Positions 1 to 64,000 of a DNA stretch of 64,000 nt are shown here, one piece after another (position 1 is the stretch's first letter; every line of letters starts with the position of its first letter). This stretch comes from an uncultured Bacteroidota bacterium (GTDB lineage Bacteria; Bacteroidota; Bacteroidia; UKL13-3). The DNA lies in the NCBI GenBank assembly GCA_903850915.1, contig CAINMV010000014.1, forward strand, positions 124,001 to 188,000, read 5' to 3'. Made by a program: the position numbers and the translations under genes. Below the pieces are notes generated by a model, which saw only the letters and a program-made list of their open reading frames with translations, did not search any database and was not told the origin of the DNA.

Positions 1-305
1 CGAATACAGCGACTCTGCGAGCTTTTTATATGCTGTCCAGCAATACCAACAAATACTTCCGCAATTTTTATTTGAACTTCACTATTTAGATTTTTTCGAA
101 TATCATCTTCCGCTTTCTTTACGGCCTCTACAATAGCTTCGGTGGTTTGAACAATATTGGTTACTACACCCCTTTGAACTCCATTACTCTCGGCTTTTCC
201 CATGCCAAGAATTTCTACCTTTCCAGATTCGTTTTTTCGTGCTACTAGCACACATATTTTTGTTGTTCCGATATCTAATCCTACGACGATTCTTGATTGT
301 TCCAT
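1..305 (-). CDS. ftsA: Cell division protein FtsA, N-terminal part (cut by window edge)
   Basis: This is the start of FtsA, the actin-like protein that tethers FtsZ to the membrane and recruits the later divisome. About 101 codons are visible. The protein opens MEQSRIVVGLDIGTTKICVL, which carries the actin-family phosphate-1 motif (DIGTTK), and later shows VFVGIAGQHI, typical of FtsA. The ATG lies 24 nt downstream of the ftsQ stop, as expected at the distal end of a dcw operon; ftsZ would be expected beyond the window. The reading frame stays open to base 1, so the gene is cut by the window edge and not broken. Family identity is secure from the N-terminus and the operon position. Confidence 0.93.
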   Translation of the reverse strand, partial: MEQSRIVVGLDIGTTKICVLVARKNESGKVEILGMGKAESNGVQRGVVTNIVQTTEAIVEAVKKAEDDIRKNLNSEVQIKIAEVFVGIAGQHIKSSQSRCI

Positions 306-329
306 TATTCGTTACTTATATTAAAATTA

Positions 330-1088
330 TTACTTCTTCTTAGCTACTATCTGGTTTTTAAAACTCAAGTTGATACTTGAATATTTATCCCAGCCTTTTT
401 TTGATAACGCCTGTTTGTAAAAAGCAAACAAACGATCAAACTTATTCTCTACATCAGAAGCATCACCAAAAACAATTTTCGCATCACCCATTTTAGGGGT
501 AAGTAAAATTTCATTTTCGGCTGATACAAAAATCTCTTCTATTGCACTTCCCCAGAAGCTACTATTATGCACAAATTGTGCAATACAGGAGCACGTTTTG
601 AGGATATTTGAATTTATTGTGTCACATTTAGTACACTTCTCTTCTATGTTGCCGTGACAAACTAAAACACGGGGTGAGAAGTTGTCACTCAATGGAATTT
701 TCATTTCTTGATCATCAATATAATAACCTTCTCCCGCTGAATTTATAACATGCATTACAGCATTACGTTGCCAAATTTTTATAAATAATGTGCCACTTAA
801 ATCTTTATAAACTTCAGCATTCTTTATATGTGGATTGCCTTCAAGTAAGGCTTCTATTTTACTTGCATCAATGTTTTCAGCGGCATTTCCTAGCAAAGCG
901 TTTCCTTCAATATAATCCATCACAAGTGATGAATCAATAAAATGATTTTCATTGCTGTTGTTTATCTCAATCGAAATTGATTGACACGTTTCATTTTTCT
1001 TATGAAGATTAATAGCATACAATAGCACTCCAACTCCAAAAATTAGAATGGTCCATACAAGGGATAATATTATTTTTTTATAACCCAT
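330..1088 (-). CDS. ftsQ: Cell division protein FtsQ (DivIB-like)
   Basis: This is a bitopic inner-membrane divisome protein. It has a short cytoplasmic tail, one membrane segment at about residues 7-26, then a periplasmic POTRA-like region (about 35-115) and a beta domain. Sequence similarity is modest, as usual for Bacteroidota FtsQ, and the call rests on topology, length (252 aa) and its position between murC and ftsA. The start codon overlaps the murCB stop as TAATG, which suggests translational coupling. An oddity is a cluster of five cysteines in the periplasmic part (C144, C152, C155, C166, C168, including a CxxC) plus C35. These could form disulfides or bind metal; I do not recall them as a family feature. 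Confidence 0.85.
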   Translation of the reverse strand: MGYKKIILSLVWTILIFGVGVLLYAINLHKKNETCQSISIEINNSNENHFIDSSLVMDYIEGNALLGNAAENIDASKIEALLEGNPHIKNAEVYKDLSGTLFIKIWQRNAVMHVINSAGEGYYIDDQEMKIPLSDNFSPRVLVCHGNIEEKCTKCDTINSNILKTCSCIAQFVHNSSFWGSAIEEIFVSAENEILLTPKMGDAKIVFGDASDVENKFDRLFAFYKQALSKKGWDKYSSINLSFKNQIVAKKK

Positions 1089-3397
1089 TAGATGATATCG
1101 CTATTTTTAACTTGTCTTTCTCCAACGAAAAGCACCTCCGTGTGTAGTTTAATTTTAAATTTATCGTTTACTGATTTAATTATTAATTGAACTAACTCCA
1201 TAAACTCTTCTGCTGTTGCCCCGCCGTTATTAACAATGAAATTAGCATGTTTAGGGGATACTTGCACGTGTTTGTGCTCAAATCCTTTTAGACCAGCATC
1301 TTCTATAAGCTTACCAGCAAATGAAGGTAACGGATTCTTGAAAACACTGCCAGTATTCGGTTTATCCAACGGCTGTGATTCTTTTCTCTTTTCCAGCAGC
1401 CCTTTTCTTTTTAATGCCACGGCATCAATATCAGTTGCTTTTTTAAGTCGAAATGTCGTTTCTAAAATTACATCGTTTTCAAATTCAGTATGCCTATAGC
1501 TATAGTTTATTTCACTTTTGTTTTTAACTTGTACAATGCCATTGCGTATAAACTTCACACTATGTATATGCTCAAAAACTTCTGTTCCATAGGCTCCGGC
1601 ATTCATTCGTGTAGCACCACCTATGGTTGCTGGCACTCCCGCCGTTGACTCTAAACCTTCATAGCCGAGCTTTAAGGTTTCAAGTACAAACTTCGGCAGT
1701 GAATACGAGGCGCTTACTTTAAATAAGTCATCAACTTGATTGAAATAGGTTTCTGATTCGCTTACTGCAATTACAATTCCTCGAATACCAGCATCGCCAA
1801 CAAGCAAATTACTTCCATTGCCTAAAACGAAGTAAGGTAGCTGATGAAGTATTGCATATTGAACGGAAATTATAATATCGTTATTGTTTTTTGGTTTAAC
1901 ATATATATCCGCTGGGCCACCAATTTTCAACCAGGTATGTTTTTGCATTGGCTCATGCAATGCAATGTTGCCGTCAATTAACCTTGATAAGTCATCACCA
2001 AAGAGCGATGCATTTAAAGCAATTAATTTCTTTTTTAAAGGAGAAACTAAGTTGTCTATATCTCCTGCACCTAATATAACAAGAATCTCAGGGTTTTTTG
2101 CCGCTACAATTTCAATTAATTGAGATTTAGAGCACATTAACTTCTCTGAAGTTATTTTATCGTAAATTATTTTTGAGGTTACCCCTTCAATTGGGGCTTC
2201 TCTGGCAGGATAAATATCCAATAGAATTACATCATCCAGTAGGCTAAGACTCTTGGCAAATCCATCAACGAAATCCCTTGTCCTAGAAAACAAGTGAGGC
2301 TGAAATACACCTGTAATTTTTTGGTTTGGGTAAAGGTCTTTAACAGAGGATATAAATGCAAGTAGCTCTTCCGGGTGATGCGCATAATCATCGATAAATA
2401 TTTTTTTAGGATGACGAATCTGATATTCGAACCGGCGTTTTACACCTGAAAAGGTTTTCATGCCACCTCGAATTTCATCTTCATTAAGCCCTATCTCAAG
2501 TGCAACACTAATAGCGGCAAGTGCATTCTCAATATTATGCGCTCCGGGAATGCCCGATTCCAGATTGGCAAAATGAATTTTTCTGTTGTTATTTATATAA
2601 TCAAAAAAGTAGCTTCCATTTACTATACGTAGATTCTCTGCATGAATGTTTACGTTAAGGTCGTTCAAGGCGAAGCCGCATTGTTCTATTTTTTGAGTAT
2701 TTAATGGAAGCCCTTCTTTATAAAATAACTTTCCACCGTCTCTCGTTTTAAGTGCAAATTCTTGAAAGCCTTTTTTGAATTCTTCCTCATTGCCGTAAAT
2801 GTCTAAATGGTCGGCATCCATGCTGTTGATAATACTGAATGTAGGGGATAAATGCAAAAAGGAACGGTCATACTCATCCGCTTCTACAACACAAAAAGTT
2901 TCAGTATTGTTGTTTTTGGGAAGAAGCAAATTAGTATTGTAATTTGTTGGTATTCCTCCTAAAAAGGCAAGACAGTTTTTACTACTATGGTAAATTAAAT
3001 GTGCTATTAAACAAGAGGTTGTTGTCTTGCCATGTGTTCCTGCGACGGCAATGGTTCGATAATTCTCGCTAATCATTCCCAATACCTCAGCTCTCTTTTT
3101 TATTATAAAGTTTTTCTCAAGTAATGAATTCCTTTCAGTAAAATTTTCGGGAACTGCTGGTGTTAGTACGACCAAGGTATCGCTTGGGTTTAAATCGTAA
3201 TTTGAAATAATACTTTCACCTTCGTCTTCAAAATGTATTTTGATGCCTTCTTCAACTAAAGAAGCGGTGAGTAACGTTGGAGTTCTGTCGTAGCCAAATA
3301 CCTCCTTGCCAAGGTGATTGAAATATCGGGCAAGTGCCGACATACCAATACCACCGATGCCAAGAAAATAGATTTTATTATATGTGGCGAATGACAT
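1088..3397 (-). CDS. murC/murB: Fused UDP-N-acetylmuramate-L-alanine ligase / UDP-N-acetylenolpyruvoylglucosamine reductase (MurC-MurB)
   Basis: One 769-aa chain covers two cytoplasmic steps of peptidoglycan precursor synthesis. Residues 1 to about 460 are MurC: the Rossmann motif GIGGIGM (13-19), ATP loop GTHGKTTT (120-127), EADEYDRSF (172-180), DADHLD (194-199) and DDYAHHPEE (336-344). Residues from about 475 are MurB: FAD-binding LGNGSNLLV (525-533), GVPATIGGA (587-595), and GSVFKNP with the presumed proton-donating Ser684, followed by HANFIVN and a C-terminal Glu754. No stop or frameshift separates the halves, and the linker is short. MurB makes UDP-MurNAc, which MurC then ligates to L-Ala, so the fusion joins consecutive enzymes. 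The gene starts 2 nt after murG and overlaps ftsQ by one base. Both halves keep the expected catalytic motifs. Confidence 0.95.
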   Translation of the reverse strand: MSFATYNKIYFLGIGGIGMSALARYFNHLGKEVFGYDRTPTLLTASLVEEGIKIHFEDEGESIISNYDLNPSDTLVVLTPAVPENFTERNSLLEKNFIIKKRAEVLGMISENYRTIAVAGTHGKTTTSCLIAHLIYHSSKNCLAFLGGIPTNYNTNLLLPKNNNTETFCVVEADEYDRSFLHLSPTFSIINSMDADHLDIYGNEEEFKKGFQEFALKTRDGGKLFYKEGLPLNTQKIEQCGFALNDLNVNIHAENLRIVNGSYFFDYINNNRKIHFANLESGIPGAHNIENALAAISVALEIGLNEDEIRGGMKTFSGVKRRFEYQIRHPKKIFIDDYAHHPEELLAFISSVKDLYPNQKITGVFQPHLFSRTRDFVDGFAKSLSLLDDVILLDIYPAREAPIEGVTSKIIYDKITSEKLMCSKSQLIEIVAAKNPEILVILGAGDIDNLVSPLKKKLIALNASLFGDDLSRLIDGNIALHEPMQKHTWLKIGGPADIYVKPKNNNDIIISVQYAILHQLPYFVLGNGSNLLVGDAGIRGIVIAVSESETYFNQVDDLFKVSASYSLPKFVLETLKLGYEGLESTAGVPATIGGATRMNAGAYGTEVFEHIHSVKFIRNGIVQVKNKSEINYSYRHTEFENDVILETTFRLKKATDIDAVALKRKGLLEKRKESQPLDKPNTGSVFKNPLPSFAGKLIEDAGLKGFEHKHVQVSPKHANFIVNNGGATAEEFMELVQLIIKSVNDKFKIKLHTEVLFVGERQVKNSDII

Positions 3398-3399
3398 TT

Positions 3400-4482
3400 T
3401 TATTTGCGTGTTAGTTTTAAAATTTCGTCAACAATTTTCTCTGTGGCATTAACAGGGGCCATTTGTGAAATGTTATTTTCTAAGGATTTTATTTTTTCTT
3501 CATCCTTAATTAATTCTAGAGCAACGTCAATTAGTTTTTCAGAAGCCTCTATATCGGTTACCAAAACTGCGGCTTCTTTATTTACAAGTGCCTTTGCATT
3601 TTTTGATTGATGGTCTTCAGCGACGTTCGGAGATGGGACTAGGATACATGCTTTATTCGCGCAAATCATCTCACTTATACTTAGCGCTCCAGCTCTCGAG
3701 ATGACAATGTCGGCTAAGGCATAAGCCAAATCCATCTCACGTATAAATGCACTTACTTTAATTATTTCAGTGCCAAAGTTTTTGTAGTTTTCGTAATAAT
3801 GGCTGCCTGTTTGCCAAAGCACATTTATTCCAGCAGATTTTAACTTTTCAAATCCAGCAGCCATACTTTTGTTAATGGTTCCCGCACCCAAACTCCCTCC
3901 AATCACCAGAAGTGTTTTTTTTTCTGCATCAGTTCCAAAGAATTGATGCGCATCTAGCTTTCTATTAATGGTATTATTAATGTTATCTCGAACAGGATTT
4001 CCTGTAAACACAATTTTGTTAGCCGGAAAAAATTTATCCATGTCTTCGTAGGCGACACAAATTACGTTCGCTTTTCTCCCTAATAGCTTATTGGTTAGTC
4101 CAGCGTATGAATTCTGCTCCTGTATTAAAGTTTTTATGCTGCAACTCGCAGCTTCATGAACAATCGAACCACTAGCAAAGCCACCAGTGCCAATAACAAC
4201 ATCTGGTTTAAATTCATTTAATATTTTTTTTGCCATTAATTTACTCACCACTAGTTTTAATGGGAAAAGTAAATTTTCTAATGTAAGCCTTCTTTGTAAA
4301 CCACTAATCCAAAGTCCTTTAATTGCATATCCATTGGTAGGAACTTTCTCCATTTCCATTTTCCCTAAAGCACCTACAAATAGAATTTCGCACGAAGGAT
4401 CTCTACGCCTCAACTCATTGGCGATTGCAATGGCTGGATAAATGTGTCCCCCTGTTCCCCCTCCAGATAGTATATATTTCAT
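3400..4482 (-). CDS. murG: UDP-N-acetylglucosamine-N-acetylmuramyl-(pentapeptide) pyrophosphoryl-undecaprenol GlcNAc transferase
   Basis: MurG is the GT28 enzyme that adds GlcNAc to lipid I, giving lipid II, on the inner face of the inner membrane. The protein is 360 aa, the usual length. The N-terminal glycine-rich acceptor loop is GGGTGGHIYPA (7-17, with catalytic-region His13). The second Rossmann half has GGSLGAGTIN near residue 195 and the nucleotide-sugar site VPSPNVAEDHQ near 285. Its ATG is 20 nt downstream of ftsW, and its stop is 2 nt before the murCB start, so all three are very likely co-transcribed. Confidence 0.97.
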   Translation of the reverse strand: MKYILSGGGTGGHIYPAIAIANELRRRDPSCEILFVGALGKMEMEKVPTNGYAIKGLWISGLQRRLTLENLLFPLKLVVSKLMAKKILNEFKPDVVIGTGGFASGSIVHEAASCSIKTLIQEQNSYAGLTNKLLGRKANVICVAYEDMDKFFPANKIVFTGNPVRDNINNTINRKLDAHQFFGTDAEKKTLLVIGGSLGAGTINKSMAAGFEKLKSAGINVLWQTGSHYYENYKNFGTEIIKVSAFIREMDLAYALADIVISRAGALSISEMICANKACILVPSPNVAEDHQSKNAKALVNKEAAVLVTDIEASEKLIDVALELIKDEEKIKSLENNISQMAPVNATEKIVDEILKLTRK

Positions 4483-4502
4483 CGATACGTCTAATTTTTA
4501 TT

Positions 4503-5711
4503 TTATTCGGATTCAGGTTTTAATCGTTCAGCCTCGGTTTTTTGCTGTTCTGCCTCGTTTTCATCGATATGTCTGCTTACGCTTAATATACAGCCGAAGG
4601 CAAAACAAGTAAACCAAAGGCTGGTGCCTCCCATACTTACTAAAGGCAAAGGCAATCCTGTTACCGGGAAAATATTAACAGCAACAGCCATATTTATAAA
4701 AGCCTGAATAACTAAGCTAAAACTTAAGCCAATGGCGAGCAAAGCACCAAACGCGCGTGGACTTTTCATGGCAATTTGTATTGTTCGGTAAAGTAAAAAG
4801 AGATACAAGAAAATAACAGTAAAGGCTCCCAATAATCCGTACTCTTCGATGATCGTGGCGTAAACAAAATCGGCGTATGGGTTGGGAAGAAAATTACGCT
4901 GTGTGCTTTTTCCAGGTCCTTTACCGAAAATCCCACCAGTAGCAATTGCAATTTTCGCTTGCTCATTTTGATATGAGGCAGTTTTATCATCACCACCGTA
5001 ATTTTCTAAACGCGACTGCCAAGTGGCAACGCGTCCCATCTTACTTACAAAATTCGTTGGTAAATTCTTAACTGTGAAAATGGCACCAGCTAATAAAATG
5101 ATTCCACTCAGAATTAAAAGTAGAATGTATTTTACATTAATCCTTCCAATAAACATGATTACAATGGAAGTCATGAAGAGCACAGCAGCAGTAGACAGAT
5201 TTGCTGGAAATATTAAGATGCAGATTACAACAACAGAGATAAGAATGGGTAGAAATGCTCTTTTAAATTCTTTAATCTCATCTTGTTTTTTCGACAATTG
5301 GCGCGCCAAAAACATGATTAATGCAATTTTGGCTAAATCTGAAGTTTGAAAAGAAGTATTAATAATCGGTAACGTAATCCACCGCTTTGCATCGTTTACA
5401 TCACTTCCAAAAATCAACGTATATAACAACAGTGGAATAGAGGCAACCCATAATATTTGTGCTACACGTGAGTAATAACGATAGTCTACGAGATGGCAAA
5501 AATAAATAATCAAGAAGCCAACAAGCACAAATATTAGTTGTTTGAGAAGATAAAATTCAGTGTGCCCACCTTTCTTTTGATAAGCCAAGGTGCCGGTCGC
5601 ACTGTAAATTACGGCCATACTAAATAGCGACAGCAATATCACCACGATCCAAATAGCGAAATCGCCCTTGGTTAGGTTAGTGATCTTTTTTATTGCTGTA
5701 TTTGAATTCAT
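4503..5711 (-). CDS. ftsW: Septal peptidoglycan glycosyltransferase FtsW (SEDS family)
   Basis: A polytopic membrane protein of 402 aa with about ten hydrophobic segments. SEDS signatures are present: YSATGTLAY early in the protein, KGPGKSTQRNFLP in the large periplasmic loop, and the C-terminal PVTGLPLPLVSMGGTS. SEDS proteins polymerise lipid II together with a class B PBP, here the FtsI encoded upstream in the same operon. The hydrophilic C-terminal tail is rich in Glu and Lys. FtsW rather than RodA is chosen because of its place between murD and murG. Confidence 0.96.
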   Translation of the reverse strand: MNSNTAIKKITNLTKGDFAIWIVVILLSLFSMAVIYSATGTLAYQKKGGHTEFYLLKQLIFVLVGFLIIYFCHLVDYRYYSRVAQILWVASIPLLLYTLIFGSDVNDAKRWITLPIINTSFQTSDLAKIALIMFLARQLSKKQDEIKEFKRAFLPILISVVVICILIFPANLSTAAVLFMTSIVIMFIGRINVKYILLLILSGIILLAGAIFTVKNLPTNFVSKMGRVATWQSRLENYGGDDKTASYQNEQAKIAIATGGIFGKGPGKSTQRNFLPNPYADFVYATIIEEYGLLGAFTVIFLYLFLLYRTIQIAMKSPRAFGALLAIGLSFSLVIQAFINMAVAVNIFPVTGLPLPLVSMGGTSLWFTCFAFGCILSVSRHIDENEAEQQKTEAERLKPESE

Positions 5712-5740
5712 GATTATAGCCTTGACTTAAAAAGAATATA

Positions 5741-7084
5741 TTACAAATCGCGTACTGCTTTTTTAAATTGTCTTCCACGGTCTTCGTAGTTTTCGAATAA
5801 GTCGAAGCTTGCACAAGCAGGCGAGAGTAATACTTTATCTCCCTTGGCTGCAAAACGATACGCAATCTGAACGGCTTCTTTTGCGGATGTTGTATTCACA
5901 ATCATATCCACATCATTCATAAATGCTTCATGAATTTTACGGTTGTCTTTCCCTAAGCAAACAATAAACTTAACTTTTTCTCTAACCAGGGGTTTTAAGA
6001 TGGTGTAATCGTTGCCTTTGTCTTGACCGCCAGCAATCCAAATCATGGGTGCATCGGTGCACTCCAAGGCATACCAAGCACTATTTACATTCGTTGCTTT
6101 GGAGTCGTTAATAAATTCAATTCCGCCCACTTTAGCGACGAATTCTAAACGATGTTCTACATTTTCAAAGTCCTGTAAACTCTCACGAATGAGGTCTTTG
6201 CGTAATCCGTAGATGTGTCCTACAATTCCTGCTGCCATTGAATTGTAAGTGTTGTGTTGCCCTACTAAGGCGAGTTCGTTGATGTACATATGAAATTCCT
6301 GATTATTATATTTAATGTTTAATTGTTCGTTTTCTTTATAAGCACCTTCATTAACAATTTGTTGAATAGTGAATGGTATCATTTTCGCATTTATATCAAA
6401 TTTTGATAGACTTGATTGTGTCAATGCATCGTCTGCACAATAAATAAAAAAGTCATCTTTTGTTTGATTTTGAGCAATGCGAAATTTCGAATCGATGTAT
6501 TTATTTATATCGTATTCATAGCGGTCTAAATGATCTGGTGTGATATTGCATAGGATTGCTACTTCTGCTTTAAATTCAAACATGCCATCCAACTGAAAAC
6601 TACTAACCTCTAATACATAATAATCATAGTTTTCATGCGCTACCTGTCTTGCAAAACTCACCCCAACATTTCCACCAAGCCCTACATTAAGTCCGGCTTT
6701 TTTTAACATATGGAAAATCAACATCGTAGTGGTGGTCTTGCCATTTGTACCAGTAATACAGATTTTTTTTGCTTTGGTAAATCGTGCAGCGAACTCTAAT
6801 TCATTAATCACAGGAATATTTCTCTCTATAATCTTTTGAATGATGTCTGTTTTTTCTGCAATCCCGGGACTTTTAATTACCTCATCTGCGTTAAGTATTT
6901 TATCTAAAGAATGGTGACCCTCCTCAAATTCGATGTTCTTTTCAGCCAATTCTTTTTTGTATTTTTCCTTTATTATACCTTTATCACTTAAGAACACAAC
7001 AAAGCCCATTTTTTGGGCAAGCACAGCGCTTCCAGTGCCGCTCTCTCCGGCTCCTAGAATTACGATGCGTTTTGTTCTATTCAT
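5741..7084 (-). CDS. murD: UDP-N-acetylmuramoyl-L-alanine-D-glutamate ligase
   Basis: MurD adds D-glutamate to UDP-MurNAc-L-Ala in the cytoplasm. The 447-aa protein has an N-terminal Rossmann loop (GAGESGTG, 11-18), the ATP loop GTNGKTTTT (112-120), LEVSSFQLD, TPDHLDRY, the domain-3 motif NDSKATN and a C-terminal LSPACASFDLFENYEDRG. All key Mur ligase motifs look intact. It follows mraY by 6 nt and precedes ftsW by 29 nt. Confidence 0.97.
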   Translation of the reverse strand: MNRTKRIVILGAGESGTGSAVLAQKMGFVVFLSDKGIIKEKYKKELAEKNIEFEEGHHSLDKILNADEVIKSPGIAEKTDIIQKIIERNIPVINELEFAARFTKAKKICITGTNGKTTTTMLIFHMLKKAGLNVGLGGNVGVSFARQVAHENYDYYVLEVSSFQLDGMFEFKAEVAILCNITPDHLDRYEYDINKYIDSKFRIAQNQTKDDFFIYCADDALTQSSLSKFDINAKMIPFTIQQIVNEGAYKENEQLNIKYNNQEFHMYINELALVGQHNTYNSMAAGIVGHIYGLRKDLIRESLQDFENVEHRLEFVAKVGGIEFINDSKATNVNSAWYALECTDAPMIWIAGGQDKGNDYTILKPLVREKVKFIVCLGKDNRKIHEAFMNDVDMIVNTTSAKEAVQIAYRFAAKGDKVLLSPACASFDLFENYEDRGRQFKKAVRDL

Positions 7085-7090
7085 TTTTTC

Positions 7091-8359
7091 TTATCTTAAT
7101 TTTAAGGTGATAAAACAGATTACTGCTAATAAGATTCCAATAATCCAAAAGCGTATTACAATCTTACTTTCATGAAATCCACTTTTTTGGTAATGGTGGT
7201 GAAGCGGCGACATTTTAAGCCATCGGTTGGCTTTGGCATAGTCGAGACCAAATTTTTGTTTTCGATATTTGAAAACAGCAACCTGAATCATCACCGATAA
7301 ATTCTCTACCAAGAAAATACCGCAGAGTATTGGTATAAGAAGTTCCTTTCGTACCATAATTGCAAAGGCTGCAATAATTCCTCCCAAAGGCAGGCTGCCA
7401 GTATCCCCCATGAAGATTTGTGCAGGATAAGAATTGTACCAAAGAAATCCCACGGTTGCACCAACAAAGGCTCCTGCGAAAATCAAGAGTTCGCCAATGC
7501 TGGGTATATACATGATATTCAGGTATTCGCTGAAAACTTTATTCCCTGAAACATATGCAAATATTCCAAGTACAACACCTATTATAGCTGAGGTCCCTGT
7601 TGCTAACCCATCAATGCCATCTGTGATATTTGCGCCATTAGAAACAGCGGTGATTATAAAAATAACAGCAGGTATAAAAATTAGCCAAGCTAGCGAAGTT
7701 CCATTGCTACAGAACCAAGAGATTATTTTTTCGTAGTTAAATTCGTGTGATTTTACAAAAGGTATCGTTGTCTTTACTGAATGTTGTGTGCGCACATAAT
7801 ACGTATTGCCATTAATAATCTGTTTCTTTAAAGTTGTTGTATCTACTTTCAAATCATTGGCCTCTTTTGGTGATATAAATTGTCCAGTAACTACATTCTT
7901 ATTAAAAAATAATGTTGCTCCAATGGCTATTCCAAGCATTACTTGACCAAGAATTTTAAATTTACCAGCGAGTCCTGCTTTATCATTTTTAAATACTTTG
8001 ATATAATCGTCCATAAAGCCGATGAAGCCAAGCCAAAGAGTACATACTAGCATTAGTATGATATAAACGTTAGTGAATTTTGCAAATAATAGTGTAGGTA
8101 TTACAATGGCGGATAATATAATGAGGCCGCCCATTGTTGGTGTGCCAACTTTTTGCTTTTCTCCTTCTAATCCAAGATCGCGTATTGTTTCTTTTACTTG
8201 CAATCGTTGTAGTTTCAGAATCAAGTTTTTTCCAAATACTACTGTAATCAACAACGACAGAATAATGGCCATCGCAGTCCGAAACGATAGGTATTGAAAA
8301 ACACCAACGCCCGGAAGGTTGAAATGCTGTTTTAAATATTCAAACAAAAAATAGAACAT
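7091..8359 (-). CDS. mraY: Phospho-N-acetylmuramoyl-pentapeptide transferase
   Basis: MraY transfers phospho-MurNAc-pentapeptide to undecaprenyl phosphate, making lipid I at the inner membrane. The 422-aa polytopic protein shows GTPTMGG near residue 72, the catalytic DDY (D117, D118), [22 protein letters not shown] and the cytoplasmic LHHHYQKSG loop. It is longer than the roughly 360 aa of E. coli because of a hydrophilic insert at about residues 155-215, an insertion common in Bacteroidota MraY. The spacing to murD (6 nt) supports one operon. Confidence 0.97.
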
Positions 8360-8417
8360 ATTTAAATTGTTTAATCGTTTACTGGTTTATTACTTTAGGA
8401 CCTAAATATTCTGTGCT

Positions 8418-9881
8418 TTATTTCTCCATTTTTTCAAAACATAACTGCACCTCTTCCTTATCATCAAAATGATACTTTACTCCTTGAATCTCTTGATAGT
8501 TTTCGTGCCCTTTGCCTGCTATTAAAATGATGTCGCCAGGTTTCGCTATACTTACTGCTGTTTTTATTGCAGAGCGCCTGTCTGTAATCCGCAAAAGTTT
8601 TTTATAGAATTCGCCTGGAACACCTGCTTCCATTTCGTCAATTATTATTTCAGGATTCTCGGTTCTTGGATTATCGCTCGTGAGAATTACGCTATTGCTA
8701 TGTTCGCAAGCTACACGAGCCATAATTGGCCTTTTAGATCGGTCACGATCGCCTCCACAACCAACTACGGTAATTAGCGTTTCGTTATTGGTCCTGATTT
8801 TGCCTATAGTTAACAATACATTTTGTAGCGCATCAGGGGTATGCGCATAATCAACAACCGCGGTAATTTTAGTGCTTGATTGGAAATAATCAAATCGACC
8901 GCTAACAGAGCTTAATGCGGAAAGCGCAGTATATAAGTCTTCTTTTTCTTTGCCAAGTAAAAAACCCGTTGCAAACACTAGGCAGATATTGTAAGCGTTA
9001 AATTCTCCAGTGAGTTGTACCCAGAATTCTTTGTTTTCAATGCTCAGTAACATTCCATTAAAATCCTGCTCCATGATTTTTACTCGAAAGTCCGCCATGC
9101 TACTCATGCTGTATGTATAACAAATAGCAGCTGTGTTCTGAGTCATCACCATCCCATTTTTATCATCTTTGTTAACAATAGCAAAAGCTTGATCGCTTAA
9201 GTTATCAAAGAACATTTTCTTGGCATCACGATATTCAGCAAAGGTTTTATGGTAGTCGAGATGGTCATGTGTGAGGTTGGTAAATAGGGCCCCGCAGAAG
9301 TGTAATCCAGCAATACGATGTTGGTGAATAGCATGACTGCTACATTCCATAAACACAAACTCACAATCGTCTTCTGCCATCTTGAATAGCAAAGCATTTA
9401 ATGATACAGCATCTGGTGTGGTATGCGTTGATGAAAAATTTATATCGTTAATTTTGTTGACGACAGTAGAAATTAACCCTACTCGGTGTCCTAGATTTCG
9501 GAACAACTGATATAAAAGTGTGGCTACCGTTGTTTTGCCGTTGGTGCCAGTAACACCAATAAGTTTGAATTTTAATGTCGGATTGCCATAAAAAGCAGTT
9601 GCAACATATCCCAAACAAATGCTTGCATCTTTAACGTGGATATAGGTAACGTCTGAGGATAAAGTAGTTGGTAAAACTTCGCAAACTATAGCAACAGCAC
9701 CTTTGTCGATTACTTCCGTGATGAACCTATGGCCATCTACGTGGGTGCCTTTAATAGCAACAAAAAGGCTTTCTTTTTCAACTTTTCTCGAGTCGATACC
9801 AATAGAGGTAATAAGGCGCTCAGTGCTCCCAATTATTTCTATTGTTTCGATTTCCGAAAGAAAAGTATACAGTTGTTGCAT
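8418..9881 (-). CDS. murE: UDP-N-acetylmuramoyl-tripeptide synthetase, meso-diaminopimelate type
   Basis: MurE adds the third stem-peptide residue. The 487-aa protein carries GTNGKTT (112-118), SSHAIHQHR, THDHLDYH, the probable carbamylated Lys near 221, DYAHTPD (344-350) and GCGGDRDRSKRP. The substrate-selecting loop reads DNPRTENP (403-410). DNPR is the signature of meso-diaminopimelate-adding enzymes, so the peptidoglycan is predicted to be of the mDAP type normal for Gram-negative bacteria. Its ATG is 7 nt beyond the ftsI stop. Confidence 0.96.
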   Translation of the reverse strand: MQQLYTFLSEIETIEIIGSTERLITSIGIDSRKVEKESLFVAIKGTHVDGHRFITEVIDKGAVAIVCEVLPTTLSSDVTYIHVKDASICLGYVATAFYGNPTLKFKLIGVTGTNGKTTVATLLYQLFRNLGHRVGLISTVVNKINDINFSSTHTTPDAVSLNALLFKMAEDDCEFVFMECSSHAIHQHRIAGLHFCGALFTNLTHDHLDYHKTFAEYRDAKKMFFDNLSDQAFAIVNKDDKNGMVMTQNTAAICYTYSMSSMADFRVKIMEQDFNGMLLSIENKEFWVQLTGEFNAYNICLVFATGFLLGKEKEDLYTALSALSSVSGRFDYFQSSTKITAVVDYAHTPDALQNVLLTIGKIRTNNETLITVVGCGGDRDRSKRPIMARVACEHSNSVILTSDNPRTENPEIIIDEMEAGVPGEFYKKLLRITDRRSAIKTAVSIAKPGDIILIAGKGHENYQEIQGVKYHFDDKEEVQLCFEKMEK

Positions 9882-9888
9882 TGTTTAT

Positions 9889-12015
9889 TTATTCTAAAGT
9901 TAATTCTACAATAGTGCTTTTATCAAACGGAGTTCCGGCACTTAAACTTTGTTGGGTTACTTTTCCATAACCTTTAAGTCGGACTATTATTCCAATATTT
10001 TCCAAAATATATACAGCATCTTTTGTTCCCATGCCGATTACGTTAGGTACTCTGTTTTCATGAATTCGTACTTCTTCCAAATGATAACTAGAATCGTTTA
10101 TTCCAGCATTTACATAGTCTGATTCTTCATCTGCATCTGCATATACATAATTAAATCCAAGAGAAGAACAGATGGTTTTAAAATCGTGTATAGAGCCGGT
10201 TTTGATAATTGGTATTTTTGCTTTCGAGAATGTGCTATCTAAGGTTTTTTTTTGCATGTCAATATTTGTTGAATAGACTTTGTCTGCAATCTCTTTAAAA
10301 ACTGGACCAGCAACCGATGCCCCATAATATACTAACATTCCATTTTTGTCTGTTCTCTTGGGATTATTTATCACAACCATGCAAGTGTATTTCGGATTTT
10401 CAGCAGGGAAGAAGCCAACAAATGATGCTTGATATATTTTATCAGTGTATCCTTTGTTTTTATCGGCCACTTGTGCTGTCCCTGTTTTTCCGGCTACGGT
10501 GTAATTCGGGTTTTTTAATATTTTAGCGGTGCCATGTTCTACCACACCGCTGAGTAAGGTCGTCAAGCTTCTTAATGTTGCATCACTGCATATTTTCTCA
10601 TCCAATACAATTGGTTTTAATGATTCCGATTCCGATCCAAATGATTTGATTTCTTTAACCAATAAGGGCTTCACCATTTTGCCTTTATTTGCAATGGCAT
10701 TGTAAATGGTTATCATTTGCATGGGAGAAAGATTCACCTCATAACCAATGCTTAACCATGGCAGTGAGGTGCCTGACCATATTTTTTTATCATCGGGTGT
10801 TTTTACTAAAGGAGTCGCTTCACCGTTTATCTGCAATCCCAGTTTTTTATTTAATCCAAGCTTTATAATATGATCTGTGAATTGTTTCGGGTTCTTCCCG
10901 TAAGCTTTTGTCACAAAGTTTGAAATCGCAACATTGCTCGATTTTTCGAAAGCACGTTGTAGGGTTATGGTGCCATAGCCTCCTGGCTCCGAGTCTCTCA
11001 TTGTAGCTTTTTCACCATATTTTTTCTCACCACCTTCGGTTCCTGTGCTATCGGTAATTTTAGCTAAGCCATCTTCTAAAAGGCACATCACCGAAATAAG
11101 TTTGAATGTCGATCCAGGTTCGGTGTTGTCGCCAATGGCATAATTGAAGTCTTCAGTGATAGTGCCATCTAGTTTTCTGCGTAGGTTAGCAATCGCTTTG
11201 ATTTCTCCAGTCGACACCTCCATTAATATAGCGCATCCATGATCTGCTAAGTTCTCTTCCAACGCCATCATGAGCGCGTGTTCAGATACGTCTTGTAAGT
11301 TCACATCTAAGGTGGTTACAATGTCTTTTCCATTAGCGGGTTCTATTTCGTTTTCATCATTTAATGGCATCCACATGCCACCCGAAATTTTACGCATTAA
11401 ACGTTGGCCATTTATTCCGCTCAGTTCTTTATCAAAGGCTCCTTCGAGTCCAACGCGAGTATTATCTTCATTTTTATAACCGATGGTTCGCATCGCTAAA
11501 TGTTTAAAAGGCATCATTCGCATGCTCTCTTGCTCTACCATAAATCCACCTTTAAATCGACCAAGGTTAAAAATCGGGAAGGTTTTTAACTGTTTAACAA
11601 AGTTGTAGTCAATTTTATTTTTAAACAGAAAGTAACGTTCCCCATGCTTGCGCGCATTCACCAATATATTCTTGTATTCTTCTGCCGATTTATCTTTGAA
11701 TAAATTGCTGATTTTGGAACTTAAAATGGAAATACTATCATTGAAAATGGCATCAGAAATACCATCAGCTTTTAGATCAAGTCGTATGTCATATATTGGA
11801 ATAGAGGTCGCAAGTAAATTGCCATTGCAGTCTAGAATATTGCCACGTGTTGCCTCAATATTTTTATAGCTCACTAAGCTGTCAGCCATGCTTTTCCATT
11901 TGCTTCCTTCAATCACTTGAATTTTAAATGCATAGAACATTATAGCAAGCGCAAATAGGCTAAGCAAACCAAAGGTGAGCCATACACGCCATATTATATC
12001 TTGCTTTATGTTCAT
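9889..12015 (-). CDS. ftsI: Class B penicillin-binding protein FtsI (PBP3-like) with PASTA domain
   Basis: This is the septal D,D-transpeptidase, anchored by one N-terminal membrane segment (about residues 10-35) with the catalytic part in the periplasm. The order is a PBP dimer region, then a transpeptidase domain with STFK (nucleophile Ser302, Lys305), SSN (359-361) and KTGTAQ (from 510), then a C-terminal PASTA domain at about 650-708. PASTA domains on FtsI are usual in Bacteroidota but absent in E. coli. I use the ATG (MNIKQDIIW) at 12,015; an in-frame TTG lies 15 nt upstream. It probably works with FtsW from the same operon. Confidence 0.95.
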   Translation of the reverse strand: MNIKQDIIWRVWLTFGLLSLFALAIMFYAFKIQVIEGSKWKSMADSLVSYKNIEATRGNILDCNGNLLATSIPIYDIRLDLKADGISDAIFNDSISILSSKISNLFKDKSAEEYKNILVNARKHGERYFLFKNKIDYNFVKQLKTFPIFNLGRFKGGFMVEQESMRMMPFKHLAMRTIGYKNEDNTRVGLEGAFDKELSGINGQRLMRKISGGMWMPLNDENEIEPANGKDIVTTLDVNLQDVSEHALMMALEENLADHGCAILMEVSTGEIKAIANLRRKLDGTITEDFNYAIGDNTEPGSTFKLISVMCLLEDGLAKITDSTGTEGGEKKYGEKATMRDSEPGGYGTITLQRAFEKSSNVAISNFVTKAYGKNPKQFTDHIIKLGLNKKLGLQINGEATPLVKTPDDKKIWSGTSLPWLSIGYEVNLSPMQMITIYNAIANKGKMVKPLLVKEIKSFGSESESLKPIVLDEKICSDATLRSLTTLLSGVVEHGTAKILKNPNYTVAGKTGTAQVADKNKGYTDKIYQASFVGFFPAENPKYTCMVVINNPKRTDKNGMLVYYGASVAGPVFKEIADKVYSTNIDMQKKTLDSTFSKAKIPIIKTGSIHDFKTICSSLGFNYVYADADEESDYVNAGINDSSYHLEEVRIHENRVPNVIGMGTKDAVYILENIGIIVRLKGYGKVTQQSLSAGTPFDKSTIVELTLE

Positions 12016-12036
12016 TATTTTACTTGACAATTGCAG

Positions 12037-12429
12037 TTATTGCTTTTTTTCGATGGTTAATTTTGAAGCTGGTTCCCGAAGCTCTTTCATTCCGCTGGCT
12101 TCAAGTTTTTTGGCGATGTCGGTTTGCATGCTTTCTTTCATCAATTCTGCTTTTGTACTTAAATATTCACTACGTAACTCCTTTATTTCTCTGTTGATCT
12201 TCTCTGTGTTTCTTACTATACGCTCAGCAAACTGCTGAACGCTTATATAAAACACCACCATAATAAAAACGAAAAGTGTGAATGGTAGCCACTTTGATGC
12301 ATCTTCTCGTTTAAAAATGAGGAGCTTATCCTTGCTTCTTTTTTTTGAAGTTTCATGCTTTGCCTGCTCCTTTACCTTAGCATCTGCAATGGCTTCTTGT
12401 TCGGCTTCGATTAAGGTTACTTCATTCAT
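12037..12429 (-). CDS. ftsL: FtsL-like cell division protein
   Basis: A 130-aa bitopic protein: a charged cytoplasmic N-terminus (about 1-50), one membrane helix at about 52-72, then a periplasmic coiled coil starting near NTEKINREIKELRSEY. This matches FtsL in topology and size, and the gene sits in the FtsL position between rsmH and ftsI. Similarity between FtsL proteins is too weak for a sequence-only call. The ATG overlaps the rsmH stop by 4 nt (ATGA), so the two are translationally coupled. Confidence 0.8.
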   Translation of the reverse strand: MNEVTLIEAEQEAIADAKVKEQAKHETSKKRSKDKLLIFKREDASKWLPFTLFVFIMVVFYISVQQFAERIVRNTEKINREIKELRSEYLSTKAELMKESMQTDIAKKLEASGMKELREPASKLTIEKKQ

Positions 12430-13325
12430 ATTTTTTCTCCTATTCGTAGTTTCGCGCTTCGGCTTCTGCCGTTTAATTGCTGTTCTTCGGTGCTTGCCTC
12501 GATTGGCTTTTTGTTTATTGCCCGCATACTGGTGGTTTTGTTACCGTAAAAATCCTTTTCATCCGTCCCACTGAAATTGCCTTTTTGGATAAAATTTTTC
12601 ACTAAACGGTCTTCTAAACTGTGATAGCTCAATACTACTAAGCGACCTTCGGGAGCTAATGCTTCCATGGCCTGAGTTAGGAATTTTTGTAAAACATGCA
12701 ATTCTCGGTTTACCTCAATTCGCAGTGCCTGAAATACTTGGGCCAAATATTGGTTCTCTTTCCATTTCGGTATGCAGGTGTTAATCAGTGCTTTAAGCTC
12801 AAAAACCGTATTTACTGAATCTTCTGAACGATTTGAAACAATAGTGCGCGCTAAATTGTATGCATTGTTAATTTCTCCATAAAGTCGGAAAATTCGAGTC
12901 AATGCATCTTCCGAATACGTGTTAATAATGCGTTTGGCTGTAAGAGATTGATTTTTATCCATTCGCATATCTAGTTCAGCATCAAATCGAAAACTAAATC
13001 CGCGTTCTGCAGTGTCAAATTGATGGGAAGACACCCCAAGGTCGGCAAGTATGCCATGCACCGGAAACATGTTGAGGTATTGCAAGTGATTGTTTACGAA
13101 CTCAAAGTTTTGATTTATAAAAATCAACCTATTGTCATCAACTAAGTTGTTTAATGCGTCGGCATCCTGATCAAAGGCTATAAGTCGGCCTGTAGGTCCT
13201 AATTTCTTTAAAATCTCTTTGCTATGGCCACCGCCACCATAAGTAACGTCGACATAAATGCCATCACTCTTTATGTTGAGCGCCTCAATGCATTCTGATA
13301 ACATCACGGGCGTGTGGTACGACAT
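12426..13325 (-). CDS. rsmH: 16S rRNA (cytosine(1402)-N(4))-methyltransferase
   Basis: RsmH (formerly MraW) methylates C1402 of 16S rRNA using S-adenosylmethionine. The 299-aa protein starts with the conserved YHTPVMLSEC, has the SAM-binding DVTYGGGGHS near residue 27, LADLGVSSHQFD near 94, RGFSFRFDAELDMRMD and the C-terminal SYHSLEDRLVKNF. It follows mraZ by about 60 nt and overlaps ftsL by 4 nt, the standard start of a dcw operon. Confidence 0.97.
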   Translation of the reverse strand: MSYHTPVMLSECIEALNIKSDGIYVDVTYGGGGHSKEILKKLGPTGRLIAFDQDADALNNLVDDNRLIFINQNFEFVNNHLQYLNMFPVHGILADLGVSSHQFDTAERGFSFRFDAELDMRMDKNQSLTAKRIINTYSEDALTRIFRLYGEINNAYNLARTIVSNRSEDSVNTVFELKALINTCIPKWKENQYLAQVFQALRIEVNRELHVLQKFLTQAMEALAPEGRLVVLSYHSLEDRLVKNFIQKGNFSGTDEKDFYGNKTTSMRAINKKPIEASTEEQQLNGRSRSAKLRIGEKI

Positions 13326-13386
13326 TTAGTATATTTTTTTATTTAAGTATTCTTTTTACCTTGTTTTTCTTGATGATGAAGGAAGG

Positions 13387-13839
13387 CTATAGTATTACCC
13401 CTTTCATCACACGCTCTGCGAGTTCACTATATTGTTCTGGGTTTCTATTCATCTCAGCTTCATAGCTTACCTTATCCCATAGTTCAATTTTTGATGAATT
13501 AGTGACAAATACCACGTCGCTCTTCAATCCGCTGTATTCCTGCAGATTCTTTGGAATCAGAATCCTTCCGTTGGCGTCTACACTCAAGATATTGGCACCG
13601 CGGTTAAACAAACGCAAGAAATCTCGGTTTTCTTTAATGAAGGTATTTAGCTTATTCAGCTCGGTAGTAATTCGTGTCCACTCTTCTTTGGTGTATAACA
13701 CGAGACATTTTTCAAATCCACAATTCACCACTAACTGTTGCTTGCTATCGTCAGGCAATTGCGCAACTAGCGCCTTAGGAAGCAAGATGCGTCCTTTAGC
13801 GTCCATTGTACAATTGAATTCTCCGATGAAGTGAACCAT
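13387..13839 (-). CDS. mraZ: Transcriptional regulator MraZ
   Basis: MraZ is the first gene of the operon and a DNA-binding regulator of the dcw cluster. The 150-aa protein has two SpoVT/AbrB-like halves, each with the DxxxR signature: MDAKGRILLPKAL near residue 13 and VDANGRILIPKNL near residue 90. Upstream there is a promoter-like TACATTTG and three GTGG repeats at a 10-bp period, which fit the kind of operator MraZ recognises, so autoregulation is likely. Confidence 0.96.
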   Translation of the reverse strand: MVHFIGEFNCTMDAKGRILLPKALVAQLPDDSKQQLVVNCGFEKCLVLYTKEEWTRITTELNKLNTFIKENRDFLRLFNRGANILSVDANGRILIPKNLQEYSGLKSDVVFVTNSSKIELWDKVSYEAEMNRNPEQYSELAERVMKGVIL

Positions 13840-13868
13840 GTGTGTGCGTTTTTCTTTGAATTAGAAAT

Positions 13869-13876
13869 CAAATGTA
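13869..13876 (-). promoter_or_regulatory. Probable sigma-A -7 element of the mraZ/dcw operon
   Basis: The minus strand reads TACATTTG, a perfect match to the Bacteroidota -7 consensus TAnnTTTG, ending 29 nt before the mraZ ATG. This predicts a short leader of about 20 nt. No TTG at the optimal 19-21 nt spacing is present (the nearest TTTG is 15 nt upstream), which could make the promoter weak or regulator-dependent. Confidence 0.6.
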
Positions 13877-13888
13877 GGGTATTTTTTA

Positions 13889-13912
13889 CCACAAATTACC
13901 ACTTAATCCCAC
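13889..13912 (-). promoter_or_regulatory. Candidate MraZ operator: three GTGG repeats at 10-bp period
   Basis: On the minus strand the sequence has GTGG at three positions exactly 10 bp apart (+ strand CCAC at 13,889, 13,899 and 13,909), separated by AT-rich 6-mers. MraZ operators known in E. coli and Mycoplasma are tandem GTGG/TGGG-type repeats spaced about one helical turn. The array lies just upstream of, and overlaps the -33 region of, the mraZ promoter, a position suited to repression. The assignment is inference from spacing, motif and location. Confidence 0.65.
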
Positions 13913-14071
13913 AAATGTTGATAAAAGGCACTTATACACACATTTTTGTGAATAGCGGATTGGGGTGGAAAAAGGAGTTATGATTCAATAGAATCAGGTA
14001 CTTTTGGCCTTTCTAGAGTCGGAAAATTGAGGTATGGATGGACAACTGATTTCCCTGTGGAAAACATCTTT

Positions 14072-14094
14072 TTTTTGGAGTTGGCCTCCAAAAA
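14072..14094 (-). terminator. Hairpin downstream of dnaE, possible terminator
   Basis: A 9-bp perfect stem (TTTTTGGAG / CTCCAAAAA) with a 5-nt loop lies about 75 nt past the dnaE stop. A second hairpin follows at 14,113-14,134 (ATTTCCG / CGGAAAT, 8-nt loop). Neither has a good U-tract on the dnaE strand, so termination is only possible. Together with the mraZ promoter and operator these are all I see in the 329-bp gap 13,840-14,168. Confidence 0.3.
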
Positions 14095-14168
14095 TGACGA
14101 AAATGGCCTATCATTTCCGTGTCAAATCGGAAATAAGGAGATCAATGGGTAAAAAGTGGGAATTTAAA

Positions 14169-17100
14169 TTAATCTGTAAATGTTACATCATCGGTGATTT
14201 CATCGACGATTTCTACAACTTTCGCATGACTATCTTGCGCGAAACTCATCAACGGTAAATCATTGATGCGGTAGTTCTCAAGCCCTAGGCTTTCAAAGGT
14301 GCTAAGTACTTCAGTGTTAATATTAATTCGGTACTTTTTGGAAAGCAATTCAACTAGCAAATTATCTTGTGGGTGCGTGAGCATTAACTTAAAGTTACAA
14401 GCGCCAGTGTTATTTTTTACGATATTCTCGATACCTTCAATTAAAGCCGTATTCACCTGCAATGATGATACCTGGAGTACAAACTGACGCATCATTTTTT
14501 CTCGAATGTCGCCTAAATGTTCTACTGAAAGCACTTTAAATTCCTTCTCGGTTTCTGAGTTCCAGCGCGGCCCTACGCGGCCCTTTATTAGGAGGAAATT
14601 ATTGGGTTTAATTAGTTTACTAAAGTTGTCGTAATCTTTATTGAATAAAGCAAAATCAAGCACACTCTCATAGTCTTCAATATTCGCTTTCATCCAAGGT
14701 TTGTTTGAGGCTTTTGTGGTGCGCTCTTCGATGGTGGTAACGATAGCGGCTATAACAAATTCACCATCAACTTTGCGTTCTAATGCTTGCCTCACCGATA
14801 AAATATTCCCTTTGGTGAAGTGTTTAATTTCAAATTTAAAATCATCAAGCGGATGGCCACTAATATACATCCCTACAACATCGCGCTCTTTTTTTAATTC
14901 TTCGAGTCGAAGCCATGGCTCGCATTTAGGGAGCATAGGCTCTGCTAACGTTGGTGTGTCGCTGCTGCCTCCAAAAAGACTTGCTTGATTGCTATTCGCA
15001 TTTTCTTGCTTGTTGGCACCATATCGAATTGCTTTTTCAATAGTGTTGGGCTCTCTTTCACTATTTTCAGGATAGAAATATTGACGGCGATGGGTGTTCG
15101 GAATGCTGTCGAAGGCACCTGACATTACAAGTGGCTCGAGTACTCTTTTATTAATATTTTTTAAATTGACGCGTGTAGTCAAATCAAAAATACTTTTGAA
15201 TGCTCCATTCTTTTTACGCTCTTCAATAATCGCTATGGATGGGCTCTCTCCAACACTCTTAACTCCTCCTAGCCCAAAGCGTATTTGGCCATTTTTGTTC
15301 ACGGTGAAGAGCAAGTCTGATTCATTTACATCCGGCCCTAGAACTGAAATATTCATGCGTTTGCATTCTTCCATGAAAAAAGCAACTTTATCAATTTTAT
15401 CTTTATTATGTGTAAGCACAGCGCTCATGTATTCGCTCGGATAATGTGCTTTTAAGTATGCCGTCTGAAAAGCCACTACACTATATGCTGTGGAGTGTGA
15501 TTTATTGAAAGCATAACTAGCAAACATCTCCCAGTCTGACCAGATTTTTTCGAGAATCACTGGATCGTGTCCTTTGGCTTTGGCCTGTTCCATAAACTTA
15601 CTTTTCATGTTGCCCAACGTTTTAAGGTCTTTTTTACCCATAGCCTTACGTAAAAAATCCGCCTCACCTTTTGTAAAGTCAGCTATTTTTCGGCTGAGTA
15701 ACATCACCTGCTCTTGGTAAACGGTAATGCCATAGGTTTCTTTCAAATGCTCCTCCATATCAGCAAGGTCATACTCTACTTTTTTTCTTCCATATTTTCG
15801 GTCAATAAAGTCAGGTATATATTGCATTGGGCCTGGACGGTACAACGCATTCATTGCAATTAAATCCTCAAATCGGTTGGGCTTGAGCTCTCGCAAATAT
15901 TTTTGCATCCCGGCACTTTCAAATTGGAAGGTGCCAATGGTATCACCACGTTGGTATAGTTGTAATGTCTTTAAGTCGTCAAGTGGAATCTCATCAAGGT
16001 TTATTGTTACTCCGTAATTTTGATAAATTAGAGCTAATGCGCTTTTTAAAATCGATAGGGTTCTCAAGCCTAAAAAGTCCATTTTTATTACACCGGCTTC
16101 TTCAATAATATTGCCTTCATATTGTGTAATATATAATTGCGAATCTTTTGCCGTTGCAATTGGAATGAGATTGGTTAAATCTTCTGGTGCAATAATGATA
16201 CCTGCCGCATGAACACCAGTGCCACGAACACTTCCTTCTAGGATGAGCGCTTGCCTTAATATACGAGACTCTAAGGTATTTTCTTGTTTAAATATCTCGC
16301 GTAATTTCTTTATGTTTTCAATGTCTTCGCTTGCTAATTCTTTAAGTTCATCAAGCGGTTTTTTCATGATGGCATTAAGGCTTGTACCTGCTTTGTCGGG
16401 CACCAAATTCGCTAAGTAGGTGCTTTCGCCGATAGGCAGTTCCATCACTCGGGCTACATCTTTTATACTCATCTTGGCGGCCATACTACTGTATGTAACA
16501 ATTTGCGCTACCTGCATCTGGCCATACTTTTGAACCACATAGTCAATCACCCTTTGGCGGCCTTCATCGTCAAAATCGGTGTCAATATCGGGAAGTGATT
16601 TTCGATCTGGATTTAAAAAACGCTCAAAGAGTAAACCGTATTTAAGTGGGTCAATATTAGTAATGCCAACACAATAGGCAACGGCACTGCCTGCAGCAGA
16701 ACCTCGCCCAGGTCCTACAAAAACACCAATATCTTTGCCATGATTAATAAAATCTTGTACAATTAAGAAGTAACCTGCAAACCCCATTGTTTCGATGGTC
16801 TGCAATTCAAAATTTAATCGCTCTTCAACTTCTTGTGTGATTTCTTTATACCTTTTTTTTGCTCCTTCAAAGGTAAGATGTCGTAAGTACTGATCCTGAC
16901 TTAAAAACTCTTTGGGCATTACATAATTAGGTAATGCCACCTGTCGTTTTAAATCTAAATCCTGAATTTTATCTACTATTAAATTAGTGTTGTCAATGGC
17001 CGCCGGAAGGTCATGAAATAGCGTGCTCATCTCCTCTGTTTTTTTGAAATAGAATTGATCGTTGTAAAAGGCAAAACGACGATCTTTAATAATCATATCG

Positions 17101-17822
17101 TCATCGCTAAATTCTTTCATTGTTGGGGTCGACAACTTCTCACCGGTATTAATACAAAGGAGTATATCGTGTGCTTCATTATCTTCCCTATCAATATAAT
17201 GAGAATCGTTACTTGCGATATATGGCCGGTTATATTTTTTTGCAAATCGAAGCAACGTGTCATTAACGATTTCCTGTTCTGGAATGTGGTGTCGCTGCAA
17301 CTCAATATAATAGTCGTCGCCAAAAAGATTCAACCACCATTCAAATTCTTTTTCTGCCTCTGCTTCACCTTTTTTTAGGATGTACTGCGGTACCATAGCT
17401 CCTAAGCAACAGGTGGTTGCAATTAAATCGCCATGATATTGCTCAATTAATTTTTTATCTATACGGGGGTACTTCCCATATTGGCCTTCAGTAAATCCCA
17501 ACGAGCAAAGTTTAATTAAGTTGCGATAGCCCTGCTCGTTTTTAGCAAGTAGTAGTTGATGGTAGCGTTTGTCTTTATCGTCTTTGGTGAAACTTCTGCG
17601 AAATCGATCGTCAACGACATAAAATTCACAACCTATAATAGGTTTGATGCCCTGCTTGTGGGCTTCTGCAACGAACTGAAAGACGCCAAACATATTGCCA
17701 TGGTCAGTTATTGCACAAGCCGGCATTTGATCGGCCTTGGCTTTGGCAAGCATCTTTTTTATATCAGATGCACCATCAAGTAAACTATATTGAGTGTGGC
17801 AATGTAAATGGGAGAATAACAT
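14169..17822 (-). CDS. dnaE: DNA polymerase III subunit alpha
   Basis: The replicative polymerase core, 1217 aa. The N-terminal PHP domain opens with SHLHCHTQYSLLDG. The polymerase palm holds GPGRGSAAGS (370-379) and the catalytic aspartates in PDIDTDFDD (D412, D414) and KMDFLGLRTL (D582). A helix-hairpin-helix region (FGLGGVKSVGE) and a C-terminal OB fold follow. Length and motif order fit DnaE, not PolC. It lies upstream of the dcw operon in the same direction but is separated from it by 329 bp containing the mraZ promoter. Confidence 0.97.
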   Translation of the reverse strand: MLFSHLHCHTQYSLLDGASDIKKMLAKAKADQMPACAITDHGNMFGVFQFVAEAHKQGIKPIIGCEFYVVDDRFRRSFTKDDKDKRYHQLLLAKNEQGYRNLIKLCSLGFTEGQYGKYPRIDKKLIEQYHGDLIATTCCLGAMVPQYILKKGEAEAEKEFEWWLNLFGDDYYIELQRHHIPEQEIVNDTLLRFAKKYNRPYIASNDSHYIDREDNEAHDILLCINTGEKLSTPTMKEFSDDDMIIKDRRFAFYNDQFYFKKTEEMSTLFHDLPAAIDNTNLIVDKIQDLDLKRQVALPNYVMPKEFLSQDQYLRHLTFEGAKKRYKEITQEVEERLNFELQTIETMGFAGYFLIVQDFINHGKDIGVFVGPGRGSAAGSAVAYCVGITNIDPLKYGLLFERFLNPDRKSLPDIDTDFDDEGRQRVIDYVVQKYGQMQVAQIVTYSSMAAKMSIKDVARVMELPIGESTYLANLVPDKAGTSLNAIMKKPLDELKELASEDIENIKKLREIFKQENTLESRILRQALILEGSVRGTGVHAAGIIIAPEDLTNLIPIATAKDSQLYITQYEGNIIEEAGVIKMDFLGLRTLSILKSALALIYQNYGVTINLDEIPLDDLKTLQLYQRGDTIGTFQFESAGMQKYLRELKPNRFEDLIAMNALYRPGPMQYIPDFIDRKYGRKKVEYDLADMEEHLKETYGITVYQEQVMLLSRKIADFTKGEADFLRKAMGKKDLKTLGNMKSKFMEQAKAKGHDPVILEKIWSDWEMFASYAFNKSHSTAYSVVAFQTAYLKAHYPSEYMSAVLTHNKDKIDKVAFFMEECKRMNISVLGPDVNESDLLFTVNKNGQIRFGLGGVKSVGESPSIAIIEERKKNGAFKSIFDLTTRVNLKNINKRVLEPLVMSGAFDSIPNTHRRQYFYPENSEREPNTIEKAIRYGANKQENANSNQASLFGGSSDTPTLAEPMLPKCEPWLRLEELKKERDVVGMYISGHPLDDFKFEIKHFTKGNILSVRQALERKVDGEFVIAAIVTTIEERTTKASNKPWMKANIEDYESVLDFALFNKDYDNFSKLIKPNNFLLIKGRVGPRWNSETEKEFKVLSVEHLGDIREKMMRQFVLQVSSLQVNTALIEGIENIVKNNTGACNFKLMLTHPQDNLLVELLSKKYRININTEVLSTFESLGLENYRINDLPLMSFAQDSHAKVVEIVDEITDDVTFTD

Positions 17823-17903
17823 AAGTGCCGTGAAATTACGAAGATTTGACGGCTATTTTTTCAATGTTGAAAATTGTTTTCCTGTTGTTTAAAAATGAGA
17901 CGA

Positions 17904-17938
17904 TTAAAAAAGCCAATCTGAATTTTCAGACTGGCTTT
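17904..17938 (-). terminator. Rho-independent terminator of the T9SS cargo gene
   Basis: A near-perfect 14-bp inverted repeat (AAAGCCAATCTGAA / TTCAGACTGGCTTT, one G-U type mismatch) is followed on the minus strand by a run of six T. It lies 20 nt past the stop of the gene at 17,959-18,636 and before dnaE, so it insulates dnaE from read-through. Confidence 0.8.
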
Positions 17939-17958
17939 ATGAATATTTTATTGTGCTA

Positions 17959-18636
17959 TTATTTGGAGATTATGAATTTTTTATTGTAGCTAGCATCACC
18001 CTTGGTTATGCGCAAGAAATAAATTCCATTGGGTAAGCCACTTACATCAAAAGTCTTTCCCGATTTAAAATCTAGCTCTTTTACTTCTTGTCCAACAAGG
18101 TTAATTATCGACAATGCGGAGATATTATTATCCGAAAGCACAAGTACTAAATCGTTTTTCACTGGATTGGGTGAAATGGATGCTGATAAGTTTTTGGTGA
18201 CGTTGTTGTTAAGTCCGGTAGCTGGTGCATTAGTGCAAAAGGTTACGGTGTCGCCTAAACTTAGCATTGACCTACGGTAAATTAAGAAACGAGCACATCC
18301 TGACCCCGCGGTGTTATTAAAAGAGAAGGTGCATTTAAAGTCGGTTGTTTTGCCTAAGCCTGTATTGAAATCTTCGCTAAAGCCTGTACTAACTGAGAAG
18401 CATGATGCATCGCTGCATATTCCAAGTAACCATGCGCTAGGCATGTTGGTGTTTATTAATTGAATGTGAAAACTTGTGTCGGTAGTCGATGTATTGGTAA
18501 GACTAGAATGCACATTGGCCTCGCCATTAGCCAAGGGAGCCCAAGCGAATGCGTTTTTGTTTGAAATAGTGTAAGCTTTCTGTGCCCATGTTTGAACACT
18601 TACAAAAACGAATAAAAGTAAAAATATCCTATGCAT
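17959..18636 (-). CDS. Secreted protein with T9SS type A sorting domain
   Basis: A 225-aa exported protein. It has a Sec signal peptide ending VQTWAQ (about 1-19), a beta-rich central part of unknown function (about 20-145, with four cysteines that could pair), and a C-terminal sorting domain of about 75 aa: ISPNPVKNDL, then LVGQEVKEL, then LPNGIYFLRIT, then KKFIISK. This is the standard CTD for export through the type IX secretion system. The gene is transcribed alone, with its own terminator. The central domain is not recognised. Confidence 0.85.
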   Translation of the reverse strand: MHRIFLLLFVFVSVQTWAQKAYTISNKNAFAWAPLANGEANVHSSLTNTSTTDTSFHIQLINTNMPSAWLLGICSDASCFSVSTGFSEDFNTGLGKTTDFKCTFSFNNTAGSGCARFLIYRRSMLSLGDTVTFCTNAPATGLNNNVTKNLSASISPNPVKNDLVLVLSDNNISALSIINLVGQEVKELDFKSGKTFDVSGLPNGIYFLRITKGDASYNKKFIISK

Positions 18637-18904
18637 GTTAATTGCGTTTTTAATTTAACAATACAAAGAAACGATAATTTCATTAAAGATAATTGTAATT
18701 TTAGTTAAAATAAATTTGGGGATTTAAGATTAATTTCGTTAATTCGTCTTAGTATAAATTAAATACCACCTCCTGATTCTATAGATGCAGCATATTTACC
18801 TTTATTAACTTAATTTTTATTAATGTTTTAAATCCAATAGGTAATGCATCAAATTTACGCTTAGACTTTTTTATTGTTCGGGAAATTTAATTCTTTTTAT
18901 TATT

Positions 18905-19480
18905 ATGAATTTTCTATGTTTGAGCGACACTGAATTGGTGCGTTTGTACCAACAAGGGCATGATGCCTCATTTAATGTATTAATAGAGCGCTATAAACGC
19001 GCTGTGTTTTCTGCTATCTATTATGTTGTTAACAATAGGGAGGTTGCCGAAGACTTGTTTCAAGAAACGTTTATTAAAGCGTCTTCCCATTTAAAAAGCC
19101 CAAACTATAAGGAAATGGGTAAGGTCTCTGGTTGGCTTGTTTCAATTGGTCGCAATATGGCCTTGGATTATTACCGGTTAAGCCGTCGTAGAGCGTCGCT
19201 TTATGAATTAAAGGAAAATGATCAAGTCCAACACTATGATAGTAGTGCCTTAATATCTAATCAGATGGAACAAAAGGAAATGTCGAAAACAATTCGTCAG
19301 TTAATTCTCTTATTGCCCGAAGAACAAAGAGAAGTTCTAATTCTAAGGCATTATGCGGATATGAGTTTCAATGATATTGCAAAGTCGATGAATAGTAACC
19401 TCAACACTACACTTGGTAGAATGCGCTATGCCATTATTAATATGCGTAAGATGATGGAGAAAAATAAAGTAGAGGTCTAA
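18905..19480 (+). CDS. RNA polymerase sigma factor, ECF (sigma-70 family)
   Basis: A 191-aa extracytoplasmic-function sigma factor. Region 2 is seen at about residues 22-95, including the core-binding EVAEDLFQETFIKA and VSGWLVSIGRNMALDYYR. Region 4 is at about 130-185 with LPEEQREVLILRHYADMSF and the recognition helix NTTLGRMRYAI. No anti-sigma factor gene lies beside it, so its regulation is unknown. It is divergent from the T9SS cargo gene and separated from it by 268 bp, in which I see no consensus promoter. Confidence 0.93.
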   Translation: MNFLCLSDTELVRLYQQGHDASFNVLIERYKRAVFSAIYYVVNNREVAEDLFQETFIKASSHLKSPNYKEMGKVSGWLVSIGRNMALDYYRLSRRRASLYELKENDQVQHYDSSALISNQMEQKEMSKTIRQLILLLPEEQREVLILRHYADMSFNDIAKSMNSNLNTTLGRMRYAIINMRKMMEKNKVEV

Positions 19481-19491
19481 TGGTTATTATG

Positions 19492-19539
19492 CTTATAAAA
19501 AAGGGAGTTAAACGTAAGTTTAACTCCCTTTTTTATAAG
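19492..19539. terminator. Bidirectional terminator, 22-bp perfect stem
   Basis: A perfect 22-bp inverted repeat with a GTAA tetraloop. Core arms are GGGAGTTAAAC and GTTTAACTCCC, flanked by runs of six A and six T. It sits between two convergent genes 12 nt from each stop, so it can terminate transcription from both sides. Confidence 0.92.
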
Positions 19540-19551
19540 TTTAGCTGAAAT

Positions 19552-20088
19552 TTATATTTGACCTATAATATGCCATTTTATATCAAATTTAAATTGAATC
19601 GCATGTGTAATGGCCTTATTTAAAAAGCCTTTAAAGTGATAGGTAACTTCGCTTGCCTTGGTGAATGCTGTTATATCTGAATTAGAATCGATGTCAGGGC
19701 TTAATTCCGTCAAACCAATATGCGGAATGGGATCTTTATGAGCTATCTGTTGTGAAGGTAAGGTTGCGCTACTTAACTCTACTTTTAGATAGTCTATTAT
19801 ATCAAAGGTTACCGGAATAGAGTCATTGTCGATGATTGTAACCTTAGCACTAAGCGGCTTTATGCTTATCAGATTGTCTAGGGTAAGGTTGTATTGAGAT
19901 AAAATAGAATCAAGATTGAATTTGAAATTTTCAGTGATATCGAAGGCTCCAACTCCTAATGTTGGCGATGCTATGGTTATCGATTTCCCCTCAATGTCAT
20001 GTCCGACCTGTATTTTTTTATTACAATCGGCATTACTGAATAGGATGATGGCCGAAACGCCAATAAATAGAGACTTTAGATAATTCAT
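19552..20088 (-). CDS. Exported protein of unknown function
   Basis: A 178-aa protein starting MNYLKSLFIGVSAIILF, a signal sequence ending near SNADC; the Cys could be lipidated but the -1 Asp does not fit a good lipobox. The mature part is rich in beta-prone residues and Asp/Ser/Thr, without a recognised domain. A longer frame reaches 20,208, but the added 40 residues look like untranslated upstream sequence and the internal start gives a proper signal peptide. It is monocistronic and convergent with the sigma factor gene. Confidence 0.6.
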   Translation of the reverse strand: MNYLKSLFIGVSAIILFSNADCNKKIQVGHDIEGKSITIASPTLGVGAFDITENFKFNLDSILSQYNLTLDNLISIKPLSAKVTIIDNDSIPVTFDIIDYLKVELSSATLPSQQIAHKDPIPHIGLTELSPDIDSNSDITAFTKASEVTYHFKGFLNKAITHAIQFKFDIKWHIIGQI

Positions 20089-20297
20089 ATTTTCATCTTT
20101 TAGTTGTTTTTGTCTTAGGATCTGTAATGCGAATATAGCATTTAATCTAAAATATTCCAATGTCGTTATTCTCGATTTTTCTTTTATCAATAACGCTGAT
20201 TGGACCATGGTTATTGAAAGTCTAAATAGATCAAGGGTTATATTTTAACCTAAAAGCGTTAAATCAAAAAAAACCTGAACAGTTCTATTGTGTTTCC

Positions 20298-20305
20298 TAT
20301 TTTTG
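20298..20305 (+). promoter_or_regulatory. Probable -7 element of the FTCD gene
   Basis: TATTTTTG matches TAnnTTTG exactly and ends 17 nt before the chosen ATG at 20,323. It supports that start over an in-frame ATG at 20,290, which would place the promoter inside the coding sequence. Confidence 0.6.
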
Positions 20306-20322
20306 CCACAAAGAATGTAACC

Positions 20323-22005
20323 ATGCAAAAAATTATAGAATGCGTACCTAATTTTAGTGAAGGAAATGATTTGGCGATTGTTAAGCAAATCACTGATGTG
20401 ATTGAAGCTGTGGAAGGCGTCAAATTACTTGATGTTGATCCTGGAAAGGCAACAAACAGAACGGTTGTAACTCTTGTTGGTAATCCTGAAGCAGTTATAG
20501 AGGCCGCTTTTCTTGCAATAAAAAAAGCGTCTGAAATAATTGATATGAGCAAGCATCATGGTGAACATCCTCGCATGGGAGCAACAGATGTTTGTCCTTT
20601 GATTCCAATAAGCAACATATCCATGGAGGAGACGGCCCAATATGCGCAGCGCTTGGCCGAGCGGGTAGGATTGGAGCTTTCCATTCCAGTTTATTTGTAC
20701 GAAGCTGCGCAAGCGAATCCTTCACGCAAAAATCTTAGTATAATTCGAGCAGGAGAATATGAAGGTTTTTTCAAGAAGATTCAAGAACCTGAATGGCATC
20801 CGGACTTTGGCCCTGCGATAATGCATGCTAAGGCCGGTGCTACAGTGATAGGGGCACGTGATTTCTTGGTTGCCTACAATGTAAATCTAAATACAAAATC
20901 AACACGACTCGCAAATAGTATCGCATTTGATATTCGCGAAAATGGTCGTGTTAAGCGCAAAGGTCATCATATAACAGGCGAAATAGAATTGGATGCTCAA
21001 GGGGAACCAGTTCGAATCCCAGGGTTGTTGAAGGAATGTAAAGCTATAGGTTGGTTCATCGACGAATATAATATCGCTCAGGTTAGTGTAAATCTTACCA
21101 ATTATAATGTAACTAGTGTTCACCAATGTTTTGAAACTAGCAGTGATTGTGCTAGCAAAAGAGGTTTGCGTGTTACCGGTAGTGAGTTGGTTGGGCTTAC
21201 ACCATTAAAGGCGCTTACGGATGCTGGAGAGTATTTCCTTCGAAAACAAGGCAGAAGTACTGGTGTCAGCGAAAAGGAAAAGATACATATTGCCGTTAGA
21301 TCACTTGGGCTCGATGAATTAGCGCCCTTCGACGCGAATAAAAAGATAATTGAATACGTACTTCGCGATAAAAAATATGCTCCGCTTGTAAACATGAAAC
21401 TAAATGATCTGGCTGATGAGACCGCATCTGAATCTCCAGCACCGGGTGGTGGAAGTATAAGTGCAGCTGTTGGAGCATTAGGAGCAGCACTTGGTACAAT
21501 GGTAGCAAATTTAAGTGCCGGTAAAAGAGGGTGGGAAGAACAAACACATGAATTCAGTAATTGGGCTAGTGACGGTCAAAAAATAAAAGATCGTCTTTTA
21601 TTTTTAGTGGATGAAGACACGGCATCATTTAACGCGGTGATGGCTGCGTATGGTTTACCCAAAAACACGGATGAGGAGAAAAGAACTCGAAGTGCTGCAA
21701 TTGAGGAGGCTAACACTTACGCAACACATATTCCATTGCAAGTGATGCAAACATCAGCAATGGCACTGCCATTGTTACATGCAATGGTTTCGAAAGGCAA
21801 TCCGAATAGCATTAGCGACGCGGGTGTTGGGGCATTATGCATTGGAACGGCAATTGAAGGGGCCTTTATGAATGTAAGAATAAACATTAAAGGTATGAAG
21901 GATAAAGTAAAGGCGGAAGGATTATTAAATGAGGCACGTCAAATAAGCGCACAATGTAAACTAATGATAGAAGAAATTATAGCAATCGTAGAAGTCGCTA
22001 TTTAA
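20323..22005 (+). CDS. ftcD: Bifunctional glutamate formimidoyltransferase / formimidoyltetrahydrofolate cyclodeaminase
   Basis: An enzyme of histidine degradation. It moves the formimino group from N-formimino-glutamate to tetrahydrofolate, then deaminates the product to methenyl-THF. The N-terminal formiminotransferase starts MQKIIECVPNFSEG, with HHGEHPRMGATDV near residue 78 and the substrate-domain motif GARDFLVAYNVNLNT. The cyclodeaminase domain occupies about residues 355-560 and contains SPAPGGGSISAA. The 560-aa length equals the fused form. Other hut genes are not nearby. Its last 8 bases overlap the end of the convergent glycosyltransferase gene. Confidence 0.95.
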   Translation: MQKIIECVPNFSEGNDLAIVKQITDVIEAVEGVKLLDVDPGKATNRTVVTLVGNPEAVIEAAFLAIKKASEIIDMSKHHGEHPRMGATDVCPLIPISNISMEETAQYAQRLAERVGLELSIPVYLYEAAQANPSRKNLSIIRAGEYEGFFKKIQEPEWHPDFGPAIMHAKAGATVIGARDFLVAYNVNLNTKSTRLANSIAFDIRENGRVKRKGHHITGEIELDAQGEPVRIPGLLKECKAIGWFIDEYNIAQVSVNLTNYNVTSVHQCFETSSDCASKRGLRVTGSELVGLTPLKALTDAGEYFLRKQGRSTGVSEKEKIHIAVRSLGLDELAPFDANKKIIEYVLRDKKYAPLVNMKLNDLADETASESPAPGGGSISAAVGALGAALGTMVANLSAGKRGWEEQTHEFSNWASDGQKIKDRLLFLVDEDTASFNAVMAAYGLPKNTDEEKRTRSAAIEEANTYATHIPLQVMQTSAMALPLLHAMVSKGNPNSISDAGVGALCIGTAIEGAFMNVRINIKGMKDKVKAEGLLNEARQISAQCKLMIEEIIAIVEVAI

Positions 22006-22873
22006 GTAGTTTATAGTTAGCATAAATGCCAATCGACTTTCCTGTGATTCGTTGAAGTGTTTTTTTTAGTCGGTCTTTAAAGGTCAACTTCGATTTCGAG
22101 ATGTCATGTTCAAAGCTCCAATTTACATTTTCAATCCAAGGTATGATAGAAGTAGGATGTGTCCCATTAAATTTTTCAAGATTATCTATATTACTATAGT
22201 CAAAGGTATGGGTGTTTGGTATATTCTTTTTCATCCAACTATCATCATGCCAAAGGCTATGAAAGTATTGTTGTTTTAATTGTTGCTTTTCAGGATGTTT
22301 AACCCATCCATAATGATGAATGAAGGCATCAACAGCTTTTACATTTAATTTCTGGTTCGGATGTTTGCGAAACCCCTGTGCATCACGATAGGAGAAAATA
22401 TCGTTTCGCTTTTTGATAATTCGGATTTCATTTTTATACCATGAACTCGAAGCTCCAATATAATCGTACGATCCATAAAAATGCCGATATGAAAAAAGCA
22501 ATCCATCAACATGTGAATCATTTTTCCAAAGTTCCATTGCATCTCTAATAACTTTATATTGGCTCTCATGAACTACCTCGTCGGCTTGAATATAGAAACA
22601 CCAGTCAGTGTCCTCTGGTATCATGGCATATGCTTTGTCTGTTTCTAATGCCAACACTCTTCCTCCTTCGCGTAATGAGTTATTCCACTCCGTTTCTTGT
22701 ATTATTATTTTTGCAGGGTCAATGCTTCGTATCAGGGCTAAAGTGTCGTCTTCGGATTGACCTACCGCTACGTATACTTTATCGCACAACGGCAATATAG
22801 AACGAATGGCAGCCTCTACGGGGTAGTCATACTTCAACGCATTTCGAATAAAGGTAAAGCCCGATACTTTCAC
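21998..22873 (-). CDS. Glycosyltransferase, GT-A fold (family 2-like)
   Basis: A protein of about 291 aa beginning VKVSGFTFIRNA, with a GT-A nucleotide-binding start. The metal-binding acidic motif lies in FYIQADEVVHE, in the place of a DXD. The conserved SYRHFYGSYDYI follows. Donor and acceptor cannot be told. I use a GTG start at 22,873, which gives the usual family N-terminus; a TTG 15 nt upstream is possible. Its 3' end overlaps the convergent ftcD gene by 8 bp. A cell-surface polysaccharide or glycan role is inference. Confidence 0.78.
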   Translation of the reverse strand: MKVSGFTFIRNALKYDYPVEAAIRSILPLCDKVYVAVGQSEDDTLALIRSIDPAKIIIQETEWNNSLREGGRVLALETDKAYAMIPEDTDWCFYIQADEVVHESQYKVIRDAMELWKNDSHVDGLLFSYRHFYGSYDYIGASSSWYKNEIRIIKKRNDIFSYRDAQGFRKHPNQKLNVKAVDAFIHHYGWVKHPEKQQLKQQYFHSLWHDDSWMKKNIPNTHTFDYSNIDNLEKFNGTHPTSIIPWIENVNWSFEHDISKSKLTFKDRLKKTLQRITGKSIGIYANYKLLK

Positions 22874-22932
22874 ACAGCGAAAATACAAATTGCAGAGGAG
22901 ATGAAGGTCATCATCAATCTTAAGAAGTTCAT

Positions 22933-23349
22933 TTATTGTAGACTGAAATTAATGGGTAATGTGAAGGCTACATTAACTGCTTTCCCGTTTTGCCTTCCTG
23001 GTTTCCATTGAGGCATAGCGTTCACTACTCGCAATGCCTCTTCATCGCATCCAGATCCAACACCTCTTGCGATTATTGCATTTTCGATTTTGCCAATAGA
23101 GTTCACTGTAAATCTTACAATTACTTTTCCTTGTATCTGCTTTTCTTTGGCTTGCGTTGGATAATGTATGTTTTTACTCAAATAGTCTACTAAAGCGCTT
23201 TGACCACCAGGAAATTCAGGCATCTGTTCCACCATCACAAACACCTCGGGTTGGTTTTTAGGAGGTTGAGGTGTATCTTCTGCTATTATTGTTTGCGAGT
23301 AAGTAGTTGAAACGGTTAAGAAAAGAACAAAAAGCAAGAATTTGGACAT
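22933..23349 (-). CDS. TonB C-terminal domain protein (secreted)
   Basis: A 138-aa protein with a cleavable-looking signal peptide (MSKFLLFVLFLTVSTTYSQ), a short proline-containing linker, and a TonB C-terminal domain at about 50-138: MPEFPGGQSAL, YPTQAKEKQIQGKVIVRF, IGKIENA and MPQWKPGRQNGK. It lacks the N-terminal membrane anchor and long Pro/Lys spacer of a working TonB, so it is more likely one of the free periplasmic TonB-domain proteins common in Bacteroidota. A strong promoter match lies upstream. Confidence 0.85.
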   Translation of the reverse strand: MSKFLLFVLFLTVSTTYSQTIIAEDTPQPPKNQPEVFVMVEQMPEFPGGQSALVDYLSKNIHYPTQAKEKQIQGKVIVRFTVNSIGKIENAIIARGVGSGCDEEALRVVNAMPQWKPGRQNGKAVNVAFTLPINFSLQ

Positions 23350-23374
23350 AAAAAAGGGTAGAGTTTAATATTCT

Positions 23375-23406
23375 CAAAAATAACATTTTCTCTTATCCCC
23401 TGCAAA
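23375..23406 (-). promoter_or_regulatory. Sigma-A promoter of the TonB-domain gene
   Basis: On the minus strand TTTG is followed after exactly 20 nt by TATTTTTG (the -7 element at 23,375-23,382). Both elements and the spacing fit the Bacteroidota consensus TTG-N19-21-TAnnTTTG. The start codon is 25 nt downstream. Confidence 0.7.
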
Positions 23407-23437
23407 TTCAGTTTATTTGCATAAAAAAATACAGTAC

Positions 23438-25510
23438 GTGATTACTAAAGAGATTTTGTTAAAAGCTTGGCAATTAATGTGCACATCACGCCGAATGGCT
23501 GAGTTGTACGACGAGAACCGTCAGATTACCAAATATGTGCATAGTACCAGCAAAGGACATGAGGCAATTCAGCTCTCTGTGGGCTTGCAGCTCAAATCAA
23601 TTGACTACGCAGCTCCGTATTATCGCGACGAAAGCATGTTGCTAGGAATGGGCTTCACACCATATGAATTAATGCTGCAATTGCTTACAAAAGCAGATGA
23701 TCCATTTAGTGGCGGCAGAACGTATTATGCCCACCCGAGTAGCAAAGTTGCCGACAAACCCAAGATGCCGCATCAAAGCAGTGCCACTGGCATGCAAGCG
23801 ATTCCAGCTACGGGTATGGCTCACGCACTCTCTTATTTTGAAAGTCAAAACATTTTACGTGAAGATCAAAAGGGTGAAAATGGAGAGCTTCCAATTGTTT
23901 TATGCTCATTGGGTGATGGTTGTGTTACGGAAGGCGAGGTGAGTGAGGCATTTCAAATGGCAGTATTAAAGCAATTACCCATTTTTTATTTGGTTCAAGA
24001 TAATGATTGGGCTATTAGCGCATCGGCACAAGAGATGCGTGCTATGGATGCCTACGAATTTGCTGCCGGTTTCAAAGGTATGGAACGACTTCGTTGTGAT
24101 GGTACTAATATGCTTGAATGTTGGGACCAAGTTAAGCACTGTATTAAGTATGTGCGTGAACATCGAAAGCCGATACTATTACATGTTAAGTGTCCGCTTT
24201 TAGGACATCATACAAGTGGTGTGCGTAAGGAATTTTATCGATCTGATGAAGATATGGCGATTCATACTGCGAAGGATCCTTTTCCAAAATTACGAAGTCT
24301 ATTAAGTGATAATTATTTCACCACTGAGGCAGAACTTGAAGGTATTAATAATGCAGCACGTCTTTTAGCAGAGGAAGATTTTGCAAAGGCCGTAGATGCT
24401 AATGAGCCAGCGCCTGATAGTGTTGTATTGCATGAATTCGCTCCAACGCCAATCTCAGAAGAAAAAGGGGTTCGCGCTCCTGTAGGCAGGGAGCCCGTAA
24501 TGATGGTAGATGCAGCTCTTTTTGCATGTAAGGAAATATTACAAAAACATCCAGAAGCGCTTTTATATGGTCAAGATGTAGGAGGCACTTTAGGCGGTGT
24601 GTTCCGGGAAGCCGCAACATTAGCAAGGACATTTGGAGATCATCGTGTGTTTAATACCCCAATTCAAGAGGCTTATATTGTTGGTTCCACAGCTGGCATG
24701 AGTGCCGTTGGCGCTAGGCCAATCGTAGAAATTCAATTTGCCGATTATATATGGTCGGCTGTAAACCAGCTTGTGGTGGAGCTAAGTAAAAGTTGTTACC
24801 TCACCATGGGGAAATACCCAATTTCGTCGGTAATACGTGTACCTTGTGGTGCATATATTGGAGGTGGCCCATATCATAGTGGTTGTATCGAAAGTGCCAT
24901 ACTCAGTGTACGTGGCATAAAGGTGGTATATCCAAGTAATGCTGCCGATATGAAAGGGTTATTAAAATCGGCATATTATGATCCAAATCCCGTGGTGGTT
25001 TTTGAACATAAAGGGTTGTATTGGAGTAAAGTTCCTGGAACTGAAATGGCTCGAACCATTGAGCCCGATGAAGATTACGTGGTTCCAATTGGAAAAGGAA
25101 GAATTGCACTCGAAGCAAGTGAAACAAATATTAGTCGGGGAGAGAGTTGCGTTATTATAACATATGGAATGGGCGTATATTGGGCTTTAGCAGCGGAAAA
25201 ACAGTTTGAAGGGAAGGTAGAAATTGTGGATCTTAGATCGCTATACCCTTGCGATGAGGCTTTAGTATTTGAGCGCGTTAAACTACATGGAAAAGTGATT
25301 GTGCTTACCGAGGAACAGCTCCTTAATAGCTTTGCAGAGGCCTTAGCTGGTCGAATTCAAAAACATTGTTTTCGTTCGCTCGATGCACCAGTAGAAACAG
25401 TTGGATCTCTTAATATCCCAGCGGTAGCGCTTAATATTGGGTTAGAAAAGGCGATGTTGCCGAATGCAGAAAAATTAGGAGTCGTAATTGGCAAGTTGCT
25501 TAGCGAATAA
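23438..25510 (+). CDS. 2-oxoacid dehydrogenase E1, fused alpha and beta subunits (branched-chain type)
   Basis: A thiamine-diphosphate enzyme of about 690 aa joining E1 alpha (to about residue 340) and E1 beta (from about 350). The alpha half has TSKGHEAIQL, YYRDES, and the ThDP motif starting GDG (159-161) and ending QDNDW in place of the classic NN. The beta half has LYGQDVGGTLGGVF, NTPIQEAYIVG, ARPIVEIQFADY, RVPCGAYIGGGPYHSG and DLRSLYPCD. Such fusions in Bacteroidota are usually annotated as 2-oxoisovalerate dehydrogenase E1; the true substrate is not fixed by sequence. No E2 or E3 gene is adjacent. The start is uncertain: GTG at 23,438 is used, with TTG at 23,417 as the alternative. Confidence 0.88.
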   Translation: MITKEILLKAWQLMCTSRRMAELYDENRQITKYVHSTSKGHEAIQLSVGLQLKSIDYAAPYYRDESMLLGMGFTPYELMLQLLTKADDPFSGGRTYYAHPSSKVADKPKMPHQSSATGMQAIPATGMAHALSYFESQNILREDQKGENGELPIVLCSLGDGCVTEGEVSEAFQMAVLKQLPIFYLVQDNDWAISASAQEMRAMDAYEFAAGFKGMERLRCDGTNMLECWDQVKHCIKYVREHRKPILLHVKCPLLGHHTSGVRKEFYRSDEDMAIHTAKDPFPKLRSLLSDNYFTTEAELEGINNAARLLAEEDFAKAVDANEPAPDSVVLHEFAPTPISEEKGVRAPVGREPVMMVDAALFACKEILQKHPEALLYGQDVGGTLGGVFREAATLARTFGDHRVFNTPIQEAYIVGSTAGMSAVGARPIVEIQFADYIWSAVNQLVVELSKSCYLTMGKYPISSVIRVPCGAYIGGGPYHSGCIESAILSVRGIKVVYPSNAADMKGLLKSAYYDPNPVVVFEHKGLYWSKVPGTEMARTIEPDEDYVVPIGKGRIALEASETNISRGESCVIITYGMGVYWALAAEKQFEGKVEIVDLRSLYPCDEALVFERVKLHGKVIVLTEEQLLNSFAEALAGRIQKHCFRSLDAPVETVGSLNIPAVALNIGLEKAMLPNAEKLGVVIGKLLSE

Positions 25511-25561
25511 TATTCGGCGTATCGAAATCAGACCAAAATTCAATCAATCCATCGCATTCCT

Positions 25562-25569
25562 TATCTTTG
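25562..25569 (+). promoter_or_regulatory. Probable -7 element of the methyltransferase gene
   Basis: TATCTTTG, a perfect TAnnTTTG match, ends 19 nt before the ATG of the methyltransferase gene. No TTG is found at the ideal upstream distance. Confidence 0.6.
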
Positions 25570-25588
25570 CATTTTAAATTTATAACAC

Positions 25589-26371
25589 ATGGCCGGAACT
25601 CGTGAAAGACCTTCTTTCGAAGAAGCTAATAACGTAACTGTTAAACGTTGCTTTTATGCATACGAATATGCTCGTCAGTATATAACTGGTAAAAACGTTG
25701 CCGATATCGGTTGCGGTCCTGCCTACGGCAGCAGTGATATGGCAAAATATGCCACCAGTGTAACGGGTGTGGATTATTCACAAGAAACTATTGATGATAA
25801 TGCTAAGCAGCATGCATCAGTAAAGAATTTAAGTTTTGTGAGAAGTGTGGTTCCTCCAATAAATTTACTAGATGAAAGTATGGATGTGGTCACTGCATTT
25901 CAATTTATCGAACACATTCACGACCAAGCGGGTTTTATTAAAGATGTATACCGTGTGCTTAAACCCGGAGGTGTGTTTTTATGCACCACCCCGAACGAAA
26001 AAATGAGCATTGCTCGTAACCCTTTCCATATTCATGAAATGACCTTTGCAGAAATGCGAAATGAGGCGACCAAAGTTTTTGGGTCAAGTGGCTTTGAATT
26101 AATGGGATTACAAGGCAATGAAAAGGTAAATACTTATTATTCAGAGAACAGTAAATGGGTAAAGCGAATCATGAAATGGGATGTTTTAGGTATTCATAAA
26201 ATCCTACCAGCCTCTCTATTAATTAAGCCATACAATTGGATTACAACGCTTATGCGTGATCAACTGAAAGAAAAGAATGATGCCACATTGGAGATTGGAA
26301 CAAAGGACTTCTTTCTCCAAAAAGAGCACCTCGAAAACACTTGGGATATTTATCTTGTTGCTAAAAAGTAA
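25589..26371 (+). CDS. Class I SAM-dependent methyltransferase
   Basis: A 260-aa Rossmann methyltransferase. The SAM site is VADIGCGPAYGSSDMA (about 38-53), with the acidic motif TGVDYSQETI. Motif II is DVVTAFQFIEHI, followed by VLKPGGVFLCTTPNE. The substrate is unknown. Its stop overlaps the ATG of the next small gene as TAATG, so the two are coupled. Confidence 0.9.
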   Translation: MAGTRERPSFEEANNVTVKRCFYAYEYARQYITGKNVADIGCGPAYGSSDMAKYATSVTGVDYSQETIDDNAKQHASVKNLSFVRSVVPPINLLDESMDVVTAFQFIEHIHDQAGFIKDVYRVLKPGGVFLCTTPNEKMSIARNPFHIHEMTFAEMRNEATKVFGSSGFELMGLQGNEKVNTYYSENSKWVKRIMKWDVLGIHKILPASLLIKPYNWITTLMRDQLKEKNDATLEIGTKDFFLQKEHLENTWDIYLVAKK

Positions 26372-26649
26372 TGTTTCGATTAATATCGACTCTTTTTCTG
26401 TTTTGTTTTTTGTTTGTTGCAATACATGGGTTTTCGTTGCCGCCTGATTCTATGGTGGTCGGCAAAATAAAGAACGGGAAGCATGTGGGTAATTGGCGTT
26501 ATTACAATACGAATATGAAGGTTATCAAAATAGTGAAGTATCGGCACGGAGGAATTTACCGAACCTATATTTTTAATGAGAAGGGGCAAGCGATACAGCG
26601 GATTAATCGTCGCGGTGTGGTTACCAAACTTCGAGCCTGTGGCTGTTAA
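26371..26649 (+). CDS. Small secreted protein with MORN-like motif
   Basis: A 92-aa protein with a signal peptide (about 1-21), then GKIKNGKHVGNWRYYN, which resembles one unit of the degenerate MORN repeat (G-x-x-x-x-G-x-x-x-G-x-W-x-x-Y), and a basic C-terminus ending RACGC with two cysteines. Start overlap with the methyltransferase (TAATG) implies co-translation. Function unknown; a link to the methyltransferase is only suggested by the coupling. Confidence 0.7.
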   Translation: MFRLISTLFLFCFLFVAIHGFSLPPDSMVVGKIKNGKHVGNWRYYNTNMKVIKIVKYRHGGIYRTYIFNEKGQAIQRINRRGVVTKLRACGC

Positions 26650-26654
26650 AAAAA

Positions 26655-26684
26655 ATAAAGCCCTCAAGTCAGAGAGGGCTTTAT
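26655..26684 (+). terminator. Terminator hairpin after the MORN-like gene
   Basis: An 11-bp perfect stem (ATAAAGCCCTC / GAGGGCTTTAT) with an 8-nt loop, 5 nt after the stop codon and followed by a pyrimidine-rich tract (CTCTTTTC). The remaining 150 bp to the next gene show nothing else. Confidence 0.75.
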
Positions 26685-26836
26685 CTCTTTTCATAAGTTT
26701 AGGTTTGAAGAAGTTCTCAACTTTTTTAACCTACCATCATTTTTGTAAGGCAAAGCTAATTTATTGTTACAAATGCTACTATCAATAAATAATCAAAAGG
26801 TAGCAATTAACAAGCATAAAATGCCAAGGCTGTAAA

Positions 26837-28369
26837 TTACAATTCGCTGGGTAAAACTTGAAATTCTTCACTGAAACATTTAGTAAAATACGCAGGGCTG
26901 CTAAATCCAACGCTGTAACATACTTCCGAAATATTGCCTTCTCGTTTCTCTATCATCAGCTTTGCTCTATTTAGACGATGCTTTCGAATAAAGAGGTTGG
27001 GTGTTATATTTATTAAGGCTTTGAGTTTTCTATTGAGTTGAGATGAACTCATCGCCACTTCATCGCTTAAATCATCAACAGAAAGATTTTCATTCATAAG
27101 ATTGGCATCAACAAACATTGTTAGCTTTTCAATAAATTTAAGCTCACGCTCGGAGTATTTTAGCCGGCTGTTGGCAATGGGCTTCCCTGAATAATACTTA
27201 TGAAGTCGTTCTCTTTTATCTAGTAAATTCTTCATTCTCGCTTCCAATTCAAAAGCGTTGAATGGCTTTGAAAGATAATCATCTGCACCAAATTCAAAGC
27301 CTTGAATTCGTTTTTCGCTAGCACTAATAGAGGTGAGTAGAACAATAGGAATATGGCTAGTTCTAGTGTCTTTTTTGATTTGCTCGCAAAGCTCAAACCC
27401 ATTCATTCGAGGCATCATAATATCGCTAACAATAATATCGGGAATTTTCGAAATTGTTTTCTCAAAAGCCTCTAAGCCATCGCAGGCAGTTATAACGTGA
27501 TATGATTTTTGAAAGAAGTTAATCAAGTAACTTCGTAAGTCGTCATTATCGTCCACCAAAAGCAGCATTGGTAAAAGTGAATCATTTTCAGATAAACTTA
27601 CGTCATCATGATTAGTTATTTTCTGGTTTTTCTCGTTAAAATTTTGTATTGTTTTTTCATAAGATATTGCAGCGGTGGCTAATTTAATTGGAATTTTAAG
27701 GGTGAACTCAGATCCTTTATCAACAACACTTTTAGCAGATATCTCTCCTCCCATTAATGTGGTAAGTTCCTTGCACAACGAAAGCCCAATGCCTGTTCCA
27801 TCCTGATCCACAAAACGGCGTGTGTCCCCCTGGTAAAAACGATCAAAAACAAAAGGAAGTTTTTCTTTGGTTATTCCTATCCCACTGTCGGTGACTACCA
27901 AATGCAATAATTTCTCATTTATTAAAGATAACTGGACCGTTACCTTACCTCCTGTTTTTGTGAATTTAGAAGCGTTTGAAACAAGATTTGACAGCACTTT
28001 TTCGAATTTATCTTTATCAAATAATATTGGCAAAGATTTGAAGTCGGAATAGAATAATAAACTAATCTTTTTATGCGAAATAAAAGCTTTGAAGGTGTTT
28101 AACAGTTGTTGAATGAAAAGCACGATATCACCCTGGTCCTCCTGCAATATCATACTTTTATTCTCCAATTTACTGATGTCCAACATCTCATTAATGAGTT
28201 TGAGAAGCTTGTTGGCGTTGTTTCGTATAATCTCTGCATTTAACTTCGCTTCATCGTCTTGCGAGTCATTCAGGATTTGTTGTGCAGGACTTAAAATGAG
28301 CGTAAGAGGTGTGCGAAATTCGTGAACAATATTCGAATAAAAGGCACTTAATTTATTCTCTGTGTCCAT
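26837..28369 (-). CDS. Hybrid histidine kinase / response regulator / AraC regulator lacking a sensor domain
   Basis: A 510-aa one-protein two-component system. HisKA comes first with phospho-acceptor His16 in IVHEFRTPL. The ATPase has N-box Asn132, DSGIGI (161-166) and GTGIGLSL (191-198). The receiver has DD at 273-274, phospho-acceptor Asp316 and Lys368. A C-terminal AraC-type HTH (about 420-510) follows. It resembles the C-terminal half of Bacteroidota hybrid two-component regulators, but the usual periplasmic beta-propeller, Y_Y_Y domain and membrane segment are absent, so it should be cytosolic. A perfect -7 element lies just upstream and valS ends 52 nt before the gene, so the short form looks genuine. 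Confidence 0.9.
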   Translation of the reverse strand: MDTENKLSAFYSNIVHEFRTPLTLILSPAQQILNDSQDDEAKLNAEIIRNNANKLLKLINEMLDISKLENKSMILQEDQGDIVLFIQQLLNTFKAFISHKKISLLFYSDFKSLPILFDKDKFEKVLSNLVSNASKFTKTGGKVTVQLSLINEKLLHLVVTDSGIGITKEKLPFVFDRFYQGDTRRFVDQDGTGIGLSLCKELTTLMGGEISAKSVVDKGSEFTLKIPIKLATAAISYEKTIQNFNEKNQKITNHDDVSLSENDSLLPMLLLVDDNDDLRSYLINFFQKSYHVITACDGLEAFEKTISKIPDIIVSDIMMPRMNGFELCEQIKKDTRTSHIPIVLLTSISASEKRIQGFEFGADDYLSKPFNAFELEARMKNLLDKRERLHKYYSGKPIANSRLKYSERELKFIEKLTMFVDANLMNENLSVDDLSDEVAMSSSQLNRKLKALINITPNLFIRKHRLNRAKLMIEKREGNISEVCYSVGFSSPAYFTKCFSEEFQVLPSEL

Positions 28370-28391
28370 AGAAATAAGCTTGAGTTATATC

Positions 28392-28399
28392 CAAATATA
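28392..28399 (-). promoter_or_regulatory. Probable -7 element of the hybrid kinase gene
   Basis: TATATTTG on the minus strand, a perfect TAnnTTTG match, ends 22 nt before the ATG. It suggests the gene is expressed apart from valS and supports the short start. Confidence 0.5.
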
Positions 28400-28421
28400 A
28401 AGATTAAAAGTGTTTCTTCTA

Positions 28422-31046
28422 TTAAGTTTCTAGAATTTTTTTCAAACTTATAATTTTGGCTTCTGCATCAGCTTTCTTCTGACGTTCCTTATCGAGGAGC
28501 TCAGGCTTTGCATTGGCAACAAATTTCTCGTTGCCTAGTTTTGAATCTACGCTCTTCAAAAATCCAAGGGTGTAATCCAACTCCTTTTGAACTGCCTCTA
28601 TGTCTATGGCGGTAGCACTAATAGGCAAATGCAAATACCATGTAGATGCCTTAATCTGCAAGGCAGCGGTAGCGCTAGGTGCTTCTTCGGTTTCGTTGAT
28701 TATATCAATATTAGTTAGTTTTTTTATTAAAAGAGTGAATTCTTGAAGGGTTGCAATTGCTGTTTTTGATGCTGAGAGTTGAAGGGCTTCCTTGGGCGAT
28801 AAGCCTTTGCTACTTCGTGTATTGCGCACCTGGCTGATTAGGTCGAATGCCAAACGTGCATCACCCAAAATTTTTTCATCCACATCTGTTTTGTATTTTG
28901 GATAGTTTGAAACAATGATACATGCTTCGGAATCTCGGTCTTTCAATCCATGCCATATTTCTTCTGTTATAAATGGCATTAATGGATGCAACAATTGCAT
29001 TAATAGTTCAAAGTAATCTAGTGTAGCCTGATATGTTTTAGCGTCGATGGCTTCGCCAAAAGTAGGCTTAACCATCTCTAAATACCAAGCGCAAAAGTCA
29101 TCCCAAATTAGCTTATAAATCGACATCAATGCTTCACTAATTCGATATTGCGAATAGAGCTGCTCAACTTCTAAAGTGGTGGCTTTAAGTTGTTCGTTAA
29201 ACCATAGAATTGCAGTTTCATTTTCTTGCCCACTTTTAGATTCGTCAACAGTTAAGCCTTTAACGAGTCGGTAAGCGTTCCAAATTTTATTGCAGAAATT
29301 TCGACCTTGTTCAATATATTTTTCATCAAATAAGATGTCGTTGCCTGCTGGCGAACAAACCATCATGCCAAAACGAACGGCATCAGCACCATTTATTTCG
29401 ATGAGATGAAGTGGATCAGGGCTATTTCCTAGGCTCTTACTCATTTTCCGACCTTGTTTATCGCGAACAATACCTGTAAAATAAACGTTGGAAAAAGGTA
29501 ATTCTTTCTTGTATTCGTAACCGGCAATAATCATTCGAGCCACCCAAAAGAAAATAATTTCGGGCGCCGTTACGAGGTCATTTGTAGGGTAAAAGTAGTT
29601 AATGTCCTCTCCTTCTGGATTCTCGAAACCATCAAAAACACTAATTGGCCAAAGCCATGAAGAAAACCATGTGTCCAATACATCTTCATCTTGTTTTAAT
29701 TCCGATGGCATTGCACCATATTTGGAAAGGTAAATAGATTGAGCTTCGTGCTTGGTTTTAGCTACCACAAAGTTGCCTTTGTCGTCGTACCAAGCAGGTA
29801 TACGCTGTCCCCACCAAAGTTGACGACTGATGCACCAGTCTTTAACATTCTCCATCCAATGTTTGTAGGTGTTAACAAACTTTTCAGGATGGAATTTTAT
29901 ATTGCCATTAAGTACATTGTCTAAGGCTGGTTTGCTCAGTTCTTCCATTTGAACAAACCACTGCATGCTAAGCCTTGGCTCAACAACAGCGCCCGTGCGT
30001 TCGCTTGTGCCAATATTGTTTTTTATCTCTTCTGTTTTTTGAAGTAGGCCTTCTAGTTCTAGTTGATCTGCTGCTGCTTTGCGTGCCTTAAAACGATCCA
30101 TACCCACAAAAATGCCGGCTGCTTCACTTATTGTTCCATCTTCATTCAATACGTCGATGGTTGGTAGTCCAAATTTTTGCCCAATGGCATAGTCGTTTTT
30201 ATCGTGTGCAGGCGTCACTTTCAAGGCACCTGTACCAAAATCGATTTCAATATAGTCATCAGCGATAATGGGTACCTCACGGTTTACCAAAGGTACAACG
30301 CACTTTTTACCGATTAAATGGGTGTAGCGCGTATCATTCGGATTTACGCAAACAGCAACGTCGCCCATAATAGTTTCTGGACGTACTGTGGCCACAACGA
30401 TGTAGTCATCGCTATCTACAATTTTATATTTTACGTAGTAAAATTTAGCGTTGTTCTCTTTTTGTATTACTTCGTCATCGCTTAATGCTGTTTTTCCTTG
30501 TGGATCCCAGTTTACCATTCTAATACCACGGTAGATTTTACCTTTATTGTAAAGATCAATAAATACATCAATTACGGCCTCCGTAAGCGATGGCTCCATG
30601 GTAAATCGGGTGCGATCCCAATCACAGCTTGCGCCAAGTTTTTTAAGTTGAGATAAGATGATACCACCGTATTTTTCTTTCCATTCCCAAGCATACTCAA
30701 GAAATTTCTCTCGTGACAAATCTTTTTTATCGATCCCTTGTTCTTTAAGCATTGCAACCACTTTCGCCTCGGTGGCAATACTCGCATGGTCAGTACCTGG
30801 AACCCATAAAGCTTCTTTGCCTTGCATCCGTGCTCTGCGTACCATCACATCTTGCAATGTGTTGTTCAGCATATGCCCCATATGCAAAACACCCGTTACA
30901 TTAGGTGGCGGAATTACAATACAATAAGGTTCTTTTCCCAACGATTTTCCTCGTTTGGCATCTCCTTTGAAAAACCCTTTTTCCATCCAGTAGTCATACC
31001 ACTTTTGTTCAATATTTTCAGGGCTGTATCTCGACGAAATTTCCAT
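28422..31046 (-). CDS. valS: Valine-tRNA ligase
   Basis: A class I aminoacyl-tRNA synthetase of 874 aa. The N-terminus RYSPENIEQKWYDYW is typical. The HIGH motif appears as HMGH (55-58) within PPPNVTGVLHMGHMLN. The editing domain (CP1) follows, with TVRPETIMGD. The KMSKS motif is GRKMSKSLGNSPDP, and there is a C-terminal coiled coil rich in Lys and Glu. I use ATG at 31,046; a GTG 6 nt upstream is possible. Confidence 0.97.
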   Translation of the reverse strand: MEISSRYSPENIEQKWYDYWMEKGFFKGDAKRGKSLGKEPYCIVIPPPNVTGVLHMGHMLNNTLQDVMVRRARMQGKEALWVPGTDHASIATEAKVVAMLKEQGIDKKDLSREKFLEYAWEWKEKYGGIILSQLKKLGASCDWDRTRFTMEPSLTEAVIDVFIDLYNKGKIYRGIRMVNWDPQGKTALSDDEVIQKENNAKFYYVKYKIVDSDDYIVVATVRPETIMGDVAVCVNPNDTRYTHLIGKKCVVPLVNREVPIIADDYIEIDFGTGALKVTPAHDKNDYAIGQKFGLPTIDVLNEDGTISEAAGIFVGMDRFKARKAAADQLELEGLLQKTEEIKNNIGTSERTGAVVEPRLSMQWFVQMEELSKPALDNVLNGNIKFHPEKFVNTYKHWMENVKDWCISRQLWWGQRIPAWYDDKGNFVVAKTKHEAQSIYLSKYGAMPSELKQDEDVLDTWFSSWLWPISVFDGFENPEGEDINYFYPTNDLVTAPEIIFFWVARMIIAGYEYKKELPFSNVYFTGIVRDKQGRKMSKSLGNSPDPLHLIEINGADAVRFGMMVCSPAGNDILFDEKYIEQGRNFCNKIWNAYRLVKGLTVDESKSGQENETAILWFNEQLKATTLEVEQLYSQYRISEALMSIYKLIWDDFCAWYLEMVKPTFGEAIDAKTYQATLDYFELLMQLLHPLMPFITEEIWHGLKDRDSEACIIVSNYPKYKTDVDEKILGDARLAFDLISQVRNTRSSKGLSPKEALQLSASKTAIATLQEFTLLIKKLTNIDIINETEEAPSATAALQIKASTWYLHLPISATAIDIEAVQKELDYTLGFLKSVDSKLGNEKFVANAKPELLDKERQKKADAEAKIISLKKILET

Positions 31047-31104
31047 GTTCACGTATTACTTTTTTCTAAAAATTAGTTTGGATTAAATTCTCCTATCTTG
31101 CTTG

Positions 31105-31112
31105 CGAAGGTA
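31105..31112 (-). promoter_or_regulatory. Candidate -7 element of valS
   Basis: TACCTTCG on the minus strand differs from TAnnTTTG at one base and lies 58 nt before the valS ATG. No better match was seen in the gap. Confidence 0.35.
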
Positions 31113-31217
31113 ATGATACCGATTGGATTTATTCCATTTGAACTGAATTTTTCAAGCGTAAATCATACGTCACGAGGGAAATTGTATGCGCCTAAATGGC
31201 ATTGCGATTTAAACGAA

Positions 31218-32159
31218 TTAAAGCGCTATTTTCTGGCTTATAATTCCAAGGTCTGTTTGAATTCGTACTAAATAGATGCCATGCGATAATTTGAAAAGAT
31301 TGATGCCACTTGGTTTTAAAGCTGATTGAAGCAACTTGCCATTCATATCCAAAACTTCAATTTGTTGCACGGCGAAATTATTTGGTATTTGTAATGTATG
31401 ATTTGAAATAATCATTTTTCCATTCACTTCAGAGTTAATTCCCATGCGATATGTTGATGGTGTAAATCTATAAACAGTTCCATTGGCAGGGGTTCCTGTT
31501 AATGTGGTAGACATCGAAGCGTTCTGAATTCGAACACTTGGACCAGCCGGATTTCCTTCTAAAGTTATAAAATTGAAGCCAATGGAAAGTGGATCAGCTA
31601 TTTGCACATAAGGGCCGTTTTCGCCTCCATAGGAACCTGCTTTTACTGAAGAAGGACCATAATGAAATTCAATGATGTTGGAGGTTTCGTAAATCCAAAG
31701 CTGAAAATTTACGGAGTCGCTGAAATTGGGTCCATCAGCTGCAAAACCGGCATTATGAAATTGTATTTTCAAAATATGATTGGTGCTACTGCCTTCGTTT
31801 TTATAGCTTACTTGCGATTTATCAGTACCACGACTATTTAAATCAGTGCCATAAACATCAAAAAGACCATTGTTGATGTTGTTAAAATAGATGCTACCCC
31901 AATCGACAACTTCAATAGAATCAAAAATATTGGAGGTGAAGTAGCGAAAGTTAAAAGGTGTCTTAAATTTCACTGAGAAGTCATCCCATTTACCATTGAC
32001 TAAATTGTTGGCTCCTAGAATTTCAATATACGGGGAGGTGGTTTTTGTCCATAAATAAAATTGACCATTTATATTTTTAAGCGAGAAGAAACATAGCAGG
32101 GTAAATGTTATTTTAAGAAGAGTTTCTCTGGTCGAAAATAAGTAAGAGTTATAGTTCAT
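31218..32159 (-). CDS. Secreted protein with T9SS sorting domain (paralogue 1)
   Basis: A 313-aa exported protein. A signal peptide (about 1-33, ending NINGQ) is followed by a beta-rich domain with motifs such as FDSIEVVDWGSIYF, ILKIQFHNAGF, IIEFHYGPSSV and NGTVYRFTPS, then a C-terminal T9SS-type domain (EVLDMNGKLLQS, LSHGIYLVRI, ending ISQKIAL). It is clearly related along its full length to the next gene upstream (32,277-33,170). The NG-T-YRFTPS motif is shared. Function unknown; export through T9SS is predicted. Confidence 0.82.
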   Translation of the reverse strand: MNYNSYLFSTRETLLKITFTLLCFFSLKNINGQFYLWTKTTSPYIEILGANNLVNGKWDDFSVKFKTPFNFRYFTSNIFDSIEVVDWGSIYFNNINNGLFDVYGTDLNSRGTDKSQVSYKNEGSSTNHILKIQFHNAGFAADGPNFSDSVNFQLWIYETSNIIEFHYGPSSVKAGSYGGENGPYVQIADPLSIGFNFITLEGNPAGPSVRIQNASMSTTLTGTPANGTVYRFTPSTYRMGINSEVNGKMIISNHTLQIPNNFAVQQIEVLDMNGKLLQSALKPSGINLFKLSHGIYLVRIQTDLGIISQKIAL

Positions 32160-32219
32160 TAAGCGAATTTTGGTATTTTACGAATTAAAGAAAAACTATT
32201 GACTTATAACGGTTGTAAC

Positions 32220-32259
32220 AAAAAAAACTCCTTCTCTGAAATTATTCCGAAGAGGAGCT
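32220..32259 (-). terminator. Terminator between the two T9SS cargo paralogues
   Basis: On the minus strand an imperfect stem (CTCCTCTTC pairing with GAGAAGGAG, one bulge) is followed by eight T. It lies about 20 nt past the stop of the upstream paralogue, so the two paralogues are probably separate transcripts or only partly coupled. Confidence 0.65.
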
Positions 32260-32276
32260 TAGATGATATATTGTTT

Positions 32277-33170
32277 TTATAAAATCAGTTTACGCGAAAT
32301 TACCCCATCTTTGGTGTCAATGGCTATCATATATAAACCGTGTGGCAAATTAGAAAGGTCGATATTTTCAGCTTTTTTGCCTGAACGAAGCACTTGGCCA
32401 TTCATGTTTATTACACGTATTTCATTAACCTCTATAGCAGGAGAAATTGAAATTTTATTTTGCGACAAAGTAAGATTGATAGAGGTATTGACAATTCCAT
32501 TCGGAAACTGCGAAGGCGTGAAACGATAGATGGTTCCGTTTGCAGGCAATCCTATCAATGAACTGAAATTTGTCAAGTCAGAGGTATTCATGGTCGGGTT
32601 GCTGGTGCTTCCTTGCAACAGCAAAAAGCTTTGCAAATTGTTGGGGTCAATCATTCCAATAAAGGGCCCAGCATCGCTCCAATTTGCAGCATCAATTTTT
32701 CCAGGACCAAATCGAACTTCGATTACATTATAGCCCTCATAAAGCCATACCTGAATATTAATAGAATCGGCAAACATAGGCCCATCTGCGTATAAGCCTG
32801 CGTTTTTAAACTGCATCTTTAAAATTCGGGATGGGGCAGTTCCTTCAACTTTATAGCTCACCTCCGAGAGATTAGCACCTCTACTTTCCAAATCTTCTCC
32901 AAAAAACATAAACTCCTCGCCATTACTATCATCAACACTTACACTACCAAAGTCATCAACATAAATTGAATCGGTAATTGTATAGGTGTATAATTTGAAT
33001 GGGAACGGAAGTGCTATTGGCTTAACGAAATCCGTCCAAGCGCCGTTTATTAATGTTGTGGCTCCAGTAATGGAGTTATAGGTCCCTTGGGTTCTTGAAA
33101 ATGCATAATAACTTTGGGCATTTATCGTGAAAGCATAGCCTATGGCGAATAAAAAAAGTAGTTTTCTCAT
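32277..33170 (-). CDS. Secreted protein with T9SS sorting domain (paralogue 2)
   Basis: A 297-aa exported protein with signal peptide MRKLLFLFAIGYAFTINAQ. The domain matches its neighbour: ITDSIYVDDFGSVSV, SYKVEGTAPSRILKMQF, NAGLYADGPMFADSIN, VIEVRFGPG and NGTIYRFTPSQFP. The C-terminal sorting domain has VINMNGQVLRSG, LPHGLYMIAI and ends ISRKLIL. Tandem duplication with the downstream gene is evident. No catalytic motif was recognised; a surface-exposed or adhesive role is a guess. A terminator follows. Confidence 0.82.
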   Translation of the reverse strand: MRKLLFLFAIGYAFTINAQSYYAFSRTQGTYNSITGATTLINGAWTDFVKPIALPFPFKLYTYTITDSIYVDDFGSVSVDDSNGEEFMFFGEDLESRGANLSEVSYKVEGTAPSRILKMQFKNAGLYADGPMFADSINIQVWLYEGYNVIEVRFGPGKIDAANWSDAGPFIGMIDPNNLQSFLLLQGSTSNPTMNTSDLTNFSSLIGLPANGTIYRFTPSQFPNGIVNTSINLTLSQNKISISPAIEVNEIRVINMNGQVLRSGKKAENIDLSNLPHGLYMIAIDTKDGVISRKLIL

Positions 33171-33243
33171 GTTGATTATAAAATATTTTTTTGCAAATAA
33201 AACAAATTACACCAATACTGAAGGGATTAATGATTTACAATGT

Positions 33244-33251
33244 TATTTTTG
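33244..33251 (+). promoter_or_regulatory. Probable -7 element of glyS
   Basis: TATTTTTG matches TAnnTTTG and ends 10 nt before the ATG at 33,262, implying a leader of only a few bases. It lies inside a longer in-frame extension to 33,142, which argues against that longer start. Confidence 0.55.
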
Positions 33252-33261
33252 CGCAACTATT

Positions 33262-34740
33262 ATGGCAAAAGAAAAAAATGTTTTTGAAAGTGTAGTCTCG
33301 CATTGTCGAGAATACGGATTTGTTTTCCCATCCTCGGAAATCTATGATGGCTTGGGTGCTGTTTATGATTATGGTAATTATGGTAGCGAATTAAAGAAGA
33401 ACATTAAAGAATATTGGTGGCGCAGTATGGTGCATCTGCACGAAAATATTGTTGGTATAGACTCTGCAATCTTTATGCACCCTAAAATTTGGAAGGCCAG
33501 TGGCCATGTGGATGGCTTTAGCGATCCTATGATTGACAACAAGGATAGTAAAAAACGTTACAGAGCAGATCAGCTTATTGAAGACAAAATTGCTCGTTAC
33601 GAAAAAGACGGAAAAACGAACAAGGCCGATGAATTACAAAAAGGCCTCGATGTTGCCTTAGTGGATAATAATTTAGAACAACTCAAGGCATTAATTGAAG
33701 CTCACGAAATAGTTTGTCCGATTAGTGGAACCCGAAATTGGACAGAGGTGCGCCAATTTAACCTCATGTATAGCACCCAGATGGGTAGTGTAGCCGATGA
33801 AGCAAACGAAATATACTTAAGGCCAGAAACAGCCCAAGGTATTTTTGTGAATTTTTTAAATGTTCAAAAAAGTGGTAGGATGAAAGTTCCTTTTGGTATA
33901 GCGCAAATAGGGAAAGCTTTCCGTAACGAAATTGTAGCGCGTCAATTTATTATGCGAATGCGTGAATTTGAACAAATGGAAATGCAATTTTTCGTTCGTC
34001 CTGGCACTGAAATGGAGTGGTTTGAATATTGGAAACAAACGCGCATGAAATGGCATCTCGCCCTTGGCACAACAAAAGAAAACTATCGATTTCACGACCA
34101 TGTTAAGTTAGCACATTATGCTAATGCAGCCACAGATATCGAATTTAAATTCCCATTCGGATTTAAGGAGGTAGAAGGAATTCATAGTCGCACTGATTTT
34201 GATTTAAAGCAACATCAGGAATTTAGTGGCAAAAAACTCCAGTATTTTGATCCTGAAATCGGGGCTGATGGCAAAGCAATAGGAAATTATATTCCTTACG
34301 TTATCGAAACTTCGATTGGATTAGATCGGATGTTTTTGGTAACGATGATTAACGCCTATTGTGAAGAAGAAGTAGTGAATGGAGATCAGAAAGACATACG
34401 TACTGTTTTGAAATTCCATCCAGCACTTGCGCCAGTTAAGGTCGCCGTTTTGCCATTGGTTAAGAAAGATGGCTTGCCTGATATAGCCCGTAAAATTATA
34501 GATAGTCTTAAATCAGATTACGTTTGCCAATATGACGAAAAAGATGCCATTGGAAAACGTTACAGGAGACAAGATGCCATTGGAACGCCTTACTGTATTA
34601 CTGTAGATTATGAAACCTTGCAAGATAACGCCGTAACAATTCGTTACCGCGATACAATGTTGCAGGAGCGAATTCCAATCGCGAATCTGAAAAAAATTAT
34701 TGCAGATGGTGTGAGTTTAAAAAACCTATTAAGCGTCTAG
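33262..34740 (+). CDS. glyS: Glycine-tRNA ligase (alpha2, eukaryotic/archaeal type)
   Basis: A class II synthetase of 492 aa, starting MAKEKNVFESVVSHCREYGF and with SSEIYDGLGAVYDYGNYG near the N-terminus. Further motifs are WTEVRQFNLMYST, the motif 2 region RPETAQGIFVNF, and the motif 3 region IETSIGLDRMFL, followed by a C-terminal anticodon-binding domain (APVKVAVLPLVKK). This is the single-chain dimeric type and not the alpha2beta2 form of most Gram-negatives; Bacteroidota normally use it. The start was chosen from homologue-like N-terminus and the promoter position. Confidence 0.96.
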   Translation: MAKEKNVFESVVSHCREYGFVFPSSEIYDGLGAVYDYGNYGSELKKNIKEYWWRSMVHLHENIVGIDSAIFMHPKIWKASGHVDGFSDPMIDNKDSKKRYRADQLIEDKIARYEKDGKTNKADELQKGLDVALVDNNLEQLKALIEAHEIVCPISGTRNWTEVRQFNLMYSTQMGSVADEANEIYLRPETAQGIFVNFLNVQKSGRMKVPFGIAQIGKAFRNEIVARQFIMRMREFEQMEMQFFVRPGTEMEWFEYWKQTRMKWHLALGTTKENYRFHDHVKLAHYANAATDIEFKFPFGFKEVEGIHSRTDFDLKQHQEFSGKKLQYFDPEIGADGKAIGNYIPYVIETSIGLDRMFLVTMINAYCEEEVVNGDQKDIRTVLKFHPALAPVKVAVLPLVKKDGLPDIARKIIDSLKSDYVCQYDEKDAIGKRYRRQDAIGTPYCITVDYETLQDNAVTIRYRDTMLQERIPIANLKKIIADGVSLKNLLSV

Positions 34741-34812
34741 TTTTTTAATTAACTAAAATAAAAAAAGATACATAATTTATATTTTCCTTTTTTTGTGTTC
34801 CATTATTGGGTT

Positions 34813-37125
34813 TTAGTGCGCTATTTCACTCATAAATCGAATTCGCATCAATTGTAATTCTTCTCGGCTATAGTCACCACTAAAATAGTCTTGAGCTATC
34901 TGCAAGTCGTCGGTTTCAGCTTGCAAGTAATAATCAAAAATTTCTTGTTGCTGACTATCATCCATAATCCCATTGAGATAGTATTTAATATTTAATTTAG
35001 TTCCGCTATTTACAATTTGCTCAATCTCGTCAATCATCTCATCTTTGGTCATGGTGCTGGCTTTAGCTAAATCGGAGATAGGTACTTTTTTGTCAATATT
35101 CTGAATGATTGCAACTTTCTTAACCGATTTATTTGCCAACGATTTTACCACAATGTCTTCAACGCGTTCGATGTCATTTGCTTCTACATATTGCGCAATG
35201 GTTTCCAAAAATCGCTTGCCAAATTTCTGTGCTTTGCCAGCTCCAACTCCTTGGATATTAGTTAACTCTTCTGGTGTAATTGGATATTTTGTAGCCATAT
35301 CACTTAAGCTAGGATCGCTAAAAATAACGTAAGGCGGAAGGTTGTTTTGTTTTGCAACTTGCTTACGTACATCCTTCAACATGGCCATCAACGCTTCGTC
35401 GAGGGTGCCTCCAGATCCTGAAGCAACGAATTCTTCGTCGTCGTCAATACGTTCGAAGGCGTTATCTAATGGCATCATCATCTTGGTAGGTTTTTTAAGC
35501 CATGATTTCCCCTTCTCATTCAAAATCATCATGCCATAGCTTTCAATATCCTTGGTTATCATACCACTGAGCAAACAAAGTCGCATTATCGCTTTCCAAT
35601 ATATTTCGTCCTTTCCTTTTCCTACTCCGAAGTATTCATTAGCATCGTGGCCAAATGTAATCACTTGCTGCTTTCGAACGCCTAAAATTACATTTACAAT
35701 ATGATCTAGATTTACTAAACAATCAAGTTTAGAAATAGTAAGTAATGCGTTTTTAACATCTTGAGTAACATCATCCATGTGTTTTGGATGGCGGCAGTTA
35801 TCGCACATTTTATTGCATTTCTTCTCATCGAATTCTTCACCAAAATAATGCAATAGCATTTTTCTTCGGCAAGACGATGACTCAGCAAATGAGGCCGCTT
35901 CAAATAGAAGTAATCCGCCAATCTCTTTCTCTGCTACAGGCTTATCTTTCATGAAGCTTTCTAGCTTCTCAAGGTCACTATAATTATAAAACATTAAGCA
36001 ATCACCCACCAATCCATCCCTGCCGGCGCGTCCTGTTTCTTGATAATAACCTTCGAGTGATTTGGGAATATCATGATGAATTACGAAGCGTACATCGGGT
36101 TTGTCGATTCCCATACCAAAAGCAATTGTGGCAACTATTACATCAACATCTTGCATTAAAAATGCATCTTGTGTCTTACTTCTTTGAGCGGCTTCTAAAC
36201 CGGCATGGTAGGGGAGAGCTTTTATTCCATTGACATTTAGAACTTGGGCTAATTCTTCTACCTTTTTGCGACTTAGGCAATAAATTACACCACTTTGGCC
36301 TGGACGCTGGCGTACAAAACCCACTATCTCTTTAAAGATGCGGTCTTTGGTTAATTTTGGCCGTACTTCATAATATAGGTTGCCACGATTAAAAGAGGAT
36401 TTAAATACCCTTGCATCCTCCATTTGTAAGTTCTTTTGAATATCACTCTGTACTTTAGGGGTAGCTGTAGCTGTCAGCGCAATCATGGCTACATCTGGCC
36501 CGAGTTGTTTTACCATGTCTTTTATTCGACGATACTCCGGGCGGAAATCATGCCCCCATTCCGAGATACAATGTGCTTCATCAATAGCTACAAAAGACAC
36601 TTTTAGTTTTTTGAAAAATTCAAGAGTCTCATCTTTTTTTAACGTCTCCGGGGCAATATATAGCATCTTAGTTTTGCCGGAAGTGATATCTTCTTTAACT
36701 CTTTTGCTTTCTGTTTTACTAAGTGAGGAATTTAAGAAGTGAGCCAATGAAGAGTTATCGGCAAAACCACGGATCTGATCTACTTGGTTTTTCATTAAAG
36801 CGATTAGTGGTGATACGATAATGGCCACTCCATCCATCATTATCGATGGTAATTGGTAGCACAACGACTTTCCGGCACCAGTAGGCATGATTACGAATGA
36901 ATCTTTGCCTTGCAGCACATTCTTAATAATATCCTCCTGCATCCCTTTAAAGTTATCGAACCCAAAAAAGCTCTTTAATACTTCTTTTGGGCTTTTGCCA
37001 TGCAGCAAAGACAAACTTAGTTCCTGATGCGTTGCCGTGGCCGTGGTTGCCGTGGCTTTTATTGCAGTTTTTGTTGATGAAGCTTTGCTTGCTTTTACGT
37101 CACTCTTTTTAGCCGATGTCGCCAT
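34813..37125 (-). CDS. recQ: ATP-dependent DNA helicase RecQ
   Basis: A 770-aa superfamily 2 helicase for recombination and fork repair. It has a low-complexity Lys/Ala/Thr N-terminal tail (about 1-32), Walker A TGAGKSLCYQLP near residue 82, the DEAH box with aromatic loop (DEAHCISEWGHDFRP), the helicase C motif GRAGRDGL, a four-cysteine zinc site (CRRKMLLHYFG and CNKMCDNCRHP), an RQC winged helix, and an HRDC-like region (EELTNIQGVGAGKAQKFG). ATG at 37,125 is preferred over an upstream TTG. It is convergent with glyS; no clear terminator was seen between them. Confidence 0.96.
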   Translation of the reverse strand: MATSAKKSDVKASKASSTKTAIKATATTATATHQELSLSLLHGKSPKEVLKSFFGFDNFKGMQEDIIKNVLQGKDSFVIMPTGAGKSLCYQLPSIMMDGVAIIVSPLIALMKNQVDQIRGFADNSSLAHFLNSSLSKTESKRVKEDITSGKTKMLYIAPETLKKDETLEFFKKLKVSFVAIDEAHCISEWGHDFRPEYRRIKDMVKQLGPDVAMIALTATATPKVQSDIQKNLQMEDARVFKSSFNRGNLYYEVRPKLTKDRIFKEIVGFVRQRPGQSGVIYCLSRKKVEELAQVLNVNGIKALPYHAGLEAAQRSKTQDAFLMQDVDVIVATIAFGMGIDKPDVRFVIHHDIPKSLEGYYQETGRAGRDGLVGDCLMFYNYSDLEKLESFMKDKPVAEKEIGGLLLFEAASFAESSSCRRKMLLHYFGEEFDEKKCNKMCDNCRHPKHMDDVTQDVKNALLTISKLDCLVNLDHIVNVILGVRKQQVITFGHDANEYFGVGKGKDEIYWKAIMRLCLLSGMITKDIESYGMMILNEKGKSWLKKPTKMMMPLDNAFERIDDDEEFVASGSGGTLDEALMAMLKDVRKQVAKQNNLPPYVIFSDPSLSDMATKYPITPEELTNIQGVGAGKAQKFGKRFLETIAQYVEANDIERVEDIVVKSLANKSVKKVAIIQNIDKKVPISDLAKASTMTKDEMIDEIEQIVNSGTKLNIKYYLNGIMDDSQQQEIFDYYLQAETDDLQIAQDYFSGDYSREELQLMRIRFMSEIAH

Positions 37126-37312
37126 ACACAATAAATAATTCGATTTTGTTTAAAAAGTCCCAACTTAATTTAAAAGCATTTTCCTTGTTGCACCCTCATT
37201 ATAAATGGCTTAGATGTTAACAATATAATACTTCTAGATATTAAATTTAACACTTTAAAATTAAGCAAATATTTGCACATATACCAAATTTTTTCGTAAA
37301 AAAATTAGTAAA

Positions 37313-37343
37313 TAAAAAACCCCACCTTTTGGAAGGCAGGGTT
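37313..37343 (-). terminator. Terminator at the end of the OmpH/BamA cluster
   Basis: On the minus strand AACCC-TG-CCTT pairs with AAGG-TG-GGGTT around a 4-nt CAAA-type loop, followed by six T. It lies 24 nt past the stop of the last ompH gene. Confidence 0.75.
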
Positions 37344-37366
37344 GTAATCTTTTTTGATGTGTTGGC

Positions 37367-37933
37367 TTATTTTTTTGGTGCAGGAGACGGTCCTGGTTTC
37401 GGTGTCATGCCAGGTGCAGGAGCTGTTTTGTCGATTCCAAGCTTCGTTTTTACGGCCCCAGTAATATCATCGGCTTCTGGTTTAACAAGTAAAGCTTGGT
37501 CGTCCATTACATAGGCATATCCCTTTTCTTTAGATACTACTTCAATGGCGGCCTGAAGTTTTTTCTGTATTGGTTCCAACAATTCGGTCTGTTTATTTTG
37601 GATTTCTGTTTGTGCATCTTGGGCAAACTCCTGAATGCGTTGATCTAGTGATGTCAACTCTTTTTCAGCCATTTTAATTGTAGCGGCAGAGGTAATGTTT
37701 TTGTCAAGCATAGTATACGCTTCTTGTTTTTTCTGCAATTCCATCTGATAAGAGGTAATTTCAGCCTTTTTAGCTTTTGTAAGACTATCAAGTACAAATT
37801 CAGCTATTTTATAGTCATCCATTTTTTGCATCACTTCATTGGAATTTAAGTGTGCGATGCGCTGTTGCGCATTAGAAACAAAACCGAATGATGTAATCGC
37901 AAGAATAAGGGCAAATTTTTTAATGGTATTCAT
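37367..37933 (-). CDS. OmpH/Skp-family periplasmic chaperone (second copy)
   Basis: A 188-aa periplasmic chaperone with signal peptide MNTIKKFALILAITSFGFVSNAQ cut near SNAQ. The OmpH domain begins with RIAHLNSNEVMQKM and runs through a long charged coiled coil (about 45-120) to KGYAYVMDDQALL. The C-terminal tail is Pro-rich (PAPGMTPKPGPSPAPKK). Skp-like trimers hold unfolded outer-membrane proteins for the BAM complex, and the gene follows bamA and another ompH. Confidence 0.9.
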   Translation of the reverse strand: MNTIKKFALILAITSFGFVSNAQQRIAHLNSNEVMQKMDDYKIAEFVLDSLTKAKKAEITSYQMELQKKQEAYTMLDKNITSAATIKMAEKELTSLDQRIQEFAQDAQTEIQNKQTELLEPIQKKLQAAIEVVSKEKGYAYVMDDQALLVKPEADDITGAVKTKLGIDKTAPAPGMTPKPGPSPAPKK

Positions 37934-38015
37934 TTTTAAAAATAATAAGGATTAATTTAATTTGATTAGGGGGCAAAGGTGCTTTTTTCCGTGTTAATAA
38001 AAAAATCTTCTAATG

Positions 38016-38555
38016 TTATTTTTTATCTTCAGTGCTGTAACCCATTCTTTCGAGCACGTTATCGCTATAATCGTATTTCACATTGGCTACTAGCATCACC
38101 ATTTCTCCATTTTTATCAAAGATGAAGTCAAAACCACGTTCTTTAGCTTCTTTTTGTACGGCATCGAAAATTTTATCTTGTAATGGCTTGATTAATTCTT
38201 GTTTCTTCTTCTCCAACTCACCTCCTTGTCCGAATTTTGACTTTTGAAAATCTTTCAACGATTTTTCTTTATCTACGATCTCTTGCTGTTTTTTTTGCTG
38301 TTGGTCTTGGGTTAACACCACTTGTTCAGCCTGATAATCTTTATACATTTTATCGATTTCAGTAAGTCTCTTTTCAATTTCTTTTTGCCAATCAGAACTC
38401 ATATCGTCGAGTCTTTTTTGGGCAGCTTTATATTCGGGCATCTTGCCTAAAATATACTCTGAATCTACAAATGCAAATTTTTGAGCTTGAGTCGAACCGG
38501 TTGCAGCTATTGTTAAGCAGAATAGTGCAATGAAGAATTTGTTTAGTGATTTCAT
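38016..38555 (-). CDS. OmpH/Skp-family periplasmic chaperone (first copy)
   Basis: A 179-aa protein with a signal peptide ending GSTQAQ, then KFAFVDSEYILGKMPEY, the usual Bacteroidota OmpH start. A Lys/Glu/Gln-rich coiled coil covers about 50-130, and the domain closes with RGFDFIFDKNGEMVML. It lies between bamA and the second ompH, the arrangement typical of the phylum. A 6-bp inverted repeat (GTACCA / TGGTAC, 38,597-38,619) lies in the gap before it, of unknown role. Confidence 0.92.
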   Translation of the reverse strand: MKSLNKFFIALFCLTIAATGSTQAQKFAFVDSEYILGKMPEYKAAQKRLDDMSSDWQKEIEKRLTEIDKMYKDYQAEQVVLTQDQQQKKQQEIVDKEKSLKDFQKSKFGQGGELEKKKQELIKPLQDKIFDAVQKEAKERGFDFIFDKNGEMVMLVANVKYDYSDNVLERMGYSTEDKK

Positions 38556-38640
38556 GGGGATAAGGTTATTTTGATTTTTAATGCTCTCCTATAATCGTAC
38601 CAATTATTTATAATGGTACTTTGTTTGTTATTTTTAACAT

Positions 38641-41175
38641 TTAAAAGGCCTGACCAATACTGAAATGGAAGTTTCCTTTTTGAACCCCCTTTGGATTGTC
38701 AAAACCATAACCCCAATCCAATCCCAACAGCCCGAGCATTGGCAAATACACTTTCACTCCAACTCCAGCAGAGCGATACAAATCGAACGGGTTATAAAAC
38801 TTAAAGGTGTTAAATGGCTTTCCTGCTTCGGCAAAGCCTAATGCGTAAACAGTTGCAGCTTGCCCGGTTGTTATTGGATATCTTAACTCTAATGTATAAC
38901 GGTCAAAGATGGTGCTTCCTCCATTGTGTGCTTCATAAGAGTTGGTTAAACTTTTATCGGCATAGCCTCGCATGCCTATTGGTTCGGTGTTAAAATTTGA
39001 ATATCCAGTGAGCTCGCTACCTCCCATTACATAACGATCAAATGGAGGCACATCATATTTTTTATTATACGACCCCATAAAACCAAAACTAGCCTTAGCA
39101 TAAAGTACAAATTTTAATGGCAAAGGAGTGAACCACTGTGCATCGAAGCGCCATTTGTGATACTCTACCAATTTGTTGCGCTGAGATAAAGTATTCGTTT
39201 CGTAGTTTTTATCTTCACCAAATAAAGAATAAGGCGGAGTGAGTAGCATCGAAAGCGAAAAGTTTGATCCCGAAGTAGGGAAAATCGGATTGTCAATAGA
39301 GTTACGCGCTATTGTTGCCTTGTAATTCAAATTATGAGAAACACCGTTGTTAAATACTTCTGTATATCCAGCTTTGTTTTTTACCGAAATTAGTTGGTAG
39401 TTGCTTAGGTTATAAACCTGATATGTCAATGCATGATTGATAGTAAAAAAGTCATCAGGCCATTTCAAGCGTTTTCCCAATCCAATGCTACCACCAATAA
39501 TTTTCATTAGCGATTTTGTAGGGTCTGAGTACTTCTTATAATCGGAAGACAAGATGGTATAGTAAGTGCTTATGCTGAAATTGTTAGGGTGTTTTCCTCC
39601 AAGCCAAGGCTCATTAAATGAAGCGTTAAACGACGAGTAATAGGCTCCCGATGATTGGGCTCTAATGCTTAAACGTTCGGCATCACCGCTAGGTATTGGA
39701 GACCATTCCCCTTTTTTAAACATTTTATTTGCCGAGAAATTATTAAGGGTTAATCCGAGTGTTCCTACAATATAACCTCCGCCCCAGCCGCCTTGCAATT
39801 CTATTTGATCGGATGGCTTTTCTTCTACGATATATTCAATATCTACAGTTCCAGTTTCGGGATGTGGCGTAGGTATTACATTTCCTTTTTCAGGATCGAA
39901 AATACCCATTTGCGAAAGTTCTCGTTGAGATCGTATAATATTTGAACGGCTGAACTTATCGCCAGGTTTACTTCTAATTTCTCGAAGTATAACATGGTCG
40001 CTAGTTTTTGTGTTTCCTTTTATGGTAATATTATTAATTATGGCTTGTTTGCCTTCATAAATCCGCAACTCTAAATCGATGGAGTCGTTCTCTACCAATA
40101 CTTCCACAGGGGTAATATTAAAAAACAAATAACCGTCGTCCATATAAACAGAGCTAACATCAAGACCACCTTCATTGTAAGTTAGCTTTTTGTCGAGCAG
40201 CGACTGGTTATAAATATCTCCGGTATGTATTCCTAAAATTTGATTCAGTTGTTCTACGGTATATTTAGTGTTTCCAATCCAACTAATCTTTCGGAAATGA
40301 TATTGTTTCCCTTCTTCAATGTGGATTTGAATAGCAATTCTGTCAGGTGTAATGTTAAATATGGTGTCCGATTTTACTTTAGCATCGCGGTAGCCCAAGT
40401 TATTATATTTAAGTTCAATCTTCTCTTTGTCGTCTTGAAACTCATTCTCTTTGTATTTTCCAGGTTGGAAGAAGTACCAACGGTATTTTTTTGTTTCTTT
40501 TAAAGTTCGGCAAAGTTTGGCTGAGGAAATATGGGTATTGCCGAAGAATTCAACTTTCCCAATGCGAACTTTGTCTCCGCGATCAACATTAAAAACAAGG
40601 ATGCTACTATTACGTGCTAAGGTATCGTTTAGCTCGGTTACATTTACTTTAACATTGCTAAATCCCTTTCCAACGAAATAACTTTTTATGTTTTGAAGTG
40701 CTTTGCTTTTTAGGTAGTCATTTACGATATCTCCACTTTTTATTTTTACGTCTTCTTTTAAGTTTTTCGCTTGGTTTTTCTTCAATCCGGTAATACTATA
40801 CTTTGAAAGCCGAGGTCTTTCTACCACTTTAATGGTGAGGTAAATTTTTTCGAGTATTGTTAGATTTCCGAAGAGTGAATCGAAGGGTATGGGTTCGATT
40901 CGAGTTATAAGTACTTGGATGTCGCTAAAAAAGCGTTGCTTCCAAAGGTTGTCAATAGCATGTGAAATCTCTTCGCCAGGCATGTTTATTGTTTGCCCAG
41001 GTAAAAGACCTGCAATGTTGTATATCAAAATGTTGGTGTCCAAATACATGGCACCTTCCATTTTCACCCCGCCTAAAATATACTTCTTGGGTACATCATA
41101 ATTTTGCACATGATAATTTTGTGCAGTGCCGGCAAAGCCAAGGAGTAGGAGTAAAAGTGTTATTTTATTTCTCAT
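38641..41175 (-). CDS. bamA: Outer membrane protein assembly factor BamA
   Basis: An Omp85-family insertase of 844 aa. A signal peptide (ending GTAQ) is followed by about five POTRA domains (about 30-430), seen in repeated motifs such as RIGKVEFFGNTHIS, HFRKISWIGNTKYT and IINNITIKGNTKT. A 16-strand beta barrel follows (about 455-844), with GWGGGYIVGTLGLTLNNFSA, the conserved VMGGSELTGY and RGYADKS loop regions, and a C-terminal Phe. It folds and inserts outer-membrane proteins, including T9SS and TonB receptors. It follows uppS by 51 nt and precedes the two ompH genes. Confidence 0.96.
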   Translation of the reverse strand: MRNKITLLLLLLGFAGTAQNYHVQNYDVPKKYILGGVKMEGAMYLDTNILIYNIAGLLPGQTINMPGEEISHAIDNLWKQRFFSDIQVLITRIEPIPFDSLFGNLTILEKIYLTIKVVERPRLSKYSITGLKKNQAKNLKEDVKIKSGDIVNDYLKSKALQNIKSYFVGKGFSNVKVNVTELNDTLARNSSILVFNVDRGDKVRIGKVEFFGNTHISSAKLCRTLKETKKYRWYFFQPGKYKENEFQDDKEKIELKYNNLGYRDAKVKSDTIFNITPDRIAIQIHIEEGKQYHFRKISWIGNTKYTVEQLNQILGIHTGDIYNQSLLDKKLTYNEGGLDVSSVYMDDGYLFFNITPVEVLVENDSIDLELRIYEGKQAIINNITIKGNTKTSDHVILREIRSKPGDKFSRSNIIRSQRELSQMGIFDPEKGNVIPTPHPETGTVDIEYIVEEKPSDQIELQGGWGGGYIVGTLGLTLNNFSANKMFKKGEWSPIPSGDAERLSIRAQSSGAYYSSFNASFNEPWLGGKHPNNFSISTYYTILSSDYKKYSDPTKSLMKIIGGSIGLGKRLKWPDDFFTINHALTYQVYNLSNYQLISVKNKAGYTEVFNNGVSHNLNYKATIARNSIDNPIFPTSGSNFSLSMLLTPPYSLFGEDKNYETNTLSQRNKLVEYHKWRFDAQWFTPLPLKFVLYAKASFGFMGSYNKKYDVPPFDRYVMGGSELTGYSNFNTEPIGMRGYADKSLTNSYEAHNGGSTIFDRYTLELRYPITTGQAATVYALGFAEAGKPFNTFKFYNPFDLYRSAGVGVKVYLPMLGLLGLDWGYGFDNPKGVQKGNFHFSIGQAF

Positions 41176-41226
41176 GTACGAGATGATATTCTTTTATTGT
41201 TAATGTATGTTAGGGTTTCCCCTATA

Positions 41227-41967
41227 TTAATTTATTTGTTCGCTAGTTTTCCCGAACCGCCTTTCTCTGTTTTGGTAATCGATAATTGCTTCATAAAGAT
41301 TTTCTTTTCTGAAATCTGGCCAAAGCACATCGGTGAAATAAAATTCAGCATATGCTAATTCCCATAAAAGGAAGTTGCTTATGCGATGCTCGCCACTGGT
41401 GCGAATCATCAAATCGGGTGGAGGAAATGCAGCAGTAGAAAGACGACTATTTAACGCAGTTTCATTTACTTCAGCACGTTGCAATTTACCGGAGTCGATA
41501 TCTGCAATAATGCGGTTTGTTGCATTTACAATATCCCATTTCGAGCTATAACTAAGGGCAAGTATAAGTGTGGTGCCCGTATTTAATTTTGTGATTTCGA
41601 TACACTCTTGAAGTTCATGAGAGCAAGTGGAGGGTAGCTGCGCCAGGTTGCCAATGGCTTGCATTCGAATGTTGTTCTTCATTAAGGTTTTTGTTTCTTT
41701 TCTTATGGTTTTTACCAACAACTCCATTAATGCAGTAACTTCAAATTTTGGGCGATTCCAATTTTCTGTACTGAAAGCATAGAGTGTTATAAATCCGACT
41801 CCCAATTCAGCAGCACTTTCAATAGACTCACGCACGGAAATTATAGCATGTTGATGGCCAAAAACCCTTATTTTACCTTGATTTTTCGCCCACCGCCCAT
41901 TCCCATCCATAATGATAGCAATATGCGCAGGCAATTTCTTTAAATCTATTTTATCTTTTAAACTCAT
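41227..41967 (-). CDS. uppS: Isoprenyl transferase (undecaprenyl diphosphate synthase)
   Basis: A cis-prenyltransferase of 246 aa making the C55 carrier used for peptidoglycan and O-antigen. Motifs are IIMDGNGRWAK (catalytic Asp21), RVFGHQHA, TLYAFSTENW and the C-terminal RTSGEHRISNFLLWELAYAE with the diphosphate-binding arginines. All key residues are present. It lies directly upstream of bamA. Confidence 0.96.
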   Translation of the reverse strand: MSLKDKIDLKKLPAHIAIIMDGNGRWAKNQGKIRVFGHQHAIISVRESIESAAELGVGFITLYAFSTENWNRPKFEVTALMELLVKTIRKETKTLMKNNIRMQAIGNLAQLPSTCSHELQECIEITKLNTGTTLILALSYSSKWDIVNATNRIIADIDSGKLQRAEVNETALNSRLSTAAFPPPDLMIRTSGEHRISNFLLWELAYAEFYFTDVLWPDFRKENLYEAIIDYQNRERRFGKTSEQIN

Positions 41968-42070
41968 TAAAATAAACCATCAACGGTTATAAACAGTGAT
42001 GATTGGCAAGGTATTTAAAACATCTTGAAACGTAGTAGGTTCTTCTACGAATATCAAGTTAGCAAAGTTA

Positions 42071-42847
42071 CTAAAAATGATAACATGAGGAAGGCTTAAA
42101 TCGATACGCAAAGTGCACCGCGGAAATAGTGTACCAGTCGAATGGATTTGCATCTCCACGTTGTTTTTTGATAGTACTAAGCGGAAAATCATTCTTTTCG
42201 ACAGAACGGTCGCTCATGTGAGCAACAATGGGAAGCTTTCCATTTAAATCAGGGTATGTTGTACTTACATCGTCTAAGTAATCTGTGAAAGCCCATCGAA
42301 ACCCTAACTCTACAGATAATATAAAGGTGGTTGAAACATCCCATTTATAACCAATACCCATCGGAACGGCAATCGCGAATTTAGAATATGGAACGGATTG
42401 CCCTTCTGTTTTTAGCTCTCTAAGGTTTAAAGTCAGATCTTGATAGCTAGCCGTTGGATTATGTAATAAAAAGGCAGCGCCAAAAAGGACATAAAAGGTG
42501 GATTTGTTGGCTAATATTCCTAAGGCATAGGGTTGGTAGTTGAATTCGAAAATACCTGAAAACTCATTAACATTATTAACGAAACTTAGGTTTCGAAGTT
42601 TATTGTATTTAAAGCTGGAATCAGCTGCAGCTATGCGAGCATGGGTGTAATTCAGGCGAAACGACCAATATTTACTAATGTTTTTTTTGGCAAAAATACC
42701 AATGGCTTCACGAGTGTTTTTTACAGCCAAGCGAGGCGATAAATCTCCAAAATAGTTGGAAGTTCCAATATTTAGACCCAATTCATAGCGCTGCGCAAAA
42801 GTGCAGTGACAATAAAATAATACAAAAGAAAAAATGAAGTACTTCAC
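42071..42847 (-). CDS. PorG-like outer-membrane protein (DUF6089 family), copy 2
   Basis: A 258-aa protein with a GTG start and signal peptide (about 1-18, ending TFAQ). It shows the beta-barrel pattern of alternating hydrophobic strands: ELGLNIGTSNYFGDL, YWSFRLNYTHARI, FEFNYQPYALG, and FTDYLDDVSTTYPD near the end. This matches the family containing PorG, an outer-membrane component of the type IX secretion system. In Porphyromonas gingivalis porG also sits, as I recall, beside uppS and bamA. Whether this or the next copy is the working PorG cannot be told. Confidence 0.8.
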   Translation of the reverse strand: MKYFIFSFVLFYCHCTFAQRYELGLNIGTSNYFGDLSPRLAVKNTREAIGIFAKKNISKYWSFRLNYTHARIAAADSSFKYNKLRNLSFVNNVNEFSGIFEFNYQPYALGILANKSTFYVLFGAAFLLHNPTASYQDLTLNLRELKTEGQSVPYSKFAIAVPMGIGYKWDVSTTFILSVELGFRWAFTDYLDDVSTTYPDLNGKLPIVAHMSDRSVEKNDFPLSTIKKQRGDANPFDWYTISAVHFAYRFKPSSCYHF

Positions 42848-42875
42848 AGGTAAATTTATACCATAGTTTTTCGTA

Positions 42876-43724
42876 TTAAAACTGGTTGCACTTATATTTT
42901 GATTGCTTAATGAAGGTGTAGCTTATTAGTATTCCACCAAAGCCATACCAATCTTGGGTAGAAAGGTTACCTCGAGCGGTTGCTTTTGGGTTTTCTACAC
43001 CGGGCAGAACCTCATTAGTTCGGTCGGCTAATTTTGCTGCTGTTGGTCCATATTGAGCACTAATGAGATCATTTTCCGCATAATAACCACTAACGTCATC
43101 AAGATAATCAGTAAAGGTTTTACGCATGCCAAACTCAACTCCCATGGTTAATTTATCTGCAAAATGCAACTTCACACCCACCCCTAGTGGTAAGGCGAAA
43201 CCATTTAGATTGTAAGGCTTTAAATTCGGATATTTTGTAAGTCCTTGTCCTTCAGTTCCTAATGGCTGAAGTTCATAGGTGATTGTTTTGCCACTTAAGC
43301 TATCGTATAAATTTGCTTGTGGATTGAAGTGAAATACGTTGATACCAGCAAAAACATAAGGAACACATCGCTTGCGTTCTCCATTGCTTTTGTAGTTTTC
43401 AGTTAGATTTACTTCTACTTCCGCCGCGAATTCTGATATTTTTGACTTGAAACTTAGATTACGGTTGAGGCTAAATTGTTTCGTAGATGTAGAGTCTGCC
43501 GCAGAAATTCCACCGATAAGGACATTGCCTTTTAGTGATATCCATGGATTCATATTGATACGTAAAAACATACCACCAGCTAAATGCTTAGGGGAAGATG
43601 TCGCCTTTTCGGTGAGATCACCGACATAAAACATAGCACCTCCCATAAGTCCAGCTTCAATTTTTTGAGCCATACTTGCGAAGCCTATTCCCAAAACGAA
43701 TATTAATACGAAGAATCTTTTCAT
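42876..43724 (-). CDS. PorG-like outer-membrane protein (DUF6089 family), copy 1
   Basis: A 282-aa relative of its downstream neighbour. Signal peptide MKRFFVLIFVLGIGFASMAQ, then EAGLMGGAMFYVGDL, WISLKGNVLIGGI, PYVFAGINVFHFNP, GVGVKLHFADKLTMGVEFGMR and FTDYLDDVSGYY. The shared FTDYLDDVS motif and order of strands show tandem duplication. A perfect -7 element at 43,749-43,756 lies within an upstream in-frame extension, so the start at 43,724 is preferred. It is the first gene of the uppS-bamA-ompH cluster. Confidence 0.82.
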   Translation of the reverse strand: MKRFFVLIFVLGIGFASMAQKIEAGLMGGAMFYVGDLTEKATSSPKHLAGGMFLRINMNPWISLKGNVLIGGISAADSTSTKQFSLNRNLSFKSKISEFAAEVEVNLTENYKSNGERKRCVPYVFAGINVFHFNPQANLYDSLSGKTITYELQPLGTEGQGLTKYPNLKPYNLNGFALPLGVGVKLHFADKLTMGVEFGMRKTFTDYLDDVSGYYAENDLISAQYGPTAAKLADRTNEVLPGVENPKATARGNLSTQDWYGFGGILISYTFIKQSKYKCNQF

Positions 43725-43748
43725 TGCTACAAATAGATACCTAAAATG

Positions 43749-43756
43749 CAAATGTA
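43749..43756 (-). promoter_or_regulatory. Probable -7 element of the porG-uppS-bamA-ompH cluster
   Basis: TACATTTG on the minus strand, identical to the mraZ element and a perfect TAnnTTTG match, ends 24 nt before the ATG of the first PorG-like gene. Confidence 0.6.
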
Positions 43757-43861
43757 TAATTTTATCTGATATATATAGCACATTTACCAGAAAAACTTAC
43801 ATCCTTTTTAACAAGCAAGTCATTCGATTATATTTGGTTTTAGTGCCTCGGCCGGGTATAT

Positions 43862-43880
43862 CCACTAGTTAGACTAGTGG
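43862..43880. repeat. Short perfect inverted repeat between porG cluster and tRNA-Gln
   Basis: CCACTAG-TTAGA-CTAGTGG, a 7-bp stem with a 5-nt loop, in the divergent gap between the PorG-like gene and tRNA-Gln. It has no T-run and could be a protein-binding palindrome or a hairpin. Role unknown. Confidence 0.4.
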
Positions 43881-43981
43881 TTGTAACGAATGGATTCTGA
43901 TTTTCTTTCGTTAGTGCACCCGACAAATTGAATTTCTTTAAGAAAAAAGCAGAAATATATTCTTATTTTGAACTTTTTTAC

Positions 43982-43989
43982 TACTTTTG
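43982..43989 (+). promoter_or_regulatory. Probable -7 element of tRNA-Gln
   Basis: TACTTTTG, a perfect TAnnTTTG match, ends 26 nt before the mature 5' end of the tRNA. Confidence 0.6.
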
Positions 43990-44015
43990 CAATCCCAAAA
44001 TAAACGGGGGGATAT

Positions 44016-44088
44016 TGTCTGATGGTGTAACTGGCAACACGTCTGGTTTTGGTCCAGAAGAGTCCAGGTTCGAGCCCTGGTCGGACAA
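44016..44088 (+). tRNA. tRNA-Gln (anticodon UUG)
   Basis: A 73-nt cloverleaf: acceptor TGTCTGA pairs with TCGGACA (one G-U), anticodon stem TCTGG/CCAGA encloses a loop with anticodon TTG (glutamine, CAA), and the T arm is CCAGG-TTCGAGC-CCTGG. The discriminator is A and CCA is not encoded. The weak acceptor top pair (U-A) is typical of tRNA-Gln. Confidence 0.96.
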
Positions 44089-44102
44089 CGTAGATTTCGG
44101 AT

Positions 44103-44137
44103 AGGTCGAAAATTAAAAAAAAATTTTCGACCTTTTT
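44103..44137 (+). terminator. Terminator after tRNA-Gln
   Basis: A perfect 12-bp stem (AGGTCGAAAATT / AATTTTCGACCT) with an A7 loop, followed by TTTT. It lies 14 nt past the tRNA and 24 nt before prs, so prs may depend on its own promoter or on read-through. Confidence 0.85.
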
Positions 44138-44160
44138 ACTTTAAAAATTAATTTAGCGCC

Positions 44161-45129
44161 ATGCCAATAGGTACGAATCAGGTGAAAATTTTCAGTGCAC
44201 GAGCTACAATGGCCCTTTCCAAGGCCATCGCACTCGAGTACCGTCAGCCCCTCGGTGATATGCAGGTGAATCTTTTTAAAGACGGGGAGTTTCAAGTTAG
44301 TTATAATGAGTCAGTTCGAGGTTGCGATGTTTTCCTGATTCAATCAACTTGCCCGCCCGCGGAAAATTTAATGGAGCTCTGTATGATGGTGGATGCCGCT
44401 AAGCGCGCGTCTGCGAATTATATTACAGCAGTAATCCCGTATTTCGGTTATGCTAGGCAAGATCGTAAAGACAAACCTCGTGTTCCAATCACAGCAAAAA
44501 TGGTAGCGGACATCCTAACTGCCGTTGGAGCCAATCGTGTAATGACCATGGATTTACACGCACCTCAGATTCAAGGTTTCTTTGATATTCCCGTGGATCA
44601 CTTGGATGCTCAAACTATTTTCTCACCCTATATCCGTAATTTAAATTTAAAAAATCTTGTGATAGCTTCTCCAGACTTGGGAGCTTCGAATAGAAATCGC
44701 CAGTTTGCGACTACTTTGGGTACAAACATGGTAATTTGTGATAAACATCGTAAAGTAGCCAACGAAATTGATAGTATGACGCTTATTGGTGATGTTACCA
44801 ATGCAGATGTGGTGCTGGTGGATGATTTAATTGACACAGGAGGCACTTTATGCAAGGCAGCCGAAATGCTTATGGAGAAAGGGGCAAGTTCTGTTAGAGC
44901 CGTATGTACGCATCCTGTATTGTCGGGCAATGCTTATGAAACCATTCAAAAATCAGCTTTAACCGAGTTAATTGTTTGCGATACCATCCCTGTGAAGAAT
45001 GTTTCGAGTAAAATTAAGGTTTTAAGTACAGCAAGGCTCTTTGCGGATGCAATTCGTAATGTACATGAATATGGTTCTATAAGTAGCTTGTTTAAGGTAC
45101 AAGAAAGTTATCAAACTCAAATATTGTAA
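44161..45129 (+). CDS. prs: Ribose-phosphate pyrophosphokinase
   Basis: Makes PRPP from ribose 5-phosphate and ATP, for nucleotide, His and Trp synthesis. The 322-aa protein shows FKDGEFQVSYNESVRG, VIPYFGYARQDRKDKPR, TMDLHAPQIQGFFDIPVDHL and the PRPP-binding VVLVDDLIDTGGT. The segment usually written PDxGG...R reads SPDLGASNRNRQ here, a small departure (second Gly replaced by Ala). It follows tRNA-Gln and precedes rplY, which is a common neighbour pair. Confidence 0.96.
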   Translation: MPIGTNQVKIFSARATMALSKAIALEYRQPLGDMQVNLFKDGEFQVSYNESVRGCDVFLIQSTCPPAENLMELCMMVDAAKRASANYITAVIPYFGYARQDRKDKPRVPITAKMVADILTAVGANRVMTMDLHAPQIQGFFDIPVDHLDAQTIFSPYIRNLNLKNLVIASPDLGASNRNRQFATTLGTNMVICDKHRKVANEIDSMTLIGDVTNADVVLVDDLIDTGGTLCKAAEMLMEKGASSVRAVCTHPVLSGNAYETIQKSALTELIVCDTIPVKNVSSKIKVLSTARLFADAIRNVHEYGSISSLFKVQESYQTQIL

Positions 45130-45242
45130 AAAAACAAAAAGAATTGAAGGCGGTATAATAAAACCACAATCAAATCTTGAAGACATAGAAAACAAATAAA
45201 GAAAGCAGTTATTTTTTAATTTTTTTAATTTTTATTTTTATC

Positions 45243-45845
45243 ATGAAAACGTTAGTCATTAAAGGCGACATTCGAAGTAACACCGGAAAGGTAAGCAGCA
45301 AAGAGCTGCGTGGCGAAGGCAAAGTGCCTTGCGTGGTGTATGGCGGCAAACTGCTCATACACTTCTCAGTCTATTCTGCCGATTTAAAAGCTTTAATTTA
45401 TACACCAAACACTTATTTGGTGCAGTTAAACTTAGGTAGTAATGTTTTAACAGCACACCTACAAGACGTACAATTCCATCCAGTTAGTGATGAAATTTTA
45501 CATGTCGATTTCCAAGAAATCGTGTCAGGTAAAGATGTAATTCTTAACATCCCTGTTAAGGTAAAAGGTAATTCACCCGGCGTGCGTGCGGGTGGTCGTT
45601 TGGCTCAGCCAATTAAGCGTTTACGTTTGAAAGGCGACTCAAAAAGCATGCCTGATGTTGTAGAAGTAAGCATCGACAAATTAGAGATTGGACAAAGTGT
45701 TCGTGTTCGCGACGTCAGTGTTCTAAATGTAACTATTTTGGATGCTCCAGCAAATACGGTTGTAGCTGTAGAAGCTACACGTTCATCAATGCAAGCCGAA
45801 GCACCAGCAGCAAAAGCAGGCGCTAAAGATGCGAAGAAGAAGTAA
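45243..45845 (+). CDS. rplY: 50S ribosomal protein L25/general stress protein Ctc
   Basis: Binds 5S rRNA in the large subunit. The 200-aa long (CTC) form: an L25 domain (about 1-95; RSNTGKVSSKELRGEGKVPCVVYG, LQDVQFHPVSDEILHVDF) and a C-terminal TL5-like beta domain (about 96-180), ending in an Ala/Lys-rich tail. It lies 113 bp after prs, in an AT-rich gap with no clear terminator between them. Confidence 0.95.
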   Translation: MKTLVIKGDIRSNTGKVSSKELRGEGKVPCVVYGGKLLIHFSVYSADLKALIYTPNTYLVQLNLGSNVLTAHLQDVQFHPVSDEILHVDFQEIVSGKDVILNIPVKVKGNSPGVRAGGRLAQPIKRLRLKGDSKSMPDVVEVSIDKLEIGQSVRVRDVSVLNVTILDAPANTVVAVEATRSSMQAEAPAAKAGAKDAKKK

Positions 45846-45863
45846 TTCATTTTCCACTCAAAC

Positions 45864-45901
45864 AAAAAAGAGTCTGACTTATACAAGTCAGACTCTTTTT
45901 T
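45864..45901. terminator. Bidirectional terminator after rplY
   Basis: A perfect 17-bp stem, core GAGTCTGACTT / AAGTCAGACTC, with an ATAC loop, flanked by A6 and T8. It lies between rplY and the convergent protease gene and can serve both. Confidence 0.93.
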
Positions 45902-45947
45902 TTATATGTAATTGGCATTCAAAATGTTATGCCGAGATATGACGACT

Positions 45948-48017
45948 TTATTGCAGCAAATCTTGCATTACATTTACCGCTTCTTCAAGGTAAACATCCT
46001 TTTGTAGCTGCTTCTTCCACGTTTCTGCTTTCGAGCGCTTCAAGGTGTCAGATTCCCATGAAGCCACATCATCGCTAAGAAATACAAAGTTAAGATGCGA
46101 CTTGTAATTCGTCACTTCATCATTTTTCTTGTTTTCAAGTTTATCTTGTTGTATATCGTCTTTAAACTTTTTAAGGTTTAAAGAGTAAACTTGATTGTCG
46201 CGTTCATTCTTAAGGCGCTTTGCATAGGATTCAATTAGAGTAAAAGCTTGATTGTTTTCGACTCTTTTTAAACTTAGCTCTTTTAATTTATGCATATCAG
46301 GAGCACTTTTCCAAGTAGTATAGTCTGCCTTGTTAATTTCATCGAAGGTTAACGGATAGTCCTCATCTTTTTCACCGATATTTAAGTATTCATATTGGTC
46401 AGGCAAAACGATATCTGGTATTACACCTTTCAATTGTGTTGTACTTCCATTAATACGATAGAACTTACTGGTTGTTACCTTTACGCTGCCCAACCCTTCT
46501 CCGTTCAGCATATTATCCAATTCAAAAACGCGTTGAACTGTACCTTTGCCAAATGTTGATGGAGAACCGATTATAACAGCTCTTTTGTAATCCTGCATTG
46601 CGGCAGCCATAATTTCAGAAGCCGATGCACTTAGTTCATTTACCATTATTATCAAGGCTCCATTATATCGAACTTCATTGTCATCGTCATTTAGCTGTCC
46701 AGCTTTGTTGTTTCTGTCTTTTACTTGTACCATTGGGCCCTCTTTTACAAAAAAACCAGCCATGTCTACCACATCTGCTAAAGACCCACCGCCATTGTTT
46801 CTGAGGTCTAAAATTATACCTCGTGCATTATCTTTTTGAAGTTTATTAATTTCATCTAAAACATCTGTAGCGCAACGACGTCCGGTGCGGCCACTGAAGT
46901 CAGCATAAAACTCGGGCAAGTAAATATAACCAATATTGTTCGCGCCTTCTTTAATGAGGATTGATTTTGCAAAGGTCTCTTCAGTTAGAACTACATCGCG
47001 AACGATCGAAATAACCACCGTATTTCCATCTGGTTTTTTAACTGTTAATCGTACTTCGGTTCCTTTTTTACCACGAATCATTTTTACGACATCATTTAAA
47101 GGCATGTCTTGAACGCTTACCGGCTCTGCACTGCCTTGTGCTACTTTGGTAATAATATCATCCACTTTCAGTTGTCCTTGGCGCCATGAAGCGCTACCTG
47201 TGATAATAGCCGTTATTTTAACATAGCCATCTTTTTCCTGAAGTTGGGCGCCAATGCCTTCAAAACTACCACTCATTTGATCATTGAATTCTTGCTTTTT
47301 GGGTGGCGTGAAATAGTCACTATGAGGGTCACAAACACTTGTTATACAATTGAGATAGATACTAAAACGTTCATCTTCGTCGAGTTTACGAAGTCGTTTA
47401 AAGTAATCGACATTTGCTTTTTTAGTTTTCTCCATTGCATCCGATTTTAACTCTTCATCGGTGCGCATTTTATAGGTGGTATCTTTTTTCTCAGTTGCAG
47501 TGGCTTTTTCATCAAGTAAGTCGCTATATCTGGCTATAGTTTGATATTTAAGATAGAGTAGCCATTGTCTTTTTATTTCGCTTTCATCTTTTGCCCACTT
47601 CAACTTCTTTGGATCCAATTGGATGCTTTCATCACTAATGAAATCAAAGGGTTTTGTAAAAGCTTCGTTCATATATTGTTCAGATGCATCGATGCGTTGT
47701 CTGAATAAATCGATGGACTCGGTGTAGAAATCTGTGGTGCCGTTATTTAACTCATCATCGAGTGTAATTTCATGCCTACGCAACGCATCGATATCGCTTT
47801 GAAGAAAGAATTTTTTATTTAAATCTAGACGTTCTAGGTACATATTAAACACCTTCTTTGAGAAGTTATCGTCGAACTTTAAATCAACGAAATGCTGTTT
47901 CTTTAGCATTTGAACCATTGATTTTAAAGCCGCTGACTGCTTGTCTGATGTTTTGCGAAATGCAAAGAAAGACAACGCTGCGACTAGCACAACCACCAAG
48001 GATATTTTAATTTTCAT
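45948..48017 (-). CDS. prc: Carboxy-terminal processing protease, Prc/Tsp type (S41)
   Basis: A 689-aa periplasmic serine protease that trims or degrades proteins from the C-terminus. An N-terminal signal or anchor (about 1-18) is followed by a Tsp N-terminal domain, a PDZ domain (about 240-325, with SFEGIGAQLQEKDGYVKI), and the S41 core with the nucleophile in ELSASASEIMA and the Lys in STFGKGTVQ. A C-terminal DUF3340-like tail ends the protein. ATG at 48,017 is preferred to a TTG 12 nt upstream. It resembles E. coli Prc more than the short CtpA type at the right end of the window. Confidence 0.93.
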   Translation of the reverse strand: MKIKISLVVVLVAALSFFAFRKTSDKQSAALKSMVQMLKKQHFVDLKFDDNFSKKVFNMYLERLDLNKKFFLQSDIDALRRHEITLDDELNNGTTDFYTESIDLFRQRIDASEQYMNEAFTKPFDFISDESIQLDPKKLKWAKDESEIKRQWLLYLKYQTIARYSDLLDEKATATEKKDTTYKMRTDEELKSDAMEKTKKANVDYFKRLRKLDEDERFSIYLNCITSVCDPHSDYFTPPKKQEFNDQMSGSFEGIGAQLQEKDGYVKITAIITGSASWRQGQLKVDDIITKVAQGSAEPVSVQDMPLNDVVKMIRGKKGTEVRLTVKKPDGNTVVISIVRDVVLTEETFAKSILIKEGANNIGYIYLPEFYADFSGRTGRRCATDVLDEINKLQKDNARGIILDLRNNGGGSLADVVDMAGFFVKEGPMVQVKDRNNKAGQLNDDDNEVRYNGALIIMVNELSASASEIMAAAMQDYKRAVIIGSPSTFGKGTVQRVFELDNMLNGEGLGSVKVTTSKFYRINGSTTQLKGVIPDIVLPDQYEYLNIGEKDEDYPLTFDEINKADYTTWKSAPDMHKLKELSLKRVENNQAFTLIESYAKRLKNERDNQVYSLNLKKFKDDIQQDKLENKKNDEVTNYKSHLNFVFLSDDVASWESDTLKRSKAETWKKQLQKDVYLEEAVNVMQDLLQ

Positions 48018-48183
48018 ACTTAATGACAAATTTAATATAGTTTAAAACGATTTAATGATTAGATGTAATTTTAACTATACAATATTCGAACTATTTTACG
48101 AATTTAATCCGATAACAAGTGTTAAAATTAAATTTGACTTTACTTTGCTAAAGAATTTGGACAATATAGCCTCATTTACAAAT

Positions 48184-48214
48184 AAAAAAAGAGAATCTGG
48201 TTGATTCTCTTTTT
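48184..48214 (-). terminator. Terminator after tRNA-Cys
   Basis: On the minus strand GAGAATC-AACCA-GATTCTC, extended by A5/T7, directly follows the tRNA 3' end. Confidence 0.85.
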
Positions 48215-48215
48215 G

Positions 48216-48286
48216 AGGTCCCGAGCGGGGTCGAACCGCTGTAGCAGCTTTTGCAGAGCTGAGCCTAACCACTCGGCCACAGGACC
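48216..48286 (-). tRNA. tRNA-Cys (anticodon GCA)
   Basis: A 71-nt cloverleaf: acceptor GGTCCTG pairs with CGGGACC (one G-U), anticodon stem CAGCT/AGCTG has loop CTGCAAA with anticodon GCA, and the T arm is AGCGG-TTCGACC-CCGCT. The discriminator is U, the known identity base for tRNA-Cys. CCA is not encoded. Confidence 0.97.
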
Positions 48287-48298
48287 TTGATACGGATG

Positions 48299-48329
48299 CA
48301 AAAATATAAATTTATTTTGCATCACACAA
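48299..48329 (-). promoter_or_regulatory. Sigma-A promoter of tRNA-Cys
   Basis: On the minus strand TTG, 20 nt, then TATTTTTG (-7 at 48,299-48,306), an exact fit to the Bacteroidota consensus, 12 nt before the mature tRNA 5' end. Confidence 0.75.
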
Positions 48330-48491
48330 TGTATTTTTCAAAAAAAATAGTGTGTTCGGTTTTAATTGCGCGTCACCTAAATTGGATAACAAGATTGAAA
48401 GTAGCAAGGTGATTTTTGTGAAGCTTAAAACTTGATTTCAACGGCGGTAGGTCTAGATTATTGAATTATGGACCTTCATTATGCTTTTTTG

Positions 48492-48499
48492 TATGTTTG
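48492..48499 (+). promoter_or_regulatory. Candidate -7 element inside the upstream extension of the sulfatase gene
   Basis: TATGTTTG matches TAnnTTTG. It lies downstream of an in-frame ATG at 48,481 and 5 nt upstream of the ATG at 48,505. If real, the mRNA would be nearly leaderless and the longer start is wrong. Confidence 0.4.
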
Positions 48500-48504
48500 C
48501 ATTT

Positions 48505-50379
48505 ATGGTAATTAAGAAATGGTGGTTTATACTACGTTACTTTCTCTTTTGGATGTTGCTCTTTGCTGCATACCGTTTGCTATTTATTATTCTTAATTAT
48601 GATAAATTTAGTAACGAGAGTTTTTTTTCCATTATTAGCAGTTTTTATTGGTCTCTTTGGCTGGATGCCTCTGCAGCATGTTATATACTAGCCTTACCCG
48701 TCGTGTTTCTTAGCTTAGGGTATCTTTTTCAAAATTCGAAATTCCTTAAAGCAATCAATGTTTTTAGCATAATAATGATATATGTGTATGGCTTTATTGC
48801 CATAGGTGAAGACGGCATTTATCGGGAATGGGGCACTAAACTTAATTTCCAAGCACTTTCTCATTTTGTACACTTTAATGAAGTAATCCGTACGATTTCA
48901 ACACCATTAATCATCGCTTTTTTTGGAGGGTGCCTGCTGTTTGGAAGTTTATTTACCTGGCTTTATTGGAAAATAATCAGACTTGAAGATCTTTACACGG
49001 AATTAAAATATCCTCTCGTTCGTTATCTTTTAGGCTTGTTAATACTTGTAGTTAATTCATTTGCCGTTTTTACTGGCATTCGTGGTGGCTGGGCACCAAT
49101 ACCTATCACTCAAAGCGTAAGTTACTACAGCCATAATCCTGTTCTCAATGACGCTTCTGTTAATGCTGCTTGGAATTTAGTTTCAAATTTCGCTGAAAAC
49201 TTCTTTAATTTTGATAAAAATCCATTTAACGCAATGCCGTTAGAACAAGCAGATCGTATTGTACGGGAAATGTATACAACCCAGGAAGATGATACTCCCG
49301 AGATATTATCGACAACGACACCGAATATTTGTTTTATTATCTTAGAAAGCTGGAGCGCAAATGTGGTTGGTAGTTGCGGTGGAATCAAAGACATCACGCC
49401 TTTCTTCGATTCTTTGACTACAAAAGGTGTATTGTTCGACAATATGATTACCTCGGCCTTGTCATCTGAGCAAGGAATAACGGCAGTGCTGAGTGGTCGG
49501 CCGCATACATATCGACTTTTTTACACCCATCAAGCCAATAAAACCAAAAACATGGGCTGTATAAGTAAGTCGTTCCACGAAAAAGGATATTCTACTGGGT
49601 TTTATTTTGGAGGTCAACTCAGTTATGGCAACTTAAAAGGGTATTTATACAATCAGGCGTTTGATGTAATAAAGGAAGAAAAGGATTTTGATGGGGGATT
49701 ATCTCGAGCGCGACTCGGCATTCATGATGGCATTATGTTGCAACAATATGCTCAGGCTTTAAATATTGTCCAGCAGCCATTTATGTATAGCTTATTTACG
49801 CTCAGTTCTCATATGCCATATGACATTCCGGTACCCCATGAATTTGATCATTTAGGAGCTGAAGGCTCTTATGCAAGTAGTGTTCACTATACCGATGCTT
49901 CATTGCGTGAATTTTTTAAAACAGCGAGTAAGATGCCTTGGTATAAAAACACTCTTTTTATTATGGTTGCTGATCATTCCCATAACACGCCTAATTTCAG
50001 CTACATGCAGTCGGCAGAATTCAACCATATTCCATGCCTTCTTTTTGGTGACGTTATAAAACAACAATATAAAGGGTTAGTAATCAAGCGCAAAGTGATG
50101 CAAGCCGATATCGCTGCCACCATTGTTCATCAATGTAAACTCAATACGTCTGGTTTCCCTTGGAGTCGAAATATCTTGAATTCATATACGCCTGAATGGG
50201 CGTTTTATCCGCTTCAGCAAGGCGGAGGCTATGCAGATGGGAAAAACTGGGTGGCCTTCGATACCTTTAAAAACAGCTATTTTTTAAGTAATACCTCGGA
50301 TTCTACAGAAATAAAAAAGTTACGTGCCCGCGGTGAAGCATTACAACAAGTTCTTTTCGACGAATTTTTAAAATTTTAA
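48505..50379 (+). CDS. LTA-synthase-like membrane sulfatase/phosphotransferase
   Basis: A 624-aa protein with about five N-terminal membrane segments (about 8-190) and a periplasmic alkaline-phosphatase/sulfatase domain (about 270-550). The motifs are FIILESWSAN (metal Glu, about 279), a nucleophile segment SSEQGITAVLSG, LSSHMPYD (about 434) and VADHSH (about 489). Relatives transfer phosphoglycerol or phosphoethanolamine to glycans. The nucleophile position, usually Thr, appears to be Ser here. The start at 48,505 is preferred to the ATG at 48,481. It precedes the FKBP array by 48 nt; a functional link is unproven. Confidence 0.85.
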   Translation: MVIKKWWFILRYFLFWMLLFAAYRLLFIILNYDKFSNESFFSIISSFYWSLWLDASAACYILALPVVFLSLGYLFQNSKFLKAINVFSIIMIYVYGFIAIGEDGIYREWGTKLNFQALSHFVHFNEVIRTISTPLIIAFFGGCLLFGSLFTWLYWKIIRLEDLYTELKYPLVRYLLGLLILVVNSFAVFTGIRGGWAPIPITQSVSYYSHNPVLNDASVNAAWNLVSNFAENFFNFDKNPFNAMPLEQADRIVREMYTTQEDDTPEILSTTTPNICFIILESWSANVVGSCGGIKDITPFFDSLTTKGVLFDNMITSALSSEQGITAVLSGRPHTYRLFYTHQANKTKNMGCISKSFHEKGYSTGFYFGGQLSYGNLKGYLYNQAFDVIKEEKDFDGGLSRARLGIHDGIMLQQYAQALNIVQQPFMYSLFTLSSHMPYDIPVPHEFDHLGAEGSYASSVHYTDASLREFFKTASKMPWYKNTLFIMVADHSHNTPNFSYMQSAEFNHIPCLLFGDVIKQQYKGLVIKRKVMQADIAATIVHQCKLNTSGFPWSRNILNSYTPEWAFYPLQQGGGYADGKNWVAFDTFKNSYFLSNTSDSTEIKKLRARGEALQQVLFDEFLKF

Positions 50380-50383
50380 TCAC

Positions 50384-50391
50384 TAATTTCG
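50384..50391 (+). promoter_or_regulatory. Candidate -7 element of the FKBP array
   Basis: TAATTTCG, one base from TAnnTTTG, lies 36 nt before the first FKBP gene, just after the sulfatase stop. Confidence 0.3.
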
Positions 50392-50427
50392 CCACCCAAT
50401 AATCTATTAATTTCATTAACATCTATT

Positions 50428-51294
50428 ATGACCAAGTTTCTTATCTCTCTTGCAACCTTAGCCATCTTTATGGTATCATGTAACAATATGCAGAAAACCG
50501 CAGGTGGCCTCGAATACAAAATTTTCCATACCAATGGTGGAAGCAAAATTTCTGTAGGCGACTATGTTTTCTTCAAAGTAATAGGTAAAGCTGGCGATTC
50601 TGTATTATTTAACACCTATAAAAACGAACAAACACCATATATGGTTATGCCTGTTCAAGAGAACTTTAAAAAAGGAAATTTTGAAGAAGGGCTAACTTTA
50701 TTAGGAAGTGGTGATAGTGCATTATTTAAAATTAATGCCGATTCATTTTATTCTGTAATTGTTCATGCTGCAACGCCAAAATTTATTAAGAAAGGACAAG
50801 CCATTGAATTTTACATTAAGATAGATAGCTTTGTTACTAGAAAAGCATTGGAAGAACGCAAGGCACAAAGTGATTTGGCCATGGCAGAAACACAAAAGAA
50901 TGAAACTACAGCTATTGAAGCCTATGCCGCTTCGTCTGGATTGAAATATACTAAAACAGAAAGTGGGTTATATTATTCCATAACAAAAGCAACTAACGGT
51001 CCAAAGGCTTCAAAAGGAGAACAAGTTGAAACAAATTACACTGGTAAATTATTGAATGGAAAAGTGTTTGATACGAATGCTAAAACAGGAAAGCCCTTTG
51101 CCTTTGTATTGGGGGCGCAACAAGTGATAATGGGCTGGGACGAGATTTTTTCAATATTACATGAAGGAGAGAAAGCAACCATTATTTTGCCTTCTAGTTT
51201 AGCTTATGGTGCACAAGGTGCTGGTGCGGATATTGAGCCATATGCATCGTTGGTATTTGATGTGGAATTATTAAAAGTAAATAAATCAAAATAG
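50428..51294 (+). CDS. FKBP-type peptidyl-prolyl isomerase, lipoprotein (FKBP array gene 1)
   Basis: A 288-aa predicted lipoprotein (lipobox MVSC, Cys18). An N-terminal FKBP-like unit at about 28-140 is degenerate: it lacks the FD pair and has Phe where FKBPs have the pocket Trp. After a charged helix comes a full FKBP domain at about 175-287 with YTGKLLNGKVFD, FVLGAQQVIMGWDE and ILPSSLAYG, keeping the usual active-site residues (Tyr, Phe, Asp, Trp, Tyr). It probably helps protein folding in the periplasm. It is followed by three more FKBP genes with gaps of 11, 4 and 50 nt. Confidence 0.92.
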   Translation: MTKFLISLATLAIFMVSCNNMQKTAGGLEYKIFHTNGGSKISVGDYVFFKVIGKAGDSVLFNTYKNEQTPYMVMPVQENFKKGNFEEGLTLLGSGDSALFKINADSFYSVIVHAATPKFIKKGQAIEFYIKIDSFVTRKALEERKAQSDLAMAETQKNETTAIEAYAASSGLKYTKTESGLYYSITKATNGPKASKGEQVETNYTGKLLNGKVFDTNAKTGKPFAFVLGAQQVIMGWDEIFSILHEGEKATIILPSSLAYGAQGAGADIEPYASLVFDVELLKVNKSK

Positions 51295-51305
51295 TTTTTA
51301 TTAAT

Positions 51306-52646
51306 ATGATTCATTTTAAAGCAATCCTTGTTACTCCGCTATTATTATGCTGTGCCATTTTACAAGCACAGGATTCAAAAATAAAATTTAGTAAGTCACC
51401 TAGTGGATTAGAATACAAATTGTTCACAGCAGGAAAAGGGCCAAAAGTTGCTGGGGGTGATTTAGTTTATTTTAAATTCAAAGGAGTGGTAAGTGATTCC
51501 ACACTATATAATTCATATCGTAACACCCAAATGCCTTATATGAGTTTTGCGCTCAAGGAAAGTTTCCCTAAAGCAAACTTTGAGGAAGGCTTGAGTTTGA
51601 TGTGTAAAGGTGACAGTGCTTTGTTTTTGGTAAATGTAGATTCGTTTTTCAAAATTTACGCAGGTGCTCAATCACCATCTTTTGTCAAGCCTGGAGACAA
51701 GTTACATTTTTATGTTAAAGTGGATAGTTTTGTTACTAAAAATGAATTAGCAATGCGCAAATTAAAGGAAGAACAGGAAATGAAAGATAGAATCACAAAC
51801 GAAAGTACTATGATAGAAGAATTTGTAAAATCAACAGGGTTAAAGTTTAATCGCACGAATACGGGATTGTATTATGTTATAACCAAGGAATCGACTGGAG
51901 AAAAAGCAAGTCAAGGCGATAAAGTTGGCGCAATATACACTGGGAAGCTATTTAGTGGAAAGGTGTTCGATTCGAATAAGTCATCAGGTAATGCTTTTGA
52001 ATTCACCCTAGGAGCCCATCAGGTAATTGCTGGTTGGGATGAGATTTTTGGGATTCTAAAAGTGGGGGAGACTGCTACTATTGTGCTTCCGTCTTCATTG
52101 GCTTATGGTGCTCGAGGCGCAGGTGCCGACATTAAGCCATACACTCCGTTGGTTTTTGATGTAGAATTTATAAAATTAACCCCGGCAACAAGCGCAACAG
52201 AATCAGCCACCGTTGCTCCGCAATCCGAAACCGATATTCATTCAGAAGATGAGCTTGCGAAAATCAATAAATATATTATCGCTTCAGGTCTTAAGTTTAG
52301 TAAAACGCCTACTGGTTTATATTATCGAATTACACAATCTACGCAGGGAGCAAAAGCCAATGTTGGTGATGTAGTGGCTGCATTTTATACGGGTAAGTTA
52401 TTGGATGGGAAAGTGTTTGATTCGAATAAGTCTTCAGGCAATCCTTTTGAGTTTACCTTAGGCGCGCATCAGGTAATTGCTGGATGGGATGAAATTTTTG
52501 CGATGCTTAAGGTAGGAGAGGCAGCCACAATATTGCTTCCTTCTAATTTAGCCTATGGCGCAACTGGAGCCGGCGGTGTTATACCACCATATGCCCCTTT
52601 GATTTTTGATGTGGAATTTGTAAAGTATACACCAGGCCAACGTTAA
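51306..52646 (+). CDS. Three-domain FKBP-type peptidyl-prolyl isomerase (FKBP array gene 2)
   Basis: A 446-aa exported protein (signal peptide ending ILQAQ). It has three FKBP units: an N-terminal degenerate one (about 30-145, like that of gene 1), a complete one (about 180-290) and a second complete one (about 325-443). The last two are nearly identical in the core, with VFDSNKSSGN, FEFTLGAHQVIAGWDEIF and LAYGA in both, and the DNA repeats at a 450-bp offset. A low-complexity Ala/Thr/Ser linker joins them. This implies a fairly recent internal duplication. Confidence 0.93.
   Translation: MIHFKAILVTPLLLCCAILQAQDSKIKFSKSPSGLEYKLFTAGKGPKVAGGDLVYFKFKGVVSDSTLYNSYRNTQMPYMSFALKESFPKANFEEGLSLMCKGDSALFLVNVDSFFKIYAGAQSPSFVKPGDKLHFYVKVDSFVTKNELAMRKLKEEQEMKDRITNESTMIEEFVKSTGLKFNRTNTGLYYVITKESTGEKASQGDKVGAIYTGKLFSGKVFDSNKSSGNAFEFTLGAHQVIAGWDEIFGILKVGETATIVLPSSLAYGARGAGADIKPYTPLVFDVEFIKLTPATSATESATVAPQSETDIHSEDELAKINKYIIASGLKFSKTPTGLYYRITQSTQGAKANVGDVVAAFYTGKLLDGKVFDSNKSSGNPFEFTLGAHQVIAGWDEIFAMLKVGEAATILLPSNLAYGATGAGGVIPPYAPLIFDVEFVKYTPGQR
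51963..52620 (+). repeat. Internal duplication of an FKBP unit (period 450 bp)
   Basis: The segment from 51,963 (GTGTTCGATTCGAATAAGTC) recurs from 52,413 with only scattered, mostly third-position, differences over about 100 bp and weaker similarity to either side. The offset is exactly 450 bp, i.e. 150 codons, so the frame is kept. The duplicated core encodes the FKBP active-site region. Confidence 0.85.
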
Positions 52647-52650
52647 TCGT

Positions 52651-53502
52651 ATGTGTCAACTCAGTAAAGTTCTATTTTTCTTGCTGTTGATGCTCGGAAG
52701 TATTGCTCATGGGCAATATTTAACAGGGGACAATGGCGTGAAATATTTTTACTGGAGAGAAAACAAACAACCGTTGCATGCACGTGTAGGGGATTTAGTT
52801 TTTGTACATATGGTTGGTAAAACCGACAAAGATTCTGCTGTTATTAGTAGTTACTTTCAAGGAGATGCTTTTCAGATTTTCGTTCCTAAGCCCACTTATC
52901 ATGGATGTTTCTATGAGATGTTAACGATGATGGGAGAAAATGACAGCGCTGAGGTTTCTGTCATAGCCGACTCTTTATTTATTAAATCGCTCGGAAGTCC
53001 ATTGCCTTATTTTATTGCACCGGGTAGCAAGTTTCGCATTACGCTTAAAATGGTCTCGATTATAACACGTGAGGAATACGATAAGCGAATGACGGAAGAG
53101 GCTAAATACGCTGATCAAAATCAAAAGTTGGAGATTGAAAAGTATATTACCGAAAATCATTTACAAATGACAAAAACGGAATCTGGAATATATTACCAAT
53201 TCCCTTTGAAAGGATTTACACGTCGAGCTTTAATAGGAGATAGTGTGATTGTGCATTACTCAGGGTATTTTTTAAATGGAAAAGTTTTTGATAGTAGCGT
53301 GGAAAGAAATGAACCTTTTGCATTTAAATTAGGTACGGAAGCCATTATTAAAGGTTGGAACGAGGCATTACAACTGATGTCTATTCGCGATCGAATGTTG
53401 ATTATTTTGCCTTATCAATTGGCCTATGGTGAAAAAGGAGGATCGACAATCCCCCCATTTACGCCTTTGATTTTTGAAATTGAGTTGCTCGACATAAAAT
53501 AA
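52651..53502 (+). CDS. FKBP-type peptidyl-prolyl isomerase (FKBP array gene 3)
   Basis: A 283-aa exported protein with signal peptide ending IAHGQ (no lipobox). A strongly degenerate N-terminal FKBP-like unit (about 25-140) holds ARVGDLVFVHMVGK and GENDSAEVSVIADSLF. A helical linker and one complete FKBP domain (about 170-283) follow, with HYSGYFLNGKVFD, KLGTEAIIKGWNE and ILPYQLAYGEKG. It starts 4 nt after gene 2. The domain plan matches gene 1, so genes 1 and 3 are probably paralogues. Confidence 0.9.
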   Translation: MCQLSKVLFFLLLMLGSIAHGQYLTGDNGVKYFYWRENKQPLHARVGDLVFVHMVGKTDKDSAVISSYFQGDAFQIFVPKPTYHGCFYEMLTMMGENDSAEVSVIADSLFIKSLGSPLPYFIAPGSKFRITLKMVSIITREEYDKRMTEEAKYADQNQKLEIEKYITENHLQMTKTESGIYYQFPLKGFTRRALIGDSVIVHYSGYFLNGKVFDSSVERNEPFAFKLGTEAIIKGWNEALQLMSIRDRMLIILPYQLAYGEKGGSTIPPFTPLIFEIELLDIK

Positions 53503-53552
53503 CGTTGCCTTAAGTACGTTTGATATTACAGCAATAAATCCTATAAAGCGAT

Positions 53553-54404
53553 ATGCCCAAATTAATTGATTTAATGTTTATTGTAGCCTTTTTCTTTGCT
53601 TGCAACACTCCTCAAAAGGCTGTTTCTTCAAAGGTAGAAAAAGGCAGTAACGCTAGCGCATCAATAAATATTGTTAGTACAGGTCCGGATACGATTACTA
53701 CATTGAGCGGATTAAAATATCTCGTTTTTAGGCATAAAGGTGGTAGTGAAAAGCCGAATTATGCAGATAAGGTTTCTGTAAATTACAGGGGCAAGCTTTC
53801 GGATGGAACTATTTTTGATGATAGTTATAAACGTGGCGAGCCGTTCGAATTCCAATTAGGTATGCGCAAGGTAATTCGTGGTTGGGATGAAGGTATAGCA
53901 TTGCTTTCTGTTGGTGATTCAGCATTACTAATAATACCACCTTCACTTGGATATGGCGATATAGCAAGAGGCGGCATACCGGCCAATTCCACCTTGTATT
54001 TTGAAGTTGAACTTGTAAAGGTAAAGGAGCCGGTCTTTGTAAATGAGTATATATGGCAAAACAAACCACCTCATATCACATCTTCTGGTCTTAAATACTA
54101 TGTTGTGAAAGAAGGATCAGGAAATAAAGCCTATAAGGGTGGCATCGTGAAAATTCACTATACCGGTTATCTTGCTGATGGCAAAATGTTCGAAACAACA
54201 ATTCTTAACGAGACCCCTGTTGAATATCAAGTTGGGACAGGCCTTCCTGGGCTTGATGAAGGGTTGCTTTTGATGCATCAAGGTTCAAAATACCGATTTA
54301 TTGTTCCTCCAATACTCGGATATGGCAATGTAGAGGCAGGTGGTGGACTCATTCCAGCGAATTCAATTCTTACCTTTGACTGCGAGCTAGTAGAAGTTAA
54401 ATAA
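53553..54404 (+). CDS. Two-domain FKBP-type peptidyl-prolyl isomerase, lipoprotein (FKBP array gene 4)
   Basis: A 283-aa predicted lipoprotein (FFAC, Cys17). It has two FKBP domains, at about 50-160 and 175-283. The first is canonical (NYRGKLSDGTIFDD, MRKVIRGWDEG, IPPSLGYGD). In the second the pocket Trp is Leu (LPGLDEG) and the Asp is Glu (MFETT), so its isomerase activity may be reduced. The plan differs from genes 1-3, which have a degenerate first unit instead. It resembles the single-copy lipoprotein FKBPs (such as GldI) linked to gliding and T9SS only in general type. Confidence 0.9.
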   Translation: MPKLIDLMFIVAFFFACNTPQKAVSSKVEKGSNASASINIVSTGPDTITTLSGLKYLVFRHKGGSEKPNYADKVSVNYRGKLSDGTIFDDSYKRGEPFEFQLGMRKVIRGWDEGIALLSVGDSALLIIPPSLGYGDIARGGIPANSTLYFEVELVKVKEPVFVNEYIWQNKPPHITSSGLKYYVVKEGSGNKAYKGGIVKIHYTGYLADGKMFETTILNETPVEYQVGTGLPGLDEGLLLMHQGSKYRFIVPPILGYGNVEAGGGLIPANSILTFDCELVEVK

Positions 54405-54547
54405 TTTGAAAGGCAAAGGGAAAAATTTAGACTTATCAATAGCTAAGCCTTTTTAATTATTTGACTTTTGAGGGGGCAGAATGTCACATTTTACCCCTTT
54501 ATTTTAATAAATTTACAGCCCCTTTTTATAGTAAACAAACAGGAAAA

Positions 54548-55651
54548 ATGCAAATTCCCTACCTTAAACTGCACGCATCAAACCAGGCCATTAAAGCCGA
54601 ATTAATGAAGGCAACCGAGTCCGTTATTGATAGTGATTGGTATGTCATGGGTCGGCATTTGGAGCAGTTTGAAGTAGATTATGCTAGCTTTTCAGGTGCT
54701 TTGTATTGCAAAGGTGTTGCTAATGGTCTCGATGCATTAATACTTTCTCTCCGGGCTTTAAACATTGGTGCTGGAGATGAAGTAATCGTGCCTTCAAATA
54801 CCTATATCGCAACATGGTTAGCGGTTAGCTATGTTGGAGCGGTTCCGGTTCCGGTTGAGCCACGTATTACTACGTATAATATAAATCCAGATATTATAGA
54901 GGCGCATATTACGCCTCGAACGAAAGCCATTTTACTTGTTCATCTTTACGGACAATGCTGCGAGATGGAGGCCATACTTAGTATAGCAAAGCGACATGGC
55001 ATAGCTGTAATAGAAGATAATGCACAAGCACAAGGGGCAACATACAAAGACCTTATTACAGGGAGTTTTGGAAATATAAATGCAACGAGTTTTTATCCTG
55101 CTAAAAATCTAGGTGCTTTAGGTGATGCAGGAGCAATCACAACCAATGATGAAAGCTTAATGCAAAAAGTGGCCACATTGCGAAATTATGGCTCCGAAAA
55201 AAAATACTATAACGAAATCAAAGGAATTAACAGTCGTCTGGATGAGCTGCAGGCTGCATTTTTAAGTGTAAAGTTAAGGTACTTAAAACAACAAAATAGC
55301 CAACGCATGCTTCTTGCTAAGCTTTATCAGGAGCTGCTTCGAGGAGTTGGTGATATTATTTTGCCTCAGCAAGCCCAATATGCTAGCCATGTTTATCATA
55401 TTTTTATGATAAGAACTGCGCGTCGTGATGTATTGCAAGATTACCTAAAAAAGAATGGCGTAGGTACGTTAATTCACTATCCTGTGCCGCCCCATTTGCA
55501 GAAGGCTTATTCCGAACTTGGTTTTCGAACTGGCGCATACCCATTGTCTGAAATAATTGCCAAAACTGGGCTCAGCCTTCCACTTTATCCAGGTTTGAAA
55601 AATGAAGAAATAGATTATGTATGTACAACAATAAAAAAGTTCTTCTCATAA
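54548..55651 (+). CDS. DegT/DnrJ/EryC1-family sugar aminotransferase
   Basis: A PLP-dependent enzyme of 367 aa that aminates keto-sugar nucleotides. The motifs are [43 protein letters not shown] and the Lys of [15 protein letters not shown], which should bind PLP, plus [13 protein letters not shown] closest type within the family (such as FdtB for dTDP-sugars) is plausible but not fixed. I use ATG at 54,548, which gives the standard N-terminus; upstream sequence in frame starts from TTG. Probable role: activated amino sugar for surface glycans. Confidence 0.9.
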
Positions 55652-55659
55652 GATTTTCT

Positions 55660-55667
55660 TACTTTTG
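55660..55667 (+). promoter_or_regulatory. Probable -7 element of ald
   Basis: TACTTTTG, a perfect match to TAnnTTTG, ends 27 nt before the ald ATG and 9 nt after the aminotransferase stop. Confidence 0.6.
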
Positions 55668-55694
55668 CGACCTCAAATTTAAAATCTCATCGTC

Positions 55695-56810
55695 ATGATT
55701 ATTGGCTTACCAAAGGAAATTAAAAACAACGAAAATCGCGTGGCAATTACGCCAGCTGGTGTTGCTGAATTTAAAAAGAACGGGCATACTGTTTATGTAC
55801 AAGCTTCGGCGGGTATTGGCAGTGGTTTCGAAGATGCTGACTATACAGCAGCAGGTGCTCAAATATTGACTACAATAGAAGAGGTATATGCTATTGCTGA
55901 AATGATTGTAAAAGTAAAAGAGCCAATTGAAAAAGAATATCCATTGATTAAAGAAAATCAATTGGTGTTTACGTATTTCCATTACGCTTCTTATAAGCCT
56001 TTATTGGATGCCATGTTGAAACAAAAAGGTGTTTGTATTGCTTATGAAACAGTGGAAAGGGCAGATCGTAGTTTACCTTTGTTGGTTCCAATGAGCGAAG
56101 TGGCTGGACGAATGAGTATACAAGAAGGTGCAAAATACCTTGAGAAGCCAATGGGAGGCCGCGGCATACTTTTAGGGGGTGTACCCGGAGTGAAACCTGC
56201 TAAAGTTGTGGTATTGGGTGGCGGTATTGTTGGTACCCAGGCTGCAAAGGTGGCAGCTGGAATGGGCGCAAACGTCGTTATTATGGATATTTCATTAAAA
56301 CGTTTGCGTGAACTCGATGATTTCATGCCTAAAAATGTTCAAACTGTGATGAGTAATCACTATAATATTGTTGCCGAAATTAAGGAGGCCGATCTAGTTA
56401 TTGGAGGTGTTTTAATTCCTGGAGCAAAGGCTCCTCATCTTATTACTCGCGACATGTTGAAATTGATGAAAGCTGGAACTGTATTAGTTGATGTAGCTGT
56501 CGATCAAGGCGGATGTATTGAAACATGCCGTCCGACAACGCATGAGAACCCTACATACGAAATTGATGGAATAATCCACTACTGTGTTGCTAACATGCCA
56601 GGAGCTGTTCCATATACATCAACATTGGCATTAACGAATGCGACCTTGCCTTATGCTATTCAATTGGCAAATAAAGGATGGAAAAAGGCCTGTAACGAAA
56701 TCCCGGAATTGAAATTGGGATTAAATACTATCGGTGATAAAATCGTTTATAAAGGTGTTTCGGATGCTTTCGATATGCCGTTAAGTAATGTAGATGATTT
56801 CTTAAAATAG
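55695..56810 (+). CDS. ald: Alanine dehydrogenase
   Basis: NAD-dependent interconversion of L-alanine with pyruvate and ammonia. The 371-aa protein begins MIIGLPKEIKNNENRVAITP, with the substrate-binding Lys in VKVKEP, the NAD-binding VVVLGGGIVGTQAAKVA (from about 172), VDVAVDQGGCIET and HYCVANMPGAVPYTST. The region usually written YLHLA reads YFHYAS. L-alanine is needed by the MurC half of the fused enzyme. It has its own promoter and is followed by a shared terminator. Confidence 0.95.
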   Translation: MIIGLPKEIKNNENRVAITPAGVAEFKKNGHTVYVQASAGIGSGFEDADYTAAGAQILTTIEEVYAIAEMIVKVKEPIEKEYPLIKENQLVFTYFHYASYKPLLDAMLKQKGVCIAYETVERADRSLPLLVPMSEVAGRMSIQEGAKYLEKPMGGRGILLGGVPGVKPAKVVVLGGGIVGTQAAKVAAGMGANVVIMDISLKRLRELDDFMPKNVQTVMSNHYNIVAEIKEADLVIGGVLIPGAKAPHLITRDMLKLMKAGTVLVDVAVDQGGCIETCRPTTHENPTYEIDGIIHYCVANMPGAVPYTSTLALTNATLPYAIQLANKGWKKACNEIPELKLGLNTIGDKIVYKGVSDAFDMPLSNVDDFLK

Positions 56811-56827
56811 GAATTAGAATCGAATAA

Positions 56828-56861
56828 AAAAAGCCCGTTTGGTTATCCAAACGGGCTTTTT
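56828..56861. terminator. Bidirectional terminator between ald and the TPR gene
   Basis: A perfect 15-bp stem (core GCCCGTTTGG / CCAAACGGGC, with AAAAA/TTTTT ends) and a TTAT loop, between convergent genes ending 18 and 15 nt away. Confidence 0.95.
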
Positions 56862-56875
56862 GTTTAATGGTAAGT

Positions 56876-57595
56876 TTACTTTTCTTCTCCAGAGAGTGCC
56901 TTAGCACGTGCAATATATTTGTCGATATCACGAGCATCGTTTGCTTTTGGATAATCTTTCTTGATGATCTCGTAGCAATTTGCTGCTTTCTTATATTCTT
57001 TTAATGTTTCATAAACTACTCCTGCTTTCATTAAATACATAGGTGTTGTAAAACCATTTGAATGATGAGCTGCTGCTTTTTCATAGTATTTTACAGCATC
57101 ATTATAGGATTCAGGGCCTTTTTCACTATAAGCATCACCAATCATACCCAAGGCTTCAGCTCCTATGATATCATCATCACCATCAAACTTTTTTAGATAG
57201 TCGATGGCTTCATCGAACTTGCCTGTTTTGAGCGATGCCACACCTGCATAGTATCGAGCTAAACTTGCTTGCTTGGTGCCACTAAATTCGTCAATAATCT
57301 CGCTCGCGCTTTTAATCGCTGTAAGTCCTCCCATTTCAGTGCGTCCATTCAATACAATATTGAAGGAGTCTTTTTCAAACATTAATTGCAATTTGAAAAT
57401 TTCGTTTTTAGCTTCATTGTTTTTGCCGTTAATGTAGTAACGATAACCAAAATAAGCAGCAACTAAAGCCACAACTCCGCCTAATATATAGATAAGCATA
57501 CGAGAGTTTTTTTCAACAAACTCCTTTGCTGGTTGTACTCTTTCAATAAGCTCTTCGCCTAAGTTTTCTACATCAAATTCTTTATGGTCAGCCAT
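56876..57595 (-). CDS. Membrane-anchored TPR protein
   Basis: A 239-aa protein with a cytoplasmic N-terminus (about 1-32), one membrane helix (about 33-55, MLIYILGGVVALVAAYFGY) and TPR repeats in the periplasm (about 95-235): SLARYYAGVASLKTGKFDEAI, ALGMIGDAYSEKG and MKAGVVYETLKEYKKAANCY. The layout resembles YfgM-type proteins that associate with the Sec translocon, but identity is not certain. It follows pdhA by 55 nt on the same strand. Confidence 0.82.
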   Translation of the reverse strand: MADHKEFDVENLGEELIERVQPAKEFVEKNSRMLIYILGGVVALVAAYFGYRYYINGKNNEAKNEIFKLQLMFEKDSFNIVLNGRTEMGGLTAIKSASEIIDEFSGTKQASLARYYAGVASLKTGKFDEAIDYLKKFDGDDDIIGAEALGMIGDAYSEKGPESYNDAVKYYEKAAAHHSNGFTTPMYLMKAGVVYETLKEYKKAANCYEIIKKDYPKANDARDIDKYIARAKALSGEEK

Positions 57596-57650
57596 TTTTA
57601 ATTATGTTTAATGATTTTTAATATTTAGTGTTAATTCTTTTTAATTCAAT

Positions 57651-58652
57651 TTATTCCGCAAATGGGTAGTTGGGTTCAGCATAAACATCAGTATATAATT
57701 CTTCAGCTCCCGGGTATGGCGAATTTTCAGCGAATGTAACGGATTCTGCAACAATATTTGCAATCTTTAACTCCATCTCTTCCAATTCGGCATTCGTGAT
57801 ATACTTAAAGTCGAGAATTCGTTGTTTAGTTATCTCTAATGGATCTCGTTCTTTGTATTCCTCCACCTCTTCTTTTGAACGATATTTAGCGGGGTCGCTC
57901 ATACTATGCCCACGATAACGATATGTTCTTATTTCTAAAAAAGTTGGACCATCACCTTTACGAGCACGATTTACCGCTTCTGCAATTGCATTATGCACGG
58001 TTTCACATTGCATTCCGTCAACAGCAGCACTAGGCATATCGTAGGCCAGTCCCAATTTATAGATATCTAAAACGTTGGTTGTGCGCTCAACACTTGTTCC
58101 CATGGCATAACCGTTGTTCTCGCAAATAAATATAACAGGAAGCTTCCAAAGCATCGCCATGTTGAATGTTTCATGCAATGCTCCCTGACGAACTGCCCCA
58201 TCACCCATATAACAAACACAAACGCAATCAGTGCCGTTGTATTTTTCTGCAAATGCAATTCCAGCGCCTAAAGGTATTTGTCCACCTACAATTCCATGCC
58301 CACCAAAAAACCGATGTTCTTTGCTGAACATATGCATTGAGCCACCTTTGCCTTTACTGCAACCAGTGATTTTGCCATACATCTCAGCCATAACTTCGTT
58401 GGCGCTAACGCCACAAGCTAAAGCATGTCCATGGTCGCGATAAGCGGTGATAAGGGAGTCCTCATCTTTACGTATAGCACTCATGGTGCCGGCAATAACG
58501 GCCTCTTGCCCATTATACAAGTGGCAAAAGCCCTTGATTTTTTGCTGTCCATAAAGCTGTGCCACTTTCTCCTCAAATCGTCGTATAAGTAGCATCGACT
58601 CATACCAAGCGATATAAGTTTCTTTACTGAAGTTATTTTTTACTATTACCAT
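57651..58652 (-). CDS. pdhA: Pyruvate dehydrogenase E1 component subunit alpha
   Basis: A 333-aa ThDP enzyme subunit. Motifs are MLLIRRFEEKV, RDHGHALACG, GKGGSMHMF, the ThDP motif from GDG (150-152) to ENN (178-180) with GYAMGT after it, and the phosphorylation-loop type YRYRGHSMSDPAKYR. The conventional NN is intact here, unlike in the fused E1 at 23,438-25,510. E1 beta, E2 and E3 are not adjacent. A perfect promoter lies 17 nt upstream. Confidence 0.95.
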   Translation of the reverse strand: MVIVKNNFSKETYIAWYESMLLIRRFEEKVAQLYGQQKIKGFCHLYNGQEAVIAGTMSAIRKDEDSLITAYRDHGHALACGVSANEVMAEMYGKITGCSKGKGGSMHMFSKEHRFFGGHGIVGGQIPLGAGIAFAEKYNGTDCVCVCYMGDGAVRQGALHETFNMAMLWKLPVIFICENNGYAMGTSVERTTNVLDIYKLGLAYDMPSAAVDGMQCETVHNAIAEAVNRARKGDGPTFLEIRTYRYRGHSMSDPAKYRSKEEVEEYKERDPLEITKQRILDFKYITNAELEEMELKIANIVAESVTFAENSPYPGAEELYTDVYAEPNYPFAE

Positions 58653-58668
58653 TTTTTAAGAAAGTTTG

Positions 58669-58676
58669 CAAAAATA
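58669..58676 (-). promoter_or_regulatory. Probable -7 element of pdhA
   Basis: TATTTTTG on the minus strand, a perfect TAnnTTTG match, ends 16 nt before the ATG. Confidence 0.6.
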
Positions 58677-58751
58677 GCGATTATTAGCAGATAATAAAAT
58701 TCAATGAGAATTTAATTCCAATTGCGCTGAAAATACTATTAAAGTAGCCTG

Positions 58752-59645
58752 CTAGATGAAAAAAAATGGCTTTTTCGCCAAAAAAGGGTAGGTTTTAGGT
58801 GTTGCACCAAAGCCACCGTAAAAGCGGGCAATAGACTGAATTTCAGACCCTTCGAAGTCTAAAGTAAGGTTCGAACTGCTGTGTTCTGTTATCCAATGAT
58901 TGAGTAGAAGGTACATACCTTGGAATTCTTTACCTTCTGGAACAATAAAGTTAAATAAATTGACAAGCTTGGTTGCACTTTTAATATAAAACAGTCCGGC
59001 CATTAGGCTTCCAGATGCTGAGCTGCAGCATAAAAAGTTGCCATCAGGGGAGTTCAATAGCCGTCTCATCAAGTTGTATTCTGAGGTACCCAAAGCAGCA
59101 TCTTTTTTGCCAACGGTTTCTTTAAAGTGTTTAATAAAGCGTTCTGGATCTTTTGATTTCGAAATTACCAAAGTGCCACTTCGCTCATATTCTAATGCTT
59201 TTACGATGTTTCTTTGATGATGTTTGGAGAAATTCGAATATAACTTTTCATAGCTTTCATTTAAGCTGAGTTGGTAGGTTGTTCTTTTCGGCAAGGCCGA
59301 GAAGTAGCTGCTATTTTCAGTGTTAAATTGAAGATATATTTTGTTGAATTTTTTTTGGAGAAACAGAATTACTTCCTCATAATAAATCAAATCCAAGGGC
59401 TGTTTTGAAAATACACCAAGTTGTTGTGTAAATCGCGGCTGTGAAAGGTAATTGAACCCTAGTTTAATCTTTATTGGTAAAGGAATTAGTATCTCATAAT
59501 TACCACCAATTAATGCGCTCCAAGTGGGGCAAACCTCATTAAGCCATGCACTGTTGGCGTAAGGGTTTTCGTTATAGCAAAGCGGAATCATTTTGTCCCA
59601 TTGGGCAAAGTCGATGTCGTTGTGCTTAACAAATTGCAATGGCAT
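58752..59645 (-). CDS. GNAT/FemAB-like acyltransferase
   Basis: A 297-aa protein. The N-terminal half is a non-catalytic-looking GNAT-like domain (SWNL-like NPYANSAWLNEV, LSQPRFTQQLGVF) and the C-terminal half the acyltransferase fold (SKHHQRNIVKA, LMAGLFYIKSATK, LDFEGSEIQSIARFYGGFGATP). The last motif is typical of Bacteroidota proteins related to FemAB or BioF2-type acetyltransferases. The substrate is unknown. It starts within the stop of the MazG-like gene (TAATG), so the two are coupled. Confidence 0.78.
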   Translation of the reverse strand: MPLQFVKHNDIDFAQWDKMIPLCYNENPYANSAWLNEVCPTWSALIGGNYEILIPLPIKIKLGFNYLSQPRFTQQLGVFSKQPLDLIYYEEVILFLQKKFNKIYLQFNTENSSYFSALPKRTTYQLSLNESYEKLYSNFSKHHQRNIVKALEYERSGTLVISKSKDPERFIKHFKETVGKKDAALGTSEYNLMRRLLNSPDGNFLCCSSASGSLMAGLFYIKSATKLVNLFNFIVPEGKEFQGMYLLLNHWITEHSSSNLTLDFEGSEIQSIARFYGGFGATPKTYPFLAKKPFFFI

Positions 59646-59974
59646 TAATATTTTAGTTTGTCATTATTGTGATGGCGGGTAGCATCGCGCTGTGTTTTTT
59701 TTGCAAAGTTCTTTTCAAGGGCCTCAGTTAGGTCTATTCCTGTTTGATTTGCTAAACAAAGTACAATCCACAATACGTCGGCCAACTCATCAGCAAGTTC
59801 TTTTCCATTGTCGCTATCTTTGTATGATTGTTCTCCATAGCGTCGTGCCATAATGCGAGCTACCTCGCCCACTTCTTCCATGAGGAGTGCCGTATTCGTG
59901 AGTTCGTTGAAATAACGAACGCCGATGGTTTTTATCCATCCATCAACTTTTTTTTGCGCTTCTTCTAAGGTCAT
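59645..59974 (-). CDS. MazG-like nucleotide pyrophosphohydrolase
   Basis: A 109-aa helical hydrolase. The metal-binding signature EEVGEVARIMARRYGEQ (Glu-Glu-x-x-Glu) and ELADELADVLWIV (Glu-x-x-Asp) is that of the MazG superfamily, which removes non-canonical or house-cleaning NTPs. It is the middle gene of a three-gene unit, 5 nt after the upstream unknown gene and overlapping the downstream acyltransferase gene. Confidence 0.9.
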   Translation of the reverse strand: MTLEEAQKKVDGWIKTIGVRYFNELTNTALLMEEVGEVARIMARRYGEQSYKDSDNGKELADELADVLWIVLCLANQTGIDLTEALEKNFAKKTQRDATRHHNNDKLKY

Positions 59975-59979
59975 ATCAG

Positions 59980-60471
59980 TTATAAACGAATCAACATTAT
60001 TTTAAAAACAGCAGTGTTGGCATCAACCAGGTGCCAGGTTTTTGATTCAACATATGCAATGCATTTTTTGTCGTTCCATACCCAATCGAAAGTTGTTGGT
60101 GACGAGAAAACCTTTTGATTCGGCGCTCCAAATTCATGTTTCACGCGTTTGAAAAGTTTTTTAACTTGCTTCTCATCCGTGGCAGTTATTGTAAGTTCTT
60201 GACAAGTGCTGTCTGTTTTGCTAATTCGAGCTTCAACCTTACCCACTAACATACGTTTAAATTTAACATTTTTGAATGTGGAATAAAAGTAAGGTTCTGT
60301 TTTGGTGGTAAACATTACTTTTACCAATGATTCATGTTTTTCACCCACATTTAAACTTTTGATGCTGGTAAATTTTACATGTTGTGATTGTAATGAGGTG
60401 AAAATGCAAGCGAAAACACCGTTGACGATGAAGAAAAATATAATTTTGGTTTTCTTAAGAAATACTTTCAT
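59980..60471 (-). CDS. Exported protein of unknown function
   Basis: A 163-aa protein starting MKVFLKKTKIIFFFIVNGVF, a signal sequence cut near LQSQ, then a charged beta-rich domain with one short C-terminal Trp-rich patch (FDWVWNDKK, KTWHLVD). No family is recognised. It is the first gene of a unit with the MazG-like and acyltransferase genes. The start overlaps the start region of the divergent plus-strand gene at 60,428. Confidence 0.65.
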   Translation of the reverse strand: MKVFLKKTKIIFFFIVNGVFACIFTSLQSQHVKFTSIKSLNVGEKHESLVKVMFTTKTEPYFYSTFKNVKFKRMLVGKVEARISKTDSTCQELTITATDEKQVKKLFKRVKHEFGAPNQKVFSSPTTFDWVWNDKKCIAYVESKTWHLVDANTAVFKIMLIRL

Positions 60472-61129
60472 GTTGCAAATCTGCATATTTTTTTGCACAA
60501 TAACGACCATCGTTCAGTCGCAAGATTTACCTCTTCTGGATAGCATCCGATATGCTATGAAGTCGCGACCTATACTAACGGGAGGGTTCGATAATAAAAA
60601 TACTTTTGTAAGTGGTAGCGGCGCACCCATCAATGGCCTCGAAATTGGCGTTAGTTTCGGCAGTAAAATTAGCTACATGGTTGGTTATTATTTTTTAAAG
60701 AAGCCGATTGAGGGTATAGCGACATTAAATAGAGGTACCATGCATGAAATAACGTATGCTACTAAAGTTCAATTTAGCTATTTCAGTTTTATAGCAGAAT
60801 ATACACTTTATAAAAAAGGACGCTGGTCTGTTTATATGCCTTTGCAGCTGGGCATTGGAAAGGCAAGCAAACGTTACTTCGAAAAAAATATTGAAGCTTT
60901 CCAAAAGCAAAATAATATTCTTCCAATAGAATTATCTGTCACAGGCAATTATAGAATTTGGAAATTCGTTGGCGTTAGTGGTGGCTTGGGATGCCGAACG
61001 GCATTGGGTGCAAACATCATCAAAGATGAAGATTTTAGTGGGTTAACGTATAGCTTGGGTGTGAAAATCTGGTTTGGCGACTTATGTCAAATACTCTTAC
61101 CCAAATGCCAGTTTTGTGATTATCTTTAA
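60428..61129 (+). CDS. Outer-membrane-like exported protein of unknown function
   Basis: A protein of about 233 aa with signal sequence from MKKNIILVFLRN to IVQSQ and alternating hydrophobic segments typical of a small beta barrel: NGLEIGVSFGSKISYMVGYYF, VQFSYFSFIAEYTLY, WSVYMPLQLGIG and VSGGLGCRTALGA. No family is recognised. Two starts are possible, 60,428 (better signal peptide, used here) and 60,470. The second shares CATG with the ATG of the opposite-strand gene. Either way the 5' ends of the two genes overlap in antisense. Confidence 0.65.
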   Translation: MKKNIILVFLRNTFMLQICIFFCTITTIVQSQDLPLLDSIRYAMKSRPILTGGFDNKNTFVSGSGAPINGLEIGVSFGSKISYMVGYYFLKKPIEGIATLNRGTMHEITYATKVQFSYFSFIAEYTLYKKGRWSVYMPLQLGIGKASKRYFEKNIEAFQKQNNILPIELSVTGNYRIWKFVGVSGGLGCRTALGANIIKDEDFSGLTYSLGVKIWFGDLCQILLPKCQFCDYL

Positions 61130-61158
61130 TCCAGAAATTGCCACGTAGATCCAAAAAA

Positions 61159-61392
61159 CTATTGAACTTCTTCAAAGTCAATATATTCGTCATCATTTCC
61201 GCTGACGTTATTTTTCTTTGTTTTTTGCTTTTCTTTCGGGGTTTCAGGTATAGGAGGATTGAAGCCTTCAAATCCTGGTCCATGTCGTTTTAAGAATCGT
61301 TTTAACATGAATGGCAATACCAATGGCACAATCCACTGGAATAATAAGCGCAACGCCAGCAGAACAATTAAAATCAGTAGGATCGTTTGCAT
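61159..61392 (-). CDS. Small membrane protein, DUF4834-like
   Basis: A 77-aa protein with one or two N-terminal hydrophobic segments (about 2-32), a basic stretch KRFLKRHG, and a charged C-terminus (ending DDEYIDFEEV). This matches the general pattern of the Bacteroidota DUF4834 proteins, which are small and of unknown function. It has its own promoter (61,405-61,412). Confidence 0.7.
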   Translation of the reverse strand: MQTILLILIVLLALRLLFQWIVPLVLPFMLKRFLKRHGPGFEGFNPPIPETPKEKQKTKKNNVSGNDDEYIDFEEVQ

Positions 61393-61404
61393 AACTCTTT
61401 ACTG

Positions 61405-61412
61405 CAAAGGTA
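61405..61412 (-). promoter_or_regulatory. Probable -7 element of the DUF4834-like gene
   Basis: TACCTTTG on the minus strand, a perfect TAnnTTTG match, ends 12 nt before the ATG. Confidence 0.6.
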
Positions 61413-61471
61413 TTACGTTTTTTTGACATTGCCTTTGTTGGAAAAATATTATTAATGTTTGAGGCATGTAT

Positions 61472-61479
61472 TATCTTTG
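61472..61479 (+). promoter_or_regulatory. Probable -7 element of the oxidoreductase gene
   Basis: TATCTTTG, a perfect TAnnTTTG match, lies 62 nt before the ATG at 61,542, giving a leader of about 55 nt with no obvious structure. Confidence 0.5.
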
Positions 61480-61541
61480 TTGCACCTGTTCTAATTGTTC
61501 TATAGATAAAACTATTCTTTAGTCAGGGCACGTCTTTTATT

Positions 61542-62543
61542 ATGAGGAAAATAAAAATAGGCCTTTTAGGTGCTGGGCATCTCGGTAAAATTCATTTGCG
61601 GTTATTAAAAGAAATTGCAGATTTTGAAGTTATTGGATTTTATGATGCGAACGCCGCCATTGCTGCTAAAGTTGAAGAAGAGTTTAATGTTACAGCTTTT
61701 CGAAGTGCAGAGGAGTTGATTTCTGCCTGCGAGGCGATAGATATTGTAACACCAACAATTTATCATTTTCAGGAGGCACAGAGAGTACTCGCGGCATGTA
61801 AACATTTGTTTATTGAAAAGCCAGTTACAAGCAATAGTGAAGAAGCTAAGGTATTGCAAGGCATGGCTATTGATGCTATGGTAAAGATACAAATTGGCCA
61901 TGTAGAGCGTTTTAATCCGGCCTATCTTGCAGCATCTACTTTGGGTTTAAATCCAATGTTCATTGAGACACATCGATTAGCGGAGTTTAATCCACGTGGC
62001 ACTGATGTTCCGGTAGTTTTGGATCTTATGATTCATGATATTGATATTATGCTTCATCTTGTGAAGTCGAAAGTGAAGAGTGTTTCAGCAAGTGGCGTTG
62101 CGGTAATAAGTAATACGCCTGATATAGCCAACGCAAGAATTGAATTTGAAAATGGTTGCACCGCTAACTTAACGGCAAGTCGGATAAGTATAAACAACAT
62201 GCGAAAAACTCGTTTGTTCCAGAAAGACGCCTATATATCGATCGATTTTTTATCAAAGAAAATCGAGGTTTTCTCTTTGCATGATGTTGTTGGTGATGAT
62301 GACGCTTCTGGATTAATTCTCGATTTAGGAGAGGATCGCAAGAAGAAAAAAATTGAATTTGCTGCCCCTCCGGTTTTTCCTACCAATGCAATCAAAACAG
62401 AATTAGAGTTATTTGCAAAGAGTATACTAAACGACACGCCAACATCGGTTACTATTGATGACGGGGTAAATGCCCTTGTGTTGGCTGAACAAATTATGGA
62501 GAAGGTCGCGCAAAATTCCCAACGAGCAAACCTAGCTACATAA
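61542..62543 (+). CDS. Gfo/Idh/MocA-family oxidoreductase
   Basis: A 333-aa NAD(P)-dependent oxidoreductase. The Rossmann start is IGLLGAGHLGKIHLR (about 6-20), followed by IDIVTPTIYH, the family motif LFIEKPVT (about 89-96) and the catalytic region VVLDLMIHDIDIMLH. The substrate (usually a sugar or sugar acid) is unknown; the VERFNPAYLAA segment is common in the Bacteroidota members of the family. Transcribed alone from its own promoter. Confidence 0.92.
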   Translation: MRKIKIGLLGAGHLGKIHLRLLKEIADFEVIGFYDANAAIAAKVEEEFNVTAFRSAEELISACEAIDIVTPTIYHFQEAQRVLAACKHLFIEKPVTSNSEEAKVLQGMAIDAMVKIQIGHVERFNPAYLAASTLGLNPMFIETHRLAEFNPRGTDVPVVLDLMIHDIDIMLHLVKSKVKSVSASGVAVISNTPDIANARIEFENGCTANLTASRISINNMRKTRLFQKDAYISIDFLSKKIEVFSLHDVVGDDDASGLILDLGEDRKKKKIEFAAPPVFPTNAIKTELELFAKSILNDTPTSVTIDDGVNALVLAEQIMEKVAQNSQRANLAT

Positions 62544-62672
62544 TATTTTAAAAGTTAAGGATTAATTCAAATTACTCAATTCAAGTCTCGATGTCGCTTA
62601 AGTCTATTAAAAAATTGCGGAATTTCAGTCGCATTTTTTTTAAATTATAATTTATGTTGCTTGCAAAAACGA

Positions 62673-64000
62673 TTACTTAGCTTTAAGAATAGCGTCGTAT
62701 CTTTTAGTATCGTGTAATACTTCTATAGCTGTTTTAATATCTTGATCATCATCGAAAGAGCTTTCTATGCTTGCCCTTTGATAATAATATCTTTTTGTAA
62801 TTTCTAATTCTAAAAGTTCAATAATCTCATTGCGTGCTTTATCTAGGTCGGCAATTTTATCGTGCGATAATTTCTTTTTTAATGATTCGTAATCTGTTTT
62901 TATTGCCTCGAAGTACTTCTCTTCTTCTGCTTTTTGTTTCATCGCATTCAATTCCTTTTCCGTTTCGGTGATATACTGATAGTCTTTGTCTGCAATAAAT
63001 TTGAGAAACTCTTCCCATTCATTTTCATTAAGGTTATATTCGCTTGCAGGTAGAATTACGCTATGGTTATTACGGTACTTATTTGCAAATTCAAAAATGA
63101 TGTCCTTCTCATAAAGACTTTTCGCAATTGCACTCATTTTAGATACATCAACAAGCACATCAGGTTGTATACCGCCACCATCTTTTACAACCCGTCCTCC
63201 CTTCGTTTTGAATGCATGTGTTAATGAATCTGGCACCTTTCCTACACTTCCATCATCATTACGGTGCGAGTAGTCGAGGGCTTGTATGCAGCGACCGCTA
63301 GGGGTGTAGTATTTGGCTATGGTAATTTTCATTTGTGTGTTGTAGGTTAATGGGCGCGTATTTTGGACTAAACCTTTTCCAAAACTACGTTGGCCAATAA
63401 TTACACCACGGTCTAAATCTTGAATAGTGCCTGCAACAATTTCTGATGCCGAAGCCGACCCTCTGCTTGTTAGAACAACTAATGGCATTTCCAATTCAAG
63501 TCCGGCGTCTAATGTTCGATATTCTTTGTCCCATTCCTTTACTTTACCTCTTGTATTAACGACAAGCTGACCGCGATCCACGAAACAATTTACCACATTA
63601 ACGGCTTCATGCAATAACCCTCCTGGGTTTCCGCGTAAGTCTAAGATAACGCCTTTTATTTTACCTGTTTTTTTAAGTTCATCGAGTGCATCTCGCACTT
63701 CCTTTCCTGCATCATTGGTGAAGCCGGTTTGCTTTATATAAGCAATGTTGTCTTGAAGGATACCGGAAAAGGGTACGTTTTTTAATTTTATTTCTTCCCT
63801 TTTTATTTTGCGAATTATGGTCTCGTTGTCTCTTTTTATTCTAAGTGTAATTTCAGTTCCTGCTTGTCCTTTGAGCATTTTACTAATATCTCCGCTATTT
63901 TTATTTCGTGTGCTTTTCCCATCTACATCCAAAATAATATCACCACTCCGTAAGTCTACTTTTTGTGCAGGTGCTCCTTCATAAAGCTCTGCAACCATAA
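62673..64000 (-). CDS. S41 family C-terminal processing peptidase, CtpA-like (5' end outside window)
   Basis: The visible 442 codons hold part of a PDZ domain (GAPAQKVDLRSGDIILDVDG, about 8-80), the S41 core with IKGVILDLRGNPGG, the nucleophile in SRGSASASEIVAG and the Lys in RSFGKGLVQ, then a Glu/Lys-rich C-terminal extension of about 170 aa. The frame is open to the window edge, so the signal peptide and the rest of the N-terminus lie beyond 64,000. It is shorter in type than the Prc-like protease at 45,948-48,017. It is convergent with the oxidoreductase gene; I see no clear terminator in the 129-bp gap. Confidence 0.92.
   Translation of the reverse strand, partial: MVAELYEGAPAQKVDLRSGDIILDVDGKSTRNKNSGDISKMLKGQAGTEITLRIKRDNETIIRKIKREEIKLKNVPFSGILQDNIAYIKQTGFTNDAGKEVRDALDELKKTGKIKGVILDLRGNPGGLLHEAVNVVNCFVDRGQLVVNTRGKVKEWDKEYRTLDAGLELEMPLVVLTSRGSASASEIVAGTIQDLDRGVIIGQRSFGKGLVQNTRPLTYNTQMKITIAKYYTPSGRCIQALDYSHRNDDGSVGKVPDSLTHAFKTKGGRVVKDGGGIQPDVLVDVSKMSAIAKSLYEKDIIFEFANKYRNNHSVILPASEYNLNENEWEEFLKFIADKDYQYITETEKELNAMKQKAEEEKYFEAIKTDYESLKKKLSHDKIADLDKARNEIIELLELEITKRYYYQRASIESSFDDDQDIKTAIEVLHDTKRYDAILKAK

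Follow-up and report, generated by a model that had tools for sequence, protein, structure and literature searches.

Among the PPIases of the Bacteroidota envelope, the lipoprotein GldI is needed for gliding. The stability of GldJ and of GldK/PorK depends on GldI, and SprA of the type 9 secretion system (T9SS) has a bound PPI that is dispensable for T9SS function (PMC9127263). BamJ, BamK and BamM, which are likewise Bacteroidota envelope lipoproteins with a PPI fold, are positioned over BamA (PMC12578637, PMC12611786), and the rule given for surface PPIs is that at least two of the first six residues after the lipid-bearing cysteine are acidic (PMC12578637). Three further groups combine an FKBP unit with a second module. 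FkpA and Mip carry an FKBP_N domain and a long helix ahead of the FKBP unit, the cyclophilin–FKBP dual immunophilins (CFBP) are two-module PPIases, and the eukaryotic proteins FKBP51 and FKBP52 pair an active FKBP unit with an inactive one in each chain (FK1–FK2), the FK2 unit being without PPIase activity (PMC8847985).

Here we describe an array of FKBP genes from an uncultured Bacteroidota bacterium and compare it with these systems. The window is the whole stretch of DNA that was analyzed, 64,000 nucleotides in length. A sequence-only reading of it had described four consecutive genes for exported FKBP proteins, had called three of their units degenerate and had proposed that they form a specialized folding system.

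Results

Organization of the array

The four genes lie on the same strand with spacings of 11, 4 and 50 bp, and their products comprise nine FKBP-type units, distributed as 2 + 3 + 2 + 2 over genes 1 to 4 (Table 1). All four match the Pfam family FKBP_C (PF00254) above its cut-off, with E values from 1e-30 to 2e-61, and these matches together with the open reading frames confirm the four adjacent exported-FKBP genes and the nine units of the earlier reading. Its two predicted lipoproteins are also found, as a lipobox is present in genes 1 (MVSC/NNMQKT) and 4 (FFAC/NTPQKA) only; genes 2 and 3 have a signal-like hydrophobic stretch at the start. The whole 2.9 Mb genome contains five FKBP_C genes, four of which make up the array. 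The fifth lies outside it and encodes a protein of 145 residues with a lipoprotein-like start. A scan for promoters and terminators gave no terminators above shuffled sequences and no clear unit boundary.

Table 1. Features of the FKBP array and its upstream neighbor (positions are those of the window)
Feature	Position	Strand	Description
Sulfatase-fold gene (LTA-synthase-like), upstream of array	48481-50379	+	
Gene 1	50428-51294	+	ORF, 288 aa; predicted lipoprotein; N-unit + helix + catalytic FKBP unit (NC type)
Gene 1 inactive N-unit	50488-50853	+	Lacks W59; Y26 to V, D37 to N
Gene 1 catalytic-type FKBP unit	50944-51282	+	FKBP_C match, pocket residues
Gene 2	51306-52646	+	ORF, 446 aa; exported, without lipobox; N-unit + helix + two FKBP units (NCC type)
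Gene 2 inactive N-unit	51387-51755	+	Profile score, model, pocket residues
Gene 2 long connecting helix, residues 145-177	51738-51836	+	Model; aligns with Mip/FkpA helix
Gene 2 catalytic-type FKBP unit 1	51846-52187	+	FKBP_C match, model, pocket residues
Gene 2 catalytic-type FKBP unit 2 (third unit of gene)	52290-52634	+	Recent internal duplicate of unit 1
Gene 3	52651-53502	+	ORF, 283 aa; exported, without lipobox; NC type; most diverged paralogue
Gene 3 inactive N-unit	52717-53064	+	Profile score, model, pocket residues
Gene 3 long connecting helix, residues 140-168	53068-53154	+	Model; FkpA/Mip alignment
Gene 3 catalytic-type FKBP unit	53161-53499	+	FKBP_C match, pocket residues, FkpA/Mip alignment
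Gene 4	53553-54404	+	ORF, 283 aa; predicted lipoprotein; two tandem FKBP units (CC type)
Gene 4 catalytic-type FKBP unit 1	53697-54026	+	Highest FKBP_C score of genome
Gene 4 FKBP unit 2	54063-54401	+	W59 to L, D37 to E, 2-residue deletion

A conserved locus type downstream of nrnA

Relatives of the gene 3 protein are present in 57 of the 58 genomes of the family and in 13 of its 14 genera, usually in clusters of two to four matches. In 20 fully read regions of the family, a run of one to four NC genes usually precedes, on the same strand, one gene that encodes two or three FKBP units. In most genera other than that of the window, the gene that adjoins the array on its upstream side encodes an nrnA-like phosphoesterase with DHH and DHHA1 domains, as judged by a Pfam scan of six cases. 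The window's genus (the window and three relatives) instead has the sulfatase-fold gene at this place, a gene that does not adjoin the array in the other genera read, and the nrnA-like gene is found on another contig. Because nrnA has moved away in this genus, adjacency to nrnA is not in itself essential.

The same neighborhood extends through the class. For 60 families we read the region downstream of nrnA in a single genome each, and 57 of these could be parsed. The first same-strand gene after nrnA encodes an FKBP in 42 of the 57 families, and an NC protein is encoded in the run after nrnA in 27 of 57, both counts being lower limits given that contig ends and the gene-calling rule lose some cases. 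A separate profile search for N-units outside the family yielded 24 strong matches, 21 of them beside nrnA. Named genomes, searched with a profile built from the CC alignment, give the same picture: in several Bacteroidales and unclassified Bacteroidetes, nrnA is followed by an FKBP of 180 residues, by between one and three NC genes and by a gene that encodes two or three FKBP units, and Mucilaginibacter and Dyadobacter have nrnA with NC. With relatives in nearly every genome of the family and recurrence through the class, the array is not a private duplication. What recurs is the type of locus; the particular set of four genes and nine units is a local form only, related loci having from two to five genes.

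Relation to GldI and to type 9 secretion

This is the neighborhood in which gldI lies: in the nrnA–gldI locus of Flavobacteriaceae, too, exported FKBPs follow nrnA, and GldI is an envelope lipoprotein PPI. We found 18 genomes with a GldI above the curated cut-off, and in all 18 an nrnA-like gene directly precedes gldI and a further PPIase gene follows it. Three of these third genes were scanned; two encode a cyclophilin–FKBP protein and one an FKBP_N–FKBP protein. This synteny suggested that genes 1–3 might be GldI orthologues, a candidate that is ruled out by a phylogeny of some 340 catalytic units. GldI and the single-unit genes located right after nrnA form one clade in this tree (61 of 63 members, support 0.93), and the window units fall outside it with the NC, CC1 and CC2 units of other genomes, the catalytic domains clustering by architecture. 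The GldI model (TIGR03516) reaches at best 97.2 bits in the array, a score for gene 2 that is gathered over three stretches, with the cut-off at 157.6. GldI also differs in being a single unit, while the window proteins have inactive N-units or tandem units. The placement of the units in the tree thus shows that the window proteins are separate neighbors of GldI and not GldI itself, and that the window's family keeps the NC and CC genes while its array lacks a gene of the GldI clade.

The array could nonetheless be a T9SS-dedicated set that has assumed GldI's task, folding or stabilizing GldK/PorK, GldJ, SprA or their cargo. The neighborhood shared with gldI is consistent with such a role, as are the need of GldJ and GldK/PorK for GldI, the PPI bound to SprA (PMC9127263) and the occurrence of SprA in a family whose array is without a GldI-clade gene. 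The window's genome itself encodes SprA and about 125 T9SS C-terminal domains, a large cargo set that supplies many candidate clients, and T9SS clients of the array are plausible. An exclusive dedication to T9SS is harder to reconcile with the coexistence of NC proteins and GldI-clade genes in many families, which argues that the former are not replacements by origin, and with the dispensability of the SprA-bound PPI. SprA is present in 57 of 60 and in 29 of 30 genomes, and because it is nearly universal, its co-occurrence has no power as a test of T9SS dependence. The sole informative exception is one complete genome without SprA (G059), which keeps nrnA and an NC gene. Since this genome retains both, we favor a chaperone that serves the outer membrane and secretion in general rather than T9SS alone, and we regard the dedicated set as unlikely. 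The PPI of the T9SS translocon (6h3i chain B, Fjoh_4997) is likewise an exported Bacteroidota FKBP with an N-terminal helix, and it aligns to the window catalytic units with Z scores of 19–20; the likeness is a match of fold, and the translocon PPI is a single unit, unlike the window proteins.

Catalytic units and inactive N-terminal units

Five units of the array keep Y26, F36, D37, I56, W59, Y82 and F99 of FKBP12. Their sequences being intact, these five C-units are likely to have prolyl isomerase activity. C-units 1 and 2 of gene 2 are 73% identical and adjacent in the tree, and the matching gene in three relatives from the genus has a single C-unit; the third unit of gene 2 is a recent private internal duplicate. 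The second unit of gene 4 has E37, L59 and a deletion of two residues, and the Trp-to-Leu change that had been read from the sequence is indeed seen at the W59 position. All 20 aligned relatives keep this Trp, making its loss private to the window species among the 21 aligned. In the window species alone, the unit also evolves faster (61–65% identity, versus 77–82% among relatives) and may lately have lost its activity.

The N-units of genes 1–3 present a different case. Our pocket alignment shows that W59 is absent and Y26 is replaced in all three, and that the F36–D37 pair reads F-N, Y-N and I-S, respectively, in agreement with the earlier description of units without the pocket Trp and the FD pair. 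The distinction holds in a wider family set, where W59 occurs in 0 of 32 N-units and in 32 of 32 C-units. When scored alone against FKBP_C (cut-off 21.1 bits), the N-units of genes 1, 2 and 3 reach 15.2, 29.5 and 13.8 bits, so that only that of gene 2 exceeds the cut-off; because of these low scores, we call the N-units divergent. They are not ordinary FKBPs. A family profile of the N-units matches solved FKBPs in the PDB with a best E value of 9e-10.

The N-units carry a signature of their own. Among 37 N-units from several orders, D36, D75, D84 and P96 are invariant and G6, Y9 and S76 are near-invariant (numbering of the aligned window piece). Within the genus, the N-units of genes 1 and 3 show 58–76% identity compared with 62–86% for the catalytic units, and the N-unit of gene 2 is conserved less than its C-units. 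The dN/dS of the N-units is 0.07–0.15 where dS is measurable, an estimate that is rough, dS being mostly saturated. These substitution patterns point to purifying selection on the N-units and not to decay. The N-units of genes 1–3 are one conserved FKBP-fold subfamily without the catalytic pocket, and not products of random decay. The three units first called degenerate do lack the pocket, then, but belong to a conserved subfamily, and the only degenerate unit private to the species is the second of gene 4.

A simpler view would be that the array consists of redundant housekeeping PPIase paralogues under weak constraint, with partly decaying units and no special role for the degenerate ones. 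The variable number of units, the recent duplicate in gene 2 and the lost Trp and faster evolution of the second unit of gene 4 would all fit this picture. It is made improbable by the four residues that are invariant across several orders and by the fact that the N-units of genes 1 and 3 are conserved to a similar degree as the C-units.

Predicted structure and comparison with two-module PPIases

We predicted the structures of gene 2 (pLDDT 90.1, pTM 0.61) and gene 3 (pLDDT 91.9, pTM 0.73). Both the N- and C-units of these models display the same FKBP order of strands and helix, so the N-units show the order of elements expected of the fold, and they are separated from the catalytic units by a connecting helix of 29–33 residues. 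The helix together with the catalytic unit aligns to FkpA and Mip with Z scores of 19.3–20.2 over 137–147 residues, and to 6h3i_B with a Z score of about 19–20. Because these VIA-align rows cover the helix and catalytic units only, the predicted fold of the N-units rests on the models, the profile match and a Foldseek search over both units. The best Foldseek matches of gene 3 are two-domain fragments of FKBP52 and FKBP51, FK1–FK2, over 267 columns with an E value of 7e-17. The alignment keeps the sequence order with an rmsd of about 16, and the relative placement of the units in the model either differs from that in FKBP51/52 or is poorly predicted.

As in FkpA and Mip, a long helix precedes an exported FKBP unit in the window proteins. 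The difference lies at the N terminus, where an inactive FKBP fold takes the place of FKBP_N; the FKBP_N dimerization domain (PF01346) scores at best 13.5 bits in the array, below its cut-off of 22. The window proteins share with FKBP51 and FKBP52 the pairing of an active and an inactive unit, but the inactive unit comes first, there is no TPR domain, the location is the envelope and a long helix lies between the units. They also differ from the CFBP proteins, whose build is that of the third nrnA–gldI gene in two cases, in that a Pfam scan found no cyclophilin domain (PF00160) in the four array genes.

Comparison with the BAM-associated PPIs

Against the NCBIfam BamJ model (NF053689; cut-off 100 bits), genes 2 and 4 pass only when the scores of two stretches are added, genes 1 and 3 remain below the cut-off at 82.6 and 95.6 bits, and the model also matches in E. 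coli. The best BamM (NF053691) score in the array is 83.7 bits against a cut-off of 315. Across the phylum, the strongest matches to BamJ lie away from the nrnA locus. The six residues after the lipid cysteine of genes 1 (NNMQKT) and 4 (NTPQKA) fall short of the acidic rule, and 18 family counterparts of gene 1 have 0–1 acidic residues there. The window proteins thus differ from BamJ, BamK and BamM in having no acidic surface-export signal, in occupying another locus and in that their single units fail the BamJ and BamM models, and we reject membership in these families by cut-off, locus and lipoprotein signal. Since few acidic residues follow the lipid cysteine, unlike in the BAM surface PPIs, the sequences favor the periplasmic face over a BAM-type surface location. 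The array proteins are very unlikely to serve BAM as accessory PPIs at the cell surface, despite the PPI folds placed over BamA and the passing BamJ scores of genes 2 and 4, given that those scores need two units added and that the locus, the acidic residues and the BamM score all point elsewhere. For annotation, these results carry the warning that FKBPs with several units can pass the BamJ cut-off by the summing of units.

Discussion

We consider the array to be probably the local, GldI-less form of the nrnA–gldI folding locus of Bacteroidia, its products working as periplasmic isomerase-chaperones in the manner set out below. Their substrates would most likely be outer-membrane or type 9 secretion proteins. 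The proposal of a specialized folding system is upheld to the extent that the locus is conserved, is dedicated to folding in the envelope and holds inactive units, conserved like the C-units in genes 1 and 3 and recurring class-wide, that keep a structural and probably a binding role. The suggestion of uncharacterized biology needs to be narrowed: the locus is of a known kind, the nrnA–gldI neighborhood of Bacteroidota.

In the working that we propose, the catalytic units would isomerize prolyl bonds in outer-membrane or secreted proteins that cross the periplasm. The inactive N-unit would replace the N-terminal dimerization domain of FkpA and Mip and would hold a client or a partner copy, keeping the enzyme near. 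The products of genes 1 and 4 would be lipid-anchored, probably at the periplasmic face of the outer membrane, and those of genes 2 and 3 would be soluble. Judging from the N-terminal domains in FkpA and Mip, clients or a second copy of the protein are the most likely binding partners of the N-unit. A more specific version, which we put forward tentatively as possible but doubtful, is that the N-unit is a dedicated domain that docks on a fixed partner and brings the catalytic unit to it, the partner being BAM, a nascent barrel or a part of the T9SS ring or translocon. If this docking reading is true, the Bacteroidia would possess a periplasmic chaperone system that is linked to GldI and separate from SurA, Skp and FkpA.

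Although little studied, the array is a recognizable folding system, and it is not peculiar to a single genome. Across Bacteroidia, GldI emerges as a member of a group of PPIase genes kept beside nrnA, and many of the others combine a catalytic unit with a conserved inactive unit. The locus thereby supplies specific genes, and a single specific domain, as entry points to the folding of surface and secreted proteins in Bacteroidota.

Unit architecture of the array proteins

The architecture of gene 2, an inactive N-terminal FKBP-like unit followed by two catalytic-type units (N+C+C), is also present in Bacteroidales and other relatives (seven loci). Because these share the build while the additional catalytic-type unit of gene 2 itself is a recent duplicate, this arrangement appears to have more than one origin. 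The multi-unit proteins of genes 2 and 4 pass the NCBIfam model for the BAM accessory protein BamJ (NF053689) through summed unit scores, and the model also gives matches in E. coli; at the curated threshold of 100 bits it probably annotates too many proteins.

Coordinates of the genes discussed
Feature	Locus	Position	Remark
Gene 2	window	51306-52646	N+C+C
Gene 4	window	53553-54404	multi-unit FKBP
N+C+C gene	L075	6963-8264	
N+C+C gene	L086	2057-3361	
N+C+C gene	L097	3035-4420	
N+C+C gene	L117	7908-9236	
N+C+C gene	L122	4019-5398	
N+C+C gene	L136	3697-5028	
N+C+C gene	L137	9183-10547	
~514-aa gene	L029	4496-6040	genus relative
~514-aa gene	L030	4477-6024	genus relative
~514-aa gene	L031	11402-12946	genus relative
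Homologue of ~514-aa gene	window	26837-28369	26% identical
Protein with C-terminal TIGR04183	window	17959-18636	small
Protein with C-terminal TIGR04183	window	31218-32159	small
Protein with C-terminal TIGR04183	window	32277-33170	small

Genomic surroundings and the T9SS

In the three genus relatives, a gene of ~514 aa separates the array from a DegT-type aminotransferase; this gene is absent from the corresponding interval of the window (54404-54461), and a 26% identical homologue is encoded at window position 26837-28369. The sequence-only reading had named T9SS cargo or barrel proteins encoded in the window as possible clients, and three small proteins of the window that end in the T9SS C-terminal domain TIGR04183 do place possible clients nearby.

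SprA is absent from G323 (L243), a strongly reduced 0.5 Mb genome of the class, which retains the nrnA-like phosphoesterase gene with no FKBP gene downstream of it. SprA is also absent from G059 (L257), a complete genome of family f2 that, despite this, retains nrnA followed by a gene for an N-terminal unit plus FKBP protein. G059 is a helpful case for probing T9SS-independent function.
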